Source of the DNA: Bacilli bacterium
Lineage (GTDB): Bacteria; Bacillota_I; Bacilli_A; RF39; UBA660
Length of the DNA: 64,000 bases
Reading direction: 5' to 3'
NCBI GenBank assembly: GCA_017409025.1
Contig: JAFQTN010000001.1
Location: forward strand, 1 to 64,000
Below the pieces are notes generated by a model, which was given only the letters and a program-made list of their open reading frames with translations, was not told the origin of the DNA and ran no database searches. Position 1 is the first letter of the stretch, and each line of letters opens with the position of its first letter. A program made the position numbers and the translations under genes. Shown one piece after another: positions 1 to 64,000 of this stretch.

Positions 1-1
1 A

Positions 2-397
2 ACAGCAGTAAAAGATCCTAGAGATACAGCTTTTATATTTTGGGGAGTAGTATCTGGACTAGCCTGTGGTACGCAAAATTATACTATCGTAATTGTTGGA
101 TCAATCTTTGTATGTTTAATCTTATTCTTATTTAAAAAGACAGTAGCAATCATAAATAAATATATCTTAATAATAAAAGGAAATAATATAAATGTAGATG
201 TAATAGAAAAAGTATTAAATAAAAATTTAAAAGGATATCAATGTAAAGGAAAATATATAAATAGAAATAGTGTAGAATTAATATATGATATAAGATTTAA
301 AAAACAAATAAGTAACAGAATCATATCAGAATTATCAGAAGTAAGTGGAGTAACTACAGTAAATATCGTATCAAGTAATACAGATACGATGGGATAA
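2..397 (+). CDS. DUF4956 domain protein, C-terminal part (5' end outside window)
   Basis: The frame is open from the window edge and gives 131 residues before TAA. The opening TVKDPRDTAFIFWGVVSGLA and the following GTQNYTIVIVGS helix are typical of DUF4956 membrane proteins, whose hydrophobic half is followed by a soluble ferredoxin-like tail, as here. In Firmicutes such genes often accompany polyphosphate (VTC-type) polymerase and CotH genes. That is family knowledge; the neighbour on this side is not visible. Function is unknown beyond a membrane location. A strong terminator follows immediately. Confidence 0.7.
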   Translation, partial: TAVKDPRDTAFIFWGVVSGLACGTQNYTIVIVGSIFVCLILFLFKKTVAIINKYILIIKGNNINVDVIEKVLNKNLKGYQCKGKYINRNSVELIYDIRFKKQISNRIISELSEVSGVTTVNIVSSNTDTMG

Positions 398-426
398 AAT
401 ACTAGAAATTTCTAGTATTTTTTTTA
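398..426 (+). terminator. Rho-independent terminator after DUF4956 gene
   Basis: A perfect 22-nt palindrome (arms AATACTAGAAA and TTTCTAGTATT) begins at the stop codon and runs into eight T. It separates the DUF4956 gene from the phosphoketolase gene. Confidence 0.85.
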
Positions 427-505
427 TAACTTGTAACCTAATAAAAAAAGATTGAAATATATTATCTTTTTTGTTAAAATTATCTTAGAGTAGGAGAGGA
501 ATAAA

Positions 506-2848
506 ATGGGAAAAATCAAATTAGAAGAATTAGAATTATTAGATGCATACTTTAGAGCTAGTAACTATTTAGCCGTAGGACAACTATATTTATTAGATAA
601 TCCACTACTAAAAAGAAAACTAACTCTAGAAGATATTAAACCTAAATTAGTAGGTCACTGGGGAACAGTACCAGGACAAAACTTTATATATACTCACCTT
701 AATAGAATTATCAAGAAAAATAATTTAAATATGATATATATTTCAGGACCCGGTCATGGCGGAAATGCAATGGTAGCCCATACTTACTTAGAAGGAACAT
801 ATAGTGAAGTATATCCACATATATCTGAAGACGAAGAAGGTATGAAAAGATTATTTAAACAATTCTCATTCCCATGTGGAATATCTTCCCATGTAGCACC
901 AGAAACTCCTGGATCAATTAATGAAGGTGGAGAACTTGGATATAGTCTAGCGCATGCATTTGGTGCAGTAATGGATAATCCTAGTTTAATCGTTGCTTGT
1001 GTCGTAGGTGATGGTGAAGCAGAAACTGGACCATTAGCAACATCATGGCATTCTAATAAATTTATAAATCCTAAAACAGATGGAGTAGTCTTACCAATAC
1101 TTCACTTAAATGGATATAAAATTGCAAATCCTACAATTTATGGAAGAATGACAGATAAAGAATTAACACAATATTTTAATGGTTGTGGATATAAACCATA
1201 TTTTGTATCAGGTTATGAACCAATGGATATGCATGAACAGATGGCTACTACTCTAGATAAAGTAATTCTAGATATTAGAAAAATTAAAAAAGGAAATAGT
1301 ATAAAAAGACCATTATGGCCTATGGTAATATTAAGGACCCCAAAAGGATGGACTGGGCCAAATATTGTTGAAGGAAAACAAATTGAAGGAACATTCAGAG
1401 CTCATCAAATACCATTAAAAGTAGATACAGAACATCCTAAAAATTTAAATCTATTAGAAAAATGGTTAAGAAGTTATAGACCAGAAGAACTATTTGATGA
1501 AAAAGGAAAATTAAGAAAAGAAATTAAGAAATTAGCACCAACAGGAAATAAAAGAATGGGTGCAAACCCTAATGCTAACGGAGGATTATTACTTGAAAAC
1601 TTAAAAACACCAGACTTTAAAAAGTATGGAATTAAAGTTCCAAAACCTGGTAGTGTAAAAGAAAGTGATATGATGAATCTAGGTCACTATGTAAGAGATT
1701 TAATATCTATGAACAAAAAGAATTTCCGCATCTTTGGACCAGATGAAACTTTATCAAATAGATTAAACCACGTATTTGAAAAAACAAATAAAAGATGGAT
1801 TGAAAAAAGAATATCTACTGATGAATTCCTAGCTTCAGACGGAAGAGTAGTTGATGGAATGTTATCAGAACACCTTTGTCAAGGATGGTTAGAAGGATAC
1901 CTTTTAACAGGAAGACATGGATTCTTTAATAGTTATGAAGCTTTCATCAGAATTGTAGATTCAATGGCTAGTCAACATGCTAAATGGTTAAAAGTATGTT
2001 CAGAACTACCTTGGCGTAGACCCATTGCAAGTTTAAACTATATCTTATCATCTAATGTATGGCAACAAGACCATAACGGTTATACTCACCAAGATCCAGG
2101 TTTCTTAAATCATTTAGCTACTAAAAAAGCAGAAATATCAAGAATGTATCTTCCACCAGATGCTAACTGTCTAGTATCATGTTTTGATCATTGTATAAAA
2201 AGTAAGAATTACATTAACGTAATTGTTGCATCAAAACATCCTACATATCAGTGGTTAACTATGGAAGAAGCCACTACTCACTGTACTAAAGGTGCAGGTA
2301 TTTGGGAATTTGCTAGTTCAGATGAAGGTAAAGAACCAGATATCGTAATGGCTTCATGCGGACATGCACCAACAGTTGAAACTCTGGCTGCTATCATGAT
2401 ACTAAGAAAAGAATTTCCTGAACTAAAAATCAGAATGGTTAACGTTGTTGATTTAATGAAAATCCAATCTAATAATAAACATCCTCATGGAATGACACCA
2501 GAAGAATATAATCAATTATTTACTAAAGATAAACCAATAATCTTCAATTTCCATGGCTATCCAGATTTAATTCATCAACTAACTTATGATAGAGAAAATC
2601 AAAATATGCACGTTCATGGATATATGGAAGAAGGAACTATTACAACATCGTTTGATATGAAAGTACAAAATAAAATTGATAGATATCATCTAGTAATAGA
2701 TGCTCTAAAATATTTACCTCAACTAGGAAATAGATCATCATCTCTAGTTGAAGAATGTAAAAATAAATTAATAGAACATAAACTATATATTGGTAACTAT
2801 GGCCAAGATATGGAAGAAATAAGAAACTGGCATTGGGAAAAATATTAA
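506..2848 (+). CDS. xfp: Xylulose-5-phosphate/fructose-6-phosphate phosphoketolase
   Basis: This is a thiamine-diphosphate enzyme that splits xylulose-5-P (and often fructose-6-P) with phosphate into acetyl-phosphate plus glyceraldehyde-3-P or erythrose-4-P, the key step of heterofermentative sugar breakdown. The 780 residues are close to the usual 790-820. Visible signatures are GPGHGG (81-86), the GDGEAETGP thiamine-diphosphate motif (168-176), [12 protein letters not shown] (about 199-210) and a C-terminal transketolase-like domain. AGGAGAGG precedes the ATG. The gene lies between two terminators and so looks monocistronic. Acetyl-phosphate made here would feed acetate kinase (not in the window). 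Confidence 0.96.
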
Positions 2849-2856
2849 AAAAACGA

Positions 2857-2892
2857 AGAAAAAGTGTAAACTAAAAAACACTTTTTCTTTTT
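2857..2892 (+). terminator. Terminator after phosphoketolase gene
   Basis: Arms AGAAAAAGTGT and ACACTTTTTCT form an 11-bp stem followed by TTTT. It lies just after the phosphoketolase stop codon. Confidence 0.85.
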
Positions 2893-2969
2893 ATAAAAAA
2901 AATACTATTAAAATAATGAATTTTGTGGTAAAATATATTATGAATAAAATTGTCAAGGAAGTGATAAAA

Positions 2970-4676
2970 ATGGAAAACAAATTAATATTACCAGTAATCA
3001 TTTTTTTGACTATGTTCATATCTACAATTGTAGCATTAGTTATAATGCAAAACAAAAAACAAAAGAAATATAAAAAGACTATCGAAGAATTAGATTATGA
3101 AAAAAACAAACTAATAGGTGTTCCAATTCTAAGCGAATTATCTAAAGTAAGAGAATTAGTAAAAACAGATAATCTAAAACAAAAATTATCAGAGTGGGAT
3201 GAACAATTCCAAGATATAAAAGATAATAAAATAGATATGTTAACTGATTTAATTACTGAAGCAGATTTTCTAATTGAAAGAAAAGATTATAAAAACGCTA
3301 TAAAGAAAATAGCATATATTGAAATGACCCTAGAATCTTTAAAGAAAAAAACAGATAATCTACTTGAAGAAGTAAAAGTAATAACTAATTCTGAAGAAAG
3401 AAATCGTTCTATCGTAACTAAATTAAAAATTATCCATAGAGAATTAGAAAGTAAGTTTGAAAGAACAGAAAAAGATTATGGACCTCTTTGTGATAATATC
3501 AAGGAAGAACTATCTAAAATAGATAAAAAATTCAAAGTGTTTGAAACATATATGGATAAAAATGATTATGTTTCAGTAGAAAAGGTAGTAATAGATTTAG
3601 AAGAAAATATCAATAGTTTAAAATCATATTTAGAGTTAACACCAGCATTAATTTTAATAGCAACTATTATGATACCAAATAAAATTGAAGAAACTAAAAC
3701 ACAATACTTTAGAATGCAAAGAGATGGTTATCCATTAGATTATCTAAATATTGAATATAACATTAAAGAGATAAATAAAAAAGTATCAGATATAATTGAA
3801 AAATTAAAGCTATTTAAAATAGAAAACTCTGAAATTGAATTAAAGACAATGTTAGATTACTTTAATACAATATTCAGTAGTTTTGATAAAGAAAAAGAAT
3901 CAAAAGATATTTTTAGAGAAAATATAAAAAAATTAAAAAAGAAATTGGAAACTGTCAATAAAGTAGTATATGATATCTACATTCAAATGGATGATATTAA
4001 AAATACTTATGATTTATCAGATTCTGAAATAAATAAATTCAATGTTATAAATAAATCTTTAGAAAAAATAAATGAAGATTATAAAGTATTATTTGAACAT
4101 GGAAAAGGAAGAACTTTTGCATATTCAAAACTAGTTGAAGAATTAGATGGACTATCAAATAGACTTACTAGATTACAAGATGACTTAGACTATAGATTAA
4201 AGTCTATAACTAGTATGAAAGATGATGAATATAGAGCTAAAGAACAATTAAATATGATAGAACAATTATTACTTCAAGCAAAAGCTAAATTAAAAGATTA
4301 TAAAATTCCTGTTATACCAAATAGTTATTTTATTGAATTGAAAGAAGCGGGAGAAGCAATAAGAGAAATCATTAAAGAATTAGATAAAAAACCAATCGTT
4401 ATAAAAATTTTAAACATTAGAGTAGACACAGCAAGAGACCTAGTGTTTAAAATATATAACAAAACTAATGATATTGTAAAAAGTGTCATTTTGTGTGAAA
4501 AATTAATCGTATATGGAAATAGATATAGAACCAATTCCTTAGAATTGGATAAATCACTGGAAGAAGCAACAGAATTGTTCAGAAAAGGAAAATATAAACA
4601 ATCAATGGATTTATCATTAAAAGCTATTTCTAAAATAGATGATACTGTATTTTCAAGATTTGGATTAGAAGAATAA
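2970..4676 (+). CDS. ezrA: Septation ring formation regulator EzrA
   Basis: EzrA is a membrane-anchored negative regulator of FtsZ ring assembly that also links division to wall synthesis. The protein has 568 residues (B. subtilis about 560). It has one N-terminal transmembrane helix (about 5-25), then a Lys-rich stretch, then spectrin-like coiled coils to the end. The family-like region after the helix (YKKTIEELDYEKNKL, then SEWDEQFQDI) is recognisable. I chose the ATG at 2970 because AAGGAAGTG sits just before it; an upstream in-frame ATG at 2916 would add an unlikely leader. EzrA is largely confined to Bacilli-type Firmicutes, which informs the lineage call. Confidence 0.85.
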   Translation: MENKLILPVIIFLTMFISTIVALVIMQNKKQKKYKKTIEELDYEKNKLIGVPILSELSKVRELVKTDNLKQKLSEWDEQFQDIKDNKIDMLTDLITEADFLIERKDYKNAIKKIAYIEMTLESLKKKTDNLLEEVKVITNSEERNRSIVTKLKIIHRELESKFERTEKDYGPLCDNIKEELSKIDKKFKVFETYMDKNDYVSVEKVVIDLEENINSLKSYLELTPALILIATIMIPNKIEETKTQYFRMQRDGYPLDYLNIEYNIKEINKKVSDIIEKLKLFKIENSEIELKTMLDYFNTIFSSFDKEKESKDIFRENIKKLKKKLETVNKVVYDIYIQMDDIKNTYDLSDSEINKFNVINKSLEKINEDYKVLFEHGKGRTFAYSKLVEELDGLSNRLTRLQDDLDYRLKSITSMKDDEYRAKEQLNMIEQLLLQAKAKLKDYKIPVIPNSYFIELKEAGEAIREIIKELDKKPIVIKILNIRVDTARDLVFKIYNKTNDIVKSVILCEKLIVYGNRYRTNSLELDKSLEEATELFRKGKYKQSMDLSLKAISKIDDTVFSRFGLEE

Positions 4677-4685
4677 AAGATTGCA

Positions 4686-4716
4686 AATAATATCCATTCA
4701 TGATATTATTTTATTA
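4686..4716 (+). terminator. Weak candidate terminator after ezrA
   Basis: A 9-bp stem (AATAATATC / GATATTATT) with a 7-nt loop is followed by a short T/A tract. It contains only A-T pairs except one, so termination may be leaky and may allow read-through into the following membrane gene. Confidence 0.35.
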
Positions 4717-4738
4717 GAATAAAGAGGAGATGTAATTA

Positions 4739-5656
4739 ATGAATATTAAAGATTTTTTAATAGATAACTATATATGGATTATAGTAATACTTTTGATAAC
4801 AATTATAACAATAATCGGATTTTTAGCAGATAAGAAAAAAGGAGATAAAAATAAAGATACTTCTCAGCCTGCAAATTCTAACATGAATGCTGGAGCTATG
4901 AATAATCCACAACCAATGCAATATCAACAAATTAATGGATTAGAAAATACTATCGCTAACAATAACCAGCAACAGAATTATGTTAATCCGATGCCACCGG
5001 TGCAAAATAATATAGCACCAAATATAGGTAATGTAACTGTTCAACCTGTAGTTACTGAACCAACCCCAGTACCCGTAAATGTAGTACCAACAAACAATAT
5101 GAGTCAAATGAATAATCCAATGCCTGTTGAAAATGTGATTCCGCAAGTTGAACAAGAATCAATGTATCAACCCTTATCGGAACAAAAACCGATGATAGCA
5201 CCACAATCAACTCCAAGTTTTGGTGAAGCAGTAAATAATATTCAACAACCAGTGAATCAAAATACTCCTCAAAACATAGTACCAACACCAATTAATATGA
5301 TACCTGGGCAGATAAATAATTCACTGCCAATGGCTCCTGAACCAATGATAAATCAAATGCCTAACTACAATGTTTCAAATAATATACCACAAATGGTGAA
5401 TGATAATGTGCAAATGGTATCTAGTATGAATCAGAATGTAACAATTCCACAACCAATGAATCCTACAACAATTCCTACACCACAACCAGTACAACCACAA
5501 CCAATAATAACAGAGTCATATAATAACCAACAAACGATGTCTCAACCAAACTATAATCAACCTATGCCACAATCACATATAGAAAATACAGTTAATCAAT
5601 CATCGCAACCAATAAATTTTGTATATGGACCACAAAATAATAATCAAAATATGTAA
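4739..5656 (+). CDS. Single-pass membrane protein with Pro/Gln/Asn-rich tail
   Basis: I do not recognise a family. The 305 residues comprise one N-terminal transmembrane helix (about 12-31), a Lys-rich stop-transfer segment (KKKGDKNKD) and about 260 residues of low-complexity Pro, Gln, Asn and Met sequence. The topology is probably N-out with a cytoplasmic tail, by the positive-inside rule. GAGGAGATG precedes the ATG. It sits 62 bp after ezrA and 11 bp before a second Asn-rich membrane gene, so both may be co-expressed. A role in envelope or division is inferred only from the neighbour. Composition, not conserved residues, dominates, so homology searches may fail. Confidence 0.7.
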   Translation: MNIKDFLIDNYIWIIVILLITIITIIGFLADKKKGDKNKDTSQPANSNMNAGAMNNPQPMQYQQINGLENTIANNNQQQNYVNPMPPVQNNIAPNIGNVTVQPVVTEPTPVPVNVVPTNNMSQMNNPMPVENVIPQVEQESMYQPLSEQKPMIAPQSTPSFGEAVNNIQQPVNQNTPQNIVPTPINMIPGQINNSLPMAPEPMINQMPNYNVSNNIPQMVNDNVQMVSSMNQNVTIPQPMNPTTIPTPQPVQPQPIITESYNNQQTMSQPNYNQPMPQSHIENTVNQSSQPINFVYGPQNNNQNM

Positions 5657-5667
5657 AAGGAGGAAAC

Positions 5668-6282
5668 ATGGAGAATAATCAAGATAACTTTAATAATAAT
5701 CCTCAAATGAACATACTAAGAAATTTAAATAATCAAAATCCAATTGCATCAAATTCGACTGAACCATTAAATGTTATACCAAATACTAGTTCAATGGAAA
5801 ATAATAAAAATGCTAATCATCAATTTGATGCGGATTTTATAAAAATAGATCATAATAGCAATAATGTAAATATGAATAATGGGAATAATCAAGTACAAAA
5901 ACAAAATACATTCATAAATAATCCCATTAACTTAAATACTAACCCAATGAATAATATTACAAATGAAACAAACAATAATTTTGAAGAAGAAAATCCTATG
6001 TTAAATTTAAATAAAAATAAATTCATAACTACTAATGAAGAAGTAAAAGATACTTCATTAAATAGTATGAATGTTAATGGGGAATATAATAATATGCCTA
6101 AAGTTGATTATTCAACTGATCCTAAAGTAAGAGAAAACATAGAAATGATTAATAAACATGGAGCAAAAAATACAATAAAAATAGGAAGTGAGGGTAAAGT
6201 CTTCCTTATAATTATTGCAATATTATTAATATTTACATTTATAATGCCAACAATTTACGATGCCATTAGAAATGCTCGCTAA
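5668..6282 (+). CDS. Tail-anchored Asn-rich membrane protein
   Basis: I do not recognise a family. The first 160 of 204 residues are Asn-rich and probably disordered. A short ordered part (about 145-175, DPKVRENIEMINKHGAKNTI) leads to one C-terminal transmembrane helix (about 180-198) ending near the C terminus. This is the mirror image of the upstream protein, whose helix is N-terminal. AAAGGAGG lies before the ATG, 11 bp after the upstream stop, which suggests one operon. The 3' end overlaps the convergent RNHCP gene by 17 bp. Confidence 0.7.
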   Translation: MENNQDNFNNNPQMNILRNLNNQNPIASNSTEPLNVIPNTSSMENNKNANHQFDADFIKIDHNSNNVNMNNGNNQVQKQNTFINNPINLNTNPMNNITNETNNNFEEENPMLNLNKNKFITTNEEVKDTSLNSMNVNGEYNNMPKVDYSTDPKVRENIEMINKHGAKNTIKIGSEGKVFLIIIAILLIFTFIMPTIYDAIRNAR

Positions 6283-6574
6283 CAGATAGTTTGACAATTA
6301 AATCATAATTATCATCGTTAGCCATTACATTCTTATGAATTTGATTACACTTAGAACACTTATATATAATCTTATAAGTGTTTTTATATTTTTCAATTCC
6401 AATTGGCCTCATCAAACCTAAACAACTATTGGCTCTATCACCAGGCATAATATCTACATGTTTAGAATATAAACAATGTGGACAATGATCTCTAGCAGTA
6501 TAATTTAATTTATCTATATCCATTCCACAATTTTCACAAATAAACTCTTCATCAATCATATTAAACTTTTTCAT
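6266..6574 (-). CDS. RNHCP domain zinc-finger protein
   Basis: This 102-residue protein matches the RNHCP family. It has FICENCGMDI, the signature ARDHCPHC (canonical RNHCPHC, with Asp for Asn), SKHVDIMPGDRA and a second Cys pair CSKC. The four CxxC-type pairs predict zinc ribbons. The family is small, widespread in Gram-positives and of unknown function, with nucleic-acid binding suspected. It is the only minus-strand gene in the first 19 kb and is convergent with the Asn-rich gene. Confidence 0.85.
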   Translation of the reverse strand: MKKFNMIDEEFICENCGMDIDKLNYTARDHCPHCLYSKHVDIMPGDRANSCLGLMRPIGIEKYKNTYKIIYKCSKCNQIHKNVMANDDNYDLIVKLSVSEHF

Positions 6575-6625
6575 AACTCACCTAAGATAAGTATATAATA
6601 AAATCCTATATATTACAAATATAAC

Positions 6626-6655
6626 TTGTAAATTATCTTTTATTTGTTATATAAT
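6626..6655 (+). promoter_or_regulatory. Sigma-A-like promoter for the comN-secDF unit
   Basis: TTGTAA (6626-6631), an 18-nt spacer and a consensus TATAAT (6650-6655) lie just ahead of the comN-like start at 6674. The predicted transcript start is about 6662, so the 5' leader would be only about 12 nt and would begin almost at the Shine-Dalgarno sequence AAGGTGAT. Confidence 0.6.
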
Positions 6656-6673
6656 TATATAAAGGTGATAATT

Positions 6674-6901
6674 ATGGAATTTACTTCACAATTAGAATTA
6701 TATAAAAAAGTATTACCAGCATTTAATGTCAAAAAAAGATTAATATTAAATTCAAAATATAAAAATATAACTAATGAAAATATATGGATTTATTTAATTA
6801 ATTATAAATGGAGGAATTCCAACAATTTAACACTATCAGATATCGTAAATGATATAATAACTGTTAACTTAGAAGAAGTAAAAAACAGTATAGGGGGATA
6901 A
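6674..6901 (+). CDS. ComN-like post-transcriptional regulator
   Basis: This 75-residue protein resembles the ComN/YrzD family: LELYKKVLPAFNVKK, NIWIYLINYKWRN, LSDIVNDIITV. In B. subtilis comN lies near secDF and affects comE mRNA. Here the gene ends one base before secDF, so the context agrees. I chose the ATG at 6674 because AAAGGTGAT precedes it at good spacing; the upstream in-frame ATG (6644) lies inside the promoter. The assignment rests on a short alignment from memory and context. Confidence 0.6.
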   Translation: MEFTSQLELYKKVLPAFNVKKRLILNSKYKNITNENIWIYLINYKWRNSNNLTLSDIVNDIITVNLEEVKNSIGG

Positions 6902-6902
6902 T

Positions 6903-9170
6903 ATGAAAAAACTAAAATTTACAATAACTTTAATAATTGTTTTATTAATAACTTCAGTTAGTGCATACTTTATAATGCCTCTAATTGATAAAATTAATTT
7001 CGGATTAGACTTACAAGGAGGATTTGAAGTTTTATATGAAGTATCACCTTTAACTAAAGATGAAGAATTAACTGAAGATATGTTATATTCAACGTATAAA
7101 TCAATCCTTAAAAGAATTGATATACTAGGAGTATCAGAACCTGAAATAACTATTGAAGGAGAAAATCAAATTAGAGTAAAATTAGCAGGAATTACTAATA
7201 TAGATGATGCTAGAGATACTATCTCATCAACTGCTACATTGTCATTTAGAGATTATAATGATAATTTACTTATGACAAGTGATGTACTAGGTGGAGAAGC
7301 GAAAGTAACTAAAGATGAGTATGGACAACCTGCTATTAGTTTAAAAATCAAAGATACTGATACTTTCTATGAAGTAACAAAAAAAGTTAGTAATATGGAT
7401 AATAATATTATCGTAATTTGGTTAGATTATAAAGAATCAACTGATTCATATAGGAAAGAAAAGTTAAATGCTGAAAATTTAAAAGGTGGATGTGGAACAT
7501 CTAATTCACACTGTTTATCAGCGGCAACCGTTGATAGAGCATTCGCAAGCGATGTTATTATACAAGGAAGATTTACTAAAGAAGAAGCAACTACTTTAGT
7601 AGAATTAATAAATTCAGGTGCGCTTCCTACTAACTTAAAAGAAATATCATCAAGGACTGTTGAAGCATCATTTGGGTTAAATTCCTTAGAAAAAACTCTA
7701 ACTGCTGGAGTAATAGGAATAATCATTGTAATCGCTTTAATTGTACTAATATATAGATTCTCAGGATTAATCGCTGGATTTGGATTAATAATCTACACAT
7801 TCCTATCATTCTTAGTATTCTATTTAATAGATGGAGTATTAACATTACCTGGTATTGCAGCTATGTTACTAGGTATTGGAATGGCAGTAGATGCTAACGT
7901 AATCTGCTTTGAAAGAATTAAAGAAAATTTAAAAATAGGAAAGAACCTAAAAGATTCATTTGAGATAGGTAATAAAAATAGTTTTGGAAGTATCATAGAT
8001 GCTAATATTACTACAATAATTGCTGCTATAATTCTATTTATATTTGGACAAAGTTCAGTTAAAGGATTTGCAACAATGTTAATAATAAATATAATAGTAA
8101 CAATTCTAATTATGGTTTACTTAGTTAAATTTATCTTAAAAATATTTGTAAATACTAATGTATTTAATAATAAACTAGGATTATTTATTGGACTTAATAA
8201 AAAGAAAATAACTAAAAATAAAGAAATAGTTATTCCATATCAAAAACTAAACTTTATTAAACATAAAAATAAATTTATCTTACTATCATTAGTATTACTA
8301 ACAATAGGTTGTATTTTCTTCTTTACAAGAGGTGCTAATCTAGGAGTAGATTTTACTGGTGGAACAAGTATTAGCATAAATGATGAAGATATAACTACTA
8401 ACGAATTAGTTTCATTTTTTAAAGATAAAGAATATACTATTGAAAAAACAAATAATAATAAAGAAGAAATAAATATAGTATTAAAAGATGTATTAGAAAA
8501 AGATGATATAACTAATTTAAAAAATGAACTATTAGATACTTATAATAAAGAAAGTGACATCTATGTAGTATCATCAGTCGTTCAAAAAGCACTAGTAAAA
8601 AATGCTATTAAATCTCTAATTTTAGCTAGTATCGGAATTATTATTTACGTAGCTATAAGATTTAAATTTAACTATGCAATAAGTGGAATTGTAGCTCTAA
8701 TTCATGACGTATTATTTACATTCTTATTCTTTAGTGTATTTAAAATAGAAATAGATTCAGTTTTTATTGCTGCAATTCTTACAATTATCGGTTATAGTAT
8801 TAATGATACAATTGTAACTTTTGATATCATAAGAGAAAACTATAAAACTAAATATAAAAATAATATTACTAATATAAAGGATTTAGATACACTAGTAGAT
8901 ATATCAATAAAAAGAACATTATATAGAACTATATTAACAACTCTAACAACTCTAATTCCAGTTATAATCTTATTGATATTTGGTTCTAAAGAAATAATGA
9001 ATTTCAACATTGCCTTACTAGTAGGTTTCATCGCTGGAGTATATTCATCAATCTTTATTTCTAATATGTTATGGCTATATCTAGAAAAAAGAAGAATAAC
9101 TAAACCAGTAAAAAATAATGACGACGATGATGAAATACAAGAATTAAAAGTAAAAGGAATAAACTGTTAA
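6903..9170 (+). CDS. secDF: Fused protein translocase subunit SecDF
   Basis: SecDF uses the proton gradient to help pull secreted proteins out of the SecYEG channel. The 755 residues contain a SecD half (N-terminal helix, FGLDLQGGFEV, first periplasmic domain, then about five helices with GIGMAVDANV) and a SecF half (helix near 460, GVDFTGGTSI, second domain, five helices with GYSINDTIVTFD). The fused form is usual in Bacillus-type Firmicutes. It directly follows the comN-like gene and is followed after 27 bp by rel, suggesting one transcript. The C terminus is an acidic and basic soluble tail. SecA, its partner, is encoded at 19.7 kb. Confidence 0.95.
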   Translation: MKKLKFTITLIIVLLITSVSAYFIMPLIDKINFGLDLQGGFEVLYEVSPLTKDEELTEDMLYSTYKSILKRIDILGVSEPEITIEGENQIRVKLAGITNIDDARDTISSTATLSFRDYNDNLLMTSDVLGGEAKVTKDEYGQPAISLKIKDTDTFYEVTKKVSNMDNNIIVIWLDYKESTDSYRKEKLNAENLKGGCGTSNSHCLSAATVDRAFASDVIIQGRFTKEEATTLVELINSGALPTNLKEISSRTVEASFGLNSLEKTLTAGVIGIIIVIALIVLIYRFSGLIAGFGLIIYTFLSFLVFYLIDGVLTLPGIAAMLLGIGMAVDANVICFERIKENLKIGKNLKDSFEIGNKNSFGSIIDANITTIIAAIILFIFGQSSVKGFATMLIINIIVTILIMVYLVKFILKIFVNTNVFNNKLGLFIGLNKKKITKNKEIVIPYQKLNFIKHKNKFILLSLVLLTIGCIFFFTRGANLGVDFTGGTSISINDEDITTNELVSFFKDKEYTIEKTNNNKEEINIVLKDVLEKDDITNLKNELLDTYNKESDIYVVSSVVQKALVKNAIKSLILASIGIIIYVAIRFKFNYAISGIVALIHDVLFTFLFFSVFKIEIDSVFIAAILTIIGYSINDTIVTFDIIRENYKTKYKNNITNIKDLDTLVDISIKRTLYRTILTTLTTLIPVIILLIFGSKEIMNFNIALLVGFIAGVYSSIFISNMLWLYLEKRRITKPVKNNDDDDEIQELKVKGINC

Positions 9171-9197
9171 AAGATAAAAGTATAAGAAGGTGATACC

Positions 9198-11348
9198 ATG
9201 AGTATTAAAACAGAAAACATAACTATTGAAGATTTAATAGAAAAAGTAAGCATTTATGATGATAATGAAGAAGATTTAAAGTTGATAAAAAATGCTTATG
9301 ATTATGCTTATAAAAAACATTTTTCTCAAAAAAGAATTACTGGAGACGACTATATTACTCATCCATTAAATGTTGCTTGGATCTTAACTGATGTTAAAGC
9401 TGATGGAAAAGCTATAAGTGCAGCCTTACTTCATGATACTATTGAAGATTCTGATAGTTCTTTTGATGAAATATCAAATCTATTTGGAAGTGAAGTAGCT
9501 ACTATTGTTGATGGTGTAACTAAAATTAACAGACTAAAATTTGCCTCAGACTCAGAACAAATGGCAGCTAATCAAAGAAAAATCCTAGTAGGATTATCTT
9601 CTGATGTTAGAGTGCTAATCGTTAAATTAGCAGATAGACTTCATAATATGAGAACACTATATGTCTTATCTGAAGCAAAACAAAAAAGAAAAGCTAAAGA
9701 AACTTTAGAAATACTAACACCTGTAGCTCATAGACTAGGTATTTATAAAATAAAATCAGAATTAGAAGATCTATCTCTTAGATACTTAAATCCAACTGCT
9801 TACTTTGACATTGTTGAAAAATTAAATGTCAAAAAAAGTGAAAGAGATGAAGCAGTAGGTAAAATGCTATCAGATGTTAGTGAACTGTTAAATAATCACA
9901 ATATCCAACATGAAATGAAAGGTAGAAGCAAAAGTATTTACAGTATCTATAATAAAATGGCTAAAGGTAAAAAATTTGAAGATATTTATGATATATTAGC
10001 CCTAAGAGTATTTGTAAATACAGAACAAGAATGTTACTTAGCACTAGGATTAATTCATTCTAAATATAAACCAGTACCAAAAAGATTTAAAGACTTCGTA
10101 GCTATGCCTAAAACGAATATGTACCAGTCCCTTCATACTACAGTTTTTGGAATAGATGGACAACTATTTGAAATCCAAATCAGAACATATGAAATGGATA
10201 AAATAGCAGAATATGGTATTGCATCTCACTGGTCATATAAAGAAAATAAACAAATAGCTATTAAAGATAACATGGACCAAAAATTAGAAATCTTTAGAAG
10301 TATTATGGAATTAAATAAAGATTCTTCAACTCCAGAAGAATTCATTACAAATGTAAAAAAAGATATTCTATTCAATGATTCAATATATGTGTATACTCCA
10401 AAAGGAGATGTAATAGAATTACCAAGTGGAGCTACTTGTGTAGACTTTGCATATAAAGTTCATACCGAAGTAGGAGATAAAATGGTCGGTGCAATCGTAA
10501 ATGACAGTATCGTTCCATTTGATTACAAATTAAAAACTGGAGATATTATTAAAGTAAATACTAGTAAACTATCTAAAGGTCCAAATAAAGATTGGTTAAA
10601 TTTTGTAACAACTACTCAAGCAAAAAATAAAATTAAAAATTTCTATTCAAAAAGAGAAAAAGATGAAAACTTATCACGTGGAATAGATATATTTGAAAAT
10701 GCCCTTAGAAAGAAAAATTTACCAATTACTGAAACTATCGAATCTCATTTAGGGGTAATTCTAGATACACTTAAAATAAAAGATTTAGATGAATTATATG
10801 TATCTATTGGTTCAGGAAAATATACTATTGCATCAGTAATGAAATTAATTTCTCCTAAAGAAAATCCTATTACAAAAAAACTTAATAAAGTTGCAGACAA
10901 TAAAAAACAAATAATAAAAAATGATATCCTAGTAGAAGGAATGAATGAAATAAAAGTAAGTTTAAGTGGATGCTGTAAACCAATACCTGGAGATAATATC
11001 ATTGGTTATATCACTAAAGGTTCAGGAATAACAGTCCATCGTAGTAGTTGTAAAAACATTCTTGATTTAGACGAAAGATTAATAAATGTAAAATGGAATG
11101 AAAATACTACTAAAAAGTTTGCTACAGATTTATTAGTATACACTAATGCAGAAGATAACTTATTAGATATTATTGCCAAAGCAACTGCTAGTAGTATCGT
11201 AATAGATAGTGTATCTACAATGAGTAAAAATGATTTTAAAATATATGATATTACTGTTCTAGTAGAAAATAAAGAAAAACTAGATAAGTTCTGTAATGAA
11301 TTAAATAATTTAAAATTTGTAACAAAAGTAGAAAGGCAGATAAATTAA
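9198..11348 (+). CDS. rel: Bifunctional (p)ppGpp synthetase/hydrolase, RelA/SpoT (RSH) family
   Basis: The enzyme makes and degrades the stringent-response alarmone. The 716 residues follow the long-RSH order: an HD hydrolase domain with H55 and LLHDTIED (HD at 79-80), a synthetase domain (about 230-350) with GRSKSIYSIYNKM and TNMYQSLHTTVFG, a TGS domain (about 395-455, starting at YTPKGDV), a Cys-containing region (GCCKPIPGD) and a C-terminal ACT domain. Because the HD motif is intact, hydrolase activity is expected. AGAAGGTGAT precedes the start, and the stop overlaps the dtd start by one base. The rel-dtd pair is conserved in Firmicutes. Confidence 0.96.
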   Translation: MSIKTENITIEDLIEKVSIYDDNEEDLKLIKNAYDYAYKKHFSQKRITGDDYITHPLNVAWILTDVKADGKAISAALLHDTIEDSDSSFDEISNLFGSEVATIVDGVTKINRLKFASDSEQMAANQRKILVGLSSDVRVLIVKLADRLHNMRTLYVLSEAKQKRKAKETLEILTPVAHRLGIYKIKSELEDLSLRYLNPTAYFDIVEKLNVKKSERDEAVGKMLSDVSELLNNHNIQHEMKGRSKSIYSIYNKMAKGKKFEDIYDILALRVFVNTEQECYLALGLIHSKYKPVPKRFKDFVAMPKTNMYQSLHTTVFGIDGQLFEIQIRTYEMDKIAEYGIASHWSYKENKQIAIKDNMDQKLEIFRSIMELNKDSSTPEEFITNVKKDILFNDSIYVYTPKGDVIELPSGATCVDFAYKVHTEVGDKMVGAIVNDSIVPFDYKLKTGDIIKVNTSKLSKGPNKDWLNFVTTTQAKNKIKNFYSKREKDENLSRGIDIFENALRKKNLPITETIESHLGVILDTLKIKDLDELYVSIGSGKYTIASVMKLISPKENPITKKLNKVADNKKQIIKNDILVEGMNEIKVSLSGCCKPIPGDNIIGYITKGSGITVHRSSCKNILDLDERLINVKWNENTTKKFATDLLVYTNAEDNLLDIIAKATASSIVIDSVSTMSKNDFKIYDITVLVENKEKLDKFCNELNNLKFVTKVERQIN

Positions 11349-11782
11349 TGAAAATATTAGTTCAAAGATGTGACAGTGCATCAGTTAAAGTAGATAATAA
11401 AGTTGTAGGTTCTGTAGGTAAAGGAATGATGATTTTAGTAAGTTTTACTCATACAGATAATTCTAATAATATTGATTATATGGTAGATAAAGTTCTAAAT
11501 TTAAGAATCTATGATGATGAAGAAGGCATTATGAATAAAAGTATTCTAGATGTCGGAGGAAGTATTCTATCAATAAGCCAATTTACACTATATGCAGATA
11601 CAAGAAAAGGAAGAAGACCCAGTTACGTAAATGCACTATCTGGTGATAAAGCTACATCTCTATATGATGAATTTAATGAAAAATTAAAACAACATATTCA
11701 CGTAGAAACAGGTATCTTTGGAGCTGAAATGAAAGTAGAACTAATCAATGATGGACCAGTAACTATTATGTTAGAAAAATAA
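11348..11782 (+). CDS. dtd: D-aminoacyl-tRNA deacylase
   Basis: Dtd hydrolyses D-amino acids (and mis-attached Gly) from tRNA. At 144 residues it has the normal length. The diagnostic motifs SQFTLYAD and the C-terminal GPVTIMLEK (cross-subunit Gly-cis-Pro) are present. It starts on the last base of the rel stop codon, implying translational coupling. A terminator follows. Confidence 0.96.
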   Translation: MKILVQRCDSASVKVDNKVVGSVGKGMMILVSFTHTDNSNNIDYMVDKVLNLRIYDDEEGIMNKSILDVGGSILSISQFTLYADTRKGRRPSYVNALSGDKATSLYDEFNEKLKQHIHVETGIFGAEMKVELINDGPVTIMLEK

Positions 11783-11791
11783 TTGTAAAAT

Positions 11792-11827
11792 AAAAGTGAA
11801 GAGGTATTAACCTGTTTACTTTTTTTT
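11792..11827 (+). terminator. Terminator of the comN-secDF-rel-dtd unit
   Basis: Imperfect arms AAAAGTGAAGAGGT and AACCTGTTTACTTTT pair with G-U wobbles and end in eight T. Confidence 0.7.
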
Positions 11828-11869
11828 GACTCTTTGTTATTATTTATATATAAGGAATAGAGTGATACT

Positions 11870-13015
11870 ATGAAAAAAAGAACAAAACTAGATAAGCCTT
11901 TAGTAATAGCTATGTTAGTACTAGTTGTCTTTGGACTAATTATGGTACTAAGTGCTTCATCAATGGCATCATACATGAGATATGATAATAGTATCTACTA
12001 TTATTTTATAAGACAAGGAATATTTGTATTAATAGGTTTAATAGGCTTTTTAGGAGCTATATATTTACCTACAAAGTTCTTTAAAAGAATATCACCAGTC
12101 TTGATGATAATCTTACTAGCATCATTGTTTGGATTACATATATATGGATCAGTATTTAATTCATCTCAAAGTTGGTATGACTTAAAAATAATAACTATTC
12201 AACCAAGTGAATTAGGAAAAATAATTATAATTCTATTCCTAGCTAATTACTATAACACCCATAAAGATGATTTAGATAATCAATGGACTCTATTAAAACC
12301 AATATTATTAACAATTATTATCTTTGTATCAGTAGCAATGCAACCAGACTTTGGAACAGCCTTTGTAATATTTGGAATAGTGATTCTAATATTTTATGCA
12401 CTACCTTTAAAGAAAGAAACCAGAAGTCCTATAAATAAACTATTCCTAGGAGGTATCGTTCTAGTAGCATTAGCCCTCCTTTTAACAGGAGGCTCATTCT
12501 TAAGAGATTATCAATTAAAAAGATTTAACTTCTTTGATCCATGTGAAAGATATGAAGAAGAAACTGGTTATCAATTATGTAATAGTTTAATAGCATTAAA
12601 AAATGGTGGATTAACAGGACAAGGAATAGGACAAAGTACTCAAAAATATTTATATTTACCAGAAGCTCATACAGACTTCATTTTTCCAATAATAGTTGAA
12701 GAATGGGGAATGTTCGTAGGAATAATTATTGTAGGAATTTACTGTTTTATCTTAATAAGAATCTTAAATATAGCCAAAAGAGCTAATAATCTAGGTAATT
12801 CAATCATCGCATATGGAGTATTTAGTTATCTATTATTTCATATACTAATAAATCTAGTAGGAGTTATGGGGATAGGACCATTAACAGGTGTACCACTACC
12901 TTTCTTAAGTTATGGAGGTAGTTATACTATAACATTATTATTTTCAATGGGATTAGTAGAAAGAGTACACTATGAATCATACAAAAAAGAAAGACCAAAA
13001 AAAATACAACAATAA
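11870..13015 (+). CDS. ftsW: SEDS-family peptidoglycan polymerase, FtsW/SpoVE type
   Basis: SEDS proteins polymerise lipid II into glycan strands with a partner class B PBP. The 381 residues form about ten transmembrane helices. Conserved SEDS segments are visible: QPSELGKI, QPDFGTAFVI, GQGIGQSTQKYLYLPEAHTD and the terminal PLPFLSYGGS. FtsW, RodA and SpoVE cannot be separated safely by eye. The start (KKRTKLDKP, then a helix with VLSASS) is FtsW/SpoVE-like. It stands alone between two terminators. A class B PBP that could partner it begins at 61.99 kb. Confidence 0.88.
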   Translation: MKKRTKLDKPLVIAMLVLVVFGLIMVLSASSMASYMRYDNSIYYYFIRQGIFVLIGLIGFLGAIYLPTKFFKRISPVLMIILLASLFGLHIYGSVFNSSQSWYDLKIITIQPSELGKIIIILFLANYYNTHKDDLDNQWTLLKPILLTIIIFVSVAMQPDFGTAFVIFGIVILIFYALPLKKETRSPINKLFLGGIVLVALALLLTGGSFLRDYQLKRFNFFDPCERYEEETGYQLCNSLIALKNGGLTGQGIGQSTQKYLYLPEAHTDFIFPIIVEEWGMFVGIIIVGIYCFILIRILNIAKRANNLGNSIIAYGVFSYLLFHILINLVGVMGIGPLTGVPLPFLSYGGSYTITLLFSMGLVERVHYESYKKERPKKIQQ

Positions 13016-13046
13016 TATTCATAAATATGGATTATTGTTGTTTTTT
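13008..13046 (+). terminator. Terminator overlapping the ftsW stop codon
   Basis: AACAATAAT and ATTATTGTT form the stem around a 14-nt loop, followed by TTTTTT. The left arm includes the ftsW stop codon. Confidence 0.75.
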
Positions 13047-13067
13047 ATGATATAAAAAAGAAAGAGA

Positions 13068-13943
13068 GTGAAGAAATTGATAGACTTACACACACATACA
13101 AATTATTCAGATGGAGTATGGACTTTAAAAGAACTTTTGAAAGAGGCAGAAAAAAATAAAGTTACAATTTTATCTATAACAGATCATGATACCGTAGATG
13201 CACATAAGGAACTAAGAAAAAATAACTATAAAGAAATATTTAAAGGTAGAATTATCCCCGGTGCTGAATTTAATGCTGTTTTTGAAGGTACTAAAATAGA
13301 ACTACTTGGTTATAAAATTGATATTGATAAAATTGATACGTGGTGTAAAAAAACATACAAAGAAAACCCTAAATATAAATTAGATTTAGATAATGAATTT
13401 AAAATATTAGTAAATTCCTGTAAAAAAAATAATGTAAAAATAGATGATATTAAGTATAATAAAGCTATGGGATGGCCTATAGATACAATTTATAAAAATA
13501 TAAAAAAATATCCAGAAAATAAAAAATTATTTAAAGAAATAGAATGGAATGATAAAGATATCTTTTTTAGAAATTGTACATGTAATCCAAAATTTCCCGC
13601 GTACTTAGATTTTTCTAGCATGTTACCTACTGCAAAAGAAGTGTCAAATACAATAAGAGAGGCTAATGGATTAGTCTTTATAGCTCATTTATTTGTATAC
13701 CCCTTAGAAGAATATAAAGAATTTTTAGATAAACTAAGAGAAGAAAATATTATAGATGGAGTAGAAGTATATTATTCTAAATTTACCTCTGAACAAATAA
13801 AATTTCTAGAAGATTATTGTAAAAAATATAATTTATTAATGTCTGGCGGAACAGATTGTCATGGAAAAAAAGAAAAAGGAATACATGTAGGAATTGGCTA
13901 TGGAAATATGAATATTAAAGAAAGTCAAATAACATGGCTATAA
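13068..13943 (+). CDS. PHP-domain metal-dependent phosphoesterase
   Basis: The PHP signature is clear: DLHTHTNYSDG (His 8 and 10), SITDHDTVDA, PGAEFNA, FIAHLF and a terminal GGTDCHG. These provide the His/Asp metal ligands. Relatives include the RNase AM/YciV 3',5'-nucleotide phosphatases and histidinol-phosphatase-like enzymes; the substrate cannot be read from sequence. The start is uncertain: GTG at 13068 or TTG at 13077, the latter better spaced from GAGAG and giving MIDLHTHT. The middle segment (about 95-185) is a charged lineage-specific insertion. Confidence 0.85.
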   Translation: MKKLIDLHTHTNYSDGVWTLKELLKEAEKNKVTILSITDHDTVDAHKELRKNNYKEIFKGRIIPGAEFNAVFEGTKIELLGYKIDIDKIDTWCKKTYKENPKYKLDLDNEFKILVNSCKKNNVKIDDIKYNKAMGWPIDTIYKNIKKYPENKKLFKEIEWNDKDIFFRNCTCNPKFPAYLDFSSMLPTAKEVSNTIREANGLVFIAHLFVYPLEEYKEFLDKLREENIIDGVEVYYSKFTSEQIKFLEDYCKKYNLLMSGGTDCHGKKEKGIHVGIGYGNMNIKESQITWL

Positions 13944-13956
13944 AAAAGGAGAAAAT

Positions 13957-14522
13957 ATGGAATTAGAAAAAGAAGTAAGATATAGTATATCAAATGAACA
14001 AATAAAAAAATAAAAGAAGTTACAACTGAATATAAAGAAAGAATAGAAATGTTAGATATTACTTGTGGCTATGTTGGTTTTGAATCATATTCAAAATATG
14101 GATTTATATGTAGAGTAAGACAAAAAGGAAATAATATAACTTTAGAAGTAAAAAATTATATTAATAAAGATGAATGTTTAGAACAATCTATAAAATTAGA
14201 AAAAATTATAGATGGAATTAACTATTTAAAATTAATCGGTATGAAGCCATATCTATATTTAAAAAGATATAGAGAAGTAAGAAAATATAAAAATTTAAAA
14301 ATCTTTATTGATGAATTTGATCTTATTGGTAGTTACGTAGAAATAGAATATCAAGATTCAAAAAATGCAAAAGAGGAATTAGATGAATTTATAAAATTAA
14401 TAAATATTAAAGACTTACCTCAAGATATGTATGGTAGTATTATAAAAGATAAATTATCCCAAGATAGTGAATTTAGAGAAAAGTTTGAAATCAATCTTGA
14501 AAAGATATTAAACAATAATTAA
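13957..14522 (+). pseudogene. CYTH-domain protein (class IV adenylate cyclase-like), frameshifted at A7
   Basis: The ATG at 13957 (after AAAGGAGAA) gives MELEKEVRYSISNEQIKK and then TAA. A -1 shift within the A7 run (14004-14010) continues as IKEVTTEYKERIEML into a long open frame to 14522. The start ELEKEVRY matches the CYTH ExExK/R entry motif. Later FICRVRQKGN, YLYLKRYREVR and FIDEF fit the strands of the triphosphate tunnel fold. CYTH enzymes act on ATP, thiamine-triphosphate or inorganic triphosphate; the substrate is unknown. The A_AAA_AAA phase would suit programmed slippage, but a lost A is the simpler explanation. If unshifted, only 14049-14522 would be translated. Confidence 0.7.
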
Positions 14523-14549
14523 AAAATATAGTTTTAAGGAGAAAACAAT

Positions 14550-14963
14550 ATGAAAAGAATGAATGTTATTGTCGTATACGATCAAAATTTAGAAAAAATA
14601 TTAATGTGTAAAAGAACAAAACCACCATATATGGGATTATTTAATCTAGTAGGTGGAAAAATTGAAAAAGAAAATGATGGTTTAAATGAAGCCTATAGAG
14701 AACTAGAAGAAGAAACAAATATTACTAAAGAAGATATAGTACTAACTCATTTCATGAACTTGACTTATATAACTTGGAATATGGAATTAGAAGTATACTA
14801 TGGCATACTAAATAAAGAAGTTAATTTAATTGAAGAAGTAAATAAATTAGAATGGGTAAATAATAATGATAATTTCTTTGATATGACTAAATACGCTGGA
14901 GAAGGAAATATTGGTCATATAATAGAAGAACTAAAATTTGAATTAAAAAAGAAAAGTAATTAA
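14550..14963 (+). CDS. Nudix hydrolase (MutT/8-oxo-dGTPase-like)
   Basis: This 137-residue protein carries a Nudix box (GGKIEKENDG, then AYRELEEETNI) with the RELxEE catalytic core at about 50-56. It starts MKRMNVIVVYDQNLEKILMC, typical of small Nudix enzymes that clean up oxidised or non-canonical nucleotides. The substrate is not determinable. AAGGAG lies before the ATG. It follows the CYTH gene by 27 bp and could share its transcript. Confidence 0.9.
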   Translation: MKRMNVIVVYDQNLEKILMCKRTKPPYMGLFNLVGGKIEKENDGLNEAYRELEEETNITKEDIVLTHFMNLTYITWNMELEVYYGILNKEVNLIEEVNKLEWVNNNDNFFDMTKYAGEGNIGHIIEELKFELKKKSN

Positions 14964-14969
14964 ATAAAC

Positions 14970-15045
14970 AAGGACTAAATAATAAAATAAATTCATAATA
15001 TTACTAGGTGAGTAATAATGAAAAAAGTATTATTATTTAGTCTTT
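14970..15045 (+). promoter_or_regulatory. Long-range stem enclosing the dacB start codon
   Basis: AAGGACTAAATAATAA (14970-14985) can pair with 15030-15045 inside the dacB coding region: 16 pairs with one G-U. The 44-nt loop holds the Shine-Dalgarno AGGTGAG and the ATG at 15018. The right arm is followed by a T-rich run, so it could alternatively act as a terminator for the Nudix gene. A regulatory role is inferred only from pairing. Confidence 0.35.
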
Positions 15046-16088
15046 TATTTTTTACTTGTATTAATTATTGTAATGCTAGTACAAGTACTGCCAATAGTTA
15101 TATCTTAATGGATATGGATACTGGAAGAGTAATTGAATCGAAAAATAAAGATACCTCAATGTTAATCGCATCAATAACTAAAATTATGACTTGTATATTA
15201 GCAATAGAAAATGGTAATTTAGAAGAAATAGTAAAAGTAGATGATTCTATCTTAAAAAGTTATGGATCGGGTATCTATATCTCCGTAGGTGAAGAAATAA
15301 AACTAATAGATTTATTATATGGATTAATGTTAAGAAGTGGTAATGACGCAGCTATTATGATAAGTAGTTATATATCCGGTTCTGAAGAAGAATTTGTTAA
15401 ATTAATGAATCAAAAAGCTAAAGAAATAGGTATGAAAAATACCATATTCTATAATTCTAGTGGCCTAGATAATACTACAAGAGGAAATTTATCAACATCA
15501 TATGATATGGCATTATTAACTAAATATGCTATGCAAAATGATACTTATAAAGAAATTGTTAAAACTAAAAAACATACTATTAAAACTAATTTAAAAACTT
15601 ATATTTGGCATAATAAAAATAAACTATTATCATATGAATATGTAACAGGAGGGAAAACAGGATACACAGAAAAAGCAAAAAGAACTCTCGTATCAACAGC
15701 AAGTAAAAATAATATAAATCTAATCGTAGTAACCATTAAAGATTCAGATGATTGGAATACTCATAAAACACTATATGAAAAAATATTTGATAACTATATC
15801 AATTTTAAAGTAATAAATAAAAATACCTTTAAAGTAGAAAAAGATTCATATTACGATGATCTATATGTAAAAGATGATGTTTACATAACTATGAATAAAG
15901 AAGAAACTCATAATCTTATATCACATATCAAATTAGAAAAGAAAGAAAATTATCAAGATGGAGATATCGTGGGAACAAACTATATCTATTTAGATGATAC
16001 CTTAGTAAAAGAAATACCTGTATATGCTAAAAAGAAAAAAAAGAAAACAGAAACCATCTTTGATTTAATTAGAAAGTGGTTAACATGA
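15018..16088 (+). CDS. dacB: Sporulation-type D-alanyl-D-alanine carboxypeptidase
   Basis: This penicillin-binding carboxypeptidase (S11) trims pentapeptide side chains. The 356 residues show a signal peptide (1-20, cut near CNA-S), the SxxK serine SITK (52-55), SGN (107-109) and KTG (about 214-216). The C-terminal part is the PBP5-type beta domain, ending in a basic amphipathic segment (KKKKKKTETIFDLIRKWLT) likely to bind the membrane. It is translationally coupled to spmA (ATGA overlap). This reproduces the B. subtilis dacB-spmA-spmB operon, which sets the cross-linking of spore cortex and core dehydration. DacF is the alternative name for close relatives. Confidence 0.9.
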   Translation: MKKVLLFSLLFFTCINYCNASTSTANSYILMDMDTGRVIESKNKDTSMLIASITKIMTCILAIENGNLEEIVKVDDSILKSYGSGIYISVGEEIKLIDLLYGLMLRSGNDAAIMISSYISGSEEEFVKLMNQKAKEIGMKNTIFYNSSGLDNTTRGNLSTSYDMALLTKYAMQNDTYKEIVKTKKHTIKTNLKTYIWHNKNKLLSYEYVTGGKTGYTEKAKRTLVSTASKNNINLIVVTIKDSDDWNTHKTLYEKIFDNYINFKVINKNTFKVEKDSYYDDLYVKDDVYITMNKEETHNLISHIKLEKKENYQDGDIVGTNYIYLDDTLVKEIPVYAKKKKKKTETIFDLIRKWLT

Positions 16089-16663
16089 TAAACTATATTT
16101 TTGCATCTTTTTTTATTCTAGGTATTATCTATAGTTTAATAACCAATAATATTAATATAAGTAATGAAATGCTATCAGCATCATCTAAAGCGATCGAATT
16201 AATATTTAGCATGATACCCATAATGTGTCTTTGGTTAGGTATAGTAAATATTGCTAAAAAGAGTGGTTTATTAGATAAATTAGCGAAACTATTAACACCA
16301 ATATTAAAAATATTGTTCCCTGAAATTCCAAAAGGAGATAAAGCATTTAGTTATATAAGTATAAATATTATTATGAATATGCTAGGAGTAGGTAATGCAG
16401 CAACACCATTTGGTCTAAAAGCAATGAAATCTCTTCAAGAATTAAATAAAAATAAAGATACTGCATCTCGTAGTATGATAACATTTATAGTCTTAAATAC
16501 TGCTGCAGTAACCATTATACCAACTACTATTATAAGTTTAAGAATGTTAAATAAAAGCATAAATCCCATGTCAATAGTACCATATATTATAATTACTTCA
16601 ACGTTATCTTGTATGATTGGTTTAATATTAGATAGATTATATTATCTGGTGATACGTAGATGA
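16085..16663 (+). CDS. spmA: Spore maturation protein A
   Basis: This 192-residue membrane protein of the nucleoside-recognition (Gate) family has about five helices. MIPIMCLWLGIVNIAKKSG and GVGNAATPFGLKAMKSLQEL are the conserved SpmA segments. The ATG overlaps the dacB TGA (ATGA). SpmA and SpmB act together in spore core dehydration in B. subtilis. The upstream GTG at 16076 is in frame but less likely. Confidence 0.93.
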   Translation: MINYIFASFFILGIIYSLITNNINISNEMLSASSKAIELIFSMIPIMCLWLGIVNIAKKSGLLDKLAKLLTPILKILFPEIPKGDKAFSYISINIIMNMLGVGNAATPFGLKAMKSLQELNKNKDTASRSMITFIVLNTAAVTIIPTTIISLRMLNKSINPMSIVPYIIITSTLSCMIGLILDRLYYLVIRR

Positions 16664-17163
16664 TTACTATATCAAATATAATACTTCCTTTAATTACTTT
16701 AATTGTTATTATTTATGCCCTATATAAAAAAGTAAATATCTATGAAGAGTTTCTAGAAGGAGTAAAAGAAGGATTAAAGATAAGTCTAGATATCTTTCCA
16801 TCAATCTTTGCTATAATCATATCAGTAACAGTCTTAGTAAAAAGTGATCTACTAAATGATTTAATATCATTAATTAATATTAATCTATTCCCAAAAGAAA
16901 TACTACCTATAGCTATATTAAGACCTATATCATCATCCTCTAGTATGATGATATTAAATGATATATTATTAACTCATGGAGCAGATTCTCTAATAGGTAA
17001 AATATCATCGATAATAGCTGGATCTACTGATACTACTATTTATATTATTGCCATGTATTATTCTAGTATTAAAATCAAAAAAATAAAACAATCTCTTCTA
17101 ATAGGTCTATTAGCAGACTTATCATGTGTAATTATCAGTATCATCATAGTTAAAATATTATAA
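16660..17163 (+). CDS. spmB: Spore maturation protein B
   Basis: This 167-residue membrane protein of the same nucleoside-recognition family as SpmA shows YEEFLEGVKEGLKISLDIFP and LRPISSSSSMMILNDIL, both typical of SpmB. It starts with ATGA overlap on the spmA stop codon, so all three genes of the operon are translationally coupled. No clear terminator follows. Confidence 0.93.
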   Translation: MITISNIILPLITLIVIIYALYKKVNIYEEFLEGVKEGLKISLDIFPSIFAIIISVTVLVKSDLLNDLISLININLFPKEILPIAILRPISSSSSMMILNDILLTHGADSLIGKISSIIAGSTDTTIYIIAMYYSSIKIKKIKQSLLIGLLADLSCVIISIIIVKIL

Positions 17164-17260
17164 TAATACTTTACATTTTGTATCTTTCTATAAGTAAAAT
17201 TTCAAAATAAAAAAGTAATTAACAAAGTTTTTACGAATAATATTTATGAAGGAGTAGATA

Positions 17261-18154
17261 ATGAATTATTATAATGAGATAAAAAATGAACTAATAAGTA
17301 ATGAAGCATACAAAAAAGTAAAAGATTATTCTAAAAACAAAAATGATTTAAAGACATACTATAACGTTGGAAAACTATTATCTGAAGCGGGAAAACACTA
17401 TGGAGAAGGAATAATAAAATAACATTCAATAAAATTGACAAATGAGTTTGGAAAAGGATATTCATCAACAAGATTAAAGTATATAAGAAGATTTTATGAA
17501 GTTAGTACAAAATGTCCGTCACTGACGGACGAATTGACATATACACATTATTGTGAATTAATTTGGTTTGAAGATTATAATAAAATAAATTATTATATTA
17601 AAATAAGTGTTAAGCAAAATTTATCTGTAAGAGAACTAAGAACTAAAATTAAAAATAAAGAGTATGAAAGATTAGATGATAGAACAAAAAATAAATTAAT
17701 ATTTAATAATGAAGATAATAATATTAAAGATTTTATAAAACATCCAATAATTATTAAAAATAAAAATAATTATGAAGAAATATCAGAAAAAATATTAAAA
17801 CAACTAATTTTAGAAGACATCTCATCTTTTATGAAAGAACTAGGTAATGGATTTTGCTATATTGATAGTGAATATAAAATTAAATTAGGAGAACGTTATA
17901 ATTATATAGATTTGCTTTTATACAACATTGAATTTAATTGTTATGTAGTAATAGAATTAAAAGTAACAGAACTAAAATCTGAATATATTGGACAAATACA
18001 GAAATATATGAACTATATTGATATAAATATTAGAAGGATAAATCAAGAAAAAACAATAGGAATTATTATCTGTAAAAAAGATAATCACTATGTAATCGAA
18101 TATGCTTCAGATGAAAGAATATATCAAACCACATATAAATTAGTAAAAGTTTAA
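17261..18154 (+). pseudogene. DUF1016/YhcG-type PD-(D/E)XK nuclease, in-frame stop at 17420
   Basis: The ATG at 17261 (after AAGGAG) opens YNEIKNELISNEAYKKVKDY and runs through GKHYGEGIIK to a TAA at 17420-17422. The same frame then resumes at once (HSIKLTNEFGKGYSSTRLKYIRRFYEV) to 18154. This matches the DUF1016 N-terminal domain followed by the C-terminal nuclease with NYIDLLLYN and VIELKVTE (D...ExK). So one codon, probably Lys, became a stop. A TTG at 17435 could give a 239-residue product lacking the first domain. Family members are often linked to restriction or defence loci; none is visible here. Confidence 0.75.
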
Positions 18155-18237
18155 ACGATTATATCCTAATTAAAGTTTTTTGCTTTTGCATCACCAAATA
18201 TGATATAATGAAATAAATAATAATTGGAGATGTAATA

Positions 18238-19416
18238 ATGAAAAAGTTAACTAGTGCCGAAATAAAAAAGATTGCTAACGAAATATGTGAAGAAGAAAAA
18301 AAACAATACGGATTAGAAACAAATATATATCCTATAACAATAATTGAATATTACAAAGAATCTTTATTTGATAAAAAATATAAATTAATTAGAAAATTAG
18401 AAGATATTATGCTACCAATTATAACTTCAGGATTTCAAAGTTCAAAAAGCCATATGGTGGTTATATTTGTAAACTCAATTAAAAAAATATTAAGAATAGA
18501 ACAGCAATATTTTACTTTAGTTGAAACATGTTATCATGAAATGCACCATGAATTTCAGAAAACAATAGATAAATATAGCTATGAAGGTTTCATATATGAC
18601 ATAGATTCCTTTATAAGAAATTATGATGATAAAGATTATGCAACAAACGGAAAACAATATTCATTTGAAATAGGAGCATATTTATATGGAATTTCCAAGG
18701 CAAAAGAATATATGAAAAAGAAATTCCCAATCCTATATGAAAAAGATAAAGAAAATATAAAAAAATCACAAAAAAAGCACTATTTTAATTATGTTATGTA
18801 TGATGCATCTGATAGATTTGAAAAAGCAATACAATTAGTAAAAAAAATACTTAAAAAGAATAATGAGAATAAGATAGAAAATATAGAAAAAATATCACCA
18901 ATTTTTGAAGTTTTTCTCAATTCAGATATGAGTTTCAAAAAAATAAATGAAATCATTAGAAATGAGAAATTCAATGAATTGGATAAAAGAATAATTTATG
19001 CTATTTTATCAAGTAAAACTTTTTTAGAAAGTGTTAATTTAGATGAACTATCAGCTGAAGAATTAACTATAATTTCAAGTGCATTAGAATATACTGATTT
19101 ATTATATAGAAAACAATTACATTATCTTTCACAACAAGAAGATATATCATCTAAAGAAATTTACAATGAGAAAAAAACAATACTAGCAAAACTTGATTTT
19201 GTAGGGCACATTGAAAAAAATCTAGAAAGATCAATTTTTAATAAAAAAATACAAAAAAGAAGGCAACATATAAAGAGTAGACGAAAAACTATAAATGATA
19301 TAAACGAATTAATAAAAAAAAGGACTAGTAAAGGCTATATAATAATTAATTTATTTTACATTATAGGATTGTTAATAACCATAGTCATAATGTTGTATTT
19401 ATTTATAAAAAGATAA
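18238..19416 (+). CDS. Putative membrane-anchored zinc peptidase (HEMHH motif), uncharacterised
   Basis: I do not recognise the family. The 392 residues contain ETCYHEMHHEFQ near residue 100, an HExxH-like zinc signature with three histidines. They end in a basic region followed by one transmembrane helix (about 367-389) and a short cytoplasmic KR tail. The rest is charged and helical. The third zinc ligand cannot be assigned. A TATAAT lies at 18204-18209, followed by GGAGATG before the ATG. It is monocistronic, ending in a strong terminator. Confidence 0.65.
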   Translation: MKKLTSAEIKKIANEICEEEKKQYGLETNIYPITIIEYYKESLFDKKYKLIRKLEDIMLPIITSGFQSSKSHMVVIFVNSIKKILRIEQQYFTLVETCYHEMHHEFQKTIDKYSYEGFIYDIDSFIRNYDDKDYATNGKQYSFEIGAYLYGISKAKEYMKKKFPILYEKDKENIKKSQKKHYFNYVMYDASDRFEKAIQLVKKILKKNNENKIENIEKISPIFEVFLNSDMSFKKINEIIRNEKFNELDKRIIYAILSSKTFLESVNLDELSAEELTIISSALEYTDLLYRKQLHYLSQQEDISSKEIYNEKKTILAKLDFVGHIEKNLERSIFNKKIQKRRQHIKSRRKTINDINELIKKRTSKGYIIINLFYIIGLLITIVIMLYLFIKR

Positions 19417-19452
19417 AAATAAAAGCAACTATTAAAAGTTGCTTTTATTTAG
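19413..19452. terminator. Bidirectional terminator between convergent genes
   Basis: A perfect 14-bp stem (AAATAAAAGCAACT / AGTTGCTTTTATTT) with a 6-nt loop has T runs on both strands. It serves the + strand HExxH gene and overlaps the 3' end of the minus-strand Asn/Ser-rich gene. Confidence 0.85.
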
Positions 19453-19584
19453 GTTAGTCTTATTCATGTTAGAATTCATGCTTGAACTGTTACTATTACT
19501 ATTATTAGTTCTAGTATTATTGTTAGCATTCATACTATTATTAGTACATGAATTAGAACTGTTAGACTTTTTGTTCTTAGCCAT
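19432..19584 (-). CDS. Small Asn/Ser-rich protein
   Basis: On the minus strand, ATG at 19584 is preceded by GGGTGAT and gives 48-50 residues beginning MAKNKKSNSSNSC and continuing as almost pure Asn, Ser, Thr and Met, ending KTNLNKSNF. The open frame on the other strand is a Leu-rich artefact of these codons. Small MAKN- or MAKK-type Asn/Ser-rich proteins are common in spore-forming Firmicutes, so a spore or coat role is possible but not shown. It shares the bidirectional terminator. Confidence 0.6.
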   Translation of the reverse strand: MAKNKKSNSSNSCTNNSMNANNNTRTNNSNSNSSSMNSNMNKTNLNKSNF

Positions 19585-19687
19585 TTTTATCACCCAGTAT
19601 TATTATTCTCTAAATAAGATAAATTATACTTAAATACTAGTATTTTAAATAAATTTTTGATAAAATACTTTATAGGAGTTGAGTAAC

Positions 19688-22183
19688 ATGATAAGTATAT
19701 TTAAAAAATTATTTGATACAGAATATAAAGAATTAAAAAGATTTACGTCTATAGCAGAAAAAATAGATTCTCTAGATGAAGAATACAGCAAATTATCAGA
19801 TAAAAAATTAGCTGCTAAAACTAATGAATTTAAAAAAAGATTAGAAGAAGGCGAAACTCTTGAAGATGTTTTAGTCGAAGCATTTGCTACGATTCGTGAA
19901 GCAGCATATAGAATTATTGGTGAAAAAGCCTATTTTTGCCAATTACTAGGTGGATTAGCTATTCACTATGGAAATATTGCTGAAATGAAAACCGGTGAAG
20001 GTAAAACTTTAACTACTATTTTTCCAGCTTATGTTAATGCATTAACAGGTCTTGGAGTTCACGTTGTAACAGTAAACGAATATCTAACACAAAGAAATGC
20101 TGAATGGATGGGACCAATTTTTGAATTTTTAGGATTAACTGTTGGAGTTAATTTAAGAGAATTAAACCCAAAAGAAAAACAAGATGTATATAACTGTGAT
20201 ATTATGTACACTACTAATAATGAATTAGGTTTTGACTATTTAAGAGATAACATGGTAGTAAGAAAAGAAAATAGAGTAGCAAGACCATTTAATTATTGTA
20301 TCATTGACGAAGTAGACTCAGTTTTAATAGATGAAGCAAGAACTCCATTAATTATATCTGGTGGCGTAATGCAAAATGTTAATCTTTTTGATAAAGCAGA
20401 TATGTTTGTAAAAGGATTAAAAGAAAATGCAGACTATATCAAAGATGAAAAAACAAGAACAATCTCTTTAACAGACGAAGGTAGTCATAAATGTGAAAAA
20501 ATGTTTAAAATAGATAATCTATATGATATTAACAATACAGCCTTAGTTCATCATATAAATCTAGCTCTAAAAGCAAATTACTTTATGAGAAAAGATGTTG
20601 ACTATGTAGTTCAAGATGGAGAAATAATCATTGTTGATCAATTTACTGGGCGTCTAATGAAAGGTAGAGCATTCTCTGAAGGACTTCACCAAGCAATTGA
20701 AGCAAAAGAAGGCGTAAAAATCAACGAAGAAACTAAAACGTTAGCTACAATTACATTCCAAAATTTATTCAGAATGTATAAAAAATTATCAGGAATGACT
20801 GGTACAGCAAAAACTGAAGAAGAAGAATTTAGAAATATATATAACATGTATGTTATCACTATACCAACTAATAGACCAGTTGTACGTGTTGATGCTACAG
20901 ACTTATTATACCCAGGAAAAGACGGAAAATACAATGCAATTGTAAGAGTAATCGAAGAAAGACATAAATTAGGTCAACCAATTCTAGTTGGTACAATTGC
21001 AATTGAAACAAGTGAATTAATTAGTAAAATGTTAACTAAAAAGAAAATTAAACACGAAGTTTTAAATGCTAAAAACCACGCAAGAGAAGCTGAAATAATT
21101 GCTCATGCCGGAGAAATTGGTGCAGTAACAATTGCTACTAACATGGCCGGCCGTGGAACAGATATAAAATTAGGACCAGGTGTAAAAGAATTAGGTGGAC
21201 TTTGTGTTCTAGGTACAGAACGTCATGAATCAAGAAGAATTGATAACCAATTACGTGGACGTGCAGGTAGACAAGGAGATCCTGGATATAGCCAATTCTT
21301 CGTATCTTTTGAAGATGACTTACTATTAAGATTTGGTGCAGATAAATATAAACAAATGATGGCAAGTATCGGCTTTACTGGAGACCAAGCAATTAGAAAT
21401 AACATGTTTGCAAAAACAGTTGAAACAGCTCAAAAAAGAGTTGAAGGAAATAACTTTGATATAAGAAAACATCTACTTAACTATGATGACGTAATGAATA
21501 ATCAAAGAACTATTATGTATGAAAGAAGAAATGAAATATTAGATAATGAATCAATTCATGAAAATGTATTAAATGGATTTAAAGAATATATAACTAATTT
21601 AGTTATGTCCCATTTAATAGAAACAAATAAATTAGTAGATAAAGACTACGAGGAAATTTTAGAAGCCGCAAATGAAAATCTATTAAAAAGATATAGATTA
21701 AAATTATCAGAAATTCAAAATAAAAAATCAGAACAAGTAATAGATATTATATATGAAAATGTTATAAAAGATTATGAAGAAAAATTAGCAGATATCCCTG
21801 AAGAAGTAACACATGAATTTGAAAAAGCTATCTCTTTAAGAGTAATTGATAGTCACTGGATGAATCATATAAGTACTATGAGTCACTTACGTGAAGGAGT
21901 AGGTCTAAGAGGATACGCTAACGAAAATCCATTACAAGCTTATACTATGGAAGGATATCAATTATTTGATGATATGCAAAATAAAATAAATAGTGAAATA
22001 AGTATTTATCTATTAAAATCAGAAATAAGACAAAACACAGAAAGAAAAGAAGTAGCAAAAAAAGTAATCGCTAACGATGGAAAAGAAACAATTAAATCTT
22101 CTAAAAAGTCTGATAAGATAGGAAGAAATGATCCATGTCCATGTGGTTCGGGGAAAAAATATAAACAATGCTGTGGGAAGTAG
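19688..22183 (+). CDS. secA: Preprotein translocase ATPase SecA
   Basis: This is the motor ATPase of the Sec pathway. At 831 residues it is the usual length. It contains KTGEGKT (Walker A), IDEVDSVLIDEARTPLI, GTAKTEEEEF, NMAGRGTDIKLGPGV, QLRGRAGRQGDPG and the C-terminal zinc-binding SEC-C motif CPCGSGKKYKQCCGK. ATG at 19688 follows AGGAGTTGAG; the in-frame TTG at 19679 is less likely. The last 45 bp recur three times downstream (26345, 27422, 34382), which makes the 3' end a probable integration site. The family has two secA forms in some Firmicutes; only one is seen here. Confidence 0.97.
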   Translation: MISIFKKLFDTEYKELKRFTSIAEKIDSLDEEYSKLSDKKLAAKTNEFKKRLEEGETLEDVLVEAFATIREAAYRIIGEKAYFCQLLGGLAIHYGNIAEMKTGEGKTLTTIFPAYVNALTGLGVHVVTVNEYLTQRNAEWMGPIFEFLGLTVGVNLRELNPKEKQDVYNCDIMYTTNNELGFDYLRDNMVVRKENRVARPFNYCIIDEVDSVLIDEARTPLIISGGVMQNVNLFDKADMFVKGLKENADYIKDEKTRTISLTDEGSHKCEKMFKIDNLYDINNTALVHHINLALKANYFMRKDVDYVVQDGEIIIVDQFTGRLMKGRAFSEGLHQAIEAKEGVKINEETKTLATITFQNLFRMYKKLSGMTGTAKTEEEEFRNIYNMYVITIPTNRPVVRVDATDLLYPGKDGKYNAIVRVIEERHKLGQPILVGTIAIETSELISKMLTKKKIKHEVLNAKNHAREAEIIAHAGEIGAVTIATNMAGRGTDIKLGPGVKELGGLCVLGTERHESRRIDNQLRGRAGRQGDPGYSQFFVSFEDDLLLRFGADKYKQMMASIGFTGDQAIRNNMFAKTVETAQKRVEGNNFDIRKHLLNYDDVMNNQRTIMYERRNEILDNESIHENVLNGFKEYITNLVMSHLIETNKLVDKDYEEILEAANENLLKRYRLKLSEIQNKKSEQVIDIIYENVIKDYEEKLADIPEEVTHEFEKAISLRVIDSHWMNHISTMSHLREGVGLRGYANENPLQAYTMEGYQLFDDMQNKINSEISIYLLKSEIRQNTERKEVAKKVIANDGKETIKSSKKSDKIGRNDPCPCGSGKKYKQCCGK
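22139..22183 (+). other. Putative attachment core: 3' end of secA
   Basis: This stretch encodes PCGSGKKYKQCCGK plus stop in intact secA. Three further copies downstream encode the same peptide and stop but with different synonymous codons. I therefore read it as the attB/attL core of a family of integrating elements that replace the gene's last codons. TGTCCACA at 22244-22251, 61 bp downstream, recurs at 26206-26213 near the next copy and may be an arm site. No experiment supports this. Confidence 0.55.
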
Positions 22184-22275
22184 CATAAAATAAGGGAAAA
22201 CGAAGATTTATAAAAAATTGAGTTGGTTCTAGTTTTATAAACTTGTCCACAACAACTAAAAAAATGTAGACAAAA

Positions 22276-22322
22276 TAAGGATGTAGACAATAATTTATTT
22301 GTTGACATCCTTTTGTTTTGGG
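22276..22322 (+). terminator. Terminator between secA and trpS leader
   Basis: Arms near AGGATGTAGACAA and TTGTTGACATCCT form an imperfect long stem followed by TTTTG and TTTTGG. It isolates secA from the T-box promoter. Confidence 0.6.
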
Positions 22323-22330
22323 TGTGTTTT

Positions 22331-22359
22331 TTGACAAAAAGGTAATTTAGTGCTATAAT
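22331..22359 (+). promoter_or_regulatory. Consensus promoter of the trpS T-box transcript
   Basis: TTGACA (22331-22336), a 17-nt spacer and TATAAT (22354-22359) form a perfect sigma-A promoter. The transcript start is near 22366. Confidence 0.85.
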
Positions 22360-22365
22360 CTATTC

Positions 22366-22612
22366 ATATTTTAAATCAGTGATTTGGAGAAGTAGATATT
22401 TATGAAGTTTATAGAAAGCAACTGGTTGATGGAAAGTTGTAATGGATGAATATTGAATGGCCCAAAGAGAGTTTTTCAGAAATTATTTAAAGTATGAAAA
22501 ATCGGGAGTTTCTACCCGTTATCAAGTGAACATATATGATGGTATATGAAATGAACTATTATTAGGTGGCACAAGATTCTTGTCCTATTTTTAGGACCGG
22601 AATCTTTTTTAT
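22366..22612 (+). promoter_or_regulatory. T-box riboswitch upstream of trpS
   Basis: The leader shows T-box architecture. A long stem I region contains a UGG tryptophan specifier candidate (in GCAACTGGTTGATGG). The T-box sequence TAGGTGGCACAAG sits at about 22563, and an intrinsic terminator (AAGATTC...GAATCTTTTTT, with nested GTCCT/AGGAC) ends near 22612. Uncharged tRNA-Trp would stabilise the antiterminator and allow trpS transcription. The T-box core is shorter than the consensus AGGGTGGNACCGCG, but its place and terminator make the call firm. Confidence 0.88.
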
Positions 22613-22633
22613 TTATATAAAGGAGATGGTTGT

Positions 22634-22672
22634 ATGGAAAAATATGTGAAACGATGGTGCAAGTTATATTAA
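22634..22672 (+). CDS. Possible 12-residue leader peptide with Trp codon
   Basis: Between the T-box terminator and trpS, AAAGGAGATGG precedes an ATG opening MEKYVKRWCKLY and a TAA. It has a strong ribosome binding site and one Trp codon (residue 8). It may be a leader peptide adding translational control to T-box control, or a chance frame. Confidence 0.3.
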   Translation: MEKYVKRWCKLY

Positions 22673-22717
22673 TCATTGATTTAAAATATAAAATAATTAA
22701 GAAAGAAGGAAAATAAA

Positions 22718-23710
22718 ATGAAAACAATGATTACAGGTGTAAGACCTACAGGAAGTATAACTTTAGCAAACTATATTGGAGGAATTAAAGGATTTGTTGA
22801 ACAACAAGATAAATATAATTCTTTAATATTTATTGCAGATATTCACGGATTAACAACATATATAGATCCAAAAGAAATTAGAAATAATATATTAGACATA
22901 ACAGCAATGTATTTGGCATGTGGAATTGATATTAACCATACAGCATTATTTATGCAAAGTGATGTGTTAGAACATTGTAACCTAGGATTTTTGATGTCAT
23001 TCCAATGTAGTGTTGGAGAATTATCTAGAATGACTCAATTTAAATCAAAAAAACAACAGTTAGGAAAAAGTGAAAAAGATATGGGATTATTTATATATCC
23101 AACTTTAATGGCTGCAGATATTTTACTATATGATGCTGAGATAGTACCGGTTGGAGCAGACCAAAGACAACATATAGAAAAGACAAGAGATTTTGGTGAA
23201 AGATTTAATAATATTTATGGAGAAACTTTTAAATTACCAGAATATCAAATACCTAAAATAGGGTCAAAAATAATGAATCTTCAAGATCCAACTATTAAAA
23301 TGAGTAAGTCTGCACCAAAAGATGATAAAGGAACTATCTTTATGTTAGATGATATTGAAATAACAAGAAAGAAAATAATGTCTGCATGTACAGATAGTGA
23401 AGGTAAGGTTTATTACGATGAAGAAAATAAACCAGGAATATCAAATTTAATGTCTTTAATATGTGTAGTTAACAATATGACTATAGAAGAAGCAAATGAT
23501 AAATATAAAAATTATAATTATAAAGATTTTAAAACTGAAGTAGCAAATAGTGTTTGTAAATTTATTAAAAATGTTCAAGATAAATTTTATGAATATAGAA
23601 ATGATGAAAAGAAGTTAAAAGAAATATTAACAAGTGGTGCTAGCAAGGCTAGAATATATTCTTCTAAAAAAATGAATTTTGTAAAAGAAAAAGTAGGACT
23701 TAATATCTAA
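22718..23710 (+). CDS. trpS: Tryptophanyl-tRNA synthetase
   Basis: This class I synthetase charges tRNA-Trp. The 330 residues are normal. The HIGH-type motif is PTGSITLANYIGG near the start, ADIHGLT follows, and the KMSKS loop is IKMSKSAP at about 193-200. AAGAAAGAAGG precedes the ATG. The gene is under T-box control. It lies between two copies of the secA 3' end and next to an integrase gene, so it may be cargo of an integrated element (a second trpS) rather than the resident gene; the rest of the genome would decide. Confidence 0.95.
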   Translation: MKTMITGVRPTGSITLANYIGGIKGFVEQQDKYNSLIFIADIHGLTTYIDPKEIRNNILDITAMYLACGIDINHTALFMQSDVLEHCNLGFLMSFQCSVGELSRMTQFKSKKQQLGKSEKDMGLFIYPTLMAADILLYDAEIVPVGADQRQHIEKTRDFGERFNNIYGETFKLPEYQIPKIGSKIMNLQDPTIKMSKSAPKDDKGTIFMLDDIEITRKKIMSACTDSEGKVYYDEENKPGISNLMSLICVVNNMTIEEANDKYKNYNYKDFKTEVANSVCKFIKNVQDKFYEYRNDEKKLKEILTSGASKARIYSSKKMNFVKEKVGLNI

Positions 23711-23715
23711 ATATA

Positions 23716-23752
23716 TAAATGTTAGTATTTAACTGCTAACATTTATTTTTTT
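23716..23752 (+). terminator. Terminator after trpS
   Basis: AAATGTTAG and CTAACATTT form a 9-bp stem with a 10-nt loop, followed by ATTTTTTT. Confidence 0.8.
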
Positions 23753-23770
23753 GAAAGGGAGATGATAAAA

Positions 23771-25008
23771 ATGATTAATATTAGAAAAAGAGGCAATACT
23801 TATCAATATTGCTTTGAGGCAGGAAAGGTAAATGGAAAGAGAAAGCAAATAACAAAATGTGGTTTTAAAACAAAGAATGAAGCATATACAGCAGGACAAA
23901 AAGCATATGATGAATTTATTAATGGAGTAACAAGTATAGAATGTAATATGCTATATGGAGATTATTTAGATTATTGGATGAAAGAATATTTTGAAATTAA
24001 TTACAAATATTCAACAGCAAAGCGATATAAAGAATCTTTTCGAAATATCAAAAAGGAATTAGGTAATTATAAGTTATCAGTTTTAACACCATATATTCTA
24101 AATCAAGCGTTATTAAGGTTATATCAAACATCTAGTACAAGAGATGCATTAAGAAATTATCAAAAAGTTATTAAAAGTTCATTAAGAGACGCAGCATATT
24201 ATTTTGGATTTATTAAGAATAATCCAGCTACAGAGTTAGAAATACCTAGAGTATTATCATTTGAATTAAAAAAAACTATGTAGGTCATATCTATACTAAA
24301 GAAGAAATAGAAATAATTCTAAGTAGATTTAAAAAAAACAAAGTTTTTATATGTGCATTTTTAACTGCTTGTTATACAGGTATGAGAACCGGTGAAGTAT
24401 TTGCTTTAACTTGGGATGATATTGATTTAGACAATAGAATAATCAAAATAAATAAAACAGTTTATGCAAAAGATAAAGAAGAAAATAGCAGGTGGTATTT
24501 AGGTCCAACTAAAACAATTGGTAGTATTAGAGAGGTTTATATTTGTGATACTTTATATTCAGTATTATATGATTATAAGAAAGTACAAATTAAATATAAG
24601 AAACAGTATGGTAAAAATTATAAGCGATTTATCTTAAAAGAAGTTAAAAATAAATATGGTAAGTTAGTAGAATATAAAGTTATAGAAAGTAAATCTAGAA
24701 ACAATAATATTCAAATGGTATTTACTAGGAAAGATGGAACGTACGCAGGAACAGATATTATAAAATATCCTTTTAAAATAATTCATCACGAATTAGGAAT
24801 TAATTGTAGATTTTATGATTTAAGAGGTAGTTTTGCTACTATTAGTTTAAGAAGTGGATGTGAAATAAAAGATATTGCTGAAGTACTAGGTCATAAAAGA
24901 ATAGAAACTACAGAAAAATATTATATTTCTAGTACAAAAAAGGATAAAGAAAATGTATATCAACAATTTGAATTAAATGTTAAGCCAGCAAATACTAATT
25001 TTAAATAA
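23771..25008 (+). pseudogene. Tyrosine recombinase/integrase, frameshifted at A8
   Basis: The first part (MINIRKRGNTYQYCFEAGKV, an AP2-like arm-binding domain, then a SAM-like core-binding domain) ends at TAG 24281-24283. A -1 shift in the A8 run (24268-24275) continues as NYVGHIYTKEEIEIIL into the catalytic domain ending at 25008. Catalytic residues seen: Arg in GMRTGEV, YDLRGSFAT (Tyr in place of the usual first His of HxxR) and LGHKRIETTEKYY with His and the nucleophile Tyr. This is the Tn916/phage integrase type used by integrative elements. The slip site phase is A_AAA_AAA, but a lost A is the simpler reading. It is the only recombinase in the window and so the likely agent of the secA-linked insertions. 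Confidence 0.85.
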
Positions 25009-25043
25009 TTGAATGGTATAATATTAAAAAAGGATGTGATGAT

Positions 25044-26132
25044 GTGAAATATAAAGAACAATTTTTAAATTTAATTAAAATAATGGATTCTGATTTTAAT
25101 TGGACTATTGATTGCGATTTAAATTTAATAAAAAACGAAATAGGAGAAAACCATGAATTATATAATAAAAAATTAATACCAGTTGCAATTTGTAAAAATA
25201 AATGTGATGTATTAGCTTATTACGAAGATGAAAAGAAAGATGTATTTGTAACTATTCATTTTAAAGGATACAAGTCATTACCAGAAGAATCCCCATATTT
25301 TGAAAAATATATTAATATAGAAAGTGCCTTAAACATGATAATAAATATTTATAATAATCTTTATAAACAAAGTAGATATGATTTAATGATTGAAAGTGAA
25401 GAAATTAAAAAACAGAAAAACTATTCAATATTAAAAGGATTATATTCAATTGTGCCAATAGTATATGATTCACTTTTTAAAATGGACGAATACAGAGGAG
25501 AACTAGCATCTGATAATGATGTTGAATTACTGAGAATTCAAGATTTATTTCAATTTTTCTCATCAGATTTTCCATATAAAATTAGAAGTATATTCTTGCT
25601 ATCAGAAATAGGGAATTATGCGGATGCAGGAATTATATTGCGAACTTTAACTGAAACTTTCTTTTATTTTAAATATTATATCATTAAAAATGATGGTGAA
25701 AAATTGTTTAATTATGTTGAACAAAATAAAAAAAGTACAATAAAAATCAAGGATATAATGGAATATATAGCACCATCATATTATGATACAGTTTATGATG
25801 AGTTATGTAAATTTACTCATGGAAATCCTTTAATGGTTGGAATTTTTAGAGGAAATGTTAACGGAAAAGATAAATTAAAACATAATATGTACAATATCAA
25901 TTTAGATTGGTTTAGTTATATTTTGAATTTGAGTATGCCTTTAATAGTTGGATATTTTTCAATGTTTAAGGTTGTATATAAAAATAATACTATTAATACA
26001 AGTGAACAATTATCTAAAAATATAAAATTAATTGAAGAGTTTATTTATAATGATTTAAATGAAAGATATGAAAAATATGAGGGTCAAAGAGAAATAATAG
26101 AATTATACAGAAAAATAATAGAATTTGAGTAA
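25044..26132 (+). CDS. Uncharacterised protein, DUF5677/HEPN-like C-terminal half (tentative)
   Basis: The 362-residue protein has no firm family. An N-terminal alpha/beta part (about 1-115) precedes an all-helical part. There GIILRTLTETFFYFKYYI and YDELCKFTHGNP recall the DUF5677 and AbiV-type HEPN-like folds, where an Arg/Glu helix pairs with a (V/T)H motif. GTG start at 25044 follows AAAGGATG. It lies directly behind the integrase and before a secA-end copy, a position typical for cargo such as defence genes; that role is inference. Confidence 0.55.
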   Translation: MKYKEQFLNLIKIMDSDFNWTIDCDLNLIKNEIGENHELYNKKLIPVAICKNKCDVLAYYEDEKKDVFVTIHFKGYKSLPEESPYFEKYINIESALNMIINIYNNLYKQSRYDLMIESEEIKKQKNYSILKGLYSIVPIVYDSLFKMDEYRGELASDNDVELLRIQDLFQFFSSDFPYKIRSIFLLSEIGNYADAGIILRTLTETFFYFKYYIIKNDGEKLFNYVEQNKKSTIKIKDIMEYIAPSYYDTVYDELCKFTHGNPLMVGIFRGNVNGKDKLKHNMYNINLDWFSYILNLSMPLIVGYFSMFKVVYKNNTINTSEQLSKNIKLIEEFIYNDLNERYEKYEGQREIIELYRKIIEFE

Positions 26133-26344
26133 TCGTACATTGGATAAAAAATAGAAATATGATATACTCATATCAAGTAAACGGATGTGGACAAAGTCCA
26201 CGACGTGTCCACAGTAGAGAAATATTTATAATATAAAATAATACAGATAATACGTATAATATAGATGATCCTTTCATCTGAAATAGAATAAATACAAATA
26301 ATATTATAAATATAGATAGTATTGATAATATAGGAAAATCCACT

Positions 26345-26389
26345 TCATGTGGGAGCGGGAAAAAATACAAAAATTGTTGTGGAAGATAG
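26345..26389 (+). other. Displaced secA 3' end, copy 2 (putative att core)
   Basis: Encodes SCGSGKKYKNCCGR plus TAG with no gene upstream in frame. It differs from secA mainly at third codon positions and is followed, like a real gene end, by a terminator at 26393. It is read as attR of the trpS/integrase element and attL of the next cassette. About 135 bp upstream is GTGGAC-AAA-GTCCAC with a further TGTCCACA, possibly arm sites. The 26133-26344 stretch holds no other feature I can support. Confidence 0.55.
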
Positions 26390-26392
26390 GCT

Positions 26393-26417
26393 AAAGCCCG
26401 TAAATACGGGCTTTTCT
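26393..26417 (+). terminator. Terminator behind secA-end copy 2
   Basis: AAAGCCCG, a 6-nt loop and CGGGCTTT with a following T form a compact GC-rich hairpin. Confidence 0.8.
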
Positions 26418-26444
26418 AATGCTCCGAAAACTTCGAAATATAAT

Positions 26445-26498
26445 TTAGATACCTTTTTAGATACCCTCCGGTGAGTATTTAAAAGGTATCTAGATACC
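26445..26498 (+). repeat. TTAGATACC repeat pair and GGTATCTAGATACC palindrome
   Basis: TTAGATACC occurs at 26445-26453 and 26457-26465 (12-bp period), then a 14-bp palindrome GGTATCTAGATACC at 26485-26498 contains it in both orientations. Similar pairs lie at 27295, 27537 (variant), 34512 and 36075. They are candidate integrase or Xis arm-binding sites. The remaining 26499-26702 has no other visible feature. Confidence 0.6.
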
Positions 26499-26702
26499 CT
26501 TTTTAGAAGCAAAAATACAAAAATTTTGTATAACTAAAAAGTGAGATTTTTCCTTTATTTATAAAGGATTGTAAAGATTTTGTTAATAAAAAAAGATGAA
26601 ACTATGTCCACTGCCAAATACACATACAACATCAACTTTTTAATGATAAGAATTTTGAAAAAAATATGACGTTTTATGTTATAATAATTAACAGGAGGGT
26701 TT

Positions 26703-27245
26703 ATGGAAAAAGATATATTGGAAATGATTAAACAAGATTATAGCGACATGGAAAAAATATCAACTCGAGATTATTCTGAAATTGTTGAACTTGAAAAGAA
26801 TCCGATCGTTCAGCGATATCGTTATTTAATTGGATTAAAGGAATCAAGAGATTTAATAGAATATGGAAAAAGATGTATTGTAGGAAAAATTATAGAAAAA
26901 TATGGTCATGGATTAATAAAAGAAAGTAATAATATTTGGTGTTTATTATTTGAATCTGAGGCAAAACATATTAAAGACATTCATTTTGAATATTTTGATA
27001 AAATTGATGGAGAACAAATAGCAGTAGTATATAGAGACTTAGAAGATGGTTCTAGAATGATAGCCATCAGCAAAGACAATCAAGAAGAATTTGAAGCAAC
27101 ACATAATATTGCGTATGGCAACTCTCAAATATCTGATTATTCAGATCGTTACTATAATACAAGACATAATTTTTTTGAATATTGCATAACAGATGGGCAA
27201 GATGTTGCAGTTCAAAAAATACTATCAAGAAGTAAAAATAATTAA
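26703..27245 (+). CDS. Uncharacterised cassette protein
   Basis: I do not recognise this 180-residue soluble protein. It is acidic and Tyr-rich, with a helical N-terminal half and a beta-rich middle (IAVVYRDLEDGSRMIAISK). No membrane segment or known motif is seen. ACAGGAGGG precedes the ATG. It is the sole gene between secA-end copies 2 and 3, enclosed by TTAGATACC pairs on both sides, so it is cargo of a minimal 1.1-kb cassette. The length and strong start make it a real gene. Confidence 0.7.
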   Translation: MEKDILEMIKQDYSDMEKISTRDYSEIVELEKNPIVQRYRYLIGLKESRDLIEYGKRCIVGKIIEKYGHGLIKESNNIWCLLFESEAKHIKDIHFEYFDKIDGEQIAVVYRDLEDGSRMIAISKDNQEEFEATHNIAYGNSQISDYSDRYYNTRHNFFEYCITDGQDVAVQKILSRSKNN

Positions 27246-27252
27246 TGAAAAA

Positions 27253-27315
27253 AAACAATACAAAAAACATTTGAAAAAGTCTAATTTTTGGAAATTAGAT
27301 ACCTTTTTAGATACC
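27253..27315 (+). repeat. Cassette right-end repeat, copy 1
   Basis: About 60 bp here match 36031-36094 with few changes: CAATACAAAAAA, TTTGAAAA, CTAATTTTTG, AAATTAG, then TTAGATACC at 27295-27303 and 27307-27315. CTAATTT/AAATTAG is a small inverted repeat. Both copies lie just after the last gene of a cassette. Confidence 0.65.
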
Positions 27316-27421
27316 TTTAGCTAGGATTCCCGAGTGCTCTCGGAAGCCAAAAAGGGCAAAAAAGGGCTGCCAAACGCCCTCAAAAGCCCGAAAGTGCCAC
27401 CAAAAGCTATGAATCTTTTTA

Positions 27422-27466
27422 CCATGTGGAAGTGGTAAGAAATATAAGCAATGTTGTGGAAAATAA
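27422..27466 (+). other. Displaced secA 3' end, copy 3 (putative att core)
   Basis: Encodes PCGSGKKYKQCCGK plus TAA, peptide-identical to the end of SecA but with different codons (GGA AGT GGT against GGT TCG GGG). It differs from copy 4 by only three synonymous changes across the last 13 codons. The segment 27316-27421 is unusually GC-rich for the window (repeated AAAAAGGGC and GCCC runs) and carries no gene. Confidence 0.6.
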
Positions 27467-27508
27467 CTCGCAATCCCAAGTAAATAAAGGGAAAACGCGA
27501 GTTTTTCT
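27466..27508 (+). terminator. Terminator behind secA-end copy 3
   Basis: ACTCGC (27466-27471) pairs with GCGAGT (27497-27502), with a nested CCC/GGG, followed by TTTTC. AAATAAAGGGAAAACG inside resembles the sequence just after the intact secA stop, supporting descent from a secA downstream region. Confidence 0.65.
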
Positions 27509-27536
27509 TTTGTTATAAAATATCTAAAAAATGACT

Positions 27537-27555
27537 TTAGATCCATTTTAGATCC
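27537..27555 (+). repeat. Variant TTAGATCC repeat pair
   Basis: TTAGATCC at 27537-27544 and 27548-27555 lies 71 bp after secA-end copy 3, the same relative place as TTAGATACC after copies 2 and 4. It marks the probable left end of the two-component/transporter element. The rest of 27556-27707 shows nothing else apart from a T/A-rich promoter-like stretch before the response regulator. Confidence 0.45.
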
Positions 27556-27707
27556 ACTAATTTGAAATTGGTAAAATAAGGGAAGATTTAAGTAGAATAA
27601 AAAAAGGGATAATTTTTGTAGTATAATATAAATATCGAAGAAATAATATTTAACTTTTAATGTTATTTTAACTTTCAAATTTTATAATAAGTTAGGTGGT
27701 GATTACT

Positions 27708-28385
27708 TTGAGAATATTAGTTATTGAAGATGAATTTAGTTTAGCAGATATGATTGCAACGAAACTAAAAAAAGAAAAATACAATGTTGATATATCTTTG
27801 GATGGCGAAGATGGCTTAGATAATGCTTTAAGTGGTGTTTATGACCTTATCATATTAGATATCATGTTGCCTAAATTAAATGGTATAGAAATACTAAAAG
27901 AAATTAGGGATAACGATATAGATACAAAAGTAATCATGCTAACTGCAAAGTCATCACTTGATGATAAATTAATAGGATTTGAAAATGGTGCAAATGATTA
28001 TATAACCAAACCTTTTCATATGGAAGAATTAATTGCTAGAGTAAATGTCCAATTGAGAAATAACGAAAAAAATATAAATAAAGATATTTTAAAATTTGGA
28101 GATATAGAATTAAATGTAAGAACATCTACTATTACATGTACTAAAAATAATGAATCAATAAACATATCATATAAAGAGTTAATGATATTAGAATACTTAA
28201 TGAATAACTCAAGTCAAATAATATCAAAAGAACAAATCTACGATAAAATATGGGGAATCGATACTGACTTTGAATCAAATAACTTAGAAGCATATTTGTC
28301 CTTTGTTAGAAAAAAATTAAAAATAATAGATTCAGATGTTACTATAAAAGCTATTAGAGGAATGGGTTATAAGTTGGAGGTATAA
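27708..28385 (+). CDS. OmpR-family response regulator
   Basis: The 225 residues start MRILVIEDEFSLADM and comprise a receiver domain (phospho-acceptor Asp in LIILDIMLPKLNG, switch Thr in MLTAKS, Lys in YITKPF) and a winged-helix DNA-binding domain ending RAIRGMGYKLEV. The TTG at 27708 fits the AGGTGGTGAT spacing and the family start; the in-frame GTG at 27696 lies within that ribosome binding site. It is directly followed by its kinase and probably controls the protease and transporter genes downstream. Confidence 0.93.
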   Translation: MRILVIEDEFSLADMIATKLKKEKYNVDISLDGEDGLDNALSGVYDLIILDIMLPKLNGIEILKEIRDNDIDTKVIMLTAKSSLDDKLIGFENGANDYITKPFHMEELIARVNVQLRNNEKNINKDILKFGDIELNVRTSTITCTKNNESINISYKELMILEYLMNNSSQIISKEQIYDKIWGIDTDFESNNLEAYLSFVRKKLKIIDSDVTIKAIRGMGYKLEV

Positions 28386-29612
28386 ATGGAAAAATTAGAG
28401 AAAAAGACATTTTATACAATATTCTCAATTATTTCTTTATTTATAGTAGTAACAATAATAGTTTTTAATGTTCAAAGTTATAGCAAAGAATATAATGGAA
28501 TTAAAAGAAATCTAACAAGAATGAATATGATGTTTTTTGGAGGACCAAATAGAAAGCCAATTAATCAAAATTTTGATGATTTAAACAATAAAATAATAAT
28601 GGATTATGATTTTTACACCTTTATCTTAGACAGAAAGAATAATATAATTCATAAAATAAGTCATAATGAAAATGGATTTGACAATAAAATAATTAATAAA
28701 GCAAATAGAATTATTTTCAATAACTATAATAGTAACATAAAGATTAATTCGTTATATTTTAGTGATATATCATATAACTTTCAATCTGGAGAATATTTAG
28801 TTATTGTAGATACATCTAATATTAGATATAGATTATCATCATTACTTTTAATATCTATTCTTATTTTAGGATTATCTGAAATGTTAGTTTATTACGTATC
28901 AAAGAAAATTACTAAATGGATTGTCTCTCCAGTAGAAGAAACATTCAATAAACAAAAAGATTTTATTGCAGATGCTTCACACGAATTAAAAACACCACTT
29001 GCCGTTATGATGGCTAGTATTGATTGTATTGAAGTAAATAAGAAAAATGAGAAATACATTAACAATATGAAATCTGAATCAGATAGAATGAATAATTTAA
29101 TTACAAAATTATTAGATTTATCTAAATCAGAAAGTGGAACAAACAAAGAATTATATACTATGAATAATTTATCTAAAATAGTAGAAAAAAGAACATTAGT
29201 ATTTGAAAGTTTAGCATTTGAAAATAATGTTAGTATTGATACTCAAATTGAAAAAGATGTAATGTTAAAATGTAGTAAAATTGAAATTGATGAAGTTGTT
29301 AGTATATTAATAGATAATGCAATAAAACATAGTTATAAAAATAGTATTATAAAGGTTAATTTATATAAAGATAAGAATAATATAATATTAGATATTATCA
29401 ATAATGGAAAAGATATTCCTAATGATGAATGTGATAAAATTTTTGAAAGATTTTATCGTAGTGATAAATCAAGAAACAGAGATTCTAATAGATATGGTTT
29501 AGGGTTAGCTATCGCCAAAAATATAGTTAATAATCATGATGGTTCTATCATAGCTTTTTCTAAAGATAATTGCACTACATTTAGAGTAACATTTAAACAA
29601 AAAGAGCATTAA
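28386..29612 (+). CDS. Sensor histidine kinase
   Basis: The 408 residues show a transmembrane helix (about 8-28), an extracellular sensor segment of about 115 residues, a second helix (about 148-170), a HisKA domain with DASHELKTPLAVMM (phospho-His) and an HATPase domain with N box DNAIKHS, F box FERFYRSD and YGLGLAIAKNI. It begins directly after the regulator stop with GGAGG overlapping. The ligand is unknown. A terminator overlaps its stop codon. Confidence 0.93.
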   Translation: MEKLEKKTFYTIFSIISLFIVVTIIVFNVQSYSKEYNGIKRNLTRMNMMFFGGPNRKPINQNFDDLNNKIIMDYDFYTFILDRKNNIIHKISHNENGFDNKIINKANRIIFNNYNSNIKINSLYFSDISYNFQSGEYLVIVDTSNIRYRLSSLLLISILILGLSEMLVYYVSKKITKWIVSPVEETFNKQKDFIADASHELKTPLAVMMASIDCIEVNKKNEKYINNMKSESDRMNNLITKLLDLSKSESGTNKELYTMNNLSKIVEKRTLVFESLAFENNVSIDTQIEKDVMLKCSKIEIDEVVSILIDNAIKHSYKNSIIKVNLYKDKNNIILDIINNGKDIPNDECDKIFERFYRSDKSRNRDSNRYGLGLAIAKNIVNNHDGSIIAFSKDNCTTFRVTFKQKEH

Positions 29613-29637
29613 AGTCGTTTGATTTTAATGTTTTTTT
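29607..29637 (+). terminator. Terminator after histidine kinase gene
   Basis: CATTAAA and TTTAATG flank a GTC/GAT inner stem with GTTT loop, followed by seven T. The left arm includes the stop codon of the kinase gene. Confidence 0.75.
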
Positions 29638-29690
29638 AATATTTGAATTATAGAATTAATATGAAACAAAAAACATAAGGAGGGATTACA

Positions 29691-30782
29691 TTGAAAAAAG
29701 CACCAAAAATAATAACTACTTGTTTTTTATTTATAGGTACTTTTATATTAGGGATAACATCTACATTTTTTATAATTGATAAATATCCAAGTTTGTTTCA
29801 AGAAACTATAACAAAATTAGAAAAAAATGTAACCATTACAGAAAATGGAATAGCTGATGCAGTTGATAAAGTTTATGATAGTGTAATAGTTGTATCAACT
29901 TATAAGCAAAATCAAGTTATTAGTACAGGTTCAGGTTTTATATATAAGACAAATGAATCAGAAGCCTATTTAATTACAAATCATCATGTAGTAGATGGTG
30001 GTAATTCGTTTAAGATAACTTATACAGACGGAGATGAAGTAGAAGCTACTTTAGTTGGAAGTGATGAGTATAGTGACATAGCAGTATTAAAAGTAGAAAC
30101 TAAAGAAGGATATGAAGCAGTAGAAATTGGAAATAGTAATACCATGAGAGTTGGAGATACAACATTTACAGTTGGTGCGCCTCTTGGAGATGTATATTCA
30201 TGGACAGTAACTCGTGGAATATTATCAGGAAAAGAAAGATTAGTAGAAGTGAGTTTATCTAATTCTTATCAACCAGATTATATTATGAATGTATTGCAAA
30301 CTGATTCGCCTGTTAATAGTGGAAATAGTGGTGGTCCAATTTCTAATTCAAATGGAGAAGTAATTGGTGTAGTAAATGCAAAAATATCTTCTACAGGAGT
30401 AGAAGGAATAGGATTTGCAATTCCTATAGAAGTCGCAATAGAAAAAGCAGAACAAATAATTAATGGTAATAAAAGTTCATATCCATATTTAGGAGTATCT
30501 ATGTTAAACGTTGAAGATGCTAGAAATTATATTAATTACAGAAGATATATAACAGATAATAATATTACATCTGGAGTAATCGTTATTGATATAGAAAAAG
30601 ATTCTCCAGCATCAAAAAACGGTATGCAAAGTGGAGATATAATTACAGAAATAAATGGCAAAGAGATTAAGAATGTTGCATATTTAAGATATGAATTATA
30701 TAAATATAAAAGTGGAGAAACAATAAAGGTTAAAGTTTTAAGAGATAAAAATACAAAAGAAATATCTATTAAATTAACTTAA
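29691..30782 (+). CDS. HtrA/DegP-type membrane serine protease with PDZ domain
   Basis: The 363 residues have an N-terminal signal anchor (about 8-28), a trypsin-like domain with the triad His99 (ITNHHVV), Asp129 (YSDIAVLKV) and Ser213 (GNSGGPI), and a C-terminal PDZ domain (about 275-360) with GMQSGDIITEING. HtrA proteases degrade or refold damaged envelope proteins. TTG start follows AAGGAGGG. It lies between the two-component system and the ABC transporter, as expected for an envelope-stress regulon. Confidence 0.93.
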   Translation: MKKAPKIITTCFLFIGTFILGITSTFFIIDKYPSLFQETITKLEKNVTITENGIADAVDKVYDSVIVVSTYKQNQVISTGSGFIYKTNESEAYLITNHHVVDGGNSFKITYTDGDEVEATLVGSDEYSDIAVLKVETKEGYEAVEIGNSNTMRVGDTTFTVGAPLGDVYSWTVTRGILSGKERLVEVSLSNSYQPDYIMNVLQTDSPVNSGNSGGPISNSNGEVIGVVNAKISSTGVEGIGFAIPIEVAIEKAEQIINGNKSSYPYLGVSMLNVEDARNYINYRRYITDNNITSGVIVIDIEKDSPASKNGMQSGDIITEINGKEIKNVAYLRYELYKYKSGETIKVKVLRDKNTKEISIKLT

Positions 30783-30807
30783 AAATATTTAAAGGAGAGG
30801 ATACAAA

Positions 30808-32298
30808 ATGTTTATATTTAAAAATGCATGGATTTCTATAACAAGAAATAAAGGTAGAAATATTTTAATAGGTGCTATTATTTTGGTAATTGCTTGTGCT
30901 TGTACAATAACACTAGCAATCAATAATACAGCAACAGATTTAATTAATTCCTATAGTAGTGCTTATGCTAAAGAATTAACTTTAGCATTTGATAGGGAAT
31001 CAATGATGAAAGACTTTGATATGAGAGGAGAAGAAGGACGAGAACAAGCAAAAGAAAAGTTTGAAAACATTGCAACTTATACAATAGATGATGTTAAATC
31101 TTTTGCAGAAGCAGAACATATTGAAAGTTATTATTACACATATAGCTTTTCATTAAACGGTAATAATATTGATAAAGCAGAAATTGAAACTGATTCTAAT
31201 TTTGGTGGTTTCGGAGGTAGACCTGGTGGTAGTAAAGGACCAATGGGTGGATCAACAATGGATTTTACTTTAACAGGATATAGTTCAGTAGAATCAATGA
31301 GTGAATTCATAAATGGAACTTATACAATGACTGAAATTACAGACAATGCTTGGGATGTAGCATTTAATGGTAATTATGTATTTATAAATGAAGAATTAGC
31401 ATCTTATAATGAATTAGCTTTAAACGATAAAATTAAATTAGAAGATGAAGATGGTAAAACATACGAATTCGAAATTATAGGTATATTTGAAGATAATGAA
31501 GAATCAGAAGATTCAATGATGAGTATGTTCTCTAATTCAGCAAATACAATAGTAACAAATGCAGATGCTTTAGTTAATATTGATACAGAAAACGATAATA
31601 TTACAGGTTCAATTAATCCAACATTTATTATTGATGATTATGCAAATGCAGAAGCGATACAAGTAGAATTGTATGAAAAAGGTTTAGATGAAACATATAT
31701 AGTAGAAACAAATCAAGAAATTGCAGAAGCTGGTGTTTCTTCAGTTAAAAATGTTAAATCATTTGCAACAACATTTTTAATAATTACATTATTAATTGGT
31801 GGTATTGTATTATTTATTCTTAATATGATAAATATAAGAGAAAGAAAATATGAAATAGGTGTATTTAGAACAATTGGTATTAGTAAATTAAAACTAACTA
31901 TGCAATTTATGGCAGAATTATTAGTAGTAGCTTTTATTGCTTTAATAGTTGGAGCAGGAATAGGTGCAACAATGTCTAAACCTGTAAGTAATTCATTATT
32001 ATCAAGTGAAATAGAAAGTTCAATGAATTCACAAGATGAAATGCAAAATAATTTTGGTGGTCCAGGTGGAATGCCAGGAGGACCAGGTGGAGATCGTGGA
32101 GGCAATAGACCAGATTTTAACAAGATGTCAGGAGTGCCTACTATTCAAGCATATGATTCAATAGATGCTGTAGTAAATGTTACAGTTATATTAGAATTGC
32201 TTGTTATAGGGCTTTCATTAGTAATAGTTAGTAGTTTTGCATCAATGATAAGTATACAAAGATTCTCACCACTTACAATATTGAAAGAGAGGTCATAA
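30808..32298 (+). CDS. MacB/FtsX-type ABC transporter permease
   Basis: The 496 residues follow the MacB layout: helix 1 (about 18-40), a large extracytoplasmic domain, then three helices in a FtsX domain with ERKYEIGVFRTIGISK. Two Gly/Pro-rich loops (near 133-150, GGFGGRPGGSKG, and near 415-435, FGGPGGMPGG) are unusual and lie outside the membrane. GGAGAGG precedes the ATG. The adjacent ATPase gene completes the transporter. Such systems export or sense peptides rather than import. Confidence 0.9.
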   Translation: MFIFKNAWISITRNKGRNILIGAIILVIACACTITLAINNTATDLINSYSSAYAKELTLAFDRESMMKDFDMRGEEGREQAKEKFENIATYTIDDVKSFAEAEHIESYYYTYSFSLNGNNIDKAEIETDSNFGGFGGRPGGSKGPMGGSTMDFTLTGYSSVESMSEFINGTYTMTEITDNAWDVAFNGNYVFINEELASYNELALNDKIKLEDEDGKTYEFEIIGIFEDNEESEDSMMSMFSNSANTIVTNADALVNIDTENDNITGSINPTFIIDDYANAEAIQVELYEKGLDETYIVETNQEIAEAGVSSVKNVKSFATTFLIITLLIGGIVLFILNMINIRERKYEIGVFRTIGISKLKLTMQFMAELLVVAFIALIVGAGIGATMSKPVSNSLLSSEIESSMNSQDEMQNNFGGPGGMPGGPGGDRGGNRPDFNKMSGVPTIQAYDSIDAVVNVTVILELLVIGLSLVIVSSFASMISIQRFSPLTILKERS

Positions 32299-32299
32299 C

Positions 32300-33031
32300 A
32301 TGGCAAAAAATAATAACAAAAGAACCAAAAAAGAAGTTGTTACAATAGAACCAAAAAAAGAAATAAATAAAGATAATATTTTATTAAGTATTCAAAATGC
32401 TAGTTATCAATATAGCGATGCTGAAGCAGATGAATATGCATTAAGAGATGTTAGTTATGACTTTGAAAGAGGTAAAATATATGCAATTAGAGGTAGAAGT
32501 GGAACCGGTAAAACAACACTATTATCTTTAATTAGTGGATTAGAAAGATGCACAGAAGGAACAATAATATTTGATGGTAAAAATTTAAAAAATATAAATT
32601 TAGATACTTATAGAAATAATCAAATTGGTATAGTATTTCAAAGTTATAATTTACTACCTTATATGACAGCTAGTGAGAATATTATTTTATCAATGGATGC
32701 TAGTGGACAAAAGATTGAAAATAAAAAAGAAAAAGCAATAGAGTTAATGAAGAATGTTGGGTTAAAATCTAACTATGCAGATCGTAGGGTTTTAAGATTA
32801 TCAGGTGGAGAACAACAAAGAGTAGCGATAGCAAGAAGTTTATCATACAATCCAAAAATGATAGTAGCAGATGAACCAACAGGTAACTTGGATAAACAAA
32901 CAGAAGCCGAAATATTAAGTATATTTAAGAAACTAGCCCATGAAGAAGGCAAATGTGTAATTATAGTAACTCATTCTCCTAATGTTTGTGAGATAGTTGA
33001 TGAAATATATGATTTAAAAAAAGTAAAATAA
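32300..33031 (+). CDS. ABC transporter ATP-binding protein (MacB/LolD type)
   Basis: The 243-residue ATPase has Walker A GRSGTGKTT (65-73), Q loop VFQSYNLLP, signature LSGGEQQRVAIARSL, Walker B MIVADEPTGNLD and the H-loop VTHSP. The GNLD after Walker B is typical of the MacB/LolD group. It starts one base after the permease stop, so both are co-translated and form the complex. A 20-residue basic N-terminal extension is extra. Confidence 0.94.
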   Translation: MAKNNNKRTKKEVVTIEPKKEINKDNILLSIQNASYQYSDAEADEYALRDVSYDFERGKIYAIRGRSGTGKTTLLSLISGLERCTEGTIIFDGKNLKNINLDTYRNNQIGIVFQSYNLLPYMTASENIILSMDASGQKIENKKEKAIELMKNVGLKSNYADRRVLRLSGGEQQRVAIARSLSYNPKMIVADEPTGNLDKQTEAEILSIFKKLAHEEGKCVIIVTHSPNVCEIVDEIYDLKKVK

Positions 33032-33085
33032 TTAATTATATTTTTGTAAATATATATTATAATTAATAATAGAAAGAGGAATTGT

Positions 33086-34126
33086 ATGAAGAAAGAAACA
33101 AAAGTACAATTAATAATTATAGTTATATTAAGTATTGTTTTAGGTATATTAGTATTTACCTTATTTAAAGAAAATAATAATAGAAATAATATGTTTGCTC
33201 CTATGGAAGAAGAAGTAGAAAAAGAAACATCAAAAGATGATGTTGATAATGGCAATACGATAAACGAAGAAAATATTAATTTAAATAATTATAATAGTAA
33301 TATTAATATAACTAAAGGTGGAGAATATAATATTTCTGGAAGTTTTAATTATTCGTTAATTATAAATTCAACTGAAAAAGTAATTTTAAATTTAAATAAT
33401 GTAACAATAAATAGTGAAATTACAGCATCTATTGCTAATATTAATACTGGAGAATTAGTTATAAACTTACCTAAAGGAACAACCAGTACATTAAAAGATA
33501 AAGGTTCAAGTGAATATGATGGTTGTATATATTCAAGTGGTAAACTTACAATTCAAGGAGATGGAAAACTATATGTTTATGGTAATCAAGAAGAAGGAGA
33601 AGGAATCGCAACAACTGATAATGATATTACTATAAATGGTGGAGAAATATATATCGAGTCTGCTGATGATGGATTAAATGCTGGTGGAGATAATGGTGGT
33701 ATTATTACAATTAATGATGGTAATATTTATATTAAAGCTAGTGGAGATGGTATTGATTCAAATAAAGATATAATTATTAATGGTGGAAAAATATATACAA
33801 TGGGTTCTTCAATTGGTGGAGATGCTGGAATTGATACAGATGGAATTTTTGAAATAAATGGTGGCGAAGTAATTGCATTAGGTTCTGATATGCTTCAAAA
33901 TCCTGATAAATCCTCAAAACAAAAATATGTAAGTTTTACTTTAAATTCAAAAATAAGTAAAGATTCTAATATTAGTTTAAAAGATTCAAAATATAATGAA
34001 ATAATTTCATTTACTGCTGATGAAGATTTTAAAACATTAATAATAAGTAATTCAGACTTATCAACAGGAACATATTATGTATATGTAAATAGCAAAAAAA
34101 CTGATTATAGTAAGACTATAGATTAA
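33086..34126 (+). CDS. Membrane-anchored beta-helix protein, Cthe_2159 (carbohydrate-binding) family
   Basis: The 346 residues start with a signal anchor (about 8-28) and an acidic linker. A right-handed beta-helix follows with repeated turns such as ITINGGEIYIESADDGLNA, GDGIDSNKDIIINGG and DAGIDTDGIFEINGG, the signature of the Cthe_2159 family, which binds acidic polysaccharides and calcium in its founder. It is exported and faces the wall. It follows the ATPase by 54 bp with GAAAGAGGA before the start. Relatives often accompany VTC, CotH and DUF4956 genes. Confidence 0.82.
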   Translation: MKKETKVQLIIIVILSIVLGILVFTLFKENNNRNNMFAPMEEEVEKETSKDDVDNGNTINEENINLNNYNSNINITKGGEYNISGSFNYSLIINSTEKVILNLNNVTINSEITASIANINTGELVINLPKGTTSTLKDKGSSEYDGCIYSSGKLTIQGDGKLYVYGNQEEGEGIATTDNDITINGGEIYIESADDGLNAGGDNGGIITINDGNIYIKASGDGIDSNKDIIINGGKIYTMGSSIGGDAGIDTDGIFEINGGEVIALGSDMLQNPDKSSKQKYVSFTLNSKISKDSNISLKDSKYNEIISFTADEDFKTLIISNSDLSTGTYYVYVNSKKTDYSKTID

Positions 34127-34140
34127 TTGGAGGGATATAA

Positions 34141-34350
34141 GTGAAAAATAGAATTTTAACATTTATAATTGGTGTTCTAACGGGTGCAATTATTATGACT
34201 TTAGTTTTTCTAATTTTTAATAAACCAAGTGAAAATATAAATAATGGAAATTTTCCTCCAAACGAAAATGGGCAAATGCAAAGACCAAATGGAAATATGG
34301 GAGAACCGCCAGGAAGACCAAATGGAGAGATGCAAATGTCACCACGATAA
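34141..34350 (+). CDS. Small membrane protein with Asn/Pro/Gly-rich tail
   Basis: GTG start (GGAGGGATATAA just before) gives 69 residues: one transmembrane helix (about 5-26) followed by an exposed tail rich in Asn, Pro, Gly and Met (PPNENGQMQRPNGNMGEPPG). The tail resembles the Gly/Pro-rich loops of the permease three genes upstream, so the two may interact; that is inference. It is the last gene of the operon before secA-end copy 4. No known family. Confidence 0.65.
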   Translation: MKNRILTFIIGVLTGAIIMTLVFLIFNKPSENINNGNFPPNENGQMQRPNGNMGEPPGRPNGEMQMSPR

Positions 34351-34381
34351 AAGATAAAATATTTTTCTATAAAACAATAAA

Positions 34382-34429
34382 TGCCAGAGTGGCAGTGGTA
34401 AAAAATATAAACAATGTTGTGGAAAATAA
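34382..34429 (+). other. Displaced secA 3' end, copy 4 (putative att core)
   Basis: Encodes CQSGSGKKYKQCCGK plus TAA; the usual CPC is degraded to CQS. The last 13 codons are nearly those of copy 3. No coding frame leads into it. It is read as the junction between the transporter element and the HNH element. Confidence 0.55.
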
Positions 34430-34431
34430 TT

Positions 34432-34470
34432 CTCGTAAGCCCAGTAATTATAAGGGTTTGCGAGTTTTTT
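34432..34470 (+). terminator. Terminator behind secA-end copy 4
   Basis: CTCG/CGAG with nested CCC/GGG is followed by TTTTTT. It has the same nested layout as the terminator behind copy 3. It could also end the transporter operon. Confidence 0.65.
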
Positions 34471-34511
34471 CTTGGATACAATTTTTTGTATTTTTAAGCC
34501 AAAAATCCACT

Positions 34512-34531
34512 TTAGATACCTTTTAGATACC
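34512..34531 (+). repeat. TTAGATACC repeat pair, left end of HNH element
   Basis: TTAGATACC at 34512-34520 and 34523-34531 (11-bp period), 83 bp after secA-end copy 4. The rest of 34532-34709 contains only an AT-rich promoter region with TATAAT near 34653 and no gene. Confidence 0.6.
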
Positions 34532-34709
34532 CTTTTTTCCTGTATTTTTAAATACTACAAACAATCATTATCATAATATAGTGATATTATGATTAAATTA
34601 AGTAGGAGAAATCCTTCTTTTTTATAAATTGTTAATAATTTATAAAAGTGTGATATAATAGAATTAACCATTTCTATAACTTTAGTGTAATAAAAAAGGA
34701 AGTGATATT

Positions 34710-35990
34710 ATGTCAGCAAGAGATTTTTCTGATTCAATTAAATTAGTTGTTATTAAAGAAAATTTGGAAAAAAATAATGGTAATATTTTGTGTGAAATAT
34801 GTGGAAAAAAAGTATCATCAATTTCGGAATGTCATTTTGATCATATTTATCCTTATGCAAAAGGTGGAAAATCAACTCATTCTAATTGTCAAATATTATG
34901 CAATGATTGTAATTTGAAAAAAAATGATAAATATATTGAAGATTATTTGTTGGATAAACAAGCAAAAGATTTCTTATTTGGTAAAAATATTTCAAATAAT
35001 AATGTAGATAAAGAATTTATATTAACTGCTGAGAATGAAAATTTTGAAATTAAAGATAAGAATATAACTAAAGAGGAATTTGATAGATGTATCCAAGGTT
35101 TCATTGATAGAAAGGGTGATATTCACAAAGTTGATTTTAGTAGAGAATATAACCATTTACCATCAATTCATTATGTAAGAGTATTTTATGGTGATTTAAA
35201 TACATTAAAAAAATCATTTGGAATAATTGATAAGTCATTGAATTGGAATAGAGAGACAATTATATTTGCTTTAAGTGAGTATATTGAAAAAAATGGCAAT
35301 ATCTTTCAAAGTGATTTAATTAAAAAAAATGGATTACCATCCTTACCATGTATATTAAGTTATTATCCTGAATATAAAAACTTTACAGATATTAAAACTA
35401 ATCTTCTAAACTTAGAAGGAGTAAAAAGTTGGAATAAAGAGAACATAATTGAAGCTAGCAAGGAATTTTTAAAGACTCATGACACAATTACACAAAAAGA
35501 TTTAAAAGCAGTAAATAATTTACCAACCCTTAAAGTTATTACACGTTATTTTGGGAATATGAGTAATTATCAAAAAGAAATTGGCTCAAAAGTATTTTTA
35601 AAAAATGAATTTATTTCAAAAGAAGAAATTAAGGAAGAATTAGAAAAATATTTTGATAATAAGGATAGAATTATTGAATCGCAGGATTCATTCTTTAAAA
35701 AATTTAAATATTCTCCATCAACTATATTTAAAAGATATGGTGGCTTTGAAAAGTTTGTTAAAGAGGAAGGAATTAAAGTCTTAAAAACTAAAAAAGCAAG
35801 ATATTCAAAAAGAGAAGTTGATGATGCTATATCTGATTGGATAAAAGATGGAAAAGAAGTACCAAATTCAAAAGAACTTTCAAAATTGGGGTTACCATCA
35901 ATGTCTGTTATTATGAAATATTATGAAAATTGGAAAGAACCATTTTTCATATATAAGAAAATGTTTGATGAAATAAACAGAAGAAAATAA
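34710..35990 (+). CDS. HNH endonuclease with homing-endonuclease-associated repeats
   Basis: The 426 residues begin with an HNH nuclease: zinc pairs CEIC (28-31) and CNDC (64-67) around HFDHIYPYAKGG with Asn59. About five repeats of roughly 55-60 residues then follow, each with a helix, a DL or SREY segment and a (L)PS(xx)I/V..YYG/YF turn (HLPSIHYVRVFYG, GLPSLPCILSYY, NLPTLKVITRYFG, YSPSTIFKRYGG, GLPSMSVIMKYY). These match the homing endonuclease associated repeat and probably read DNA. It may cut a specific target. It is the only gene between two TTAGATACC pairs, in a cassette-like setting. Confidence 0.85.
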   Translation: MSARDFSDSIKLVVIKENLEKNNGNILCEICGKKVSSISECHFDHIYPYAKGGKSTHSNCQILCNDCNLKKNDKYIEDYLLDKQAKDFLFGKNISNNNVDKEFILTAENENFEIKDKNITKEEFDRCIQGFIDRKGDIHKVDFSREYNHLPSIHYVRVFYGDLNTLKKSFGIIDKSLNWNRETIIFALSEYIEKNGNIFQSDLIKKNGLPSLPCILSYYPEYKNFTDIKTNLLNLEGVKSWNKENIIEASKEFLKTHDTITQKDLKAVNNLPTLKVITRYFGNMSNYQKEIGSKVFLKNEFISKEEIKEELEKYFDNKDRIIESQDSFFKKFKYSPSTIFKRYGGFEKFVKEEGIKVLKTKKARYSKREVDDAISDWIKDGKEVPNSKELSKLGLPSMSVIMKYYENWKEPFFIYKKMFDEINRRK

Positions 35991-36030
35991 AAATGTTCAT
36001 AATATTAAGTTATTCCGACTATTAACAAAA

Positions 36031-36094
36031 AAATAGCAATACAAAAAATATTTGAAAAGGCTAATTTTTGAAAATTAGATACCTTTTAGATACG
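36031..36094 (+). repeat. Cassette right-end repeat, copy 2
   Basis: This is closely similar to 27253-27315: CAATACAAAAAA, TTTGAAAA, CTAATTTTTG, AAATTAG, TTAGATACC (36075-36083) and TTAGATACG (36086-36094). At the first copy a secA end follows about 107 bp later; here none is seen, so the right core of the HNH element seems lost. Confidence 0.65.
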
Positions 36095-36142
36095 GTATTT
36101 TTATATCATAATAATAATGATATAATGAGTGTAGGTGATTTT

Positions 36143-36745
36143 ATGTCTAAAATATCAAATGCTCTAACTATGCTTCAGTTATTACAATCAGGAAGAAAAT
36201 ATAGTATAAATGAGCTATCTAATATACTTGAAGTATCAGAAAGGATGATAAGAGTATATAAAGAAGATTTGGAAAAAGCAGGAATTTATATAGATACAAT
36301 AATGGGCCCATATGGAGGATATGTTCTTAATCAATCAGTTAGAATACCAGTTAGAAAATTTAAACTGAAAGATGCTGATTTATTAAATAAGTATATTGAT
36401 TCTGAAAAAGATAAAGATACAAAAGAAAAACTTGTATTGCTTCAAGATAAAATTAAAGGTGTCTATATTGGAAGCAAACAAGAAGAAAAAGAAATGAATT
36501 TAAAAGATGAAATAGGAAAAAAATATAATATATTAACAAGAGCAATAAAGGAAAAAAGAAAAGTTAAAATATTATATTATTCCTACGGTAAAGGAGAGAA
36601 CGAAAGAGTTATTGATCCAGCTGAAATGTTTCTATTTCAAGATGGTTGGTACTGTGCAGCATTTTGTGAAAAGAAACAAGATATTAGACATTTTGAACTA
36701 AAAAGAATAATAAAATATGAATTGTTAGATGAAAAATATGAGTAG
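36143..36745 (+). CDS. YafY-type HTH/WYL-domain transcriptional regulator
   Basis: The 200 residues show an N-terminal winged helix (INELSNILEVSERMIRVYKEDL, split motif YSINELSNILEVSE) followed by a WYL domain (about 125-195; KVKILYYSYGKGENERVIDP, GWYCAAFCEKK). WYL regulators sense nucleic acids or small ligands. The ATG at 36143 follows GTAGGTGAT, and a TATAAT at about 36121 lies just upstream, so the leader is very short. It precedes the SIS-like gene by 50 bp and may control it. Confidence 0.85.
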   Translation: MSKISNALTMLQLLQSGRKYSINELSNILEVSERMIRVYKEDLEKAGIYIDTIMGPYGGYVLNQSVRIPVRKFKLKDADLLNKYIDSEKDKDTKEKLVLLQDKIKGVYIGSKQEEKEMNLKDEIGKKYNILTRAIKEKRKVKILYYSYGKGENERVIDPAEMFLFQDGWYCAAFCEKKQDIRHFELKRIIKYELLDEKYE

Positions 36746-36795
36746 ACGAAATATTGCCTCCTTTTAAGTTATATTAAACTTGAAAGGAGTTTTTT

Positions 36796-37719
36796 ATGGA
36801 AAAGAATATGCAAGTAAATTTTAAATTTTTAAAAGAAAGGATAGTTGATTCATTAAATCATAGTGATCTAGATTTTATAAGAACTGAATTATCTAAACTA
36901 GAAGAACCAACAATATTTAGTGGTGTAGGCGGTTCAAGCGTAGTCAGTGAGTTTGGAGCAAAAGTTATTAATAGAAAAAATAGAATAATATCAACTAGTA
37001 GTGAACCAAGAGATTTCATATATCGAAATAATAATGCATTTAGAAATGTAGTAGCATGTAGCTATAGTGGAAATAATTATGGGGTAGAATTATCTTTTTT
37101 AAAAGAATTAAGGAAATACTTATTATCCAATAATTCGTTTGAAGATAGCAATGTTACATACTTAAAATATAATACTACTATTGATAAAGAAAGAAGTTTT
37201 ATTTCACTCGGGGCAACACTTATTCCAGTAAGTATATTAATGGATTATTACTTAAATGGAAAAAATAGTCTAATGTTAGATTGTATAGAAGAAACATCAT
37301 TCAATTTTGATTTAGGAAGTGGTATTTATGAAATATTTAGTGGTTATGATACAAGTGTATCATCTAAATACTTAGAATCTACTATTGTTGAGTCAGGAAT
37401 TGGAATACCTATAGTCCATGATAAATATTCATATTGTCATGGAAGAAGCACACTTGGTATTAATTATAATGGAATAGCAATTTATTATAACAGAAATACT
37501 GAATTTGATAAAATGATGTTAGAAGAATTAAAGAGATATTATAAAACAATAATAATTATTGATTCAAAATTTGAAGATGGGATATTAGATGACTATCAAA
37601 TGCTCGTACAAAGTATGTATTTAACAAAATATATTGCTGAAAGAATGTCTAAAGATTTATCAAAAGTTGAATATTCTCCGATAGTAAAAAAATTATATAG
37701 ATATAATGGTCAGATTTAA
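36796..37719 (+). CDS. SIS-like (sugar isomerase fold) protein
   Basis: The 307 residues suggest a sugar-isomerase (SIS) fold: a phosphate-binding-like turn FSGVGGSSVVSEFGAKV, then VVACSYSGNNYGVELSFL, where Ser-rich loops bind phosphosugars. The C-terminal half (YSYCHGRSTLGINYNG) resembles the second SIS lobe. Specific activity is unknown; it could bind a sugar phosphate without isomerising it. TGAAAGGAG precedes the ATG. Confidence 0.6.
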   Translation: MEKNMQVNFKFLKERIVDSLNHSDLDFIRTELSKLEEPTIFSGVGGSSVVSEFGAKVINRKNRIISTSSEPRDFIYRNNNAFRNVVACSYSGNNYGVELSFLKELRKYLLSNNSFEDSNVTYLKYNTTIDKERSFISLGATLIPVSILMDYYLNGKNSLMLDCIEETSFNFDLGSGIYEIFSGYDTSVSSKYLESTIVESGIGIPIVHDKYSYCHGRSTLGINYNGIAIYYNRNTEFDKMMLEELKRYYKTIIIIDSKFEDGILDDYQMLVQSMYLTKYIAERMSKDLSKVEYSPIVKKLYRYNGQI

Positions 37720-37812
37720 AAATAGATTTTAAGATAAGTTTTATAAAAAAGTAATGCATTCTTCATATAATGCAATCATTTTATGGTATAATCTTATATA
37801 GAAGATGATGGC

Positions 37813-38379
37813 ATGGAGATCATTTATTTAATTGAAAAAGAAGTAAAAGAAAAAATAAATGAATATAAATTAAATTCAGATGACCATTATGATTTTTGGA
37901 ATGAACACATAAAATATGTGTATGAAGAAAGTAAAAAATTAGCACAAAGATATAATGCAAATATTGAGATTGTTTCACTTGGAGCCTTATTACATGATAT
38001 AGCTCTTATATGTATGGTTGGAGATAAAAAAGATCATCACATTAATGGTAAAATCATAGCAGAAGAAATACTGACTAAATATAATTATCAAACCGATAAA
38101 TTAGAAAGGGTTTTAAATTGTATCTATAATCATCGTAGTTCTAAAAATACCAAAACGATAGAAGAACTTTGCGTAGCAGACGCAGATATTCTTGCACATT
38201 TTGATAATATACCAATGTTATTTAATTCTGCCTTTAATAGAAATAATATAAAATTAAGTGAAGTAAGAAATTGGATGAAAGACAACTTTGAAAAAGATTA
38301 TAATGATTTGAGTGATAAAACAAAAGAAATATTTAGTGATAAATATAAATTAATATGTCAAATTGTTTTAGGTGATTAA
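37813..38379 (+). CDS. HD-domain phosphohydrolase
   Basis: The 188 residues have an HD metal site: DHYDFWNEHIKYV (first His), LGALLHDIAL (HD pair), HHINGKIIAEEIL and VADADILAHFD (final Asp). Small HD proteins hydrolyse nucleotides or phosphate esters; the substrate is unknown. A second, broken HD gene lies at 38908. AGATGATGGC precedes the ATG. Confidence 0.85.
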   Translation: MEIIYLIEKEVKEKINEYKLNSDDHYDFWNEHIKYVYEESKKLAQRYNANIEIVSLGALLHDIALICMVGDKKDHHINGKIIAEEILTKYNYQTDKLERVLNCIYNHRSSKNTKTIEELCVADADILAHFDNIPMLFNSAFNRNNIKLSEVRNWMKDNFEKDYNDLSDKTKEIFSDKYKLICQIVLGD

Positions 38380-38380
38380 A

Positions 38381-38884
38381 ATGAAATATATAATTAGAAA
38401 AAGAAAAAAAGAAGACTGTATTTCTATTGCCAATATTGTAACTATTGCTTGGAATGAAACATATAAAGGTATTGTTCCAGATTGGTTTTTAGAAGAATTA
38501 AAAAATAATGAAGATGATAGAATAAAAAAAGCATATGATGAATTTGATATGAATAATAACAATCAACTTGTTTTAGAAGTAGATAATAAAGTAGTTGGCT
38601 TTGTTAATTATGGTAAATCTGAAGATAATGAATTTAATAATTGCGGAGAAATCTTTGCATTATATATAATAAGTAAATACAAGGGGAATGGTTTCGGAAG
38701 AAAATTAGTTTCGGCAGCCATAAAAGAATTAAAATCACTTGGTTTTGATAAAATGATTATTGCCTGTTTAAAAGGTAATCCATCTAATGAATTTTATAAA
38801 CACATAGGTGGAGTATATATTAAAGATGGAATATATAAAAGATTAAATTTACCTGAAAATATATATTATTATGAAAATATATAA
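38381..38884 (+). CDS. GNAT-family N-acetyltransferase
   Basis: The 167 residues match the GNAT fold: a start RKRKKEDCISIANIV, the central strand (VGFVNYGKS) and the acetyl-CoA loop YKGNGFGRKLVSAAIKEL. The acceptor is unknown. The ATG at 38381 follows AGGTGAT and overlaps nothing; it starts 2 bp after the HD gene stop, so the two are co-transcribed. Confidence 0.88.
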   Translation: MKYIIRKRKKEDCISIANIVTIAWNETYKGIVPDWFLEELKNNEDDRIKKAYDEFDMNNNNQLVLEVDNKVVGFVNYGKSEDNEFNNCGEIFALYIISKYKGNGFGRKLVSAAIKELKSLGFDKMIIACLKGNPSNEFYKHIGGVYIKDGIYKRLNLPENIYYYENI

Positions 38885-38907
38885 ATCATATTTATAGGAG
38901 GTTATTT

Positions 38908-39584
38908 ATGGATATTAATAATGAGTTAAAGCTATACATTGAAGAAAAATATTACCAAGATATGAAGAAAATGACAAAGGTCATGGAATAGATCATATAA
39001 TATATGTAATTGAAAGAAGTATAAAATTTGCTAAGACAGTACAAAATATCAATTTAGATATGGTCTATACTATTGCAGCATATCATGACATTGGCCATAG
39101 TATAGATGCCAAAAATCATGAAACTGTATCTGCCAAAATTTTATTAGAGGATAAAGAATTAAGAAAATATTTTAAAGAAGATGAAATAAAAATTATGAGT
39201 GAAGCAGTAGAAGATCATCGTGCTAGTCTAGAATATGAACCAAGAAGTATATACGGAAAGATAGTATCATCAGCTGATCGCAATACTAATATTGAAATTC
39301 CTTTTAAAAGAACTTATGAATATCGTATTAAACATTATGGTAATACATCACTAAAACAAATAATAGATGAATCTTATGAACATTTATTAAGTAAATTCGG
39401 AAAAAAAGGTTATGCAACAGAAAAAATGTATTTTGAAGATATAGATTATAAAAATTTTCTAGAGGAAATTGCCACTTTATTAGAAAATCGTAGTGAATTC
39501 AATAAAAGATATATTGAAATAAATAGATTACAAAAAGATATTATTAAATCTAGTATAGAATCTAAAATTCAGTTTAATGAATAA
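38908..39584 (+). pseudogene. HD-domain hydrolase, frameshifted at A5
   Basis: ATG at 38908 (after ATAGGAGG) gives MDINNELKLYIEEK. A -1 shift in the A5 run (38945-38949) then continues as ILPRYEENDKGHGIDHIIYV and AAYHDIGHSIDAKNHE to 39584. HGIDH, YHDIGH and ADRNTN are the HD metal ligands, so the shifted reading restores a whole domain. Without the shift only 39060-39584 is open and lacks the first His. Either a real null allele or a missing A in the assembly. Confidence 0.75.
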
Positions 39585-39624
39585 GGAGATTAACATATAC
39601 AAAGAGTTTAAAAAGATAGTAAAT

Positions 39625-39665
39625 AAACTTGCACCTCTGTAAAGAAAAAATGCGAGTTTTTTCAT
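39625..39665 (+). terminator. Terminator after the broken HD gene
   Basis: AAACTTGCA and TGCGAGTTT pair (one G-U) around a 17-nt loop, followed by TTTTTC. Confidence 0.7.
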
Positions 39666-39755
39666 TAATTTAACTAATATTCCAAAATAAAATATAGAAT
39701 ATAAATTATATAAAAAATAAACAAATATGTGATACAATAAAATTAGGTGATGTAT

Positions 39756-40553
39756 ATGTATTCCTTAAAAAACAAAAAAGATATTGATAATATTTTAAAA
39801 TATCATAGGGCAAAAGATATGGTAAATATAATGACCTTTTTTCCAAGATTAAGCCCAGTTGATGATTTAGTAGTTATATTAGATGAAGAAGATTATATAA
39901 AAAATAAAGATAGATTATTAAATTTAACAAGTATTAGGAATGGTAACCCCATCAATGAACCATGCATGAAGTCTATTCCTGTAAAAGAAATTGACCCTAA
40001 CTATATAGAAGTAATAAAAGAAATTAAAAAAGAAAATAAAAATGGAATTCTAATATTGTTCCATTTAAATGTTAAACCAACAGAAAGATATGAAAGATAT
40101 GCAGGTATTAGTATAGGCATCTCACTAGGGAAAACAATTTATATTGATGCCGTTGGGAAAGGTTTTGATGGAAGAGAAGTATTAAAAGGTATAAGTTGTC
40201 ATGAACGCTATAGTATTCCTTGGTCAGATATTAGAAAAATTAATATTGATAATTTTAAAAACTATAATACATTTATAATATCCAAAGATAATTACTTAAA
40301 GAGTAGAGAAGAAAGAATTAATTACCTTGTATCTTGTGGATTATCACAAAAAGAATTAGATGATAATATTCCTAAAAAATATAAAGAAATACCTGATTTC
40401 ATTTGGTTAGATATAATAAAAAATATCATTAAACCATTAGAAAAAGAAGAAGATTTTTTAAGAAGTTGTGGTTTTCTAGAATTTAATCTCAGTGGTCATA
40501 CAGAAGGAAAACGATTTAGACCATGGCAAATGGTTGATGATAAAAGAATGTAA
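39756..40553 (+). CDS. Uncharacterised protein
   Basis: I do not recognise this 265-residue soluble protein. It reads as alpha/beta with conserved-looking segments: HRAKDMVNIMTFFPRL, NKNGILILFHLNVKPTERYERYAG, GFDGREVLKGISCHERYSIPW. The final third is helical with SCGLSQKELDD. His and Arg pairs could form an active site, but nothing is diagnostic. The ATG at 39756 is best spaced from AGGTGAT. Confidence 0.6.
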   Translation: MYSLKNKKDIDNILKYHRAKDMVNIMTFFPRLSPVDDLVVILDEEDYIKNKDRLLNLTSIRNGNPINEPCMKSIPVKEIDPNYIEVIKEIKKENKNGILILFHLNVKPTERYERYAGISIGISLGKTIYIDAVGKGFDGREVLKGISCHERYSIPWSDIRKINIDNFKNYNTFIISKDNYLKSREERINYLVSCGLSQKELDDNIPKKYKEIPDFIWLDIIKNIIKPLEKEEDFLRSCGFLEFNLSGHTEGKRFRPWQMVDDKRM

Positions 40554-40597
40554 TAAAGAGAAAGATAATAAACTATAGAAAAAAAGGTGAAGTTATT

Positions 40598-41011
40598 ATG
40601 TTAGAATTCAAAGAAAATATAGATAATGTAGAAGAATTTAATTATTTATACGATGCAGTAGGATGGGGATCATACGATAAAGAAATATCATCTAAAGCAT
40701 TAAAGAATAATATTTATTCAGTTAGTTTATATGATAATAATCAAATAGTAGGTTATGGAAGAATAATTGGAGACGGATATATATTTTTATATATTCAAGA
40801 TATAATGGTATCTCCTGAACATCAAGGAAAACATATTGGAACGGAAATTATGAATAAATTATTAGATAAAATTGAAGAAATAAAAAAAGAAAATCCAGAC
40901 ATACTCGTATATCTAGGAGCATCTCTTGGTAAAGAAAAATTTTATGAAAAGTTTGGCTTTATCAAAAGAGAAGATTATGGATTAGGACCTGGTATGATTC
41001 TAAAAGGTTAA
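40598..41011 (+). CDS. GNAT-family N-acetyltransferase
   Basis: The 137 residues follow the short GNAT form: YDAVGWGSYDKE, VGYGRIIGDG, IQDIMVSPEHQGKHIG (acetyl-CoA loop) and EKFYEKFGFIKRED at the end. The YDAVGWG opening is typical of a widespread Firmicutes subgroup of unknown substrate. AAAGGTGAAG precedes the ATG; a terminator follows. Confidence 0.9.
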   Translation: MLEFKENIDNVEEFNYLYDAVGWGSYDKEISSKALKNNIYSVSLYDNNQIVGYGRIIGDGYIFLYIQDIMVSPEHQGKHIGTEIMNKLLDKIEEIKKENPDILVYLGASLGKEKFYEKFGFIKREDYGLGPGMILKG

Positions 41012-41015
41012 TATT

Positions 41016-41066
41016 AAGAATCTCTTTATAAGTAAAAATACAATAAAAAAAGAGATTCTTTTATTA
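41016..41066 (+). terminator. Terminator after GNAT gene
   Basis: AAGAATCTCTTT (41016-41027) pairs with AAAGAGATTCTT (41049-41060) and runs into TTTATT. The loop is large (21 nt). Confidence 0.75.
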
Positions 41067-41183
41067 TAACTATCGTTAAAAATATAAAAATCATATAAAT
41101 AGTGTACATAATAAAAAAATAAATGTCTACAACATAGACAACTTAATATTAAGTGATATAATATAGTAAAAGGTAGTGATATT

Positions 41184-42084
41184 ATGGATAATACAAAAAA
41201 AACTAGAAAGGTTCTTTGATTATAACTTAAAAGCAAAAAAATTAATGAACGAACTTATGCCAACAGAATTAGATTTTTATAATAATGAAACAAAATTTAA
41301 TTATACAGATAAAGTTTTAGAATGTATTGAAAAAATAGAAATATATCTTAACAAAATGATGTTAGATTATAATTTACCTGACAATATAGTTGAAACTTTC
41401 AATAATAAAATGAAAGAACTAGAATCTAAAGTAAATTCTCAAGAATTCTATGATGTGTTAAAAGAGGGAAAAGAAGCCACTTTAAAATTTATAAGAACTC
41501 ATATAAGTGATATGAGAATAGATTTTGTTACTTCGGTAAAAACAGGATTTGCTGGATATTATATGTATTATGGTTTTGATGTGCTGCCACCAACGACTAT
41601 AAATGAATTTCTACATTATACCCATAGTTATGTAATAAACAAAGAAAATTTTTATAGTATGATTCCTACAGTTCGTAAATTGAAAGAAGAAGATCATACG
41701 GGACAAATTAATCTTCGTGGAATAAATAACGAAATAGGTAATCAACTATATGAAATAATGTCAACATCTGAAATAGATTCAGACCAAATAGATATAATAA
41801 ATTTAGAAAATAAAATATTAATTATGGCAAGAGATTTAGGCCATGCAGCAGTTCTTGAAATAGACACAACAGACCTTAGTAGAATCTTTGTAAAATATTT
41901 TATACCTAAAAATACTAATCAAGAAAAAGCAAGTAGACTAAAAGGTATAAATGAAAATAACGAAAAATTTATAACTGGATCGTTCCAAACTACTAAAGAA
42001 ACATTTGCACATGAAATATGTAGTTTTATGAAATGTATACCTACTGATATGGACATGGAAAGAAATAGTTCTAATATAAAATAA
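41184..42084 (+). pseudogene. Uncharacterised protein, 5' end frameshifted at A8
   Basis: ATG at 41184 follows AAAGGTAGTGAT at good spacing but reads MDNTKKTRKVL and TGA. Removing one A from the A8 run (41195-41202) joins MDNTKK to LERFFDYNLKAKKLMNEL and the 290-residue frame to 42084. A GTG at 41176 would also open that frame but lies inside the ribosome binding site. The product is helical with no motif I recognise; MARDLGHAAVLEID and EICSFMKCIP stand out. Here the shift is opposite in sign to the other broken genes. Confidence 0.6.
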
Positions 42085-42104
42085 ATATAATCAAGGAGGA
42101 AATT

Positions 42105-42527
42105 ATGAAAATATTTATTATATGTTCAACTAGTTTCTATAATAAAATAGAACCAATTAAAGAAAAACTAATAAAAAAAGGCTATACACTAATAATGCCT
42201 AATAGTTATGACGAAGAAGATAGTGATGTAGATTTTACAAAAATGACTGAAAAAGAATATCAAAATTACTTTTCGAAAATGTATCATTTATCTAGAGAAA
42301 AAATTAGCAAAGTAGATGCTGTCTTAGTATTAAACTACGATAAAGAAAAAAATGGACAAGTATACAAAAACTATATTGGTGCAGCAACCTTCCTAGAAAT
42401 GTATGAAGCATTTATGCAAAATAAAAAAATATATATTTTAAATGATTATCCAGATAATATGTTATTAGATGAAATCAAAGGATTTGCACCAATAGTATTA
42501 AATGGTAATTTAGATAAAATTAATTAA
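42105..42527 (+). CDS. Nucleoside 2-deoxyribosyltransferase-like protein
   Basis: The 140 residues begin MKIFIICSTSFYNKIEPIKE and include SKVDAVLVLNYD and YIGAATFLEMYEAFMQNKKIYILND, the pattern of the nucleoside 2-deoxyribosyltransferase/DUF4406-like Rossmann fold (family Glu in FLEMYEA). Such proteins cleave or move the N-glycosidic bond of nucleotides. It heads a run of four nucleotide-processing genes (to 43859) with good ribosome binding sites and gaps of 1-18 bp. Confidence 0.75.
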   Translation: MKIFIICSTSFYNKIEPIKEKLIKKGYTLIMPNSYDEEDSDVDFTKMTEKEYQNYFSKMYHLSREKISKVDAVLVLNYDKEKNGQVYKNYIGAATFLEMYEAFMQNKKIYILNDYPDNMLLDEIKGFAPIVLNGNLDKIN

Positions 42528-42538
42528 AGGAGGTAATT

Positions 42539-43006
42539 ATGGCAAGAGCACCATACCAAGTATTAATAATTCCATTTATGATAGAAAATAATATTCCAAA
42601 ATATGCAATCTTTAAAAGAAGAGATATGGGAGTATGGCAGTTTATTGCAGGTGGCGGAGAAGATGGAGAAACCCATTTAGAGTCAGCTAAAAGAGAATGC
42701 TTTGAAGAAGCAGGTATACCACTTAATCATAAAATATATAAACTAGATTCTATCTGTACAATCCCATCAGAAATATATTGCGAAGAATACAGGAATAATT
42801 GGCCAAAAGATTGTTATGTAATACCAGAATATGCTTATGCATTTAAACTAGAAAAAGACATCATAAAACTATCTGAAGAACATACTGAATATAGATGGCT
42901 AGCATATCAAGAAGTAAAAGAATTATTAAAGTATGATAGTAATAAAACAGCCTTAACCGAATTAAGAGCTAGAATCAAAAAAAATGATTTTAAAGAAGGA
43001 GAATAA
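42539..43006 (+). CDS. Nudix hydrolase (dATP pyrophosphohydrolase-like)
   Basis: The 155-residue protein carries GGGEDGETHLESAKRECFEEAGI, a full Nudix box with RECFEEAG core (positions about 36-58). The opening RAPYQVLIIPFMIENNIPKYAIFKR is the dATP pyrophosphohydrolase/NudB-like form. AAAGGAGG lies before the ATG. It sits between the deoxyribosyltransferase-like and pyrophosphatase-like genes, so pyrophosphate it releases could be used by the next product. Confidence 0.9.
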   Translation: MARAPYQVLIIPFMIENNIPKYAIFKRRDMGVWQFIAGGGEDGETHLESAKRECFEEAGIPLNHKIYKLDSICTIPSEIYCEEYRNNWPKDCYVIPEYAYAFKLEKDIIKLSEEHTEYRWLAYQEVKELLKYDSNKTALTELRARIKKNDFKEGE

Positions 43007-43007
43007 T

Positions 43008-43346
43008 ATGAACACAAAAGAATTTATTGGAAAAACACTAGATATCAAAATTGATAGACAATATGGAACAAAACACCCTAAACATGGATTTATATATCCA
43101 GTAAATTATGGATATATACCGGGAGTAATATCTGGTGATGGTGAAGAACTAGATTGTTATTTACTAGGAGTATTTGAACCGGTCAAAAAATATACTGGAA
43201 AATGTATTGCTATAATCCACAGAACAAACGATGATGATGATGATAAATTAATAATAGTTCCAGAAAGTAAAGAATATTCAAACGATGCTATCGAAGCATT
43301 AACTGAATTTCAAGAACAATATTTTGAACATGAAATAATTAGATAG
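43008..43346 (+). CDS. Inorganic pyrophosphatase-like protein
   Basis: The 112 residues resemble a short type I pyrophosphatase: IDRQYGTKHPKHGFIYPVNYGYIPG (only the core HGFIYPVNYGYIPG is diagnostic), then SGDGEELDCYLLG with the family's Asp/Glu metal ligands and a later DDDDDKLIIVP. It is shorter than the 170-residue enzyme but matches a known mini-family. ATG at 43008 starts 1 bp after the Nudix stop, with AAGGAG upstream. Confidence 0.82.
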   Translation: MNTKEFIGKTLDIKIDRQYGTKHPKHGFIYPVNYGYIPGVISGDGEELDCYLLGVFEPVKKYTGKCIAIIHRTNDDDDDKLIIVPESKEYSNDAIEALTEFQEQYFEHEIIR

Positions 43347-43364
43347 TAAAAAAAGAGGTAAATT

Positions 43365-43859
43365 ATGATTAAATTAGAACAATATAGAGACACTTGGCTA
43401 AGTGAAAAGATGGATGAAGTAATAGGATTTTATCCAAGAGAATTTTACTGCTTAGATAATTTTAGTTCTTTTAAAGTAAAATATGATGGATATCTGTATT
43501 CTTCTTTAGAAGAAGCATATCAAACAATCGGATTTTTAGAAAGTGCACCAGAAATTGCAGAGCAAATAAAAAACTGTAATTCAGCTCATGAAGCACAAAA
43601 AATAGCAGTTATAAATAAAGAAAAACAAAGAAGTGATTGGGACGAAGTAAAAGTAGCTATTATGGAAGAATTATTAAGACTTAAAATAGAACAAAATCCA
43701 TATGTTAAAAAGAAACTATTAGAAACGAAAGATTATTTGATAGTAGAAGATTCACCTAAAGATGATTTCTGGGGCTGGGGTCCAAATAGAGATGGCGTTA
43801 ATCAATTAGGTAAATTATGGATGAAATTAAGAGATGAACTAAGAGAAAAGAATAATTAA
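43365..43859 (+). CDS. NADAR-family N-glycosidase
   Basis: The 164 residues fit NADAR (YbiA-like): FYPREFYCLDNFSSFKVKYD, YSSLEEAYQTIGFL, RSDWDEVKVAIMEELLRLK and the terminal DFWGWGPNRDGVNQLGKLWM. Known members cleave N-glycosidic bonds of riboflavin intermediates or remove ADP-ribose from nucleobases, in some cases countering DarT-type toxins. It ends the nucleotide cluster. Whether it repairs modified DNA here is inference. Confidence 0.9.
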   Translation: MIKLEQYRDTWLSEKMDEVIGFYPREFYCLDNFSSFKVKYDGYLYSSLEEAYQTIGFLESAPEIAEQIKNCNSAHEAQKIAVINKEKQRSDWDEVKVAIMEELLRLKIEQNPYVKKKLLETKDYLIVEDSPKDDFWGWGPNRDGVNQLGKLWMKLRDELREKNN

Positions 43860-43952
43860 CGAAAATATCATTAAAATAATGTAAAATAATAAAAAAAATT
43901 TTATAAATAAAAGATTATCATATATAATTAAACTATGATAGGAGATGATTTA

Positions 43953-44999
43953 ATGAAAGTCGTACAATATGGTTGCGGTAAAATGAGTAAATATACTATG
44001 AGATATGTTTATGAAAAAGGTGGAAAAATAGTAGGTGCCATAGATGTAAATCCAGAAGTAATTGGAAAAGATATTGGTGCTATAATGAAATGTTCGAGAA
44101 AAGGAGTAGTTGTAGAACCAGTAGAAAAAGCAAGAGAAGTATTAGAAAAAACTAAACCAGATGCATGTATTATAACTACTATGAGTCTACTTAGTGATTT
44201 AGAAGATGCACTTCTTCTTTGTGCAGAACTGGGAATAAATGCTATTACTACATGTGAAGAAGCATTCTATTCATGGAATTCTAATCCAAATTTAACTAAA
44301 AAAGTTGATGAATTAGCTAAGAAAAATAATTGTACAATCACAGGTAGTGGATATCAAGATATTTTTTGGGGACAATTAATAACATCTATTTGTGGAGCAA
44401 CTCAAAGTATCAAAAAAATAGTCGGAGAATCTTGGTATAATGTTGAAGATTATGGAATTGCCTTAGCTGAAGCACACGGAGCAGGATTAACATTAGAAGA
44501 ATTCGACCAAAAAATAGCTAGTGTTGACAGAATGAGTGCTGAAGAAAGACAAAAATTAATTGATGAAGGAGTTTATGCTCCAAGTTATATGTGGAACGTA
44601 AATGGATGGTTATGTGAAAAATTAGGCCTAACAGTTAAAAGCCAAACTCAAAAATGTGTTCCGGAAACATATATTGAAGATATTGAATCAACCACACTAG
44701 GAATGACTATTAAAAAAGGTGATGCAACTGGTATGAGTGCAGTAGTTACAACAGAAACTGAAGAAGGAATCATTCTAGAAACAAAATGTGTTGGGAAAGT
44801 ATATGCTCCTGATGAATATGACATTAATGAATGGACAGTAGTAGGAGAACCAGATACAACAATTACTGTAAAAAGACCAGCAACCGTAGAATTAACTTGT
44901 GCAAGTATTGTTAATAGATTACCAGACTTAATTAAAGCAAATCCTGGTTATGTTCCAACATCATCTATGGAAGATTTAAATTATAAATTAAAATTCTAA
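43953..44999 (+). CDS. NAD(P)-dependent dehydrogenase, 2,4-diaminopentanoate dehydrogenase-like
   Basis: The 348 residues start MKVVQYGCGKMSKYTMRYV, a Rossmann dinucleotide site, then IVGAIDVNPEVIGKDIG. The dihydrodipicolinate-reductase-like fold with ITGSGYQDIFWGQL and the Glu/His-rich middle match the 2,4-diaminopentanoate dehydrogenase (Ord) group, known from anaerobic ornithine breakdown. No other ornithine genes are near, so the substrate stays open. ATG at 43953 follows GGAGATGATT. A terminator follows. Confidence 0.82.
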   Translation: MKVVQYGCGKMSKYTMRYVYEKGGKIVGAIDVNPEVIGKDIGAIMKCSRKGVVVEPVEKAREVLEKTKPDACIITTMSLLSDLEDALLLCAELGINAITTCEEAFYSWNSNPNLTKKVDELAKKNNCTITGSGYQDIFWGQLITSICGATQSIKKIVGESWYNVEDYGIALAEAHGAGLTLEEFDQKIASVDRMSAEERQKLIDEGVYAPSYMWNVNGWLCEKLGLTVKSQTQKCVPETYIEDIESTTLGMTIKKGDATGMSAVVTTETEEGIILETKCVGKVYAPDEYDINEWTVVGEPDTTITVKRPATVELTCASIVNRLPDLIKANPGYVPTSSMEDLNYKLKF

Positions 45000-45002
45000 C
45001 AT

Positions 45003-45034
45003 AAAGGGTTATTCATAAGAATAGCCTTTTTAAC
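45003..45034 (+). terminator. Terminator after dehydrogenase gene
   Basis: AAAGGGTTATTC and GAATAGCCTTTT pair with a G-U and a 4-nt loop, ending in T. Confidence 0.7.
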
Positions 45035-45053
45035 TATATACAAAGGAGTATTT

Positions 45054-45800
45054 ATGAGACAAAATATTTATGATAACAAAGAATTTTATCAAGAATATGA
45101 TAAAATGAGAAAAGAAAAAAAGGGAAATAATGCCAATGACTTAATAGAAATACCTAACTTCAGACATCTAGTACCTAACGTAGAAAATAAAAAAATTCTA
45201 GACTTAGGTTGTGGTTATGGAGAAAACTGTAAATATTATAAAGAATTAGGAGCATCTAAAGTATTAGGAATAGATTTATCTACTCATATGATTGCTGAGG
45301 CAAATAAATCTAATAAGTTAGAAAATATTGAATATAAAGTTATGCCTATGGAAGAAATTGATAAAATAGAAGAAAAATTTGATATTGTTTTGTCATCATT
45401 GGCATTCCATTATATTAAAGATTTTAAAAAACTAATTAAAGATATTTATAATTTATTAAATAAAGATGGATACTTAATCTTTTCTCAAGAACACCCTTTA
45501 GTAACAAGTACAATTCTATCTGAAAATATAAAAAGTAATCATCAAATAATTGATAATAAATGGTATTTATTATTAGCAGATTATAATAGAATAGGATTAA
45601 GAAAAAAAGAATGGAATGATCAAATCGTAGAAAAATATCATCGCAACTTTAGTGAAATAATTAATACACTAATAGAAGTTGGTTTTAAAATTGATAATAT
45701 CTTAGAACCAACACCATCTGAAGATGCAATAAAAAAAGTTCCTAAATATATCTATCAATATGATAGACCATACTTCTTATTTGTTAAAGTTCATAAATAA
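45054..45800 (+). CDS. Class I SAM-dependent methyltransferase
   Basis: The 248 residues contain motif I ILDLGCGYGENC, the acidic strand VLGIDLSTHMI, DIVLSSLAFHYIKD and NKDGYLIFSQEHP, the standard methyltransferase order. YDNKEFYQEYDKMR at the start is typical of a Firmicutes subgroup of unknown acceptor. AAAGGAG precedes the ATG. Confidence 0.92.
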   Translation: MRQNIYDNKEFYQEYDKMRKEKKGNNANDLIEIPNFRHLVPNVENKKILDLGCGYGENCKYYKELGASKVLGIDLSTHMIAEANKSNKLENIEYKVMPMEEIDKIEEKFDIVLSSLAFHYIKDFKKLIKDIYNLLNKDGYLIFSQEHPLVTSTILSENIKSNHQIIDNKWYLLLADYNRIGLRKKEWNDQIVEKYHRNFSEIINTLIEVGFKIDNILEPTPSEDAIKKVPKYIYQYDRPYFLFVKVHK

Positions 45801-45831
45801 AATAAATAATATTTCATATAATAATATTGAT

Positions 45832-45856
45832 AAGTAGACTAACGTCTACTTTTTTA
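45832..45856 (+). terminator. Terminator before tspO
   Basis: AAGTAGAC, a 4-nt loop and GTCTACTT form an 8-bp stem followed by TTTTT. It ends the methyltransferase transcript. Confidence 0.8.
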
Positions 45857-45874
45857 ATATTTAAAAGGAGGATT

Positions 45875-46300
45875 ATGAAAATAAACTATAAGAAATTATT
45901 AATATTCATCTTAGTACCATTATCTCTAGGAGCACTAGTAGGAATACTTACAACACCAAACTCTAATATTGATAGTATCTTACCACCGATAGTATTTCCA
46001 ATCGTATGGACTATATTATATATACTAATGGGAGTATCGTCTTATTTAGTATATGAAGAAACTAAAGAAATACCTAAAATATATATAATTCAATTAATAT
46101 TTAATTTATTATGGTCATTTGTATTCTTTAAATTTAAATTATTTACTCTAGCATTTATCTGGATTCTATTCTTAATATTATTAGTAATTCTAATGATAAG
46201 AGATTTTTTATCTAAAAATAAATTAGCAGGATACTTACAAATTCCATATCTTATTTGGCTCTTTATAGCAGCTATCTTAAACTTAATAATTATATTGTAA
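45875..46300 (+). CDS. tspO: TspO/MBR family membrane protein
   Basis: The 141 residues form five helices. PIVFPIVWTILYILMGVSSYLV, split around the conserved PxxFPxVWTxLY motif, and the LLWSFVFFKF and AGYLQIPYLIWL segments identify TspO, a tryptophan-rich sensory/porphyrin-binding protein. The Trp in the VWT motif and in LWS are kept. ATG at 45875 follows AAAAGGAGG; an upstream in-frame start at 45827 lies in the terminator. Confidence 0.93.
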   Translation: MKINYKKLLIFILVPLSLGALVGILTTPNSNIDSILPPIVFPIVWTILYILMGVSSYLVYEETKEIPKIYIIQLIFNLLWSFVFFKFKLFTLAFIWILFLILLVILMIRDFLSKNKLAGYLQIPYLIWLFIAAILNLIIIL

Positions 46301-46364
46301 AATATTAATTAAATTTACATTAAGATAAATATTTATGATATACTTTTAATAGAGGTAACGTAGT

Positions 46365-47033
46365 ATGAAGAAAATAGTTTTATTTATAAGTATATTTTTT
46401 ATAAGCATAAATAATATATATGCCAAAGAAGTAGTTGAATTTTATGACTGTGTAGATGGAGATACCATAAAAATATTATTAAATGGAGAAAAACATACGA
46501 TTAGAATGCTAGCGGTTGATACACCAGAGAGTGTTCATCCAACAAAAAAAATTGAATACTATGGAAAAGAAGCAAGTAATTATACTTGCGAAAAAGTAAA
46601 AAATGCAAAAAAAATAGAAATAGAATATGATGAAAATAGTGACAAGATTGATAAATATGATAGATTATTAGTATGGGTATTTGTAGATGATATATTACTC
46701 CAAAAAGATTTAATAGAAAATGGCTATGCAAAAGTAGCGTATTTATATGATGATTATAAATATACAAAAGAACTAGAGTCTACTCAAGAACTAGCTTCTG
46801 TTAAAAATATTGGTATTTGGGATGAAGTGGCAAAAGAAACATATAATAAAGAGAATGATATAAAAGAAGACATCGAAGCATCTGAAGATAATTCAATAAA
46901 AAAAGAAGAATCTAGTAAATATACCAAAAAAGAAATAATTATTATTGCATTGCTTTTATTAATCATCCTATTTGTAGGTAATAAAACAATAAAAAATAAA
47001 GCAAAGAAAAAACTAAAAAAATATCTAAAATGA
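46365..47033 (+). CDS. Exported thermonuclease (SNase-like) with C-terminal membrane anchor
   Basis: The 222 residues start with a signal peptide (1-20). The staphylococcal nuclease fold follows: VDGDTIKI, IRMLAVDTPES (catalytic Arg), YGKEASNYT and YDRLLVWVFVDD (second catalytic Arg). An acidic/Lys linker leads to a C-terminal helix (about 190-206) and a Lys-rich tail. It is thus an outside-facing, membrane-tethered DNA/RNA degrading enzyme, perhaps for nutrient recovery or spore germination. Confidence 0.92.
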   Translation: MKKIVLFISIFFISINNIYAKEVVEFYDCVDGDTIKILLNGEKHTIRMLAVDTPESVHPTKKIEYYGKEASNYTCEKVKNAKKIEIEYDENSDKIDKYDRLLVWVFVDDILLQKDLIENGYAKVAYLYDDYKYTKELESTQELASVKNIGIWDEVAKETYNKENDIKEDIEASEDNSIKKEESSKYTKKEIIIIALLLLIILFVGNKTIKNKAKKKLKKYLK

Positions 47034-47050
47034 TGAAATATTAAAAATGC

Positions 47051-47078
47051 TTGACAAAAGTTAAAAATATTGTATAAT
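47051..47078 (+). promoter_or_regulatory. Consensus promoter ahead of a structured leader
   Basis: TTGACA (47051-47056), a 16-nt spacer and TATAAT (47073-47078). The transcript would start near 47085, at the edge of the structured leader. Confidence 0.85.
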
Positions 47079-47084
47079 ATTTAA

Positions 47085-47198
47085 GCGAGTGAGGGAATAT
47101 AAGTATTTATACGAGCTATTCCGGGTATATTAATTACCTACACGGGCTATATGCACGGAGTCACATTCAGTTGGTTCTGTGTTTTTTTATGGACTGAA
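47085..47198 (+). promoter_or_regulatory. Structured 5' leader or small RNA of unknown class
   Basis: A roughly 110-nt stretch, more GC-rich than its surroundings, holds several possible hairpins (GGAATA/TATTCC; GGTA/TACC; CACGGAG/TTCTGTG) and ends with TTTTTTT at about 47183-47189. It has a strong promoter and lies 20-30 nt before the next gene's ribosome binding site, as in riboswitches and attenuators. It matches none of the common riboswitch consensus sequences I know. Confidence 0.5.
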
Positions 47199-47218
47199 TA
47201 AAGAGAGGAGAGAGAAAT

Positions 47219-47671
47219 ATGGAATTTAAAGAAGGAACGAAGTATTTTGAAGCACTAACTTACAACAAACAAACATATCATTTTGCATTAACTCCAGAAG
47301 GTGAAATAAAATGTATTGAATTTGGAAAAGATGTTTTTCCAGCATATCAACTTGAAATAAAACCAAACTTTGTATTAAGAGATACAGGTTTAAGAACAAT
47401 ATATAGTTTGGCAGATTATCATAGAGATACTGATAAAAAGAAAACAAATGAATCTTTAATATCTGAATGGATTATTGAAGAGGACTTATTTGAATATCTA
47501 GTAAATAGTAAAAAAATAATCTATAGCACTTTTACAGCTGAATTATATGGCTTTGATCCACAATGTGCATATGATGCAAGACATCAAAAAAGATTTTGTA
47601 AAAAAGCAAGAAAAAATCCAGAAGAAAAAGCAAGAATATTAGCACCAATGAAATCTGGAAAATTCCATTAA
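47219..47671 (+). CDS. Uncharacterised protein under the structured leader
   Basis: I do not recognise the family. The 150 residues are soluble, beta-rich in the first half (GTKYFEALTYNKQTYHFAL) and basic at the C terminus (ARHQKRFCKKARKNPEEKAR), with FDPQCAYDARHQKR as a distinctive block. No membrane segment is seen. AGAGAGGAGAG precedes the ATG. Because it has its own strong promoter and leader, it may be regulated by a metabolite or by attenuation. A terminator follows. Confidence 0.65.
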   Translation: MEFKEGTKYFEALTYNKQTYHFALTPEGEIKCIEFGKDVFPAYQLEIKPNFVLRDTGLRTIYSLADYHRDTDKKKTNESLISEWIIEEDLFEYLVNSKKIIYSTFTAELYGFDPQCAYDARHQKRFCKKARKNPEEKARILAPMKSGKFH

Positions 47672-47674
47672 TTT

Positions 47675-47713
47675 AGAACAAAAATGTATTTAATATAATT
47701 TTGTTCTTTTTCT
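47675..47713 (+). terminator. Terminator after the leader-controlled gene
   Basis: AGAACAAAAAT and ATTTTGTTCT pair around a 12-nt loop and run into TTTT. Confidence 0.75.
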
Positions 47714-47770
47714 TTTTTATAAAATTGTAAAAAAATATATATTATGATAAATTATATGTAGGTGATTATC

Positions 47771-48700
47771 ATGGGATTAATTATGAAAAAAATAATAGAT
47801 AAATATTCTGATTGTGATATGTTTTCATTAACAGGTGGAACATTAGGTTTAAGTATAACTGAAGAAGAATTTCTAAATGCATTAAACAAAATGGAAGAAC
47901 AAACAAAAGAAGAAAAAAGAAAAGAATATGAAAATAATAAAGATAAATTTATAAATTATCCAAAGTTCGATGAACTATATGAAGAAATAAAAAAAGAATG
48001 TTATGAGTTTGATTGCGAAAAAAACAAAGAAATTTATTTAAACAAACATTTTAATAAACAAGAAGTAAAACAATTAAAAAAAATAGGAATGACAGATGAA
48101 GAAATAAATAAAATAAAAGAAAATTTCTTTCAATGTAGCTTTATTACTAGTGAAGTTGGTTATACAACTAAATATGGAAAAGAATCTAAAGGCTTCTTTT
48201 GGCATCTTTATCACGATATATCTATGAATATTGACTGCAGTAAAAAGAAAAATAAATATTGTATTAAAAATGGTAAAAATATTCTCGAACAAATTCCAAA
48301 AGAATTAAAAGAACACGCCTTATATTATGAAATATCTTTTTCAAATGCAGTTACATTGAGTAATGAACTTATGATTAATTATTATTTTAAGTTAAATGAA
48401 GAAACAAAAAAATATTTACTCAAATTTAGAAATGATTTTTGCCTAGAAGAATTAGAAGACTTAACACTTTATAAAGATAACAAAATAAAATTTTCCTCAT
48501 GCACACATGAAGGATTCAATTCAGAAAAACTTAATTATAAAAAGATGAATCATAAAGAAATAATAGATTTTATAAATGATGAATATTTTGGAAAGAATAA
48601 CGAAGAAATTATTGAAATAGTTAATAAATTAGTTGAAATGGAAAAAGGAACAGTCTTTTCGTTCAAAGAACTTAATATAAATAACAAAAAAAATGGATAA
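47771..48700 (+). CDS. Uncharacterised protein
   Basis: No family recognised. The 309 residues are acidic and helical. CSFITSEVGYTTKYGKES, CFFW-like GFFWHLYHDISMNIDC and ELMINYYFKL stand out, and ten or more Cys/Asp pairs are spread without a zinc pattern. The ATG at 47771 follows AGGTGATTATC. Its last bases overlap the next small gene at an A8 run (48686-48693); adding or removing one A would fuse the two. Confidence 0.6.
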   Translation: MGLIMKKIIDKYSDCDMFSLTGGTLGLSITEEEFLNALNKMEEQTKEEKRKEYENNKDKFINYPKFDELYEEIKKECYEFDCEKNKEIYLNKHFNKQEVKQLKKIGMTDEEINKIKENFFQCSFITSEVGYTTKYGKESKGFFWHLYHDISMNIDCSKKKNKYCIKNGKNILEQIPKELKEHALYYEISFSNAVTLSNELMINYYFKLNEETKKYLLKFRNDFCLEELEDLTLYKDNKIKFSSCTHEGFNSEKLNYKKMNHKEIIDFINDEYFGKNNEEIIEIVNKLVEMEKGTVFSFKELNINNKKNG

Positions 48701-48860
48701 AATCTGTAGCATTTGTGACAAAATAAATTTGCAATTGATTTCATCGCAAAATAAAAATTACGGATTTGAAATAATAAATGAGGATGGTAATTTTGTAGAA
48801 CCTTCAGAATTGCCTGCTATATTATGTAATGTAAAAGATTTAATAAAAAAGAACCGTTAA
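48693..48860 (+). CDS. Small CxxC protein, or C-terminal part of the preceding gene
   Basis: The ATG at 48693 overlaps the preceding stop by 8 bp and gives 55 residues beginning MDKICSICDKINLQLISS, with one CxxC pair and a plausible folded core (YGFEIINEDGNFVEPSELP). There is no clear ribosome binding site, so it may be translated by coupling, or it may be the true C-terminus of the preceding gene if the A8 run carries an indel. Confidence 0.45.
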   Translation: MDKICSICDKINLQLISSQNKNYGFEIINEDGNFVEPSELPAILCNVKDLIKKNR

Positions 48861-48886
48861 ATAAAAATACTAATATTTGTTTAAAA

Positions 48887-48924
48887 AAACTTCTTTTGTC
48901 ACATTATAGTGATGAAAGGAGTTT
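48887..48924 (+). promoter_or_regulatory. Hairpin masking the sigG ribosome binding site
   Basis: AAACTTCTTTTGTCAC (48887-48902) pairs with 48909-48924: 16 continuous pairs, three of them G-U, around a 6-nt loop. The right arm contains the whole Shine-Dalgarno AAAGGAG (48915-48921), and the sigG ATG follows at 48929. B. subtilis sigG is known to have a comparable leader hairpin that limits translation. Here the same role is inferred from pairing. Confidence 0.6.
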
Positions 48925-48928
48925 TAAT

Positions 48929-49699
48929 ATGGCAAAATATAAAGTAGATATATCAGGTATTAACACTGCATCATTAAAACCATTAACTAATGAACAGAAT
49001 TTAGACCTATTCAAAAAAATGAAAGAAGGAGATCCATTTGCAAGAGATGATCTAATTAATGGAAACTTAAAATTAGTCTTATCTATTCTAAAAAAATTCA
49101 ACAACAAAGTAGACAACTTAGATGATCTCTTTCAAGTAGGTTGTCTTGGTTTAGTAAAGGCAATCGATAATTTTGATACATCTTATAATGTAACCTTATC
49201 AACCTATGCATGTCCACTTATAATTGGTGAAATGAAAAGATATATAAGAGATAATTCTTCTTTAAGAATATCTAGAAGTGTCAAAGATATCGCATATAAA
49301 GCAATGCGTTTAACTGAAGAATTATCACAAAAGGGTAAAAAACCAACAGATAAAGAAATTGCTGATATCCTAGGTGTAACTGAATATGAAATAGCTAACG
49401 CAATGACAGCTTTAAAAGAACCAGTTAGTATGTATGAACCAATATATAATGATGGTGGAGATACAATATACTTATGTGATCAACTATCTGCTACTAAAGA
49501 AGAATTTGATCAAGACTTAAGATTAGCGTTAGAAAAAGCAATGGAAAAATTAAAAATAAGAGAACTTCAAATACTAAAAGATAGATTCCTAGTAGGTAAA
49601 ACCCAAATGGAAATAGCTAGTGAACTAGGTATAAGCCAAGCTCAAATATCAAGAATTGAAAAAAGTGCCATAAATAACATAAAAAAACTAATTAAATAA
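48929..49699 (+). CDS. sigG: Sporulation sigma factor SigG
   Basis: Sigma-G directs late forespore transcription. The 256 residues (family about 257-260) begin MAKYKVDISGINTASLKPL, the SigG-specific start, then region 2 (VGCLGLVKAIDNFD, FDTSYNVTLSTYA), region 3 and the region 4 helix-turn-helix (TQMEIASELGISQAQISRIE). The ATG at 48929 lies 8 nt after AAAGGAG and matches the family start; the upstream in-frame start at 48896 does not. The next gene is ylmC, as in B. subtilis where ylm genes follow sigG. Confidence 0.93.
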   Translation: MAKYKVDISGINTASLKPLTNEQNLDLFKKMKEGDPFARDDLINGNLKLVLSILKKFNNKVDNLDDLFQVGCLGLVKAIDNFDTSYNVTLSTYACPLIIGEMKRYIRDNSSLRISRSVKDIAYKAMRLTEELSQKGKKPTDKEIADILGVTEYEIANAMTALKEPVSMYEPIYNDGGDTIYLCDQLSATKEEFDQDLRLALEKAMEKLKIRELQILKDRFLVGKTQMEIASELGISQAQISRIEKSAINNIKKLIK

Positions 49700-49720
49700 T
49701 ATATTTAATTAGGTGATAAT

Positions 49721-49945
49721 ATGAGATTATCAGAACTTCAGTTAAAAGAAATAGTAAATATATGTAATGGAAAAAGAATAGGTGTTATCGTAGATGTATT
49801 AGTAGAAGAAAATGGTAATATTCAAAAACTAGTACTAGAAGAAAGAAAAGGAAGAAGATTTTCTAAAGAAGAATATGTAATTGATTGGAATCAAATAGTT
49901 AAAATAGGGGATGACATAATACTAATTGATACAAGAAATAAATAA
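49721..49945 (+). CDS. ylmC: YlmC/YmxH-family sporulation protein (PRC barrel)
   Basis: The 74 residues form a small PRC-barrel: MRLSELQLKEIVNICNGKRIG, then IGVIVDVLVEENG and VIDWNQIVKIGDDIILID. This is the YlmC/YmxH family found next to sigG or in sporulating Firmicutes. It starts 21 bp after sigG with AGGTGATA before the ATG, so both are co-transcribed. Function is not established. Confidence 0.85.
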   Translation: MRLSELQLKEIVNICNGKRIGVIVDVLVEENGNIQKLVLEERKGRRFSKEEYVIDWNQIVKIGDDIILIDTRNK

Positions 49946-50017
49946 CTAGTTTTGTCGAATCACTATCAATATTAAAAATATTATGATACTATCTAATAAA
50001 GTAAAGGAGGCAAGTAT

Positions 50018-50119
50018 ATGCCAGATCACATTTTATTAGATGATATTATCGACGATATGATAGATGATATATCATATATAAGACTTAATTCATATTTAAA
50101 TCTAGATGAGGATAATTGA
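50018..50119 (+). CDS. 33-residue acidic small protein
   Basis: ATG at 50018 follows AAAGGAGG and gives MPDHILLDDIIDDMIDDISY and then IRLNSYLNLDEDN before TGA. It has strong Asp/Ile periodicity, probably one amphipathic helix. The strong ribosome binding site and the terminator overlapping its stop codon support a real gene too short for most annotation. Function unknown. Confidence 0.55.
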   Translation: MPDHILLDDIIDDMIDDISYIRLNSYLNLDEDN

Positions 50120-50134
50120 TTTATCCTTTTTTTT
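50109..50134 (+). terminator. Terminator overlapping the small acidic gene
   Basis: AGGATAA and TTATCCT form a 7-bp stem with a 5-nt loop followed by eight T. The left arm lies in the last codons. Confidence 0.8.
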
Positions 50135-50159
50135 ATTTTATAATTAAATAGTGATAAAT

Positions 50160-50789
50160 ATGAAAGAAAAAATAAATAATTATAAGTATGAATCTGAATT
50201 GAATAAGTCAGGAATAACCCTAATAGCAGGAGTAGATGAAGTAGGACGTGGACCACTAATAGGCCCTGTTGTAGCAGCTGCAGTAATTTTACCAAAAAAT
50301 TTTACTTTAGAAGGATTAACTGATTCTAAAAAACTATCAGAGAAAAAAAGAGAAAAGTATTATGAAATAATAAAACAAGAAGCAATAGCTATCGGTGTTG
50401 GAATTATCTCAGAAAAAAGAATTGATGAAATAAACATTTATGAAGCTACTAAAGAAGCTATGATTGAAGCCATAAACAATTTACCTATAAAACCAGAACA
50501 TATTTTAATTGACGCTATGCCACTAGATTTAGAAATTCCAACAACATCAATTATAAAAGGAGACTTACTTAGTATTTCAATATCCGCTGCATCAGTTATT
50601 GCTAAAGTAGAAAGAGACCACATGCTATATGATATCGATTCAGAATTTCCAATGTATGACCTAAAAAATAATAAAGGATATGGAACAAAAAAACATCTTG
50701 AAGCAATAAAAAAATATGGAATCACTAAATATCACAGATTAAGTTATAAACCAGTATTTGATAATAAAGAAAAGGTAAATGAAGGATAA
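50160..50789 (+). CDS. rnhB: Ribonuclease HII
   Basis: RNase HII removes ribonucleotides and RNA primers from DNA. The 209 residues contain [19 protein letters not shown] (catalytic Asp and Glu), [22 protein letters not shown] (third Asp) and [14 protein letters not shown]. The in-frame GTG at 50151 is possible; ATG at 50160 is preferred. It precedes the glycosyltransferase gene by a short gap. Confidence 0.95.
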
Positions 50790-50793
50790 AAAT

Positions 50794-51870
50794 ATGAAAG
50801 AAAAAAATAATCTCAAAAAAACAATTATATGGTTTTTAATATCAAGAATAATATTATTTTTATTTTTAATTATAAAAAAAGATTTATCTGTCTTTGAACT
50901 ATATGATTCAGAGCATTATATAGAAATTGCTAAATTTGGATATACAGCCCCTAAATTATATGCATTCTTTCCTTTATATCCAACAATTATTAAATTGTTG
51001 CACTATATAATACCATCATATCAAATTGCTGGAGCCCTAATTAGTAATATATCTTCTTTTTTATCAATTATAATCTTAAATAAAATAACAAATAATAATA
51101 AATTTAATACTATTTGTATTATTTTCACTCCAATATTAGCGTATACATCAATGGTATATACAGAAAGTATATTTATGTTATTAACTATACTAGGATACTA
51201 TTTATATAAAAAAGATAAATATATCTTATCTGCGATAATTATAGGTTTATCAACCTTAACAAGAAACTCTGGTATAATCTTATGGGGTTCAATAGGATTG
51301 GACATGTTATATCGCTTATTTATAACGAAAGATAAAAATATTAAATTTAAAAACATTTTGATATTTGGGTTAATCTCTTTATCAATAGGTTTAACATACC
51401 CAATATTTCTATATATAAAAACAGGAAATTTCTTAGAATTTATAACTGTTCAAAATGAGTATTGGCATAGAGTAGGTGGTACTTTTATTGATGGAATTAT
51501 CTATGATATAAAAGTTATGTCATTTAATCCACAAGATAACTTATTTTTAAATATAGTTATCTTTATTGAAAACTGGTTATCATTTATATTATTACTAATT
51601 ATAGGTATTAAAATATTTAAAAAAGATAAAGTATCAAGTATTTATATAATTGTATCATTAATTGCTTTTACTATATCATATAGAGATATAAACTATTGGA
51701 CTACTTTATCAAGTATAAGTTTATTTAGATATGTTTTAAACTTATTTCCCTTATATATTTATCTATTTGACGATAACAAATCAAAAAGAAGTCTTATTAC
51801 ATTCATGATCTTTTTAACGTTTTCAATATTCAATGCTATATTAATATATGGAGGCCTCTTTTTAGGATAA
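50794..51870 (+). CDS. PIG-V-like GT-C glycosyltransferase, multi-pass membrane
   Basis: The 358 residues form about eight to ten transmembrane helices. YDSEHYIEIAKFGY (acidic GT-C catalytic loop, D/E-x) and AFFPLYPTIIKLL match the PIG-V family of mannosyltransferases, which use lipid-linked sugars outside the membrane. The sugar and acceptor are unknown. ATG at 50794 is best spaced from AAGGA; 50779 in frame overlaps rnhB. A terminator follows. Confidence 0.8.
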   Translation: MKEKNNLKKTIIWFLISRIILFLFLIIKKDLSVFELYDSEHYIEIAKFGYTAPKLYAFFPLYPTIIKLLHYIIPSYQIAGALISNISSFLSIIILNKITNNNKFNTICIIFTPILAYTSMVYTESIFMLLTILGYYLYKKDKYILSAIIIGLSTLTRNSGIILWGSIGLDMLYRLFITKDKNIKFKNILIFGLISLSIGLTYPIFLYIKTGNFLEFITVQNEYWHRVGGTFIDGIIYDIKVMSFNPQDNLFLNIVIFIENWLSFILLLIIGIKIFKKDKVSSIYIIVSLIAFTISYRDINYWTTLSSISLFRYVLNLFPLYIYLFDDNKSKRSLITFMIFLTFSIFNAILIYGGLFLG

Positions 51871-51877
51871 CTAATAA

Positions 51878-51913
51878 AAATTACAAGAATAATGATTTTT
51901 CTTGTATTTTTTT
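51878..51913 (+). terminator. Terminator before typA
   Basis: TTACAAGAA and TTCTTGTA pair around a 7-8-nt loop with an A/T extension and run into TTTTTTT. Confidence 0.75.
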
Positions 51914-51962
51914 AATTTTTGTCATATAATTATGACTTGTGTAAAGAAAGAAGGGCCTTTTT

Positions 51963-53774
51963 ATGAATAATATAAGAAATATCGCTATAATAGCGCACGT
52001 AGACCATGGTAAAACAACTCTAGTAGATAGATTATTACAAAAATCAGGAACATTTAGAGAAAATGAACAAGTAGATGAAAGAGTAATGGACTCAAATGAT
52101 ATTGAAAAAGAAAGAGGAATTACTATCTTAGCTAAAACTACTGCTATTAATTATAAGGATTATAAAATAAATATTTTAGATACACCAGGACATGCTGATT
52201 TTGGTGGAGAAGTAGAAAGAATTATGAATATGGTTGATGGTGTATTACTTCTAGTAGATGCCTATGAAGGAACAATGCCACAAACTAGATTCGTTTTAAA
52301 GAAAGCACTTGAAGCTAACGTTAAACCAATCGTTTTAATAAACAAAGTAGATAAACCAACAGCAAGAATTGAAAAAGTATTAGATGAAGTAATTGACCTG
52401 TTTATCGAACTTGGTGCAACAGATGAACAATTAGATTTTAAAACAGCATATGTATCAGCCCTAAATGGAACAGCATCATTAGATCCTGATATTAATACTC
52501 AACAAGAAGACTATTCTTGTATCTATGATTTAATTATTAATGAAATACCAGCTCCAGATGTAAATGTTGAGGCACCACTTCAATTTCAACCAGCATTACT
52601 AGACTATAGTGAATATGTTGGAAGAATTGGCATAGGAAGAATTAAATCAGGAACTATTAAAGAAAATGAAATGGTATCATGCATGCGTTTAGATGGGACA
52701 ATTAAACAATTTAGAATTCAAAAATTATTTGGTTTCTTTGGATTAAAAAGAATTGAAATAAAAGAAGCACATGCTGGAGAAATCGTAGCAATTGCAGGTC
52801 TTCCAGATATATCTGTTGGTGAAACTGTATGTAACCCAGGAAAAGAAGAAGCACTACCTGTATTAAGAATCGATGAACCAACTCTAAAAATGACATTTAT
52901 GACTAACGATAGTCCATTCGTAGGACGTGATGGTGAATTCGTAACAGCTAGAAAAATTGAAGAAAGATTATATAAAGAAACACAAAAAGATGTCAGTTTG
53001 AAAGTAGAAACATCGGGACAAGATTCATGGGTTGTATCTGGTCGTGGAGAATTACACTTATCTATTCTTATTGAAAATTTAAGAAGAGAAGGTTATGAAC
53101 TACAAGTATCAAAACCAGAAGTAATTATAAAGGAAATTGACGGAATCAAATATGAACCATACGAAGATGTTCAAATTGAAGTTCCTGAAGAAACTGTAGG
53201 ACCTGTAATTGAAGCCCTAGGACTTCGAGGAGCAAAAATGGAAAATATGACTAATGTAAATAACTTAGTTAGATTAATATATACTATTCCATCACGTGGA
53301 CTAATTGGCTTTTCAACAGACTTTATGACAATGACTAAAGGATATGGAATTCTAAACCATACATTTAAAGAATATTTACCACAAGAATCTATTACTATTG
53401 GAGAAAGAAAACTAGGTGTTCTAGTTTCTATGGAAAACGGGAAAGCTACAGCATACTCAATTGGTAACCTAGAAGATAGAGGTATTATGTTCATAGAACC
53501 TGGTACTGAAGTATATGAAGGAATGATTGTTGGTGAATGTAATCGTGAAAATGATTTAGCAGTAAATGTAGTAAAAGGAAAACAATTAACTAATACTAGA
53601 GCTGCAGGATCAGATCATACAGTAGTCTTAAAAAGACCAAGACCACTTCCATTAGAATACTGTCTAGAATATATTAATTCTGATGAATTAGTTGAAGTAA
53701 CCCCAAATTTTATAAGACTAAGAAAGAAAATTCTAAATACAGAACAAAGAAAGAAATTTGATTCCAAAAAATAA
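51963..53774 (+). CDS. typA: Ribosome-associated GTPase TypA/BipA
   Basis: This translation-factor GTPase supports ribosome assembly and stress growth. The 603 residues show the G motifs AHVDHGKTT (G1), RGITI (G2), DTPGHADF (G3), NKVDKP (G4) and SALNG (G5), then the EF-G-like domains II and V and the BipA-specific C terminus (GRGELHLSILIENLRREGYE, split at RGELHLSIL). The final segment LVEVTPNFIRLRKKIL is conserved. AGAAAGAAGGG precedes the ATG. It is monocistronic between two terminators. Confidence 0.96.
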   Translation: MNNIRNIAIIAHVDHGKTTLVDRLLQKSGTFRENEQVDERVMDSNDIEKERGITILAKTTAINYKDYKINILDTPGHADFGGEVERIMNMVDGVLLLVDAYEGTMPQTRFVLKKALEANVKPIVLINKVDKPTARIEKVLDEVIDLFIELGATDEQLDFKTAYVSALNGTASLDPDINTQQEDYSCIYDLIINEIPAPDVNVEAPLQFQPALLDYSEYVGRIGIGRIKSGTIKENEMVSCMRLDGTIKQFRIQKLFGFFGLKRIEIKEAHAGEIVAIAGLPDISVGETVCNPGKEEALPVLRIDEPTLKMTFMTNDSPFVGRDGEFVTARKIEERLYKETQKDVSLKVETSGQDSWVVSGRGELHLSILIENLRREGYELQVSKPEVIIKEIDGIKYEPYEDVQIEVPEETVGPVIEALGLRGAKMENMTNVNNLVRLIYTIPSRGLIGFSTDFMTMTKGYGILNHTFKEYLPQESITIGERKLGVLVSMENGKATAYSIGNLEDRGIMFIEPGTEVYEGMIVGECNRENDLAVNVVKGKQLTNTRAAGSDHTVVLKRPRPLPLEYCLEYINSDELVEVTPNFIRLRKKILNTEQRKKFDSKK

Positions 53775-53777
53775 ACT

Positions 53778-53806
53778 AACAGGTAATTAAAATACCTGTT
53801 TTTTTT
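53778..53806 (+). terminator. Terminator after typA
   Basis: AACAGGTA and TACCTGTT form an 8-bp stem with a 7-nt loop, followed by TTTTTT. Confidence 0.85.
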
Positions 53807-53823
53807 ACTACTGGTTAATTAAA

Positions 53824-53853
53824 TTGACAATAAAAATATCCCTCTGTTATAAT
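53824..53853 (+). promoter_or_regulatory. Consensus promoter ahead of ORF6N fragment
   Basis: TTGACA (53824-53829), an 18-nt spacer and TATAAT (53848-53853) precede ACGGAGG and the ATG at 53875. The gene fragment thus retains a complete expression signal. Confidence 0.75.
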
Positions 53854-53874
53854 CCTGATTACGGAGGTAATTAT

Positions 53875-53979
53875 ATGAATGAAATAAAAGGATTAGAAAG
53901 TAAAAATATAGAAAATATGATATATGAAATAAGGAGTAAGCAAGTAATGCTAGATAGAGAAATATCAGCAACCAAATGA
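53875..53979 (+). pseudogene. 5' fragment of an ORF6N-domain gene
   Basis: Gives 34 residues: MNEIKGLESKNIENMIYEIR then SKQVMLDREISATK and TGA. IYEIRxKQVMLDRE is the start of the ORF6N domain (antirepressor-type, normally continuing DLAxLYxV). The matching rest of an ORF6N protein begins at about 56350 (TTRDLARLYQC). The simplest reading is one gene split by the 2.4-kb AbiF module. It has a good promoter and ribosome binding site. Confidence 0.7.
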
Positions 53980-54134
53980 CACGACAAAAAATAATAGACT
54001 TAATTTCTTTTGAAAGTATTAATAAAAATAATATAAAATTATCAATTATAAATTGATTTATATAGCATTCTCTTATTAGAAATAAAACATAATCAAAGAT
54101 ATTAAATAAGTATTAAAATATTTGATTAGCAGTT

Positions 54135-54165
54135 GGATATGTTCTAATACATATCCTTTTATGGA
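54135..54165 (+). terminator. Hairpin terminator candidate in the module's left end
   Basis: GGATATG and CATATCC form a 7-bp stem with an 8-nt loop followed by TTTTA. It lies 26 bp before the AbiF promoter. The stretch 53980-54134 is AT-rich and shows no gene. Confidence 0.6.
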
Positions 54166-54190
54166 AATTTAGGAAGTTTTGTTCAAACTA

Positions 54191-54219
54191 TTGACGATGA
54201 TCATAAATTATGATATGAT
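54191..54219 (+). promoter_or_regulatory. Promoter of the AbiF leader RNA
   Basis: TTGACG (54191-54196), 17 nt, TATGAT (54214-54219). The start point at 54226-54228 coincides with CGATTGGT, the first conserved bases of the small RNA. Confidence 0.8.
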
Positions 54220-54225
54220 TTATAT

Positions 54226-54271
54226 CGATTGGTACTCAGGAAACTTTCGAAGCCCTGAGTCGTTTTTTTTT
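54226..54271 (+). ncRNA. Small hairpin RNA upstream of abiF (copy 1)
   Basis: The RNA would read CGATTGGT, a 7-bp stem ACTCAGG/CCTGAGT, an inner AAACTTTCGAAGC (with a possible CTT/AAG mini-stem), then CG and eight T. The same layout with a covarying stem occurs behind abiF (55178). The T run means most transcripts would end here and only read-through reaches abiF, as in type III toxin-antitoxin loci where an RNA antitoxin precedes an attenuator and toxin. Small RNAs linked to AbiF-family genes have been reported; I cannot check identity here. Confidence 0.75.
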
Positions 54272-54285
54272 AAAGGAAGTGAGTT

Positions 54286-55152
54286 ATGAAAGAATATAAG
54301 AATTCTAATGAATTATTAGATTATATAATATCAAAAGGTGTATCTGTTAATAATAAAGAAGATGCTTTATACAAAATTAAAACTTATTCTTATTATTCAA
54401 TCATAAATACCTATAAAGATGTTTTTAAAAATACTAATAATGAATATAAAAAGAATGTATCTTTTGATGAAATATATGCTTTGTTTGAATTTGATAAAAA
54501 TTTAAGAAGTATATTTCTAAAATATTCATTAGAAATTGAAATGATTTTAAAATCTTTATTAGCAGAAACAATATCTTCAAGATATGGTATAAAAGATTAT
54601 TTAATTAAGGAAAATTTTGATGATATTGTTAATAAAGCAACTATTACTGAATCAATTAATGTTATTGAAGAAGAAATAAATAAACAAAATGGAAAACATG
54701 AAGCCGTTACACATTATATTGATGAATATGGATTTGTTCCACCTTTTGTATTAACTAAAATCCTAACTTTAGGAGAATTAAGTAGATTATATGCTATGTT
54801 AAAACAATCAGATAGACAAAGCATAAGCAAAAACTTTAAATTATCAGATAGAGTGTTAAAACAAATAATTGTAAATATGACAATGATTAGAAATATATGT
54901 GCTCATAATGATAGATTATTTTCATTCCATAGTAAATTTAGAATATCATTTAAATATATTGAGAAAAACTATAATGAAAAATCTGTTAATATTTATATGA
55001 TTATGAAGTGTATGGAAAGTTTATTACCTAAAGACCAGAAAAAAGATTTTGTTAAGTTAATTAATATTGAAATAAAACAATTAAATAGTAAACTTAAATC
55101 AATCAAAATAGATAATATTTTAAATATAATGGGTTTTTATAAGAATAATTAA
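54286..55152 (+). CDS. AbiF/AbiD-type abortive infection protein (Abi_2, HEPN)
   Basis: The 288-residue helical protein matches the Abi_2 family: YSYYSIINTYKDVF, ALFEFDKNLRSIFLKYSLEIE, VPPFVLTKILTLGELSRLYAM. It carries the HEPN ribonuclease motif Rx4H as RNICAHNDR (Arg202, Asn203, His207). Such proteins are proposed RNase toxins that stop growth on phage infection, and HEPN Abi proteins are seen as relatives of Cas13 ancestors. AAAGGAAGTGAG precedes the ATG directly after the hairpin RNA's T run. The flanking small RNAs are the likely antitoxin or cofactor (inference). GC and codon use match the window. Confidence 0.9.
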   Translation: MKEYKNSNELLDYIISKGVSVNNKEDALYKIKTYSYYSIINTYKDVFKNTNNEYKKNVSFDEIYALFEFDKNLRSIFLKYSLEIEMILKSLLAETISSRYGIKDYLIKENFDDIVNKATITESINVIEEEINKQNGKHEAVTHYIDEYGFVPPFVLTKILTLGELSRLYAMLKQSDRQSISKNFKLSDRVLKQIIVNMTMIRNICAHNDRLFSFHSKFRISFKYIEKNYNEKSVNIYMIMKCMESLLPKDQKKDFVKLINIEIKQLNSKLKSIKIDNILNIMGFYKNN

Positions 55153-55177
55153 TTTATTAAAAGTATATAATAATATT

Positions 55178-55214
55178 GATTGGTACTTATGAAACTTTCG
55201 AAGCCATAAGTCGT
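55178..55214 (+). ncRNA. Small hairpin RNA downstream of abiF (copy 2)
   Basis: GATTGGT, stem ACTTATG/CATAAGT, the same AAACTTTCGAAGC centre and CG. Relative to copy 1 the stem differs by two compensatory base-pair changes (C-G to T-A, G-C to T-A), while the loop and flanks are identical. TATAAT at 55166-55171 is placed exactly to start transcription at G55178; no good -35 is visible. A separate terminator follows instead of an immediate T run. Confidence 0.7.
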
Positions 55215-55216
55215 CA

Positions 55217-55248
55217 AATCTCTATGAAATATCGTAGGGATTTTTTTA
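55217..55248 (+). terminator. Terminator of abiF and small RNA copy 2
   Basis: AATCTCTATG and CGTAGGGATT pair with G-U wobbles and run into TTTTTTT. Confidence 0.7.
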
Positions 55249-55264
55249 TTGAAAATACAAACAG

Positions 55265-55293
55265 TTGACAAACACATACAAATGTGCTACCAT
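55265..55293 (+). promoter_or_regulatory. Promoter of the 248-residue protein gene
   Basis: TTGACA (55265-55270), 17 nt, TACCAT (55288-55293), followed by AAAGGGGG and the ATG at 55323. Confidence 0.7.
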
Positions 55294-55322
55294 ATTAACC
55301 AAGTCAAAAGGGGGAATTTATA

Positions 55323-56069
55323 ATGGATAAAATTAATACAAATCCTAGTGTATGTACTAGTAGATGGACTAGGCCATGCGGCAGTAGTATATGGGAACCT
55401 GATATATATCCATCAAGAGAAGTATGGGATGCCCATGTAGCTAGAGAACAAAATTCAAGAGAAAAAGCAGAAGAAAATAGATGTAAAAAGTTAAGACAAA
55501 AAATGGAAGAAGCCATTTGTAGAAACTTTTCAGGAGAAGAATTAATTAAAATCCAACCTTATAAGGAAGCAATATTTGGATATTTAAAAGATAATGCTAA
55601 ATATGGAATTGAGGATTTACCGGTAACTTTAGAAAATTATATTGTAATTTATTATAAAGATTTAGCAGGTAAACATGTTACAACAAGTGAATATGGTTTT
55701 GTACAGTTAAATTCAAGAACAATTAATAATACAATAACTAACAAATTAAATAATAGATATTTTGATTGTGATCATATATTAGAAATGGTTTCAATAGATA
55801 TAGGAATGTCCAAAGAAGAAATTATCGCGTTAATAGAAATAGATAATGTAGATGAATCTCAATCTAATTTAGATATATTTAAAGATAAAGTATCTAAATT
55901 ATTAACATTAAAAAGAAACAATGATCCTTTTGCAATATCTGCTTCTGATTTTGTAACAGCTATTAACACAATAAAACTATTAAGAGGAAATCCAAAAATG
56001 ATGGGATTAACATATAACGAAATGTTAAGAAGAATGGATAAGAAATTACCACCTCGTACACGTCGTTAA
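55323..56069 (+). CDS. Uncharacterised protein of the AbiF module
   Basis: I do not recognise the family. The 248 residues start with a Cys/Trp/Pro-rich segment (CTSRWTRPCGSSIWEPD), then a charged coiled coil (about 38-72), then a helical domain with FDCDHILEMVSIDIGMSKEEI, and end with a basic PPRTRR tail. The first 60 codons are GC-richer than neighbours. It has its own promoter and terminator, lies 254 bp behind abiF and inside the apparent insertion, so it may be a separate cargo gene or accessory to defence. Confidence 0.6.
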   Translation: MDKINTNPSVCTSRWTRPCGSSIWEPDIYPSREVWDAHVAREQNSREKAEENRCKKLRQKMEEAICRNFSGEELIKIQPYKEAIFGYLKDNAKYGIEDLPVTLENYIVIYYKDLAGKHVTTSEYGFVQLNSRTINNTITNKLNNRYFDCDHILEMVSIDIGMSKEEIIALIEIDNVDESQSNLDIFKDKVSKLLTLKRNNDPFAISASDFVTAINTIKLLRGNPKMMGLTYNEMLRRMDKKLPPRTRR

Positions 56070-56090
56070 TTTATTTAAAAAGAATTCTGA

Positions 56091-56124
56091 AAGAAATTTC
56101 ATAACTAACGGATTTCTTTTTTTT
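56091..56124 (+). terminator. Terminator after the uncharacterised module gene
   Basis: AAGAAAT and ATTTCTT pair around a 14-nt loop and run into eight T. Confidence 0.7.
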
Positions 56125-56203
56125 ACTATTTCAACCGAAATAGTAACACACTACGATATTGGCATAGCCAATAACGATGCGTGCAAAGGGAATAATCCCT
56201 TTG
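56125..56203. repeat. Array of three perfect hairpins (possible oriT, origin or RNA)
   Basis: Three perfect inverted repeats in 79 bp: ACTATTTC-aacc-GAAATAGT, TATTGGC-ata-GCCAATA and CAAAGGGA-ataa-TCCCTTTG, separated by AACACACTACGA and ACGATGCGTG. They follow a terminator, have no T runs of their own and are not coding. Such clusters occur in transfer origins and replication origins. The remainder to 56264 holds nothing else I can name. Confidence 0.5.
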
Positions 56204-56264
56204 TAAACCCTAATTAAACAACATATTAAAAATTACTCATAAGTAATATTATTGTCTTTTTATT

Positions 56265-57164
56265 TTGTCCTATGATTACACAAAAAAAAGAAAAGACTAC
56301 CTAAAAATAATGAAATTGATACAATTGTGTCATTTGGTAACTACAAGAGATTTAGCAAGATTGTATCAATGCAAAAACGGAACAAAGACAATTAATCAAG
56401 CTGTAAAACGACATATTAATAGATTCCCAGAAAGATTTATGTTTAAGTTGACGAAAGAAGAATATATTTATATTCTAAGGTCCCAATTTGGGACCTTAGA
56501 ACTAGAACAAGGACAATATAGTAAATATTTACCATATGCATTTACAGAACAAGGAGTAGCAATGTTAGCAACAATCTTGAGGACTGAAGTAGCAGTTGGA
56601 GTAAGCATTTCAATTATGGATGCTTTTGTATTAATGAGAAAATACATATCTACCAATAATTGTGATAACAGAATATCTAATTTAGAAGCTAAATATATTG
56701 AACATGATACAAAAATAAATCAGATATTTAATGCTTTAGAATCCAAAAAGAAAATAAACGAAATATATTTCAATGGTCAAATATATGACGCATATTCAAA
56801 AATATTAAGTATTATTAAAGAATCTCAAGAAGAATTAATAATTATTGATAACTATGCAGACATTACTATCTTAGATATGATAAGTAAAATTAATATACCA
56901 GTAACGCTAATAACAACTAGAAATAATTATCTAACTAAAATAGATATAGAAAAATATAATAGTCAATACAATAATCTAAAAATCATTTACAACAATACAT
57001 TTCATGATAGATATCTAATTCTAGATAATAAAATAATATATCATATGGGTTCTTCTATAAATTATGCAGGAAGTAAAACGTTTTCTATAAATAAACTAGA
57101 AGATAAGATAGTAATAATTTCACTCATAAATGAAATAAAAAAGCATCTAATTAAAGATGCTTAA
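56265..57164 (+). CDS. ORF6N antirepressor-type protein with C-terminal HKD-like domain, probably 5'-truncated
   Basis: The frame holds an ORF6N domain (TTRDLARLYQCKNGTKTINQ, FPERFMFKL, LPYAFTEQGVAMLAT) and a coiled coil. A C-terminal phospholipase-D-like domain follows, with IIIDNYAD, FHDRYLILDNKIIYHMGSS (HxR/K type HDRYL) and SINKLEDK. The beginning before TTRDL does not match the usual IxxIRGxQVMLDR, there is no clear ribosome binding site (TTG 56265 or ATG 56310), and that missing part is found at 53875. So it is probably the 3' part of a split gene. The family is typical of phage and mobile elements. Confidence 0.75.
   Translation: MSYDYTKKRKDYLKIMKLIQLCHLVTTRDLARLYQCKNGTKTINQAVKRHINRFPERFMFKLTKEEYIYILRSQFGTLELEQGQYSKYLPYAFTEQGVAMLATILRTEVAVGVSISIMDAFVLMRKYISTNNCDNRISNLEAKYIEHDTKINQIFNALESKKKINEIYFNGQIYDAYSKILSIIKESQEELIIIDNYADITILDMISKINIPVTLITTRNNYLTKIDIEKYNSQYNNLKIIYNNTFHDRYLILDNKIIYHMGSSINYAGSKTFSINKLEDKIVIISLINEIKKHLIKDA
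56475..56499. repeat. 25-bp perfect palindrome inside the ORF6N gene
   Basis: CTAAGGTCCCAA, a central T and TTGGGACCTTAG form a full dyad within codons for LRSQFGTLE. It is exact over 12+12 bp, far beyond chance at this GC content, and could be an operator, a recombination site or an RNA hairpin affecting translation. Confidence 0.7.
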
Positions 57165-57622
57165 TACCCAAGTTCGTTATATATTTTCTCAACAATTTCT
57201 TGATTTGTTATTAAAGTTTTACAAAAAACTAATGTATTATCAACTCTAGTACTAATCATATATCTATTATTTGAAATAAGAATATATTTATAGTAGTTAT
57301 CTCCTTCAGTTTTATTTTCGAAAACCCCAGTACTTTTAAGTAAATTAAACTGAGAAATTTGATTTTCTTGTACTTTTTTAGCAGACTCAACGTCTGTATA
57401 ACTTACCATTTCAATTTCGATATCACCATAAGTAGCTACCATAGAACCAGTTATATATGAAACTTCATTATAACTATCCATATTATCACTTACAGTAAAA
57501 CTATTATTACTAGCTACAGTCTTAAAAGTATCTAAACTAGCAACCTCTAATTCTTTAGGTTCCCCACATCCTGTTAAAAATAAACATAAAATTAACATTA
57601 AACAAATACTTAACTTTTTCAT
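57161..57622 (-). CDS. Lipoprotein of unknown function
   Basis: The 153 residues start with a lipoprotein signal peptide (MKKLSICLMLILCLFLTGC, lipobox LTGC). A small soluble domain (about 25-150) follows with DTFKTVASNNSF, MVSYTDVESAKKVQENQI and YYKYILISNNRYMISTRVDNT, probably a two-layer alpha/beta fold outside the membrane. ATG at 57622 follows AGGAGG (minus strand). It overlaps the 3' end of the convergent ORF6N gene by 4 bp. Function unknown. Confidence 0.8.
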   Translation of the reverse strand: MKKLSICLMLILCLFLTGCGEPKELEVASLDTFKTVASNNSFTVSDNMDSYNEVSYITGSMVATYGDIEIEMVSYTDVESAKKVQENQISQFNLLKSTGVFENKTEGDNYYKYILISNNRYMISTRVDNTLVFCKTLITNQEIVEKIYNELGY

Positions 57623-57715
57623 AAATCCTCCTATTAATAAATTAATTATACCACTAATAACCATATTTATGTCAAACTTTTATTAAACTTTACATATAAT
57701 GTAGTAGGTGAAATT

Positions 57716-58057
57716 ATGAGTAATTTAGATAATTTTAAACTTTTTATAAAAAACAATCCAACCTTTGCCAGTTACATTAAAGATGATTCAATGACCTGGC
57801 AAAAATTTTATGAATTATATGATATGTATGGAGAAGATTCTCCAGTATGGGATGAATACAAAAAAGTGCATAAAAAGAGTACAACTTTAAATGATATAGT
57901 AAATATGGCAAAAAACATTGATATGAATAAACTTCAAGATGGCGTAAACTCTCTTAGCAAAGCAGTAGGATTATTTAGTGATATATTCGCCAATAGAGGT
58001 TCTAACACAACAAATACATATAAACCAAGAGCTGTCTATAGAAGGTTTGATGATTAA
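57716..58057 (+). CDS. ylbD: YlbD-like (putative spore coat) protein
   Basis: The 113 residues match the YlbD coat family: FKLFIKNNPTFASYIKDDSM, TWQKFYELYDMYGEDSPVWDEYK. The 'TWQxLYExW..YGEDxPVWxxY' pattern is diagnostic. The gene is followed by ylbE and ylbF homologues and later rsmD, the same order as in B. subtilis. AGGTGAAATT precedes the ATG. It overlaps ylbE by one base. Confidence 0.82.
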   Translation: MSNLDNFKLFIKNNPTFASYIKDDSMTWQKFYELYDMYGEDSPVWDEYKKVHKKSTTLNDIVNMAKNIDMNKLQDGVNSLSKAVGLFSDIFANRGSNTTNTYKPRAVYRRFDD

Positions 58058-58278
58058 TGACTCTTCATTTGCAATATCTTATTAATCAAGATCCAAGACA
58101 AAAACAATTCCTAAGAGAAAATTCATATTGGTATAAATATTTAAATAGAAACGAATCCTACTATAAAGATTTTATTGATGATATGAAAGATAAATATCAT
58201 TTAAAACCATCTGATAAAATAAATAAAATGGTAGAGAATATTAATATGATATCTACTTTTCTTGATGTCTTAAAATAA
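58057..58278 (+). CDS. ylbE: YlbE-like protein
   Basis: The 73 residues match the YlbE family: LINQDPRQKQFLRENSYWYK, then LNRNESYYKDFIDDMK. It starts on the last base of ylbD (TAATG) and so is translationally coupled. The function is unknown; conserved position next to ylbD and ylbF supports the call. Confidence 0.82.
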   Translation: MTLHLQYLINQDPRQKQFLRENSYWYKYLNRNESYYKDFIDDMKDKYHLKPSDKINKMVENINMISTFLDVLK

Positions 58279-58306
58279 TTATGTTATTATATCACTAGGT
58301 GATTAA

Positions 58307-58609
58307 ATGTCTGAAATAATAGAAAAAACATATAAGTTACTAGACACCTTAGATAAATCAGATCTTGTCAAAAACTTAACTTACTATAAATCAAAATTAT
58401 TATCTAACAATGAAGTTTTATCACTAGTAAAAAGAATAAATAAAGAAACTAATAATGAAGAAAAAGTAAAATTAAAGAAAGATTTATATAATATTAATGA
58501 CTATAAACATTATATGGAATCTTATAATGAACTATATTATATAGTTCTAAAAATAAATAAAAAATATTCTGAATATACAAACACTAAAGAAGGTGCTTGC
58601 AATGAATAA
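58307..58609 (+). CDS. ylbF: YlbF/YmcA-family protein
   Basis: The 100 residues are helical, with LLDTLDKSDLVKNLTYYKSK, the charged turn and YNELYYIVLKINKKYSEY at the end, as in YlbF/YmcA. In B. subtilis YlbF, YmcA and YaaT form the Y-complex that assists RNase Y and favours sporulation and biofilm formation. A short basic/acidic C terminus overlaps the laccase-domain start by 8 bp. AGGTGAT precedes the ATG. Confidence 0.75.
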   Translation: MSEIIEKTYKLLDTLDKSDLVKNLTYYKSKLLSNNEVLSLVKRINKETNNEEKVKLKKDLYNINDYKHYMESYNELYYIVLKINKKYSEYTNTKEGACNE

Positions 58610-59255
58610 TATAAAAATAGATATAGATAACTGTATTCTAAATATTTTCTCCAGTGATAAAATAGATAATATACTATCCAATTTAAATTTAAATAATTAT
58701 TATGAAGTAAAACAAATACATTCTGATATAGTTAATATCGTAGATGAAAATTATATTAATAATTCTATTGGTGATGCCATGATAACTAACATCCCTAATA
58801 AACCATTAATAATAAAAGTAGCTGACTGCGTGCCTTTACTTTTATATGATAAAGAAAATAAAGTTATATCTTTAGTTCATTCAGGTTGGAAAGGAACTCT
58901 AGAAAATATTACTACAAAGACCATTAAAATTATGATGGACAAATTTAATTCTAATCCTAAAAACATTAGTGCATACATTTATCCATCTATTAGAAAATGT
59001 CACTTTGAAGTTGAATATGATGTATACTCTTTATTCAAAAACAAAATAGAAAATATAGATAAATATACAACCCAAAAAGGTATTAAATATTATATTGACT
59101 TACAACAAATTATAAAAGATGAATTAAATAAATTAGGCATAACTAATATTATAGATACTTTTATCTGTACATACTGTAATCATGATATATATCATTCATA
59201 TAGATATAATCATACAGATAAAAGAAATATCTTATTAGTTATGATAAAGGAGTAA
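58602..59255 (+). CDS. Laccase-domain (YlmD/YfiH) purine nucleoside phosphorylase
   Basis: The 217 residues carry the multicopper-like YlmD/YfiH fold: KQIHSDIVNIVDE, VADCVPLLLYDKENKVISLVHSGWKGTL (its Cys and His zinc ligands in ADCVP and VHSGW), then YIYPSIRKCHFEV (Cys). The family acts as adenosine/inosine phosphorylase and deaminase in purine salvage. ATG at 58602 overlaps ylbF; AAGGTG lies upstream. It replaces the ylbG position of B. subtilis. Confidence 0.88.
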   Translation: MNNIKIDIDNCILNIFSSDKIDNILSNLNLNNYYEVKQIHSDIVNIVDENYINNSIGDAMITNIPNKPLIIKVADCVPLLLYDKENKVISLVHSGWKGTLENITTKTIKIMMDKFNSNPKNISAYIYPSIRKCHFEVEYDVYSLFKNKIENIDKYTTQKGIKYYIDLQQIIKDELNKLGITNIIDTFICTYCNHDIYHSYRYNHTDKRNILLVMIKE

Positions 59256-59257
59256 AA

Positions 59258-59806
59258 ATGAAAGTAATAAGTGGAACATTAAAAGGAAGAAATATACAAG
59301 GATTTAATATTGATGGTACTAGACCTACTATGGATAGAGTAAAAGAAAGTCTTTTTGCTATGATCCAAAATAACATAAAAGAAAGCATTGTCTTAGATCT
59401 TTTTGCAGGAAGTGGTAATCTAGGTATAGAAGCTATCTCAAATGGAGCAAATACTTGTTATTTTATTGATAATAATAAAGAAGCAATCAAAACCATAAAT
59501 CAAAACATCTCTAATCTAAATATTAAATCTAACTCTAAAGTAATTCTTTCAGATTGGAAGAAAGCCTTAAATGATTTCTCTAATCAAGGAATTAAATTTG
59601 ACCTAATCTTCGTAGACCCACCATATGATTATAATGTCTATGAAAAAATATTAGAAAAAGTATCATCTCTAAACCTCCTTAATGATAATGGTCTAATTAT
59701 CTTAGAACATTCTAATCTAAAACTAAAAGATACATATAATAATTTAAATTTATATAAACAAAAAAAATATGGCAATAAATCTGTAAATATTTACAAAATT
59801 AATTGA
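59258..59806 (+). CDS. rsmD: 16S rRNA (guanine-966 N2) methyltransferase
   Basis: The 182 residues begin MKVISGTLKGRNIQGFN, then TRPTMDRVKESLFAMI, the SAM site LDLFAGSGNLGIEAISNGA and the catalytic DPPYDYNVYE. RsmD (YlbH) methylates 16S rRNA. AAAGGAG precedes the ATG 2 bp after the laccase gene. In B. subtilis ylbH follows the ylb genes, so gene order agrees. Confidence 0.94.
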   Translation: MKVISGTLKGRNIQGFNIDGTRPTMDRVKESLFAMIQNNIKESIVLDLFAGSGNLGIEAISNGANTCYFIDNNKEAIKTINQNISNLNIKSNSKVILSDWKKALNDFSNQGIKFDLIFVDPPYDYNVYEKILEKVSSLNLLNDNGLIILEHSNLKLKDTYNNLNLYKQKKYGNKSVNIYKIN

Positions 59807-59831
59807 CAACATTTTCCTTATATGATAAACT
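59803..59831 (+). promoter_or_regulatory. Promoter of the prepilin gene
   Basis: TTGACA (59803-59808), 17 nt, TAAACT (59826-59831). The -35 overlaps the rsmD stop codon. Confidence 0.65.
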
Positions 59832-59850
59832 CTAATTAAATAAGGAGGAT

Positions 59851-60294
59851 ATGAAAAAAATGAAAAAATTAAATAGAAAAGGATTTACATTAGTTGAATT
59901 ATTAGCTGTTATCGTTATCTTAGCTATCGTAGTAGGTATCACATTAGTAACTGTGTTGCCAACACTATCTAAATCAAAAATACAAGCATTTGAAACAGCA
60001 GTTGAAACAGTAAAAGTATTTGTTAGAGATGAATATGATAAATGTTTAATTGGAGATGCAAATGTTGCAGGAGCAGCTAAAATTAAATTTGCTGATGGAT
60101 GTACAGTTGCATCAAACGCTAATGCTACTTGGTATGAAGGTGTAGCAAAAGCAGCAGGATATGCAAAAGAGGACTTAGTAATTACAAAAATTACAATAAC
60201 CAACGGAGTGGTATCAGTAAGTGCATATGCACCAAGTGCTGGAAGATTTGCAAATGATTCTTATAACTCAGCAAGCAAAACATATACTTCGTAA
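59851..60294 (+). CDS. Type IV pilin-like prepilin
   Basis: The 147 residues have a class III signal: a basic leader (KKMKKLNRKG), the prepilin peptidase site G|FTLVELL and a hydrophobic helix (about 12-35). A mature globular domain follows with two Cys (DKCLIGD, DGCTVASN) likely to form a disulfide. ATG at 59860 is an equally good start. No pilus ATPase, PilC or peptidase gene is in the window, so it is either a pseudopilin of a competence/secretion system elsewhere or an orphan. The gene has its own promoter and terminator. Confidence 0.85.
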   Translation: MKKMKKLNRKGFTLVELLAVIVILAIVVGITLVTVLPTLSKSKIQAFETAVETVKVFVRDEYDKCLIGDANVAGAAKIKFADGCTVASNANATWYEGVAKAAGYAKEDLVITKITITNGVVSVSAYAPSAGRFANDSYNSASKTYTS

Positions 60295-60311
60295 TAAACT
60301 TTAATTTTAAA

Positions 60312-60340
60312 GATTCCCCGCGATTTAGTGGGGATTTTTC
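60312..60340 (+). terminator. Terminator after prepilin gene
   Basis: GATTCCCCGC and GTGGGGAT pair around a 6-nt loop and run into TTTTT. A second weaker hairpin (GAGATGAC/GTTATCTC followed by CTTTTTC) lies at 60375-60402. Confidence 0.8.
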
Positions 60341-60443
60341 TCTGTAAAAAGTACACGATTGAGTGAGAGATGACTGATAAAAGTTATCTCCTTTTTCTTA
60401 TTATATAATTATTTTGTAATCCGAGAAAAGAGATTGATACAAA

Positions 60444-60695
60444 TTGAGAAATTTAGAAAGGTTAATAAATATCAGAAAGAATTATAAAATAATTAATTAT
60501 GTTGAAAGCAAGAAAAAGAAAGATAAATGTCATGTGTGTAATGAATATACATTGGTTGGAATAAAAAACGCTAACTATACTACAGCTACGTGGCATATAA
60601 CTGATACAGGGAAAGTGTATGTTATATTAACAGCAGCTAGAGAATATCATGATGTTGTGTCACCATATACAGCGAGTTCAAGTGGAGCTAATTAA
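60444..60695 (+). CDS. Uncharacterised 83-residue protein (doubtful)
   Basis: The only start is TTG at 60444, with GAAAAGAGA at about 11 nt upstream, so initiation is uncertain. The product is basic with CHVC and a C-terminal half (NYTTATWHITDTGKVYVILT) resembling a secreted or pilin-type beta domain. It lacks a signal sequence. It may be a remnant of a second pilin gene. A terminator follows at 60707. Confidence 0.4.
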   Translation: MRNLERLINIRKNYKIINYVESKKKKDKCHVCNEYTLVGIKNANYTTATWHITDTGKVYVILTAAREYHDVVSPYTASSSGAN

Positions 60696-60706
60696 ATTTA
60701 TAAACT

Positions 60707-60729
60707 AAAGACTAGCAATAGTCTTTTTC
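60707..60729 (+). terminator. Terminator before nfo
   Basis: AAAGACT, a 6-nt loop and AGTCTTT form a 7-bp stem with a T-rich tail. Confidence 0.75.
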
Positions 60730-60758
60730 TTTTGCTATAATAATTACAGGTGGTAAAA

Positions 60759-61667
60759 ATGAATAATAGTAAATTGATAATAGGCTCACATGTAGGATTC
60801 ACATCTAATAAACAACTATTAGGTTCAGTCGAAGAAGCGTTATCTTATGGAGCAAATACCTTTATGTTCTATACTGGTGCTCCTCAAAATACTAAAAGAT
60901 CTCCTATAAGTGATGAATTAACTTATAAAGCATATCAGTTAATGAAAGAACATAATATGGATTTAGAAAAAGTAATAATTCATGCTCCATACATTGTTAA
61001 TTTAGGAAATCTTGAAAATTTTGATTTCTCTGTATCATTCTTAAAAGAAGAAGTAAGAAGAGCAAGTCAGTTAGGAATAAAATATGTAGTTCTACATCCT
61101 GGAGCATCTGTATCATATACCAAAGCAGATTCTATTAAAAGTATTATAGATGGATTAAATATAATCTTAGATAATAACTTAGATGTAACTATCTGTCTAG
61201 AATCAATGGCAGGTAAAGGCACTGAAATAGGTTCTAATATGGAAGAATTAAAAACGATTATTAATGGAGTTAAATTTAAAAATAAAATAGGAGTCTGTCT
61301 AGATACTTGTCACTTATCAGATAGTGGCGTAGATATAACTAAATTTGATGAATACTTAGATTTGTTTGATAAAGAAATTGGCATAAATTATATTAAATGT
61401 TTTCATATAAATGATTCTAAAAATATTATGGGATCACATAAAGATAGACACGAAAACTTAGGTTTTGGAGACTTAGGTTTTGATACATTGATAAATATAA
61501 TCTACAATGAAAGACTAAAAGATATTCCTAAAATATTAGAAACACCATATGTAACACCTGATGATAATTCGAAAGAAAAAATCTATCCACCATATAAATA
61601 TGAGATAGATATGATAAGAAATAAAGTATTTGATTCAGAATTAATTAACAAGATAAGAAATAATTAA
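60759..61667 (+). CDS. nfo: Deoxyribonuclease IV (AP endonuclease Nfo)
   Basis: Nfo cleaves DNA at abasic sites in base excision repair. The 302 residues begin LIIGSHVGFTSNKQLLGS and contain TGAPQNTKR, IIHAPYIVNLGN, LHPGAS, CLESMAGKG, CLDTCHLSDSG, FHINDSKN and the final ETPYV, providing the three-zinc His/Asp/Glu ligands. ATG at 60759 follows AGGTGGT; GTG at 60750 is in frame but inside the ribosome binding site. TATAAT lies near 60737. Confidence 0.96.
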   Translation: MNNSKLIIGSHVGFTSNKQLLGSVEEALSYGANTFMFYTGAPQNTKRSPISDELTYKAYQLMKEHNMDLEKVIIHAPYIVNLGNLENFDFSVSFLKEEVRRASQLGIKYVVLHPGASVSYTKADSIKSIIDGLNIILDNNLDVTICLESMAGKGTEIGSNMEELKTIINGVKFKNKIGVCLDTCHLSDSGVDITKFDEYLDLFDKEIGINYIKCFHINDSKNIMGSHKDRHENLGFGDLGFDTLINIIYNERLKDIPKILETPYVTPDDNSKEKIYPPYKYEIDMIRNKVFDSELINKIRNN

Positions 61668-61915
61668 CTTATCTTGTTTTTATATTTATTATATAAATTA
61701 ATTATTTCTAAATAAGTATTATCACTTACTTTATATTTAATCTCATTAAGAACTTCTTCAGGATTATTAAAAAATCTCTTATAATCATTCTTAATATATT
61801 TATATACTATATCGATTTCACTATCACTAATACTTATTCCTTTATAATTACAAAATTTAACTATATCTTCATATTTAAGTCTATTTATATATTCATAAAT
61901 TAATAATCTATTCAC
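61664..61915 (-). CDS. DUF2624-like (YqfT) protein
   Basis: The 83-residue helical protein resembles DUF2624/YqfT: RLKYEDIVKFCNYKGISISD, then EEVLNEIKYKVSDNTYLEII. In B. subtilis yqfT lies directly next to nfo (yqfS), and it does here too, but on the opposite strand. It overlaps the nfo stop by 4 bp. GGTGATATTG precedes the start. Function unknown. Confidence 0.55.
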   Translation of the reverse strand: MNRLLIYEYINRLKYEDIVKFCNYKGISISDSEIDIVYKYIKNDYKRFFNNPEEVLNEIKYKVSDNTYLEIINLYNKYKNKIS

Positions 61916-61988
61916 AATATCACCTATATAAATTTATGATAATTATAGTAAATTATGCTATAATAATTAATAGAATGGTGGTGAATAA

Positions 61989-64000
61989 ATGAGTTTATTT
62001 AAACATAAATATGTAAATAACATATCTAAAAGTAAAATATCTAAAAAGAAAACTAAACTAAAAACTTTAAATAAAAAAATAAAACCATCAAAATATCTAG
62101 AAGACATCATCGAAAAAAGATATTTATTTATATCAATTTTCTTAGTTATATTCTTTATAATAATTGGAATTAAGTTATTTAATCTTCAAATATTATCTTA
62201 TGATAAATATTCACTATCATTAACTAGTGCTACAGAAAAAAAGATTGAAGGATCTAGTTCTCCAAGAGGAAGAATTTACGATAGAAACTATAATTTACTC
62301 GTAGACAATAAAGCGATAAAAACAATTTATTATAAAAAACAAAACAAAATAACTACAAAAGAAGAAATAGAATTAGCTTATACTATTGGTGAAATTCTGG
62401 ATATAGATTATTCTAAACTATCTGAATATAGGTTAAAGAATTTCTGGTATAAAAATAATTATGATTTAGCTAGAAGTAGAATTACCGATAATGAATGGGA
62501 TAATTATAGTAAAAGAAAATTAAATGATCAGGATATTGAAAACTTAATATTTGAAAGAATTACTGAAGATGATTTATCTATATATACCGAAAAAGATAAA
62601 GAAGTAGCATATATCTATTATCTTATGAATAAAGGATATTCTTATGCAGAAAAAATAATTAAAAACAAAAATGTAACTGAAGAAGAATATGCTAAAATTA
62701 GTGAAAATATTGATTCTTTAAAAGGATTTAATACAAAATTAGATTGGGAAAGAATATACTTATATGGTGATACCTTTAAATCTATTTTAGGTAGTGTATC
62801 ATCAGATACTCAAGGTATCCCAGAAGAACTTGCCAGTATCTATCTAGAAAAAGGTTATAGTTTAGATGATAGAGTAGGAATAAGTTATTTAGAATATCAA
62901 TATGAAGATTATTTAAAAGGAGCTAAACCGGTATATAAAATTGGTGATAATAATGAATATATTTTAGTTTCTCAAGGTAAAAGAGGTAATGATATAGTAT
63001 TAACTATTGATATCGAATTGCAAAAATACCTTGAAGATATGCTATCTAAAGAAGTAATAAATGCTAAATCTGAACCAAATACTAAATATTATAATCGTTC
63101 ATTTGCTATTTTATCTAATCCTAAAACTGGAGAAATTCTAGCCATGTCTGGAAAACAAGTGATAAAAAAAGATAATGACAAAAAAGAAATAATTGATTAT
63201 ACTCCAGGAATAACAACCTTACCAGTAACTCCAGGAAGTGTTGTTAAAGGAGCATCTATGTTAGTAGGTTATAAATATAATGCTATTAAAATAGGTGAAG
63301 TATTACATGATGAATGTATCAAGATAAAAGACACTCCAGAAAAATGTTCTTGGAAGACTATGGGAAATATTGATGATTTATATGCCTTAAGATATTCCTC
63401 AAACGTATATCAATATAAAATAGCTATTGAAGTAGGAAAAGGAAAATATCAATATAATAAAGGTTTAAAAATCGAAGAAGAGGCATTTAATAAATATAGA
63501 AGTATGTATGCATCATTTGGATTAGGTGTAAAAACAGAAATAGATTTACCCGTAGAAAGTTTAGGATATTCAGGGAAATCTAAATTGCCTGGACACTTAT
63601 TAGATTTTTCAATTGGACAATATGATACATATACACCAATTCAACTATCACAGTATATTAATACTCTAGCTAATGGTGGTAATAGATTAAAACCATACTT
63701 ATTAAAAGAAGTATATTCCCCATCAGTAAATAATGAAGATGTTTTTGGCGATTTAATCCATGCTACAGAACCGGAAGTATTAGGAAAAGTTGATGTAGAT
63801 AAAAAATATATTGATAGAGTAAGATTAGGATTTCATCAAGTAGTATCTAATGGATTAGGTTATGGATATATGGGAAAATACACTAATTCAGCAGGAAAAA
63901 CAGGAACAAGTCAAAGTTTTATTGATACTGATGGTAATGGAGTAGTAGATACAGAAACTATAACATCATCCTTTGTAGGTTATTCCCCAAGTGATAATCC
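61989..64000 (+). CDS. Class B penicillin-binding protein (transpeptidase), 3' end outside window
   Basis: At least 670 residues are present. A basic cytoplasmic tail (1-50) and one transmembrane helix (about 58-78) are followed by the PBP dimerisation domain starting SSPRGRIYDRN. The transpeptidase domain has SVVK (Ser417 and Lys420, active site), SSN (470-472) and KTGTS (637-641). Features fit the PBP2/SpoVD group, partners of SEDS polymerases such as the ftsW product. GGTGGTG precedes the ATG. No stop is seen before the window end. Confidence 0.9.
   Translation, partial: MSLFKHKYVNNISKSKISKKKTKLKTLNKKIKPSKYLEDIIEKRYLFISIFLVIFFIIIGIKLFNLQILSYDKYSLSLTSATEKKIEGSSSPRGRIYDRNYNLLVDNKAIKTIYYKKQNKITTKEEIELAYTIGEILDIDYSKLSEYRLKNFWYKNNYDLARSRITDNEWDNYSKRKLNDQDIENLIFERITEDDLSIYTEKDKEVAYIYYLMNKGYSYAEKIIKNKNVTEEEYAKISENIDSLKGFNTKLDWERIYLYGDTFKSILGSVSSDTQGIPEELASIYLEKGYSLDDRVGISYLEYQYEDYLKGAKPVYKIGDNNEYILVSQGKRGNDIVLTIDIELQKYLEDMLSKEVINAKSEPNTKYYNRSFAILSNPKTGEILAMSGKQVIKKDNDKKEIIDYTPGITTLPVTPGSVVKGASMLVGYKYNAIKIGEVLHDECIKIKDTPEKCSWKTMGNIDDLYALRYSSNVYQYKIAIEVGKGKYQYNKGLKIEEEAFNKYRSMYASFGLGVKTEIDLPVESLGYSGKSKLPGHLLDFSIGQYDTYTPIQLSQYINTLANGGNRLKPYLLKEVYSPSVNNEDVFGDLIHATEPEVLGKVDVDKKYIDRVRLGFHQVVSNGLGYGYMGKYTNSAGKTGTSQSFIDTDGNGVVDTETITSSFVGYSPSDN

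Follow-up and report, generated by a model that had tools for sequence, protein, structure and literature searches.

AbiF genes of gut Bacilli bracketed by two covarying copies of a putative RNA antitoxin

The locus described here is probably a chromosomal AbiF toxin-antitoxin module in which one copy of an RNA antitoxin lies on each side of the toxin gene, the antitoxin role being assigned by homology. It lies in the window, by which we mean the whole 64,000-nucleotide stretch of a Bacilli bacterium genome that was analysed (GCA_017409025.1, contig JAFQTN010000001.1, positions 1 to 64,000 of the forward strand), and the same pair of hairpins brackets abiF at 67 other distinct loci, all belonging to one clade of AbiF in gut Bacilli. 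Most probably, a system of known kind, in which AbiF is paired with an RNA antitoxin, here takes a layout not described before, to the extent that novelty can be judged on partial literature. RNA antitoxins of AbiF have been studied in few systems so far, and AbiF itself is the proposed ancestor of Cas13 (PMC12373285, PMC12737573).

The abiF gene (54286-55152, forward strand, as are all the features of the module) encodes a protein of 288 amino acids that, by its domain, Rx4H motif and predicted fold, is a member of the AbiF/Abi_2 (PF07751) toxin family. The PF07751 match (E = 1.1e-42) scores 146.8 bits against a curated cut-off of 25.6, and the PADLOC match is to AbiD (5e-50). A sequence search of the PDB yielded a sole match, 8vz6, the AbiF of a Prevotellaceae bacterium (2.2e-13), and Foldseek, queried with an AlphaFold2 model (pLDDT 93.5), retrieved the same entry, titled 'PbAbiF dimer bound to ncRNA' (E = 8e-11, TM 0.79), as the only match at E<=0.001. 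The HEPN R-x4-H motif, RNICAH in the window protein (residues 202-207), had already been read as such in the initial annotation, and rightly so: R202 and H207 are invariant in alignment A3 and in 74 clade members.

Upstream of the gene, a sigma-A type promoter (54191-54219; TTGACG at 54191-54196, a 17-nt spacer and TATGAT at 54214-54219) precedes hairpin 1, a 36-nt element (54227-54262) that consists of the 5' tail GATTGGT, a 7-bp stem (ACTCAGG/CCTGAGT, 54234-54240/54254-54260), an AAA/C internal loop, a CUU/AAG 3-bp helix and a UCG triloop. The nine T that follow (54263-54271; then AAAGGAAG) would form, together with hairpin 1, an intrinsic terminator or attenuator right in front of the ribosome binding site of abiF. 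In 44 representative loci, the promoter takes the form TTGACA-17/18-(TGn)TATAAT, with a mean of 10.1 of 12 consensus matches vs 7.7 in shuffled sequences, and a run of at least four T lies within 14 nt after hairpin 1 in 68 of the 69 loci with two hairpins.

The downstream side is built differently. Hairpin 2 (55178-55213, likewise 36 nt; stem ACTTATG/CATAAGT, 55185-55191/55205-55211) is preceded, at a distance of 6 nt, by a TATAAT box (55166-55171) with no recognisable -35 element, and is followed by a separate intrinsic terminator (55216-55247; AAATCTCTATG/CGTAGGGATTT plus a T run) that marks the 3' limit of the module. Among 25 representative loci, the downstream -10 box reaches 5.8 of 6 matches vs 4.3 in shuffled sequences, its spacing to the hairpin being fixed at 6 nt, and no -35 element is recognisable (3.0 matches vs 3.5 in shuffles), so that independent transcription of copy 2 is uncertain. 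Hairpin 2 sits 7-29 nt past the stop codon in almost every clade member for which both flanks are sequenced, and in 66 of 69 loci it is succeeded by its own U-tract or by a separate terminator.

The two same-strand hairpins, with GATTGGT, a 7-bp stem, an identical centre (AAACTTTCGAAGC) and a closing CG, thus lie where the initial annotation had placed them, and its observation that two base pairs had changed together between the copies is borne out. Its description of copy 1 as an RNA plus attenuator fits both the order of promoter, hairpin, U-tract and ribosome binding site in those 68 of 69 loci and the organisation of C. difficile RCd22 (PMC12373285). Minor corrections concern the T run after copy 1, counted there as eight, and the -10 boxes: each copy has one, as was claimed, and at copy 2 the distance is the 6 nt given above, not 7-8. 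When the 1.28-Mb genome was scanned with GATTGGT-N7-AAACTTTCGAAGC-N7-CG, allowing up to three mismatches, only two matches were recovered, both at abiF, against none for the reversed control.

Comparison of 62 distinct hairpins strongly supports the fold. The consensus comprises a 5' tail GANNNGU, a 7-bp stem, the AAA/C internal loop, a CUU/AAG helix that hardly varies, and a triloop; pairing is kept in 99.5% of cells, double changes occur in all seven outer pairs, and the 80 double-change cells compare with 24 in shuffles, the signal being destroyed by sliding or shuffling. RNAalifold, unprompted, predicts the same fold. The stems contain on average 4.3 G-C pairs of 7 in the upstream copy and, in the downstream copy, 2.3 at the 56 loci with a separate terminator behind it and 4.8 at the 13 loci where a U-tract adjoins the hairpin itself; stem strength therefore tracks terminator duty. 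The two copies of one locus resemble each other in the single-stranded 5' tail (similarity 0.88 vs 0.76 between loci), the triloop and nucleotides 35-36 (1.00 vs 0.75), and do so less in the 3' stem arm (0.70 vs 0.68). This pattern of single-stranded agreement fits a shared protein partner, not plain copying, shared ancestry contributing in part to the similarity. Searches for a known identity led nowhere: the Rfam abiF RNA (RF03085) gave no match in the locus at E up to 10, though the phiC2 control was matched at 37.6 bits, and none in 245 Bacillota genomes; a weak match to PyrR (E 0.45) was dismissed as chance. With nearly 70 loci in the clade and two covarying copies in each, the hairpins are, by sequence comparison, a new RNA family, absent from Rfam.

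Starting from the protein, 80 loci were retrieved from species genomes and, in combination with a motif scan, yielded 69 distinct loci with both hairpins, from which one of a different lineage (L165) and one with another kind of downstream copy (L105) were set apart, leaving the 67 clade loci besides the window. Their AbiF proteins are 46-95% identical to that of the window, and the hosts are uncultured gut Bacilli known as metagenome-assembled genomes (MAGs; record titles 'Tenericutes', 'Candidatus Onthousia' and 'Mycoplasma sp.'). Among full-length clade members sequenced on both sides of the gene, none was seen to miss a hairpin copy, the exceptions being truncated, frameshifted or cut by a contig end. 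The motif is, therefore, enriched beside other Abi_2 genes, one of the findings on which the initial annotation had made its reading depend, and the covarying hairpins represent a structured RNA candidate that adjoins the gene and is conserved with it across these loci. Homology to relatives in other contexts stops with the downstream terminator (55245-55254) and, for several of them, with the upstream promoter as well, so that the transferable unit is promoter-hairpin-abiF-hairpin-terminator.

A more diverged, covarying paralogous two-hairpin AbiF system lies 31 kb away on the same contig, outside the window (85.6-86.6 kb; L033:613-1606). Its toxin gene is frameshifted between MKEYK and SNKELI, and its hairpin 1 carries mutated invariant loop bases (ATACATTAGAAGC); toxin and antitoxin seem to be decaying in parallel there, unless the frameshift is an assembly error. 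Another variant (L279:1301-1475) has two tandem hairpins 3' of abiF, each served by a TTGAC-TATAAT promoter and a terminator of its own, and thus independent putative antitoxin genes.

The initial annotation had left open whether the hairpins are antitoxins or guides, and homology favours the former, the protein fold matching that of an ncRNA-bound AbiF; covariation supports the hairpin structure. The mechanism that we envisage starts with the strong promoter driving hairpin RNA 1, with most transcripts stopping at its own U-tract, a function suggested for the observed layout by C. difficile RCd22; free antitoxin RNA would then be abundant, and abiF would be expressed by read-through only. Read-through RNA would cross abiF and hairpin 2 and end at the terminator of hairpin 2, so that each toxin mRNA would bear an antitoxin element at both ends, and the weak, -10-only promoter may also produce hairpin RNA 2 alone. 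According to PMC12737573, the PbAbiF dimer (8vz6) binds two RNAs, one per monomer; by extension, the AbiF dimer of the window would bind two hairpins, one per subunit, with the HEPN RNase held inactive. The two copies, distinguishable by position, make the question of two RNAs per dimer testable.

The closest known systems resemble the window in parts. The AbiF-AbiFr (PbAbiF) system of Prevotellaceae (Zilberzwige-Tal et al., Cell 2025; via PMC12373285 and PMC12737573) shares with it the HEPN Abi_2 toxin with Rx4H and the fold similarity noted above, as well as an adjacent small structured RNA, with a structural-alignment identity of 18% between the proteins and RNA sequences that are not comparable here. 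No mention of a second RNA copy beyond the gene, such as the window has, was found in these two articles, in keeping with the suggestion, made from the window sequence at the outset, that the two-sided arrangement may be undescribed. The C. difficile AbiF (AbiFCd-RCd22, phage phiC2/phi027) is toxic and is neutralised in cis and in trans by RCd22 (PMC12373285); as in the window, a sigma-A promoter, hairpin RNA, terminator and abiF follow each other, and there are two hairpin motifs per system, with the difference that both motifs of RCd22 lie upstream in one RNA, whereas the window has one hairpin on each side. Furthermore, the phiC2 RNA matches RF03085, unlike the window hairpins, the AbiF proteins are about 29% identical, and a 250-nt up/down comparison detected no downstream hairpin copy at the phiC2 AbiF locus. 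Type III toxin-antitoxin systems (ToxIN, TenpIN, CptIN) have the same order of RNA, terminator and RNase toxin, and the neutralisation of protein by RNA that is proposed for the window, yet differ in the fold of the toxin. Their antitoxins are tandem upstream repeats, and we know of no flanking antitoxin copy in these systems. The window protein is of the Abi_2/HEPN type, not a ToxN/AbiQ-fold RNase; by analogy, the system would work like type III but is no ToxN member.

The direct-repeat layout has left further traces. A covariance model search recovered the hairpin in 70 of 291 genomes of the family and in 92 of 288 in the order, with all listed matches falling within the family. We then considered 103 hairpins in 84 loci, picked with emphasis on unpaired matches, and called a hairpin solo when no abiF fragment lay within 500 nt; 50 of the 103 have no abiF nearby, a proportion that is not a census because the loci were so chosen. 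A classifier of upstream-type and downstream-type flanks, correct for 262 of 263 in leave-one-out assessment, assigned the 5'/3' flanks of the 50 solo hairpins as upstream/downstream in 35, upstream/upstream in 14, downstream/downstream in one and downstream/upstream in none. With a strict cut-off, 23 solo hairpins join an upstream promoter to a downstream terminator, in at least 13 sequence contexts, and in some solo hairpins (L281, L262, L251) the stem itself is a mosaic, with a 5' arm of the upstream type and a 3' arm of the downstream type. Such products would be expected if the hairpin copies, being direct repeats, had repeatedly recombined with each other, deleting abiF and leaving an intact promoter-hairpin-terminator orphan; the event itself and any benefit from it we infer. 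The strict chimeras look functional because their promoter and invariant bases are no less well kept than those of complete loci (promoter score 9.8 vs 9.8; deviations at invariant positions 0.04 vs 0.05), with recency as an alternative to selection. Because nearly all loci are MAG contigs, some of the solo calls may stem from direct repeats having been collapsed in assembly, although every solo locus is flanked by 300 nt or more of contig on both sides and has no detectable abiF.

In the literature search, no report of such excision was found for RNA antitoxins. The nearest parallel is with solo LTRs, where recombination between flanking direct repeats also removes the middle and leaves one hybrid repeat; unlike there, the repeat here is itself the putative antitoxin gene, so that promoter, RNA and terminator all survive the excision intact. 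Antitoxins that stand alone are known from other types of toxin-antitoxin system, and complete, decayed and toxin-less loci form a natural series for the loss of RNA toxin-antitoxin systems. We tentatively raise the possibility, on balance doubtful, that the two-sided layout is adaptive, in that recombination would drop the toxin without killing the cell and always leave a working orphan antitoxin that protects the lineage against AbiF systems met again. If true, this would be a toxin-antitoxin module with a built-in safe exit, used repeatedly across a bacterial family.

Seven of the orphans (L197, L203, L208, L209, L215, L225, L251) lie just 3' of a pyruvate phosphate dikinase-like gene, a possible recurrent insertion site. 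Elsewhere (L105, L194:227-262, L269:1246-1281), the hairpin core (AACCTAGGAAACTTTTGAAGCCCTAGGTT plus a U-tract) occurs without 5' tail or promoter, in two cases directly after a coding stop; here, the antitoxin fold seems to have been reused as an ordinary terminator.

Several other explanations of the hairpins have to be weighed. Perhaps only hairpin 1 is an antitoxin and hairpin 2 serves the abiF mRNA as an element of its 3' end, bound by AbiF to cut or silence its own message or protecting that end. We would not bet on this, even if processing of its own ncRNA has been reported for AbiF (PMC12737573) and copy 2, without a -35 and with the weaker stem, sits shortly after the stop codon and just before the terminator, because the TATAAT box has stayed at a constant distance in an otherwise drifting region and copy 2 shares tail, loop and invariant bases with copy 1.

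Far less probable is that the hairpins form the termini of a mobile gene cassette, akin to recombination sites or MITEs and unrelated to toxin control. Direct repeats do bracket a gene, and the module does occur in different contexts with sharp 3' boundaries and solo copies left behind; however, promoter and terminator lie outside the repeats yet inside the conserved module, the stems covary and their strength follows terminator use, the two copies of a locus agree in their single-stranded parts, binding of such RNAs by AbiF proteins is known, and neither an integrase nor a target duplication was seen. Still harder to credit is the proposal that the hairpins are guide RNAs of an RNA-guided HEPN nuclease, a Cas13-like precursor. 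The proposed descent of Cas13 from AbiF lends it some appeal, but neither a repeat-spacer array nor a guide with a variable spacer was found, a U-tract or terminator directly following the conserved hairpin; the variation falls mostly at paired, triloop and 5'-tail positions; and AbiF is reported to be a non-guided toxin with an RNA antitoxin.

Bracketing of AbiF by hairpins extends beyond the clade. An agnostic comparison of the 250 nt upstream with the 250 nt downstream of AbiF genes, with the reversed downstream sequence of each locus as its control, placed 74 of 181 loci above the control maximum, and this comparison, complemented by inspection, revealed hairpins of other sequence on both sides of AbiF in at least three other lineages, one of them with an inverted copy. 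Different hairpins bracket L047 (27% identity), a layout repeated in L295 (73% identical to L047); in the fecal phage L165, the flanking copies are identical at 65 of 67 aligned nucleotides; and in L134 (1381-1400, 2373-2390), the second hairpin is on the opposite strand, with the same loop, a covarying stem and a U-tract inside the end of abiF. In the tree, L047/L295, L165 and L134 occupy distinct regions of the family. For most of the remaining AbiF loci that were examined (streptococcal, enterococcal, C. difficile), only an upstream RNA was seen. A phage origin of the clade hairpins was considered and dropped, an exact-pattern scan of viral contigs and scans for AbiF relatives there both returning none.

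A few observations concern the surroundings of these genes. Upstream of AbiF in a sister lineage (L030), there are apparently, as judged by eye only, two tandem related hairpins, like those of C. difficile RCd22. Most genomes of the family (L010-L032, L034-L043) have one further Abi_2 gene, about 30% identical and with Rx4H kept, that lacks flanking hairpins and is perhaps a domesticated AbiF; in several genomes, it is followed by an HtrA-type serine protease-like gene. In the window, an ORF6N gene matching the PADLOC candidate defence system PDC-S05 lies downstream of the module (56265-57164), and a short ORF precedes it (53875-53979), where DNA homology reaches into two close relatives.
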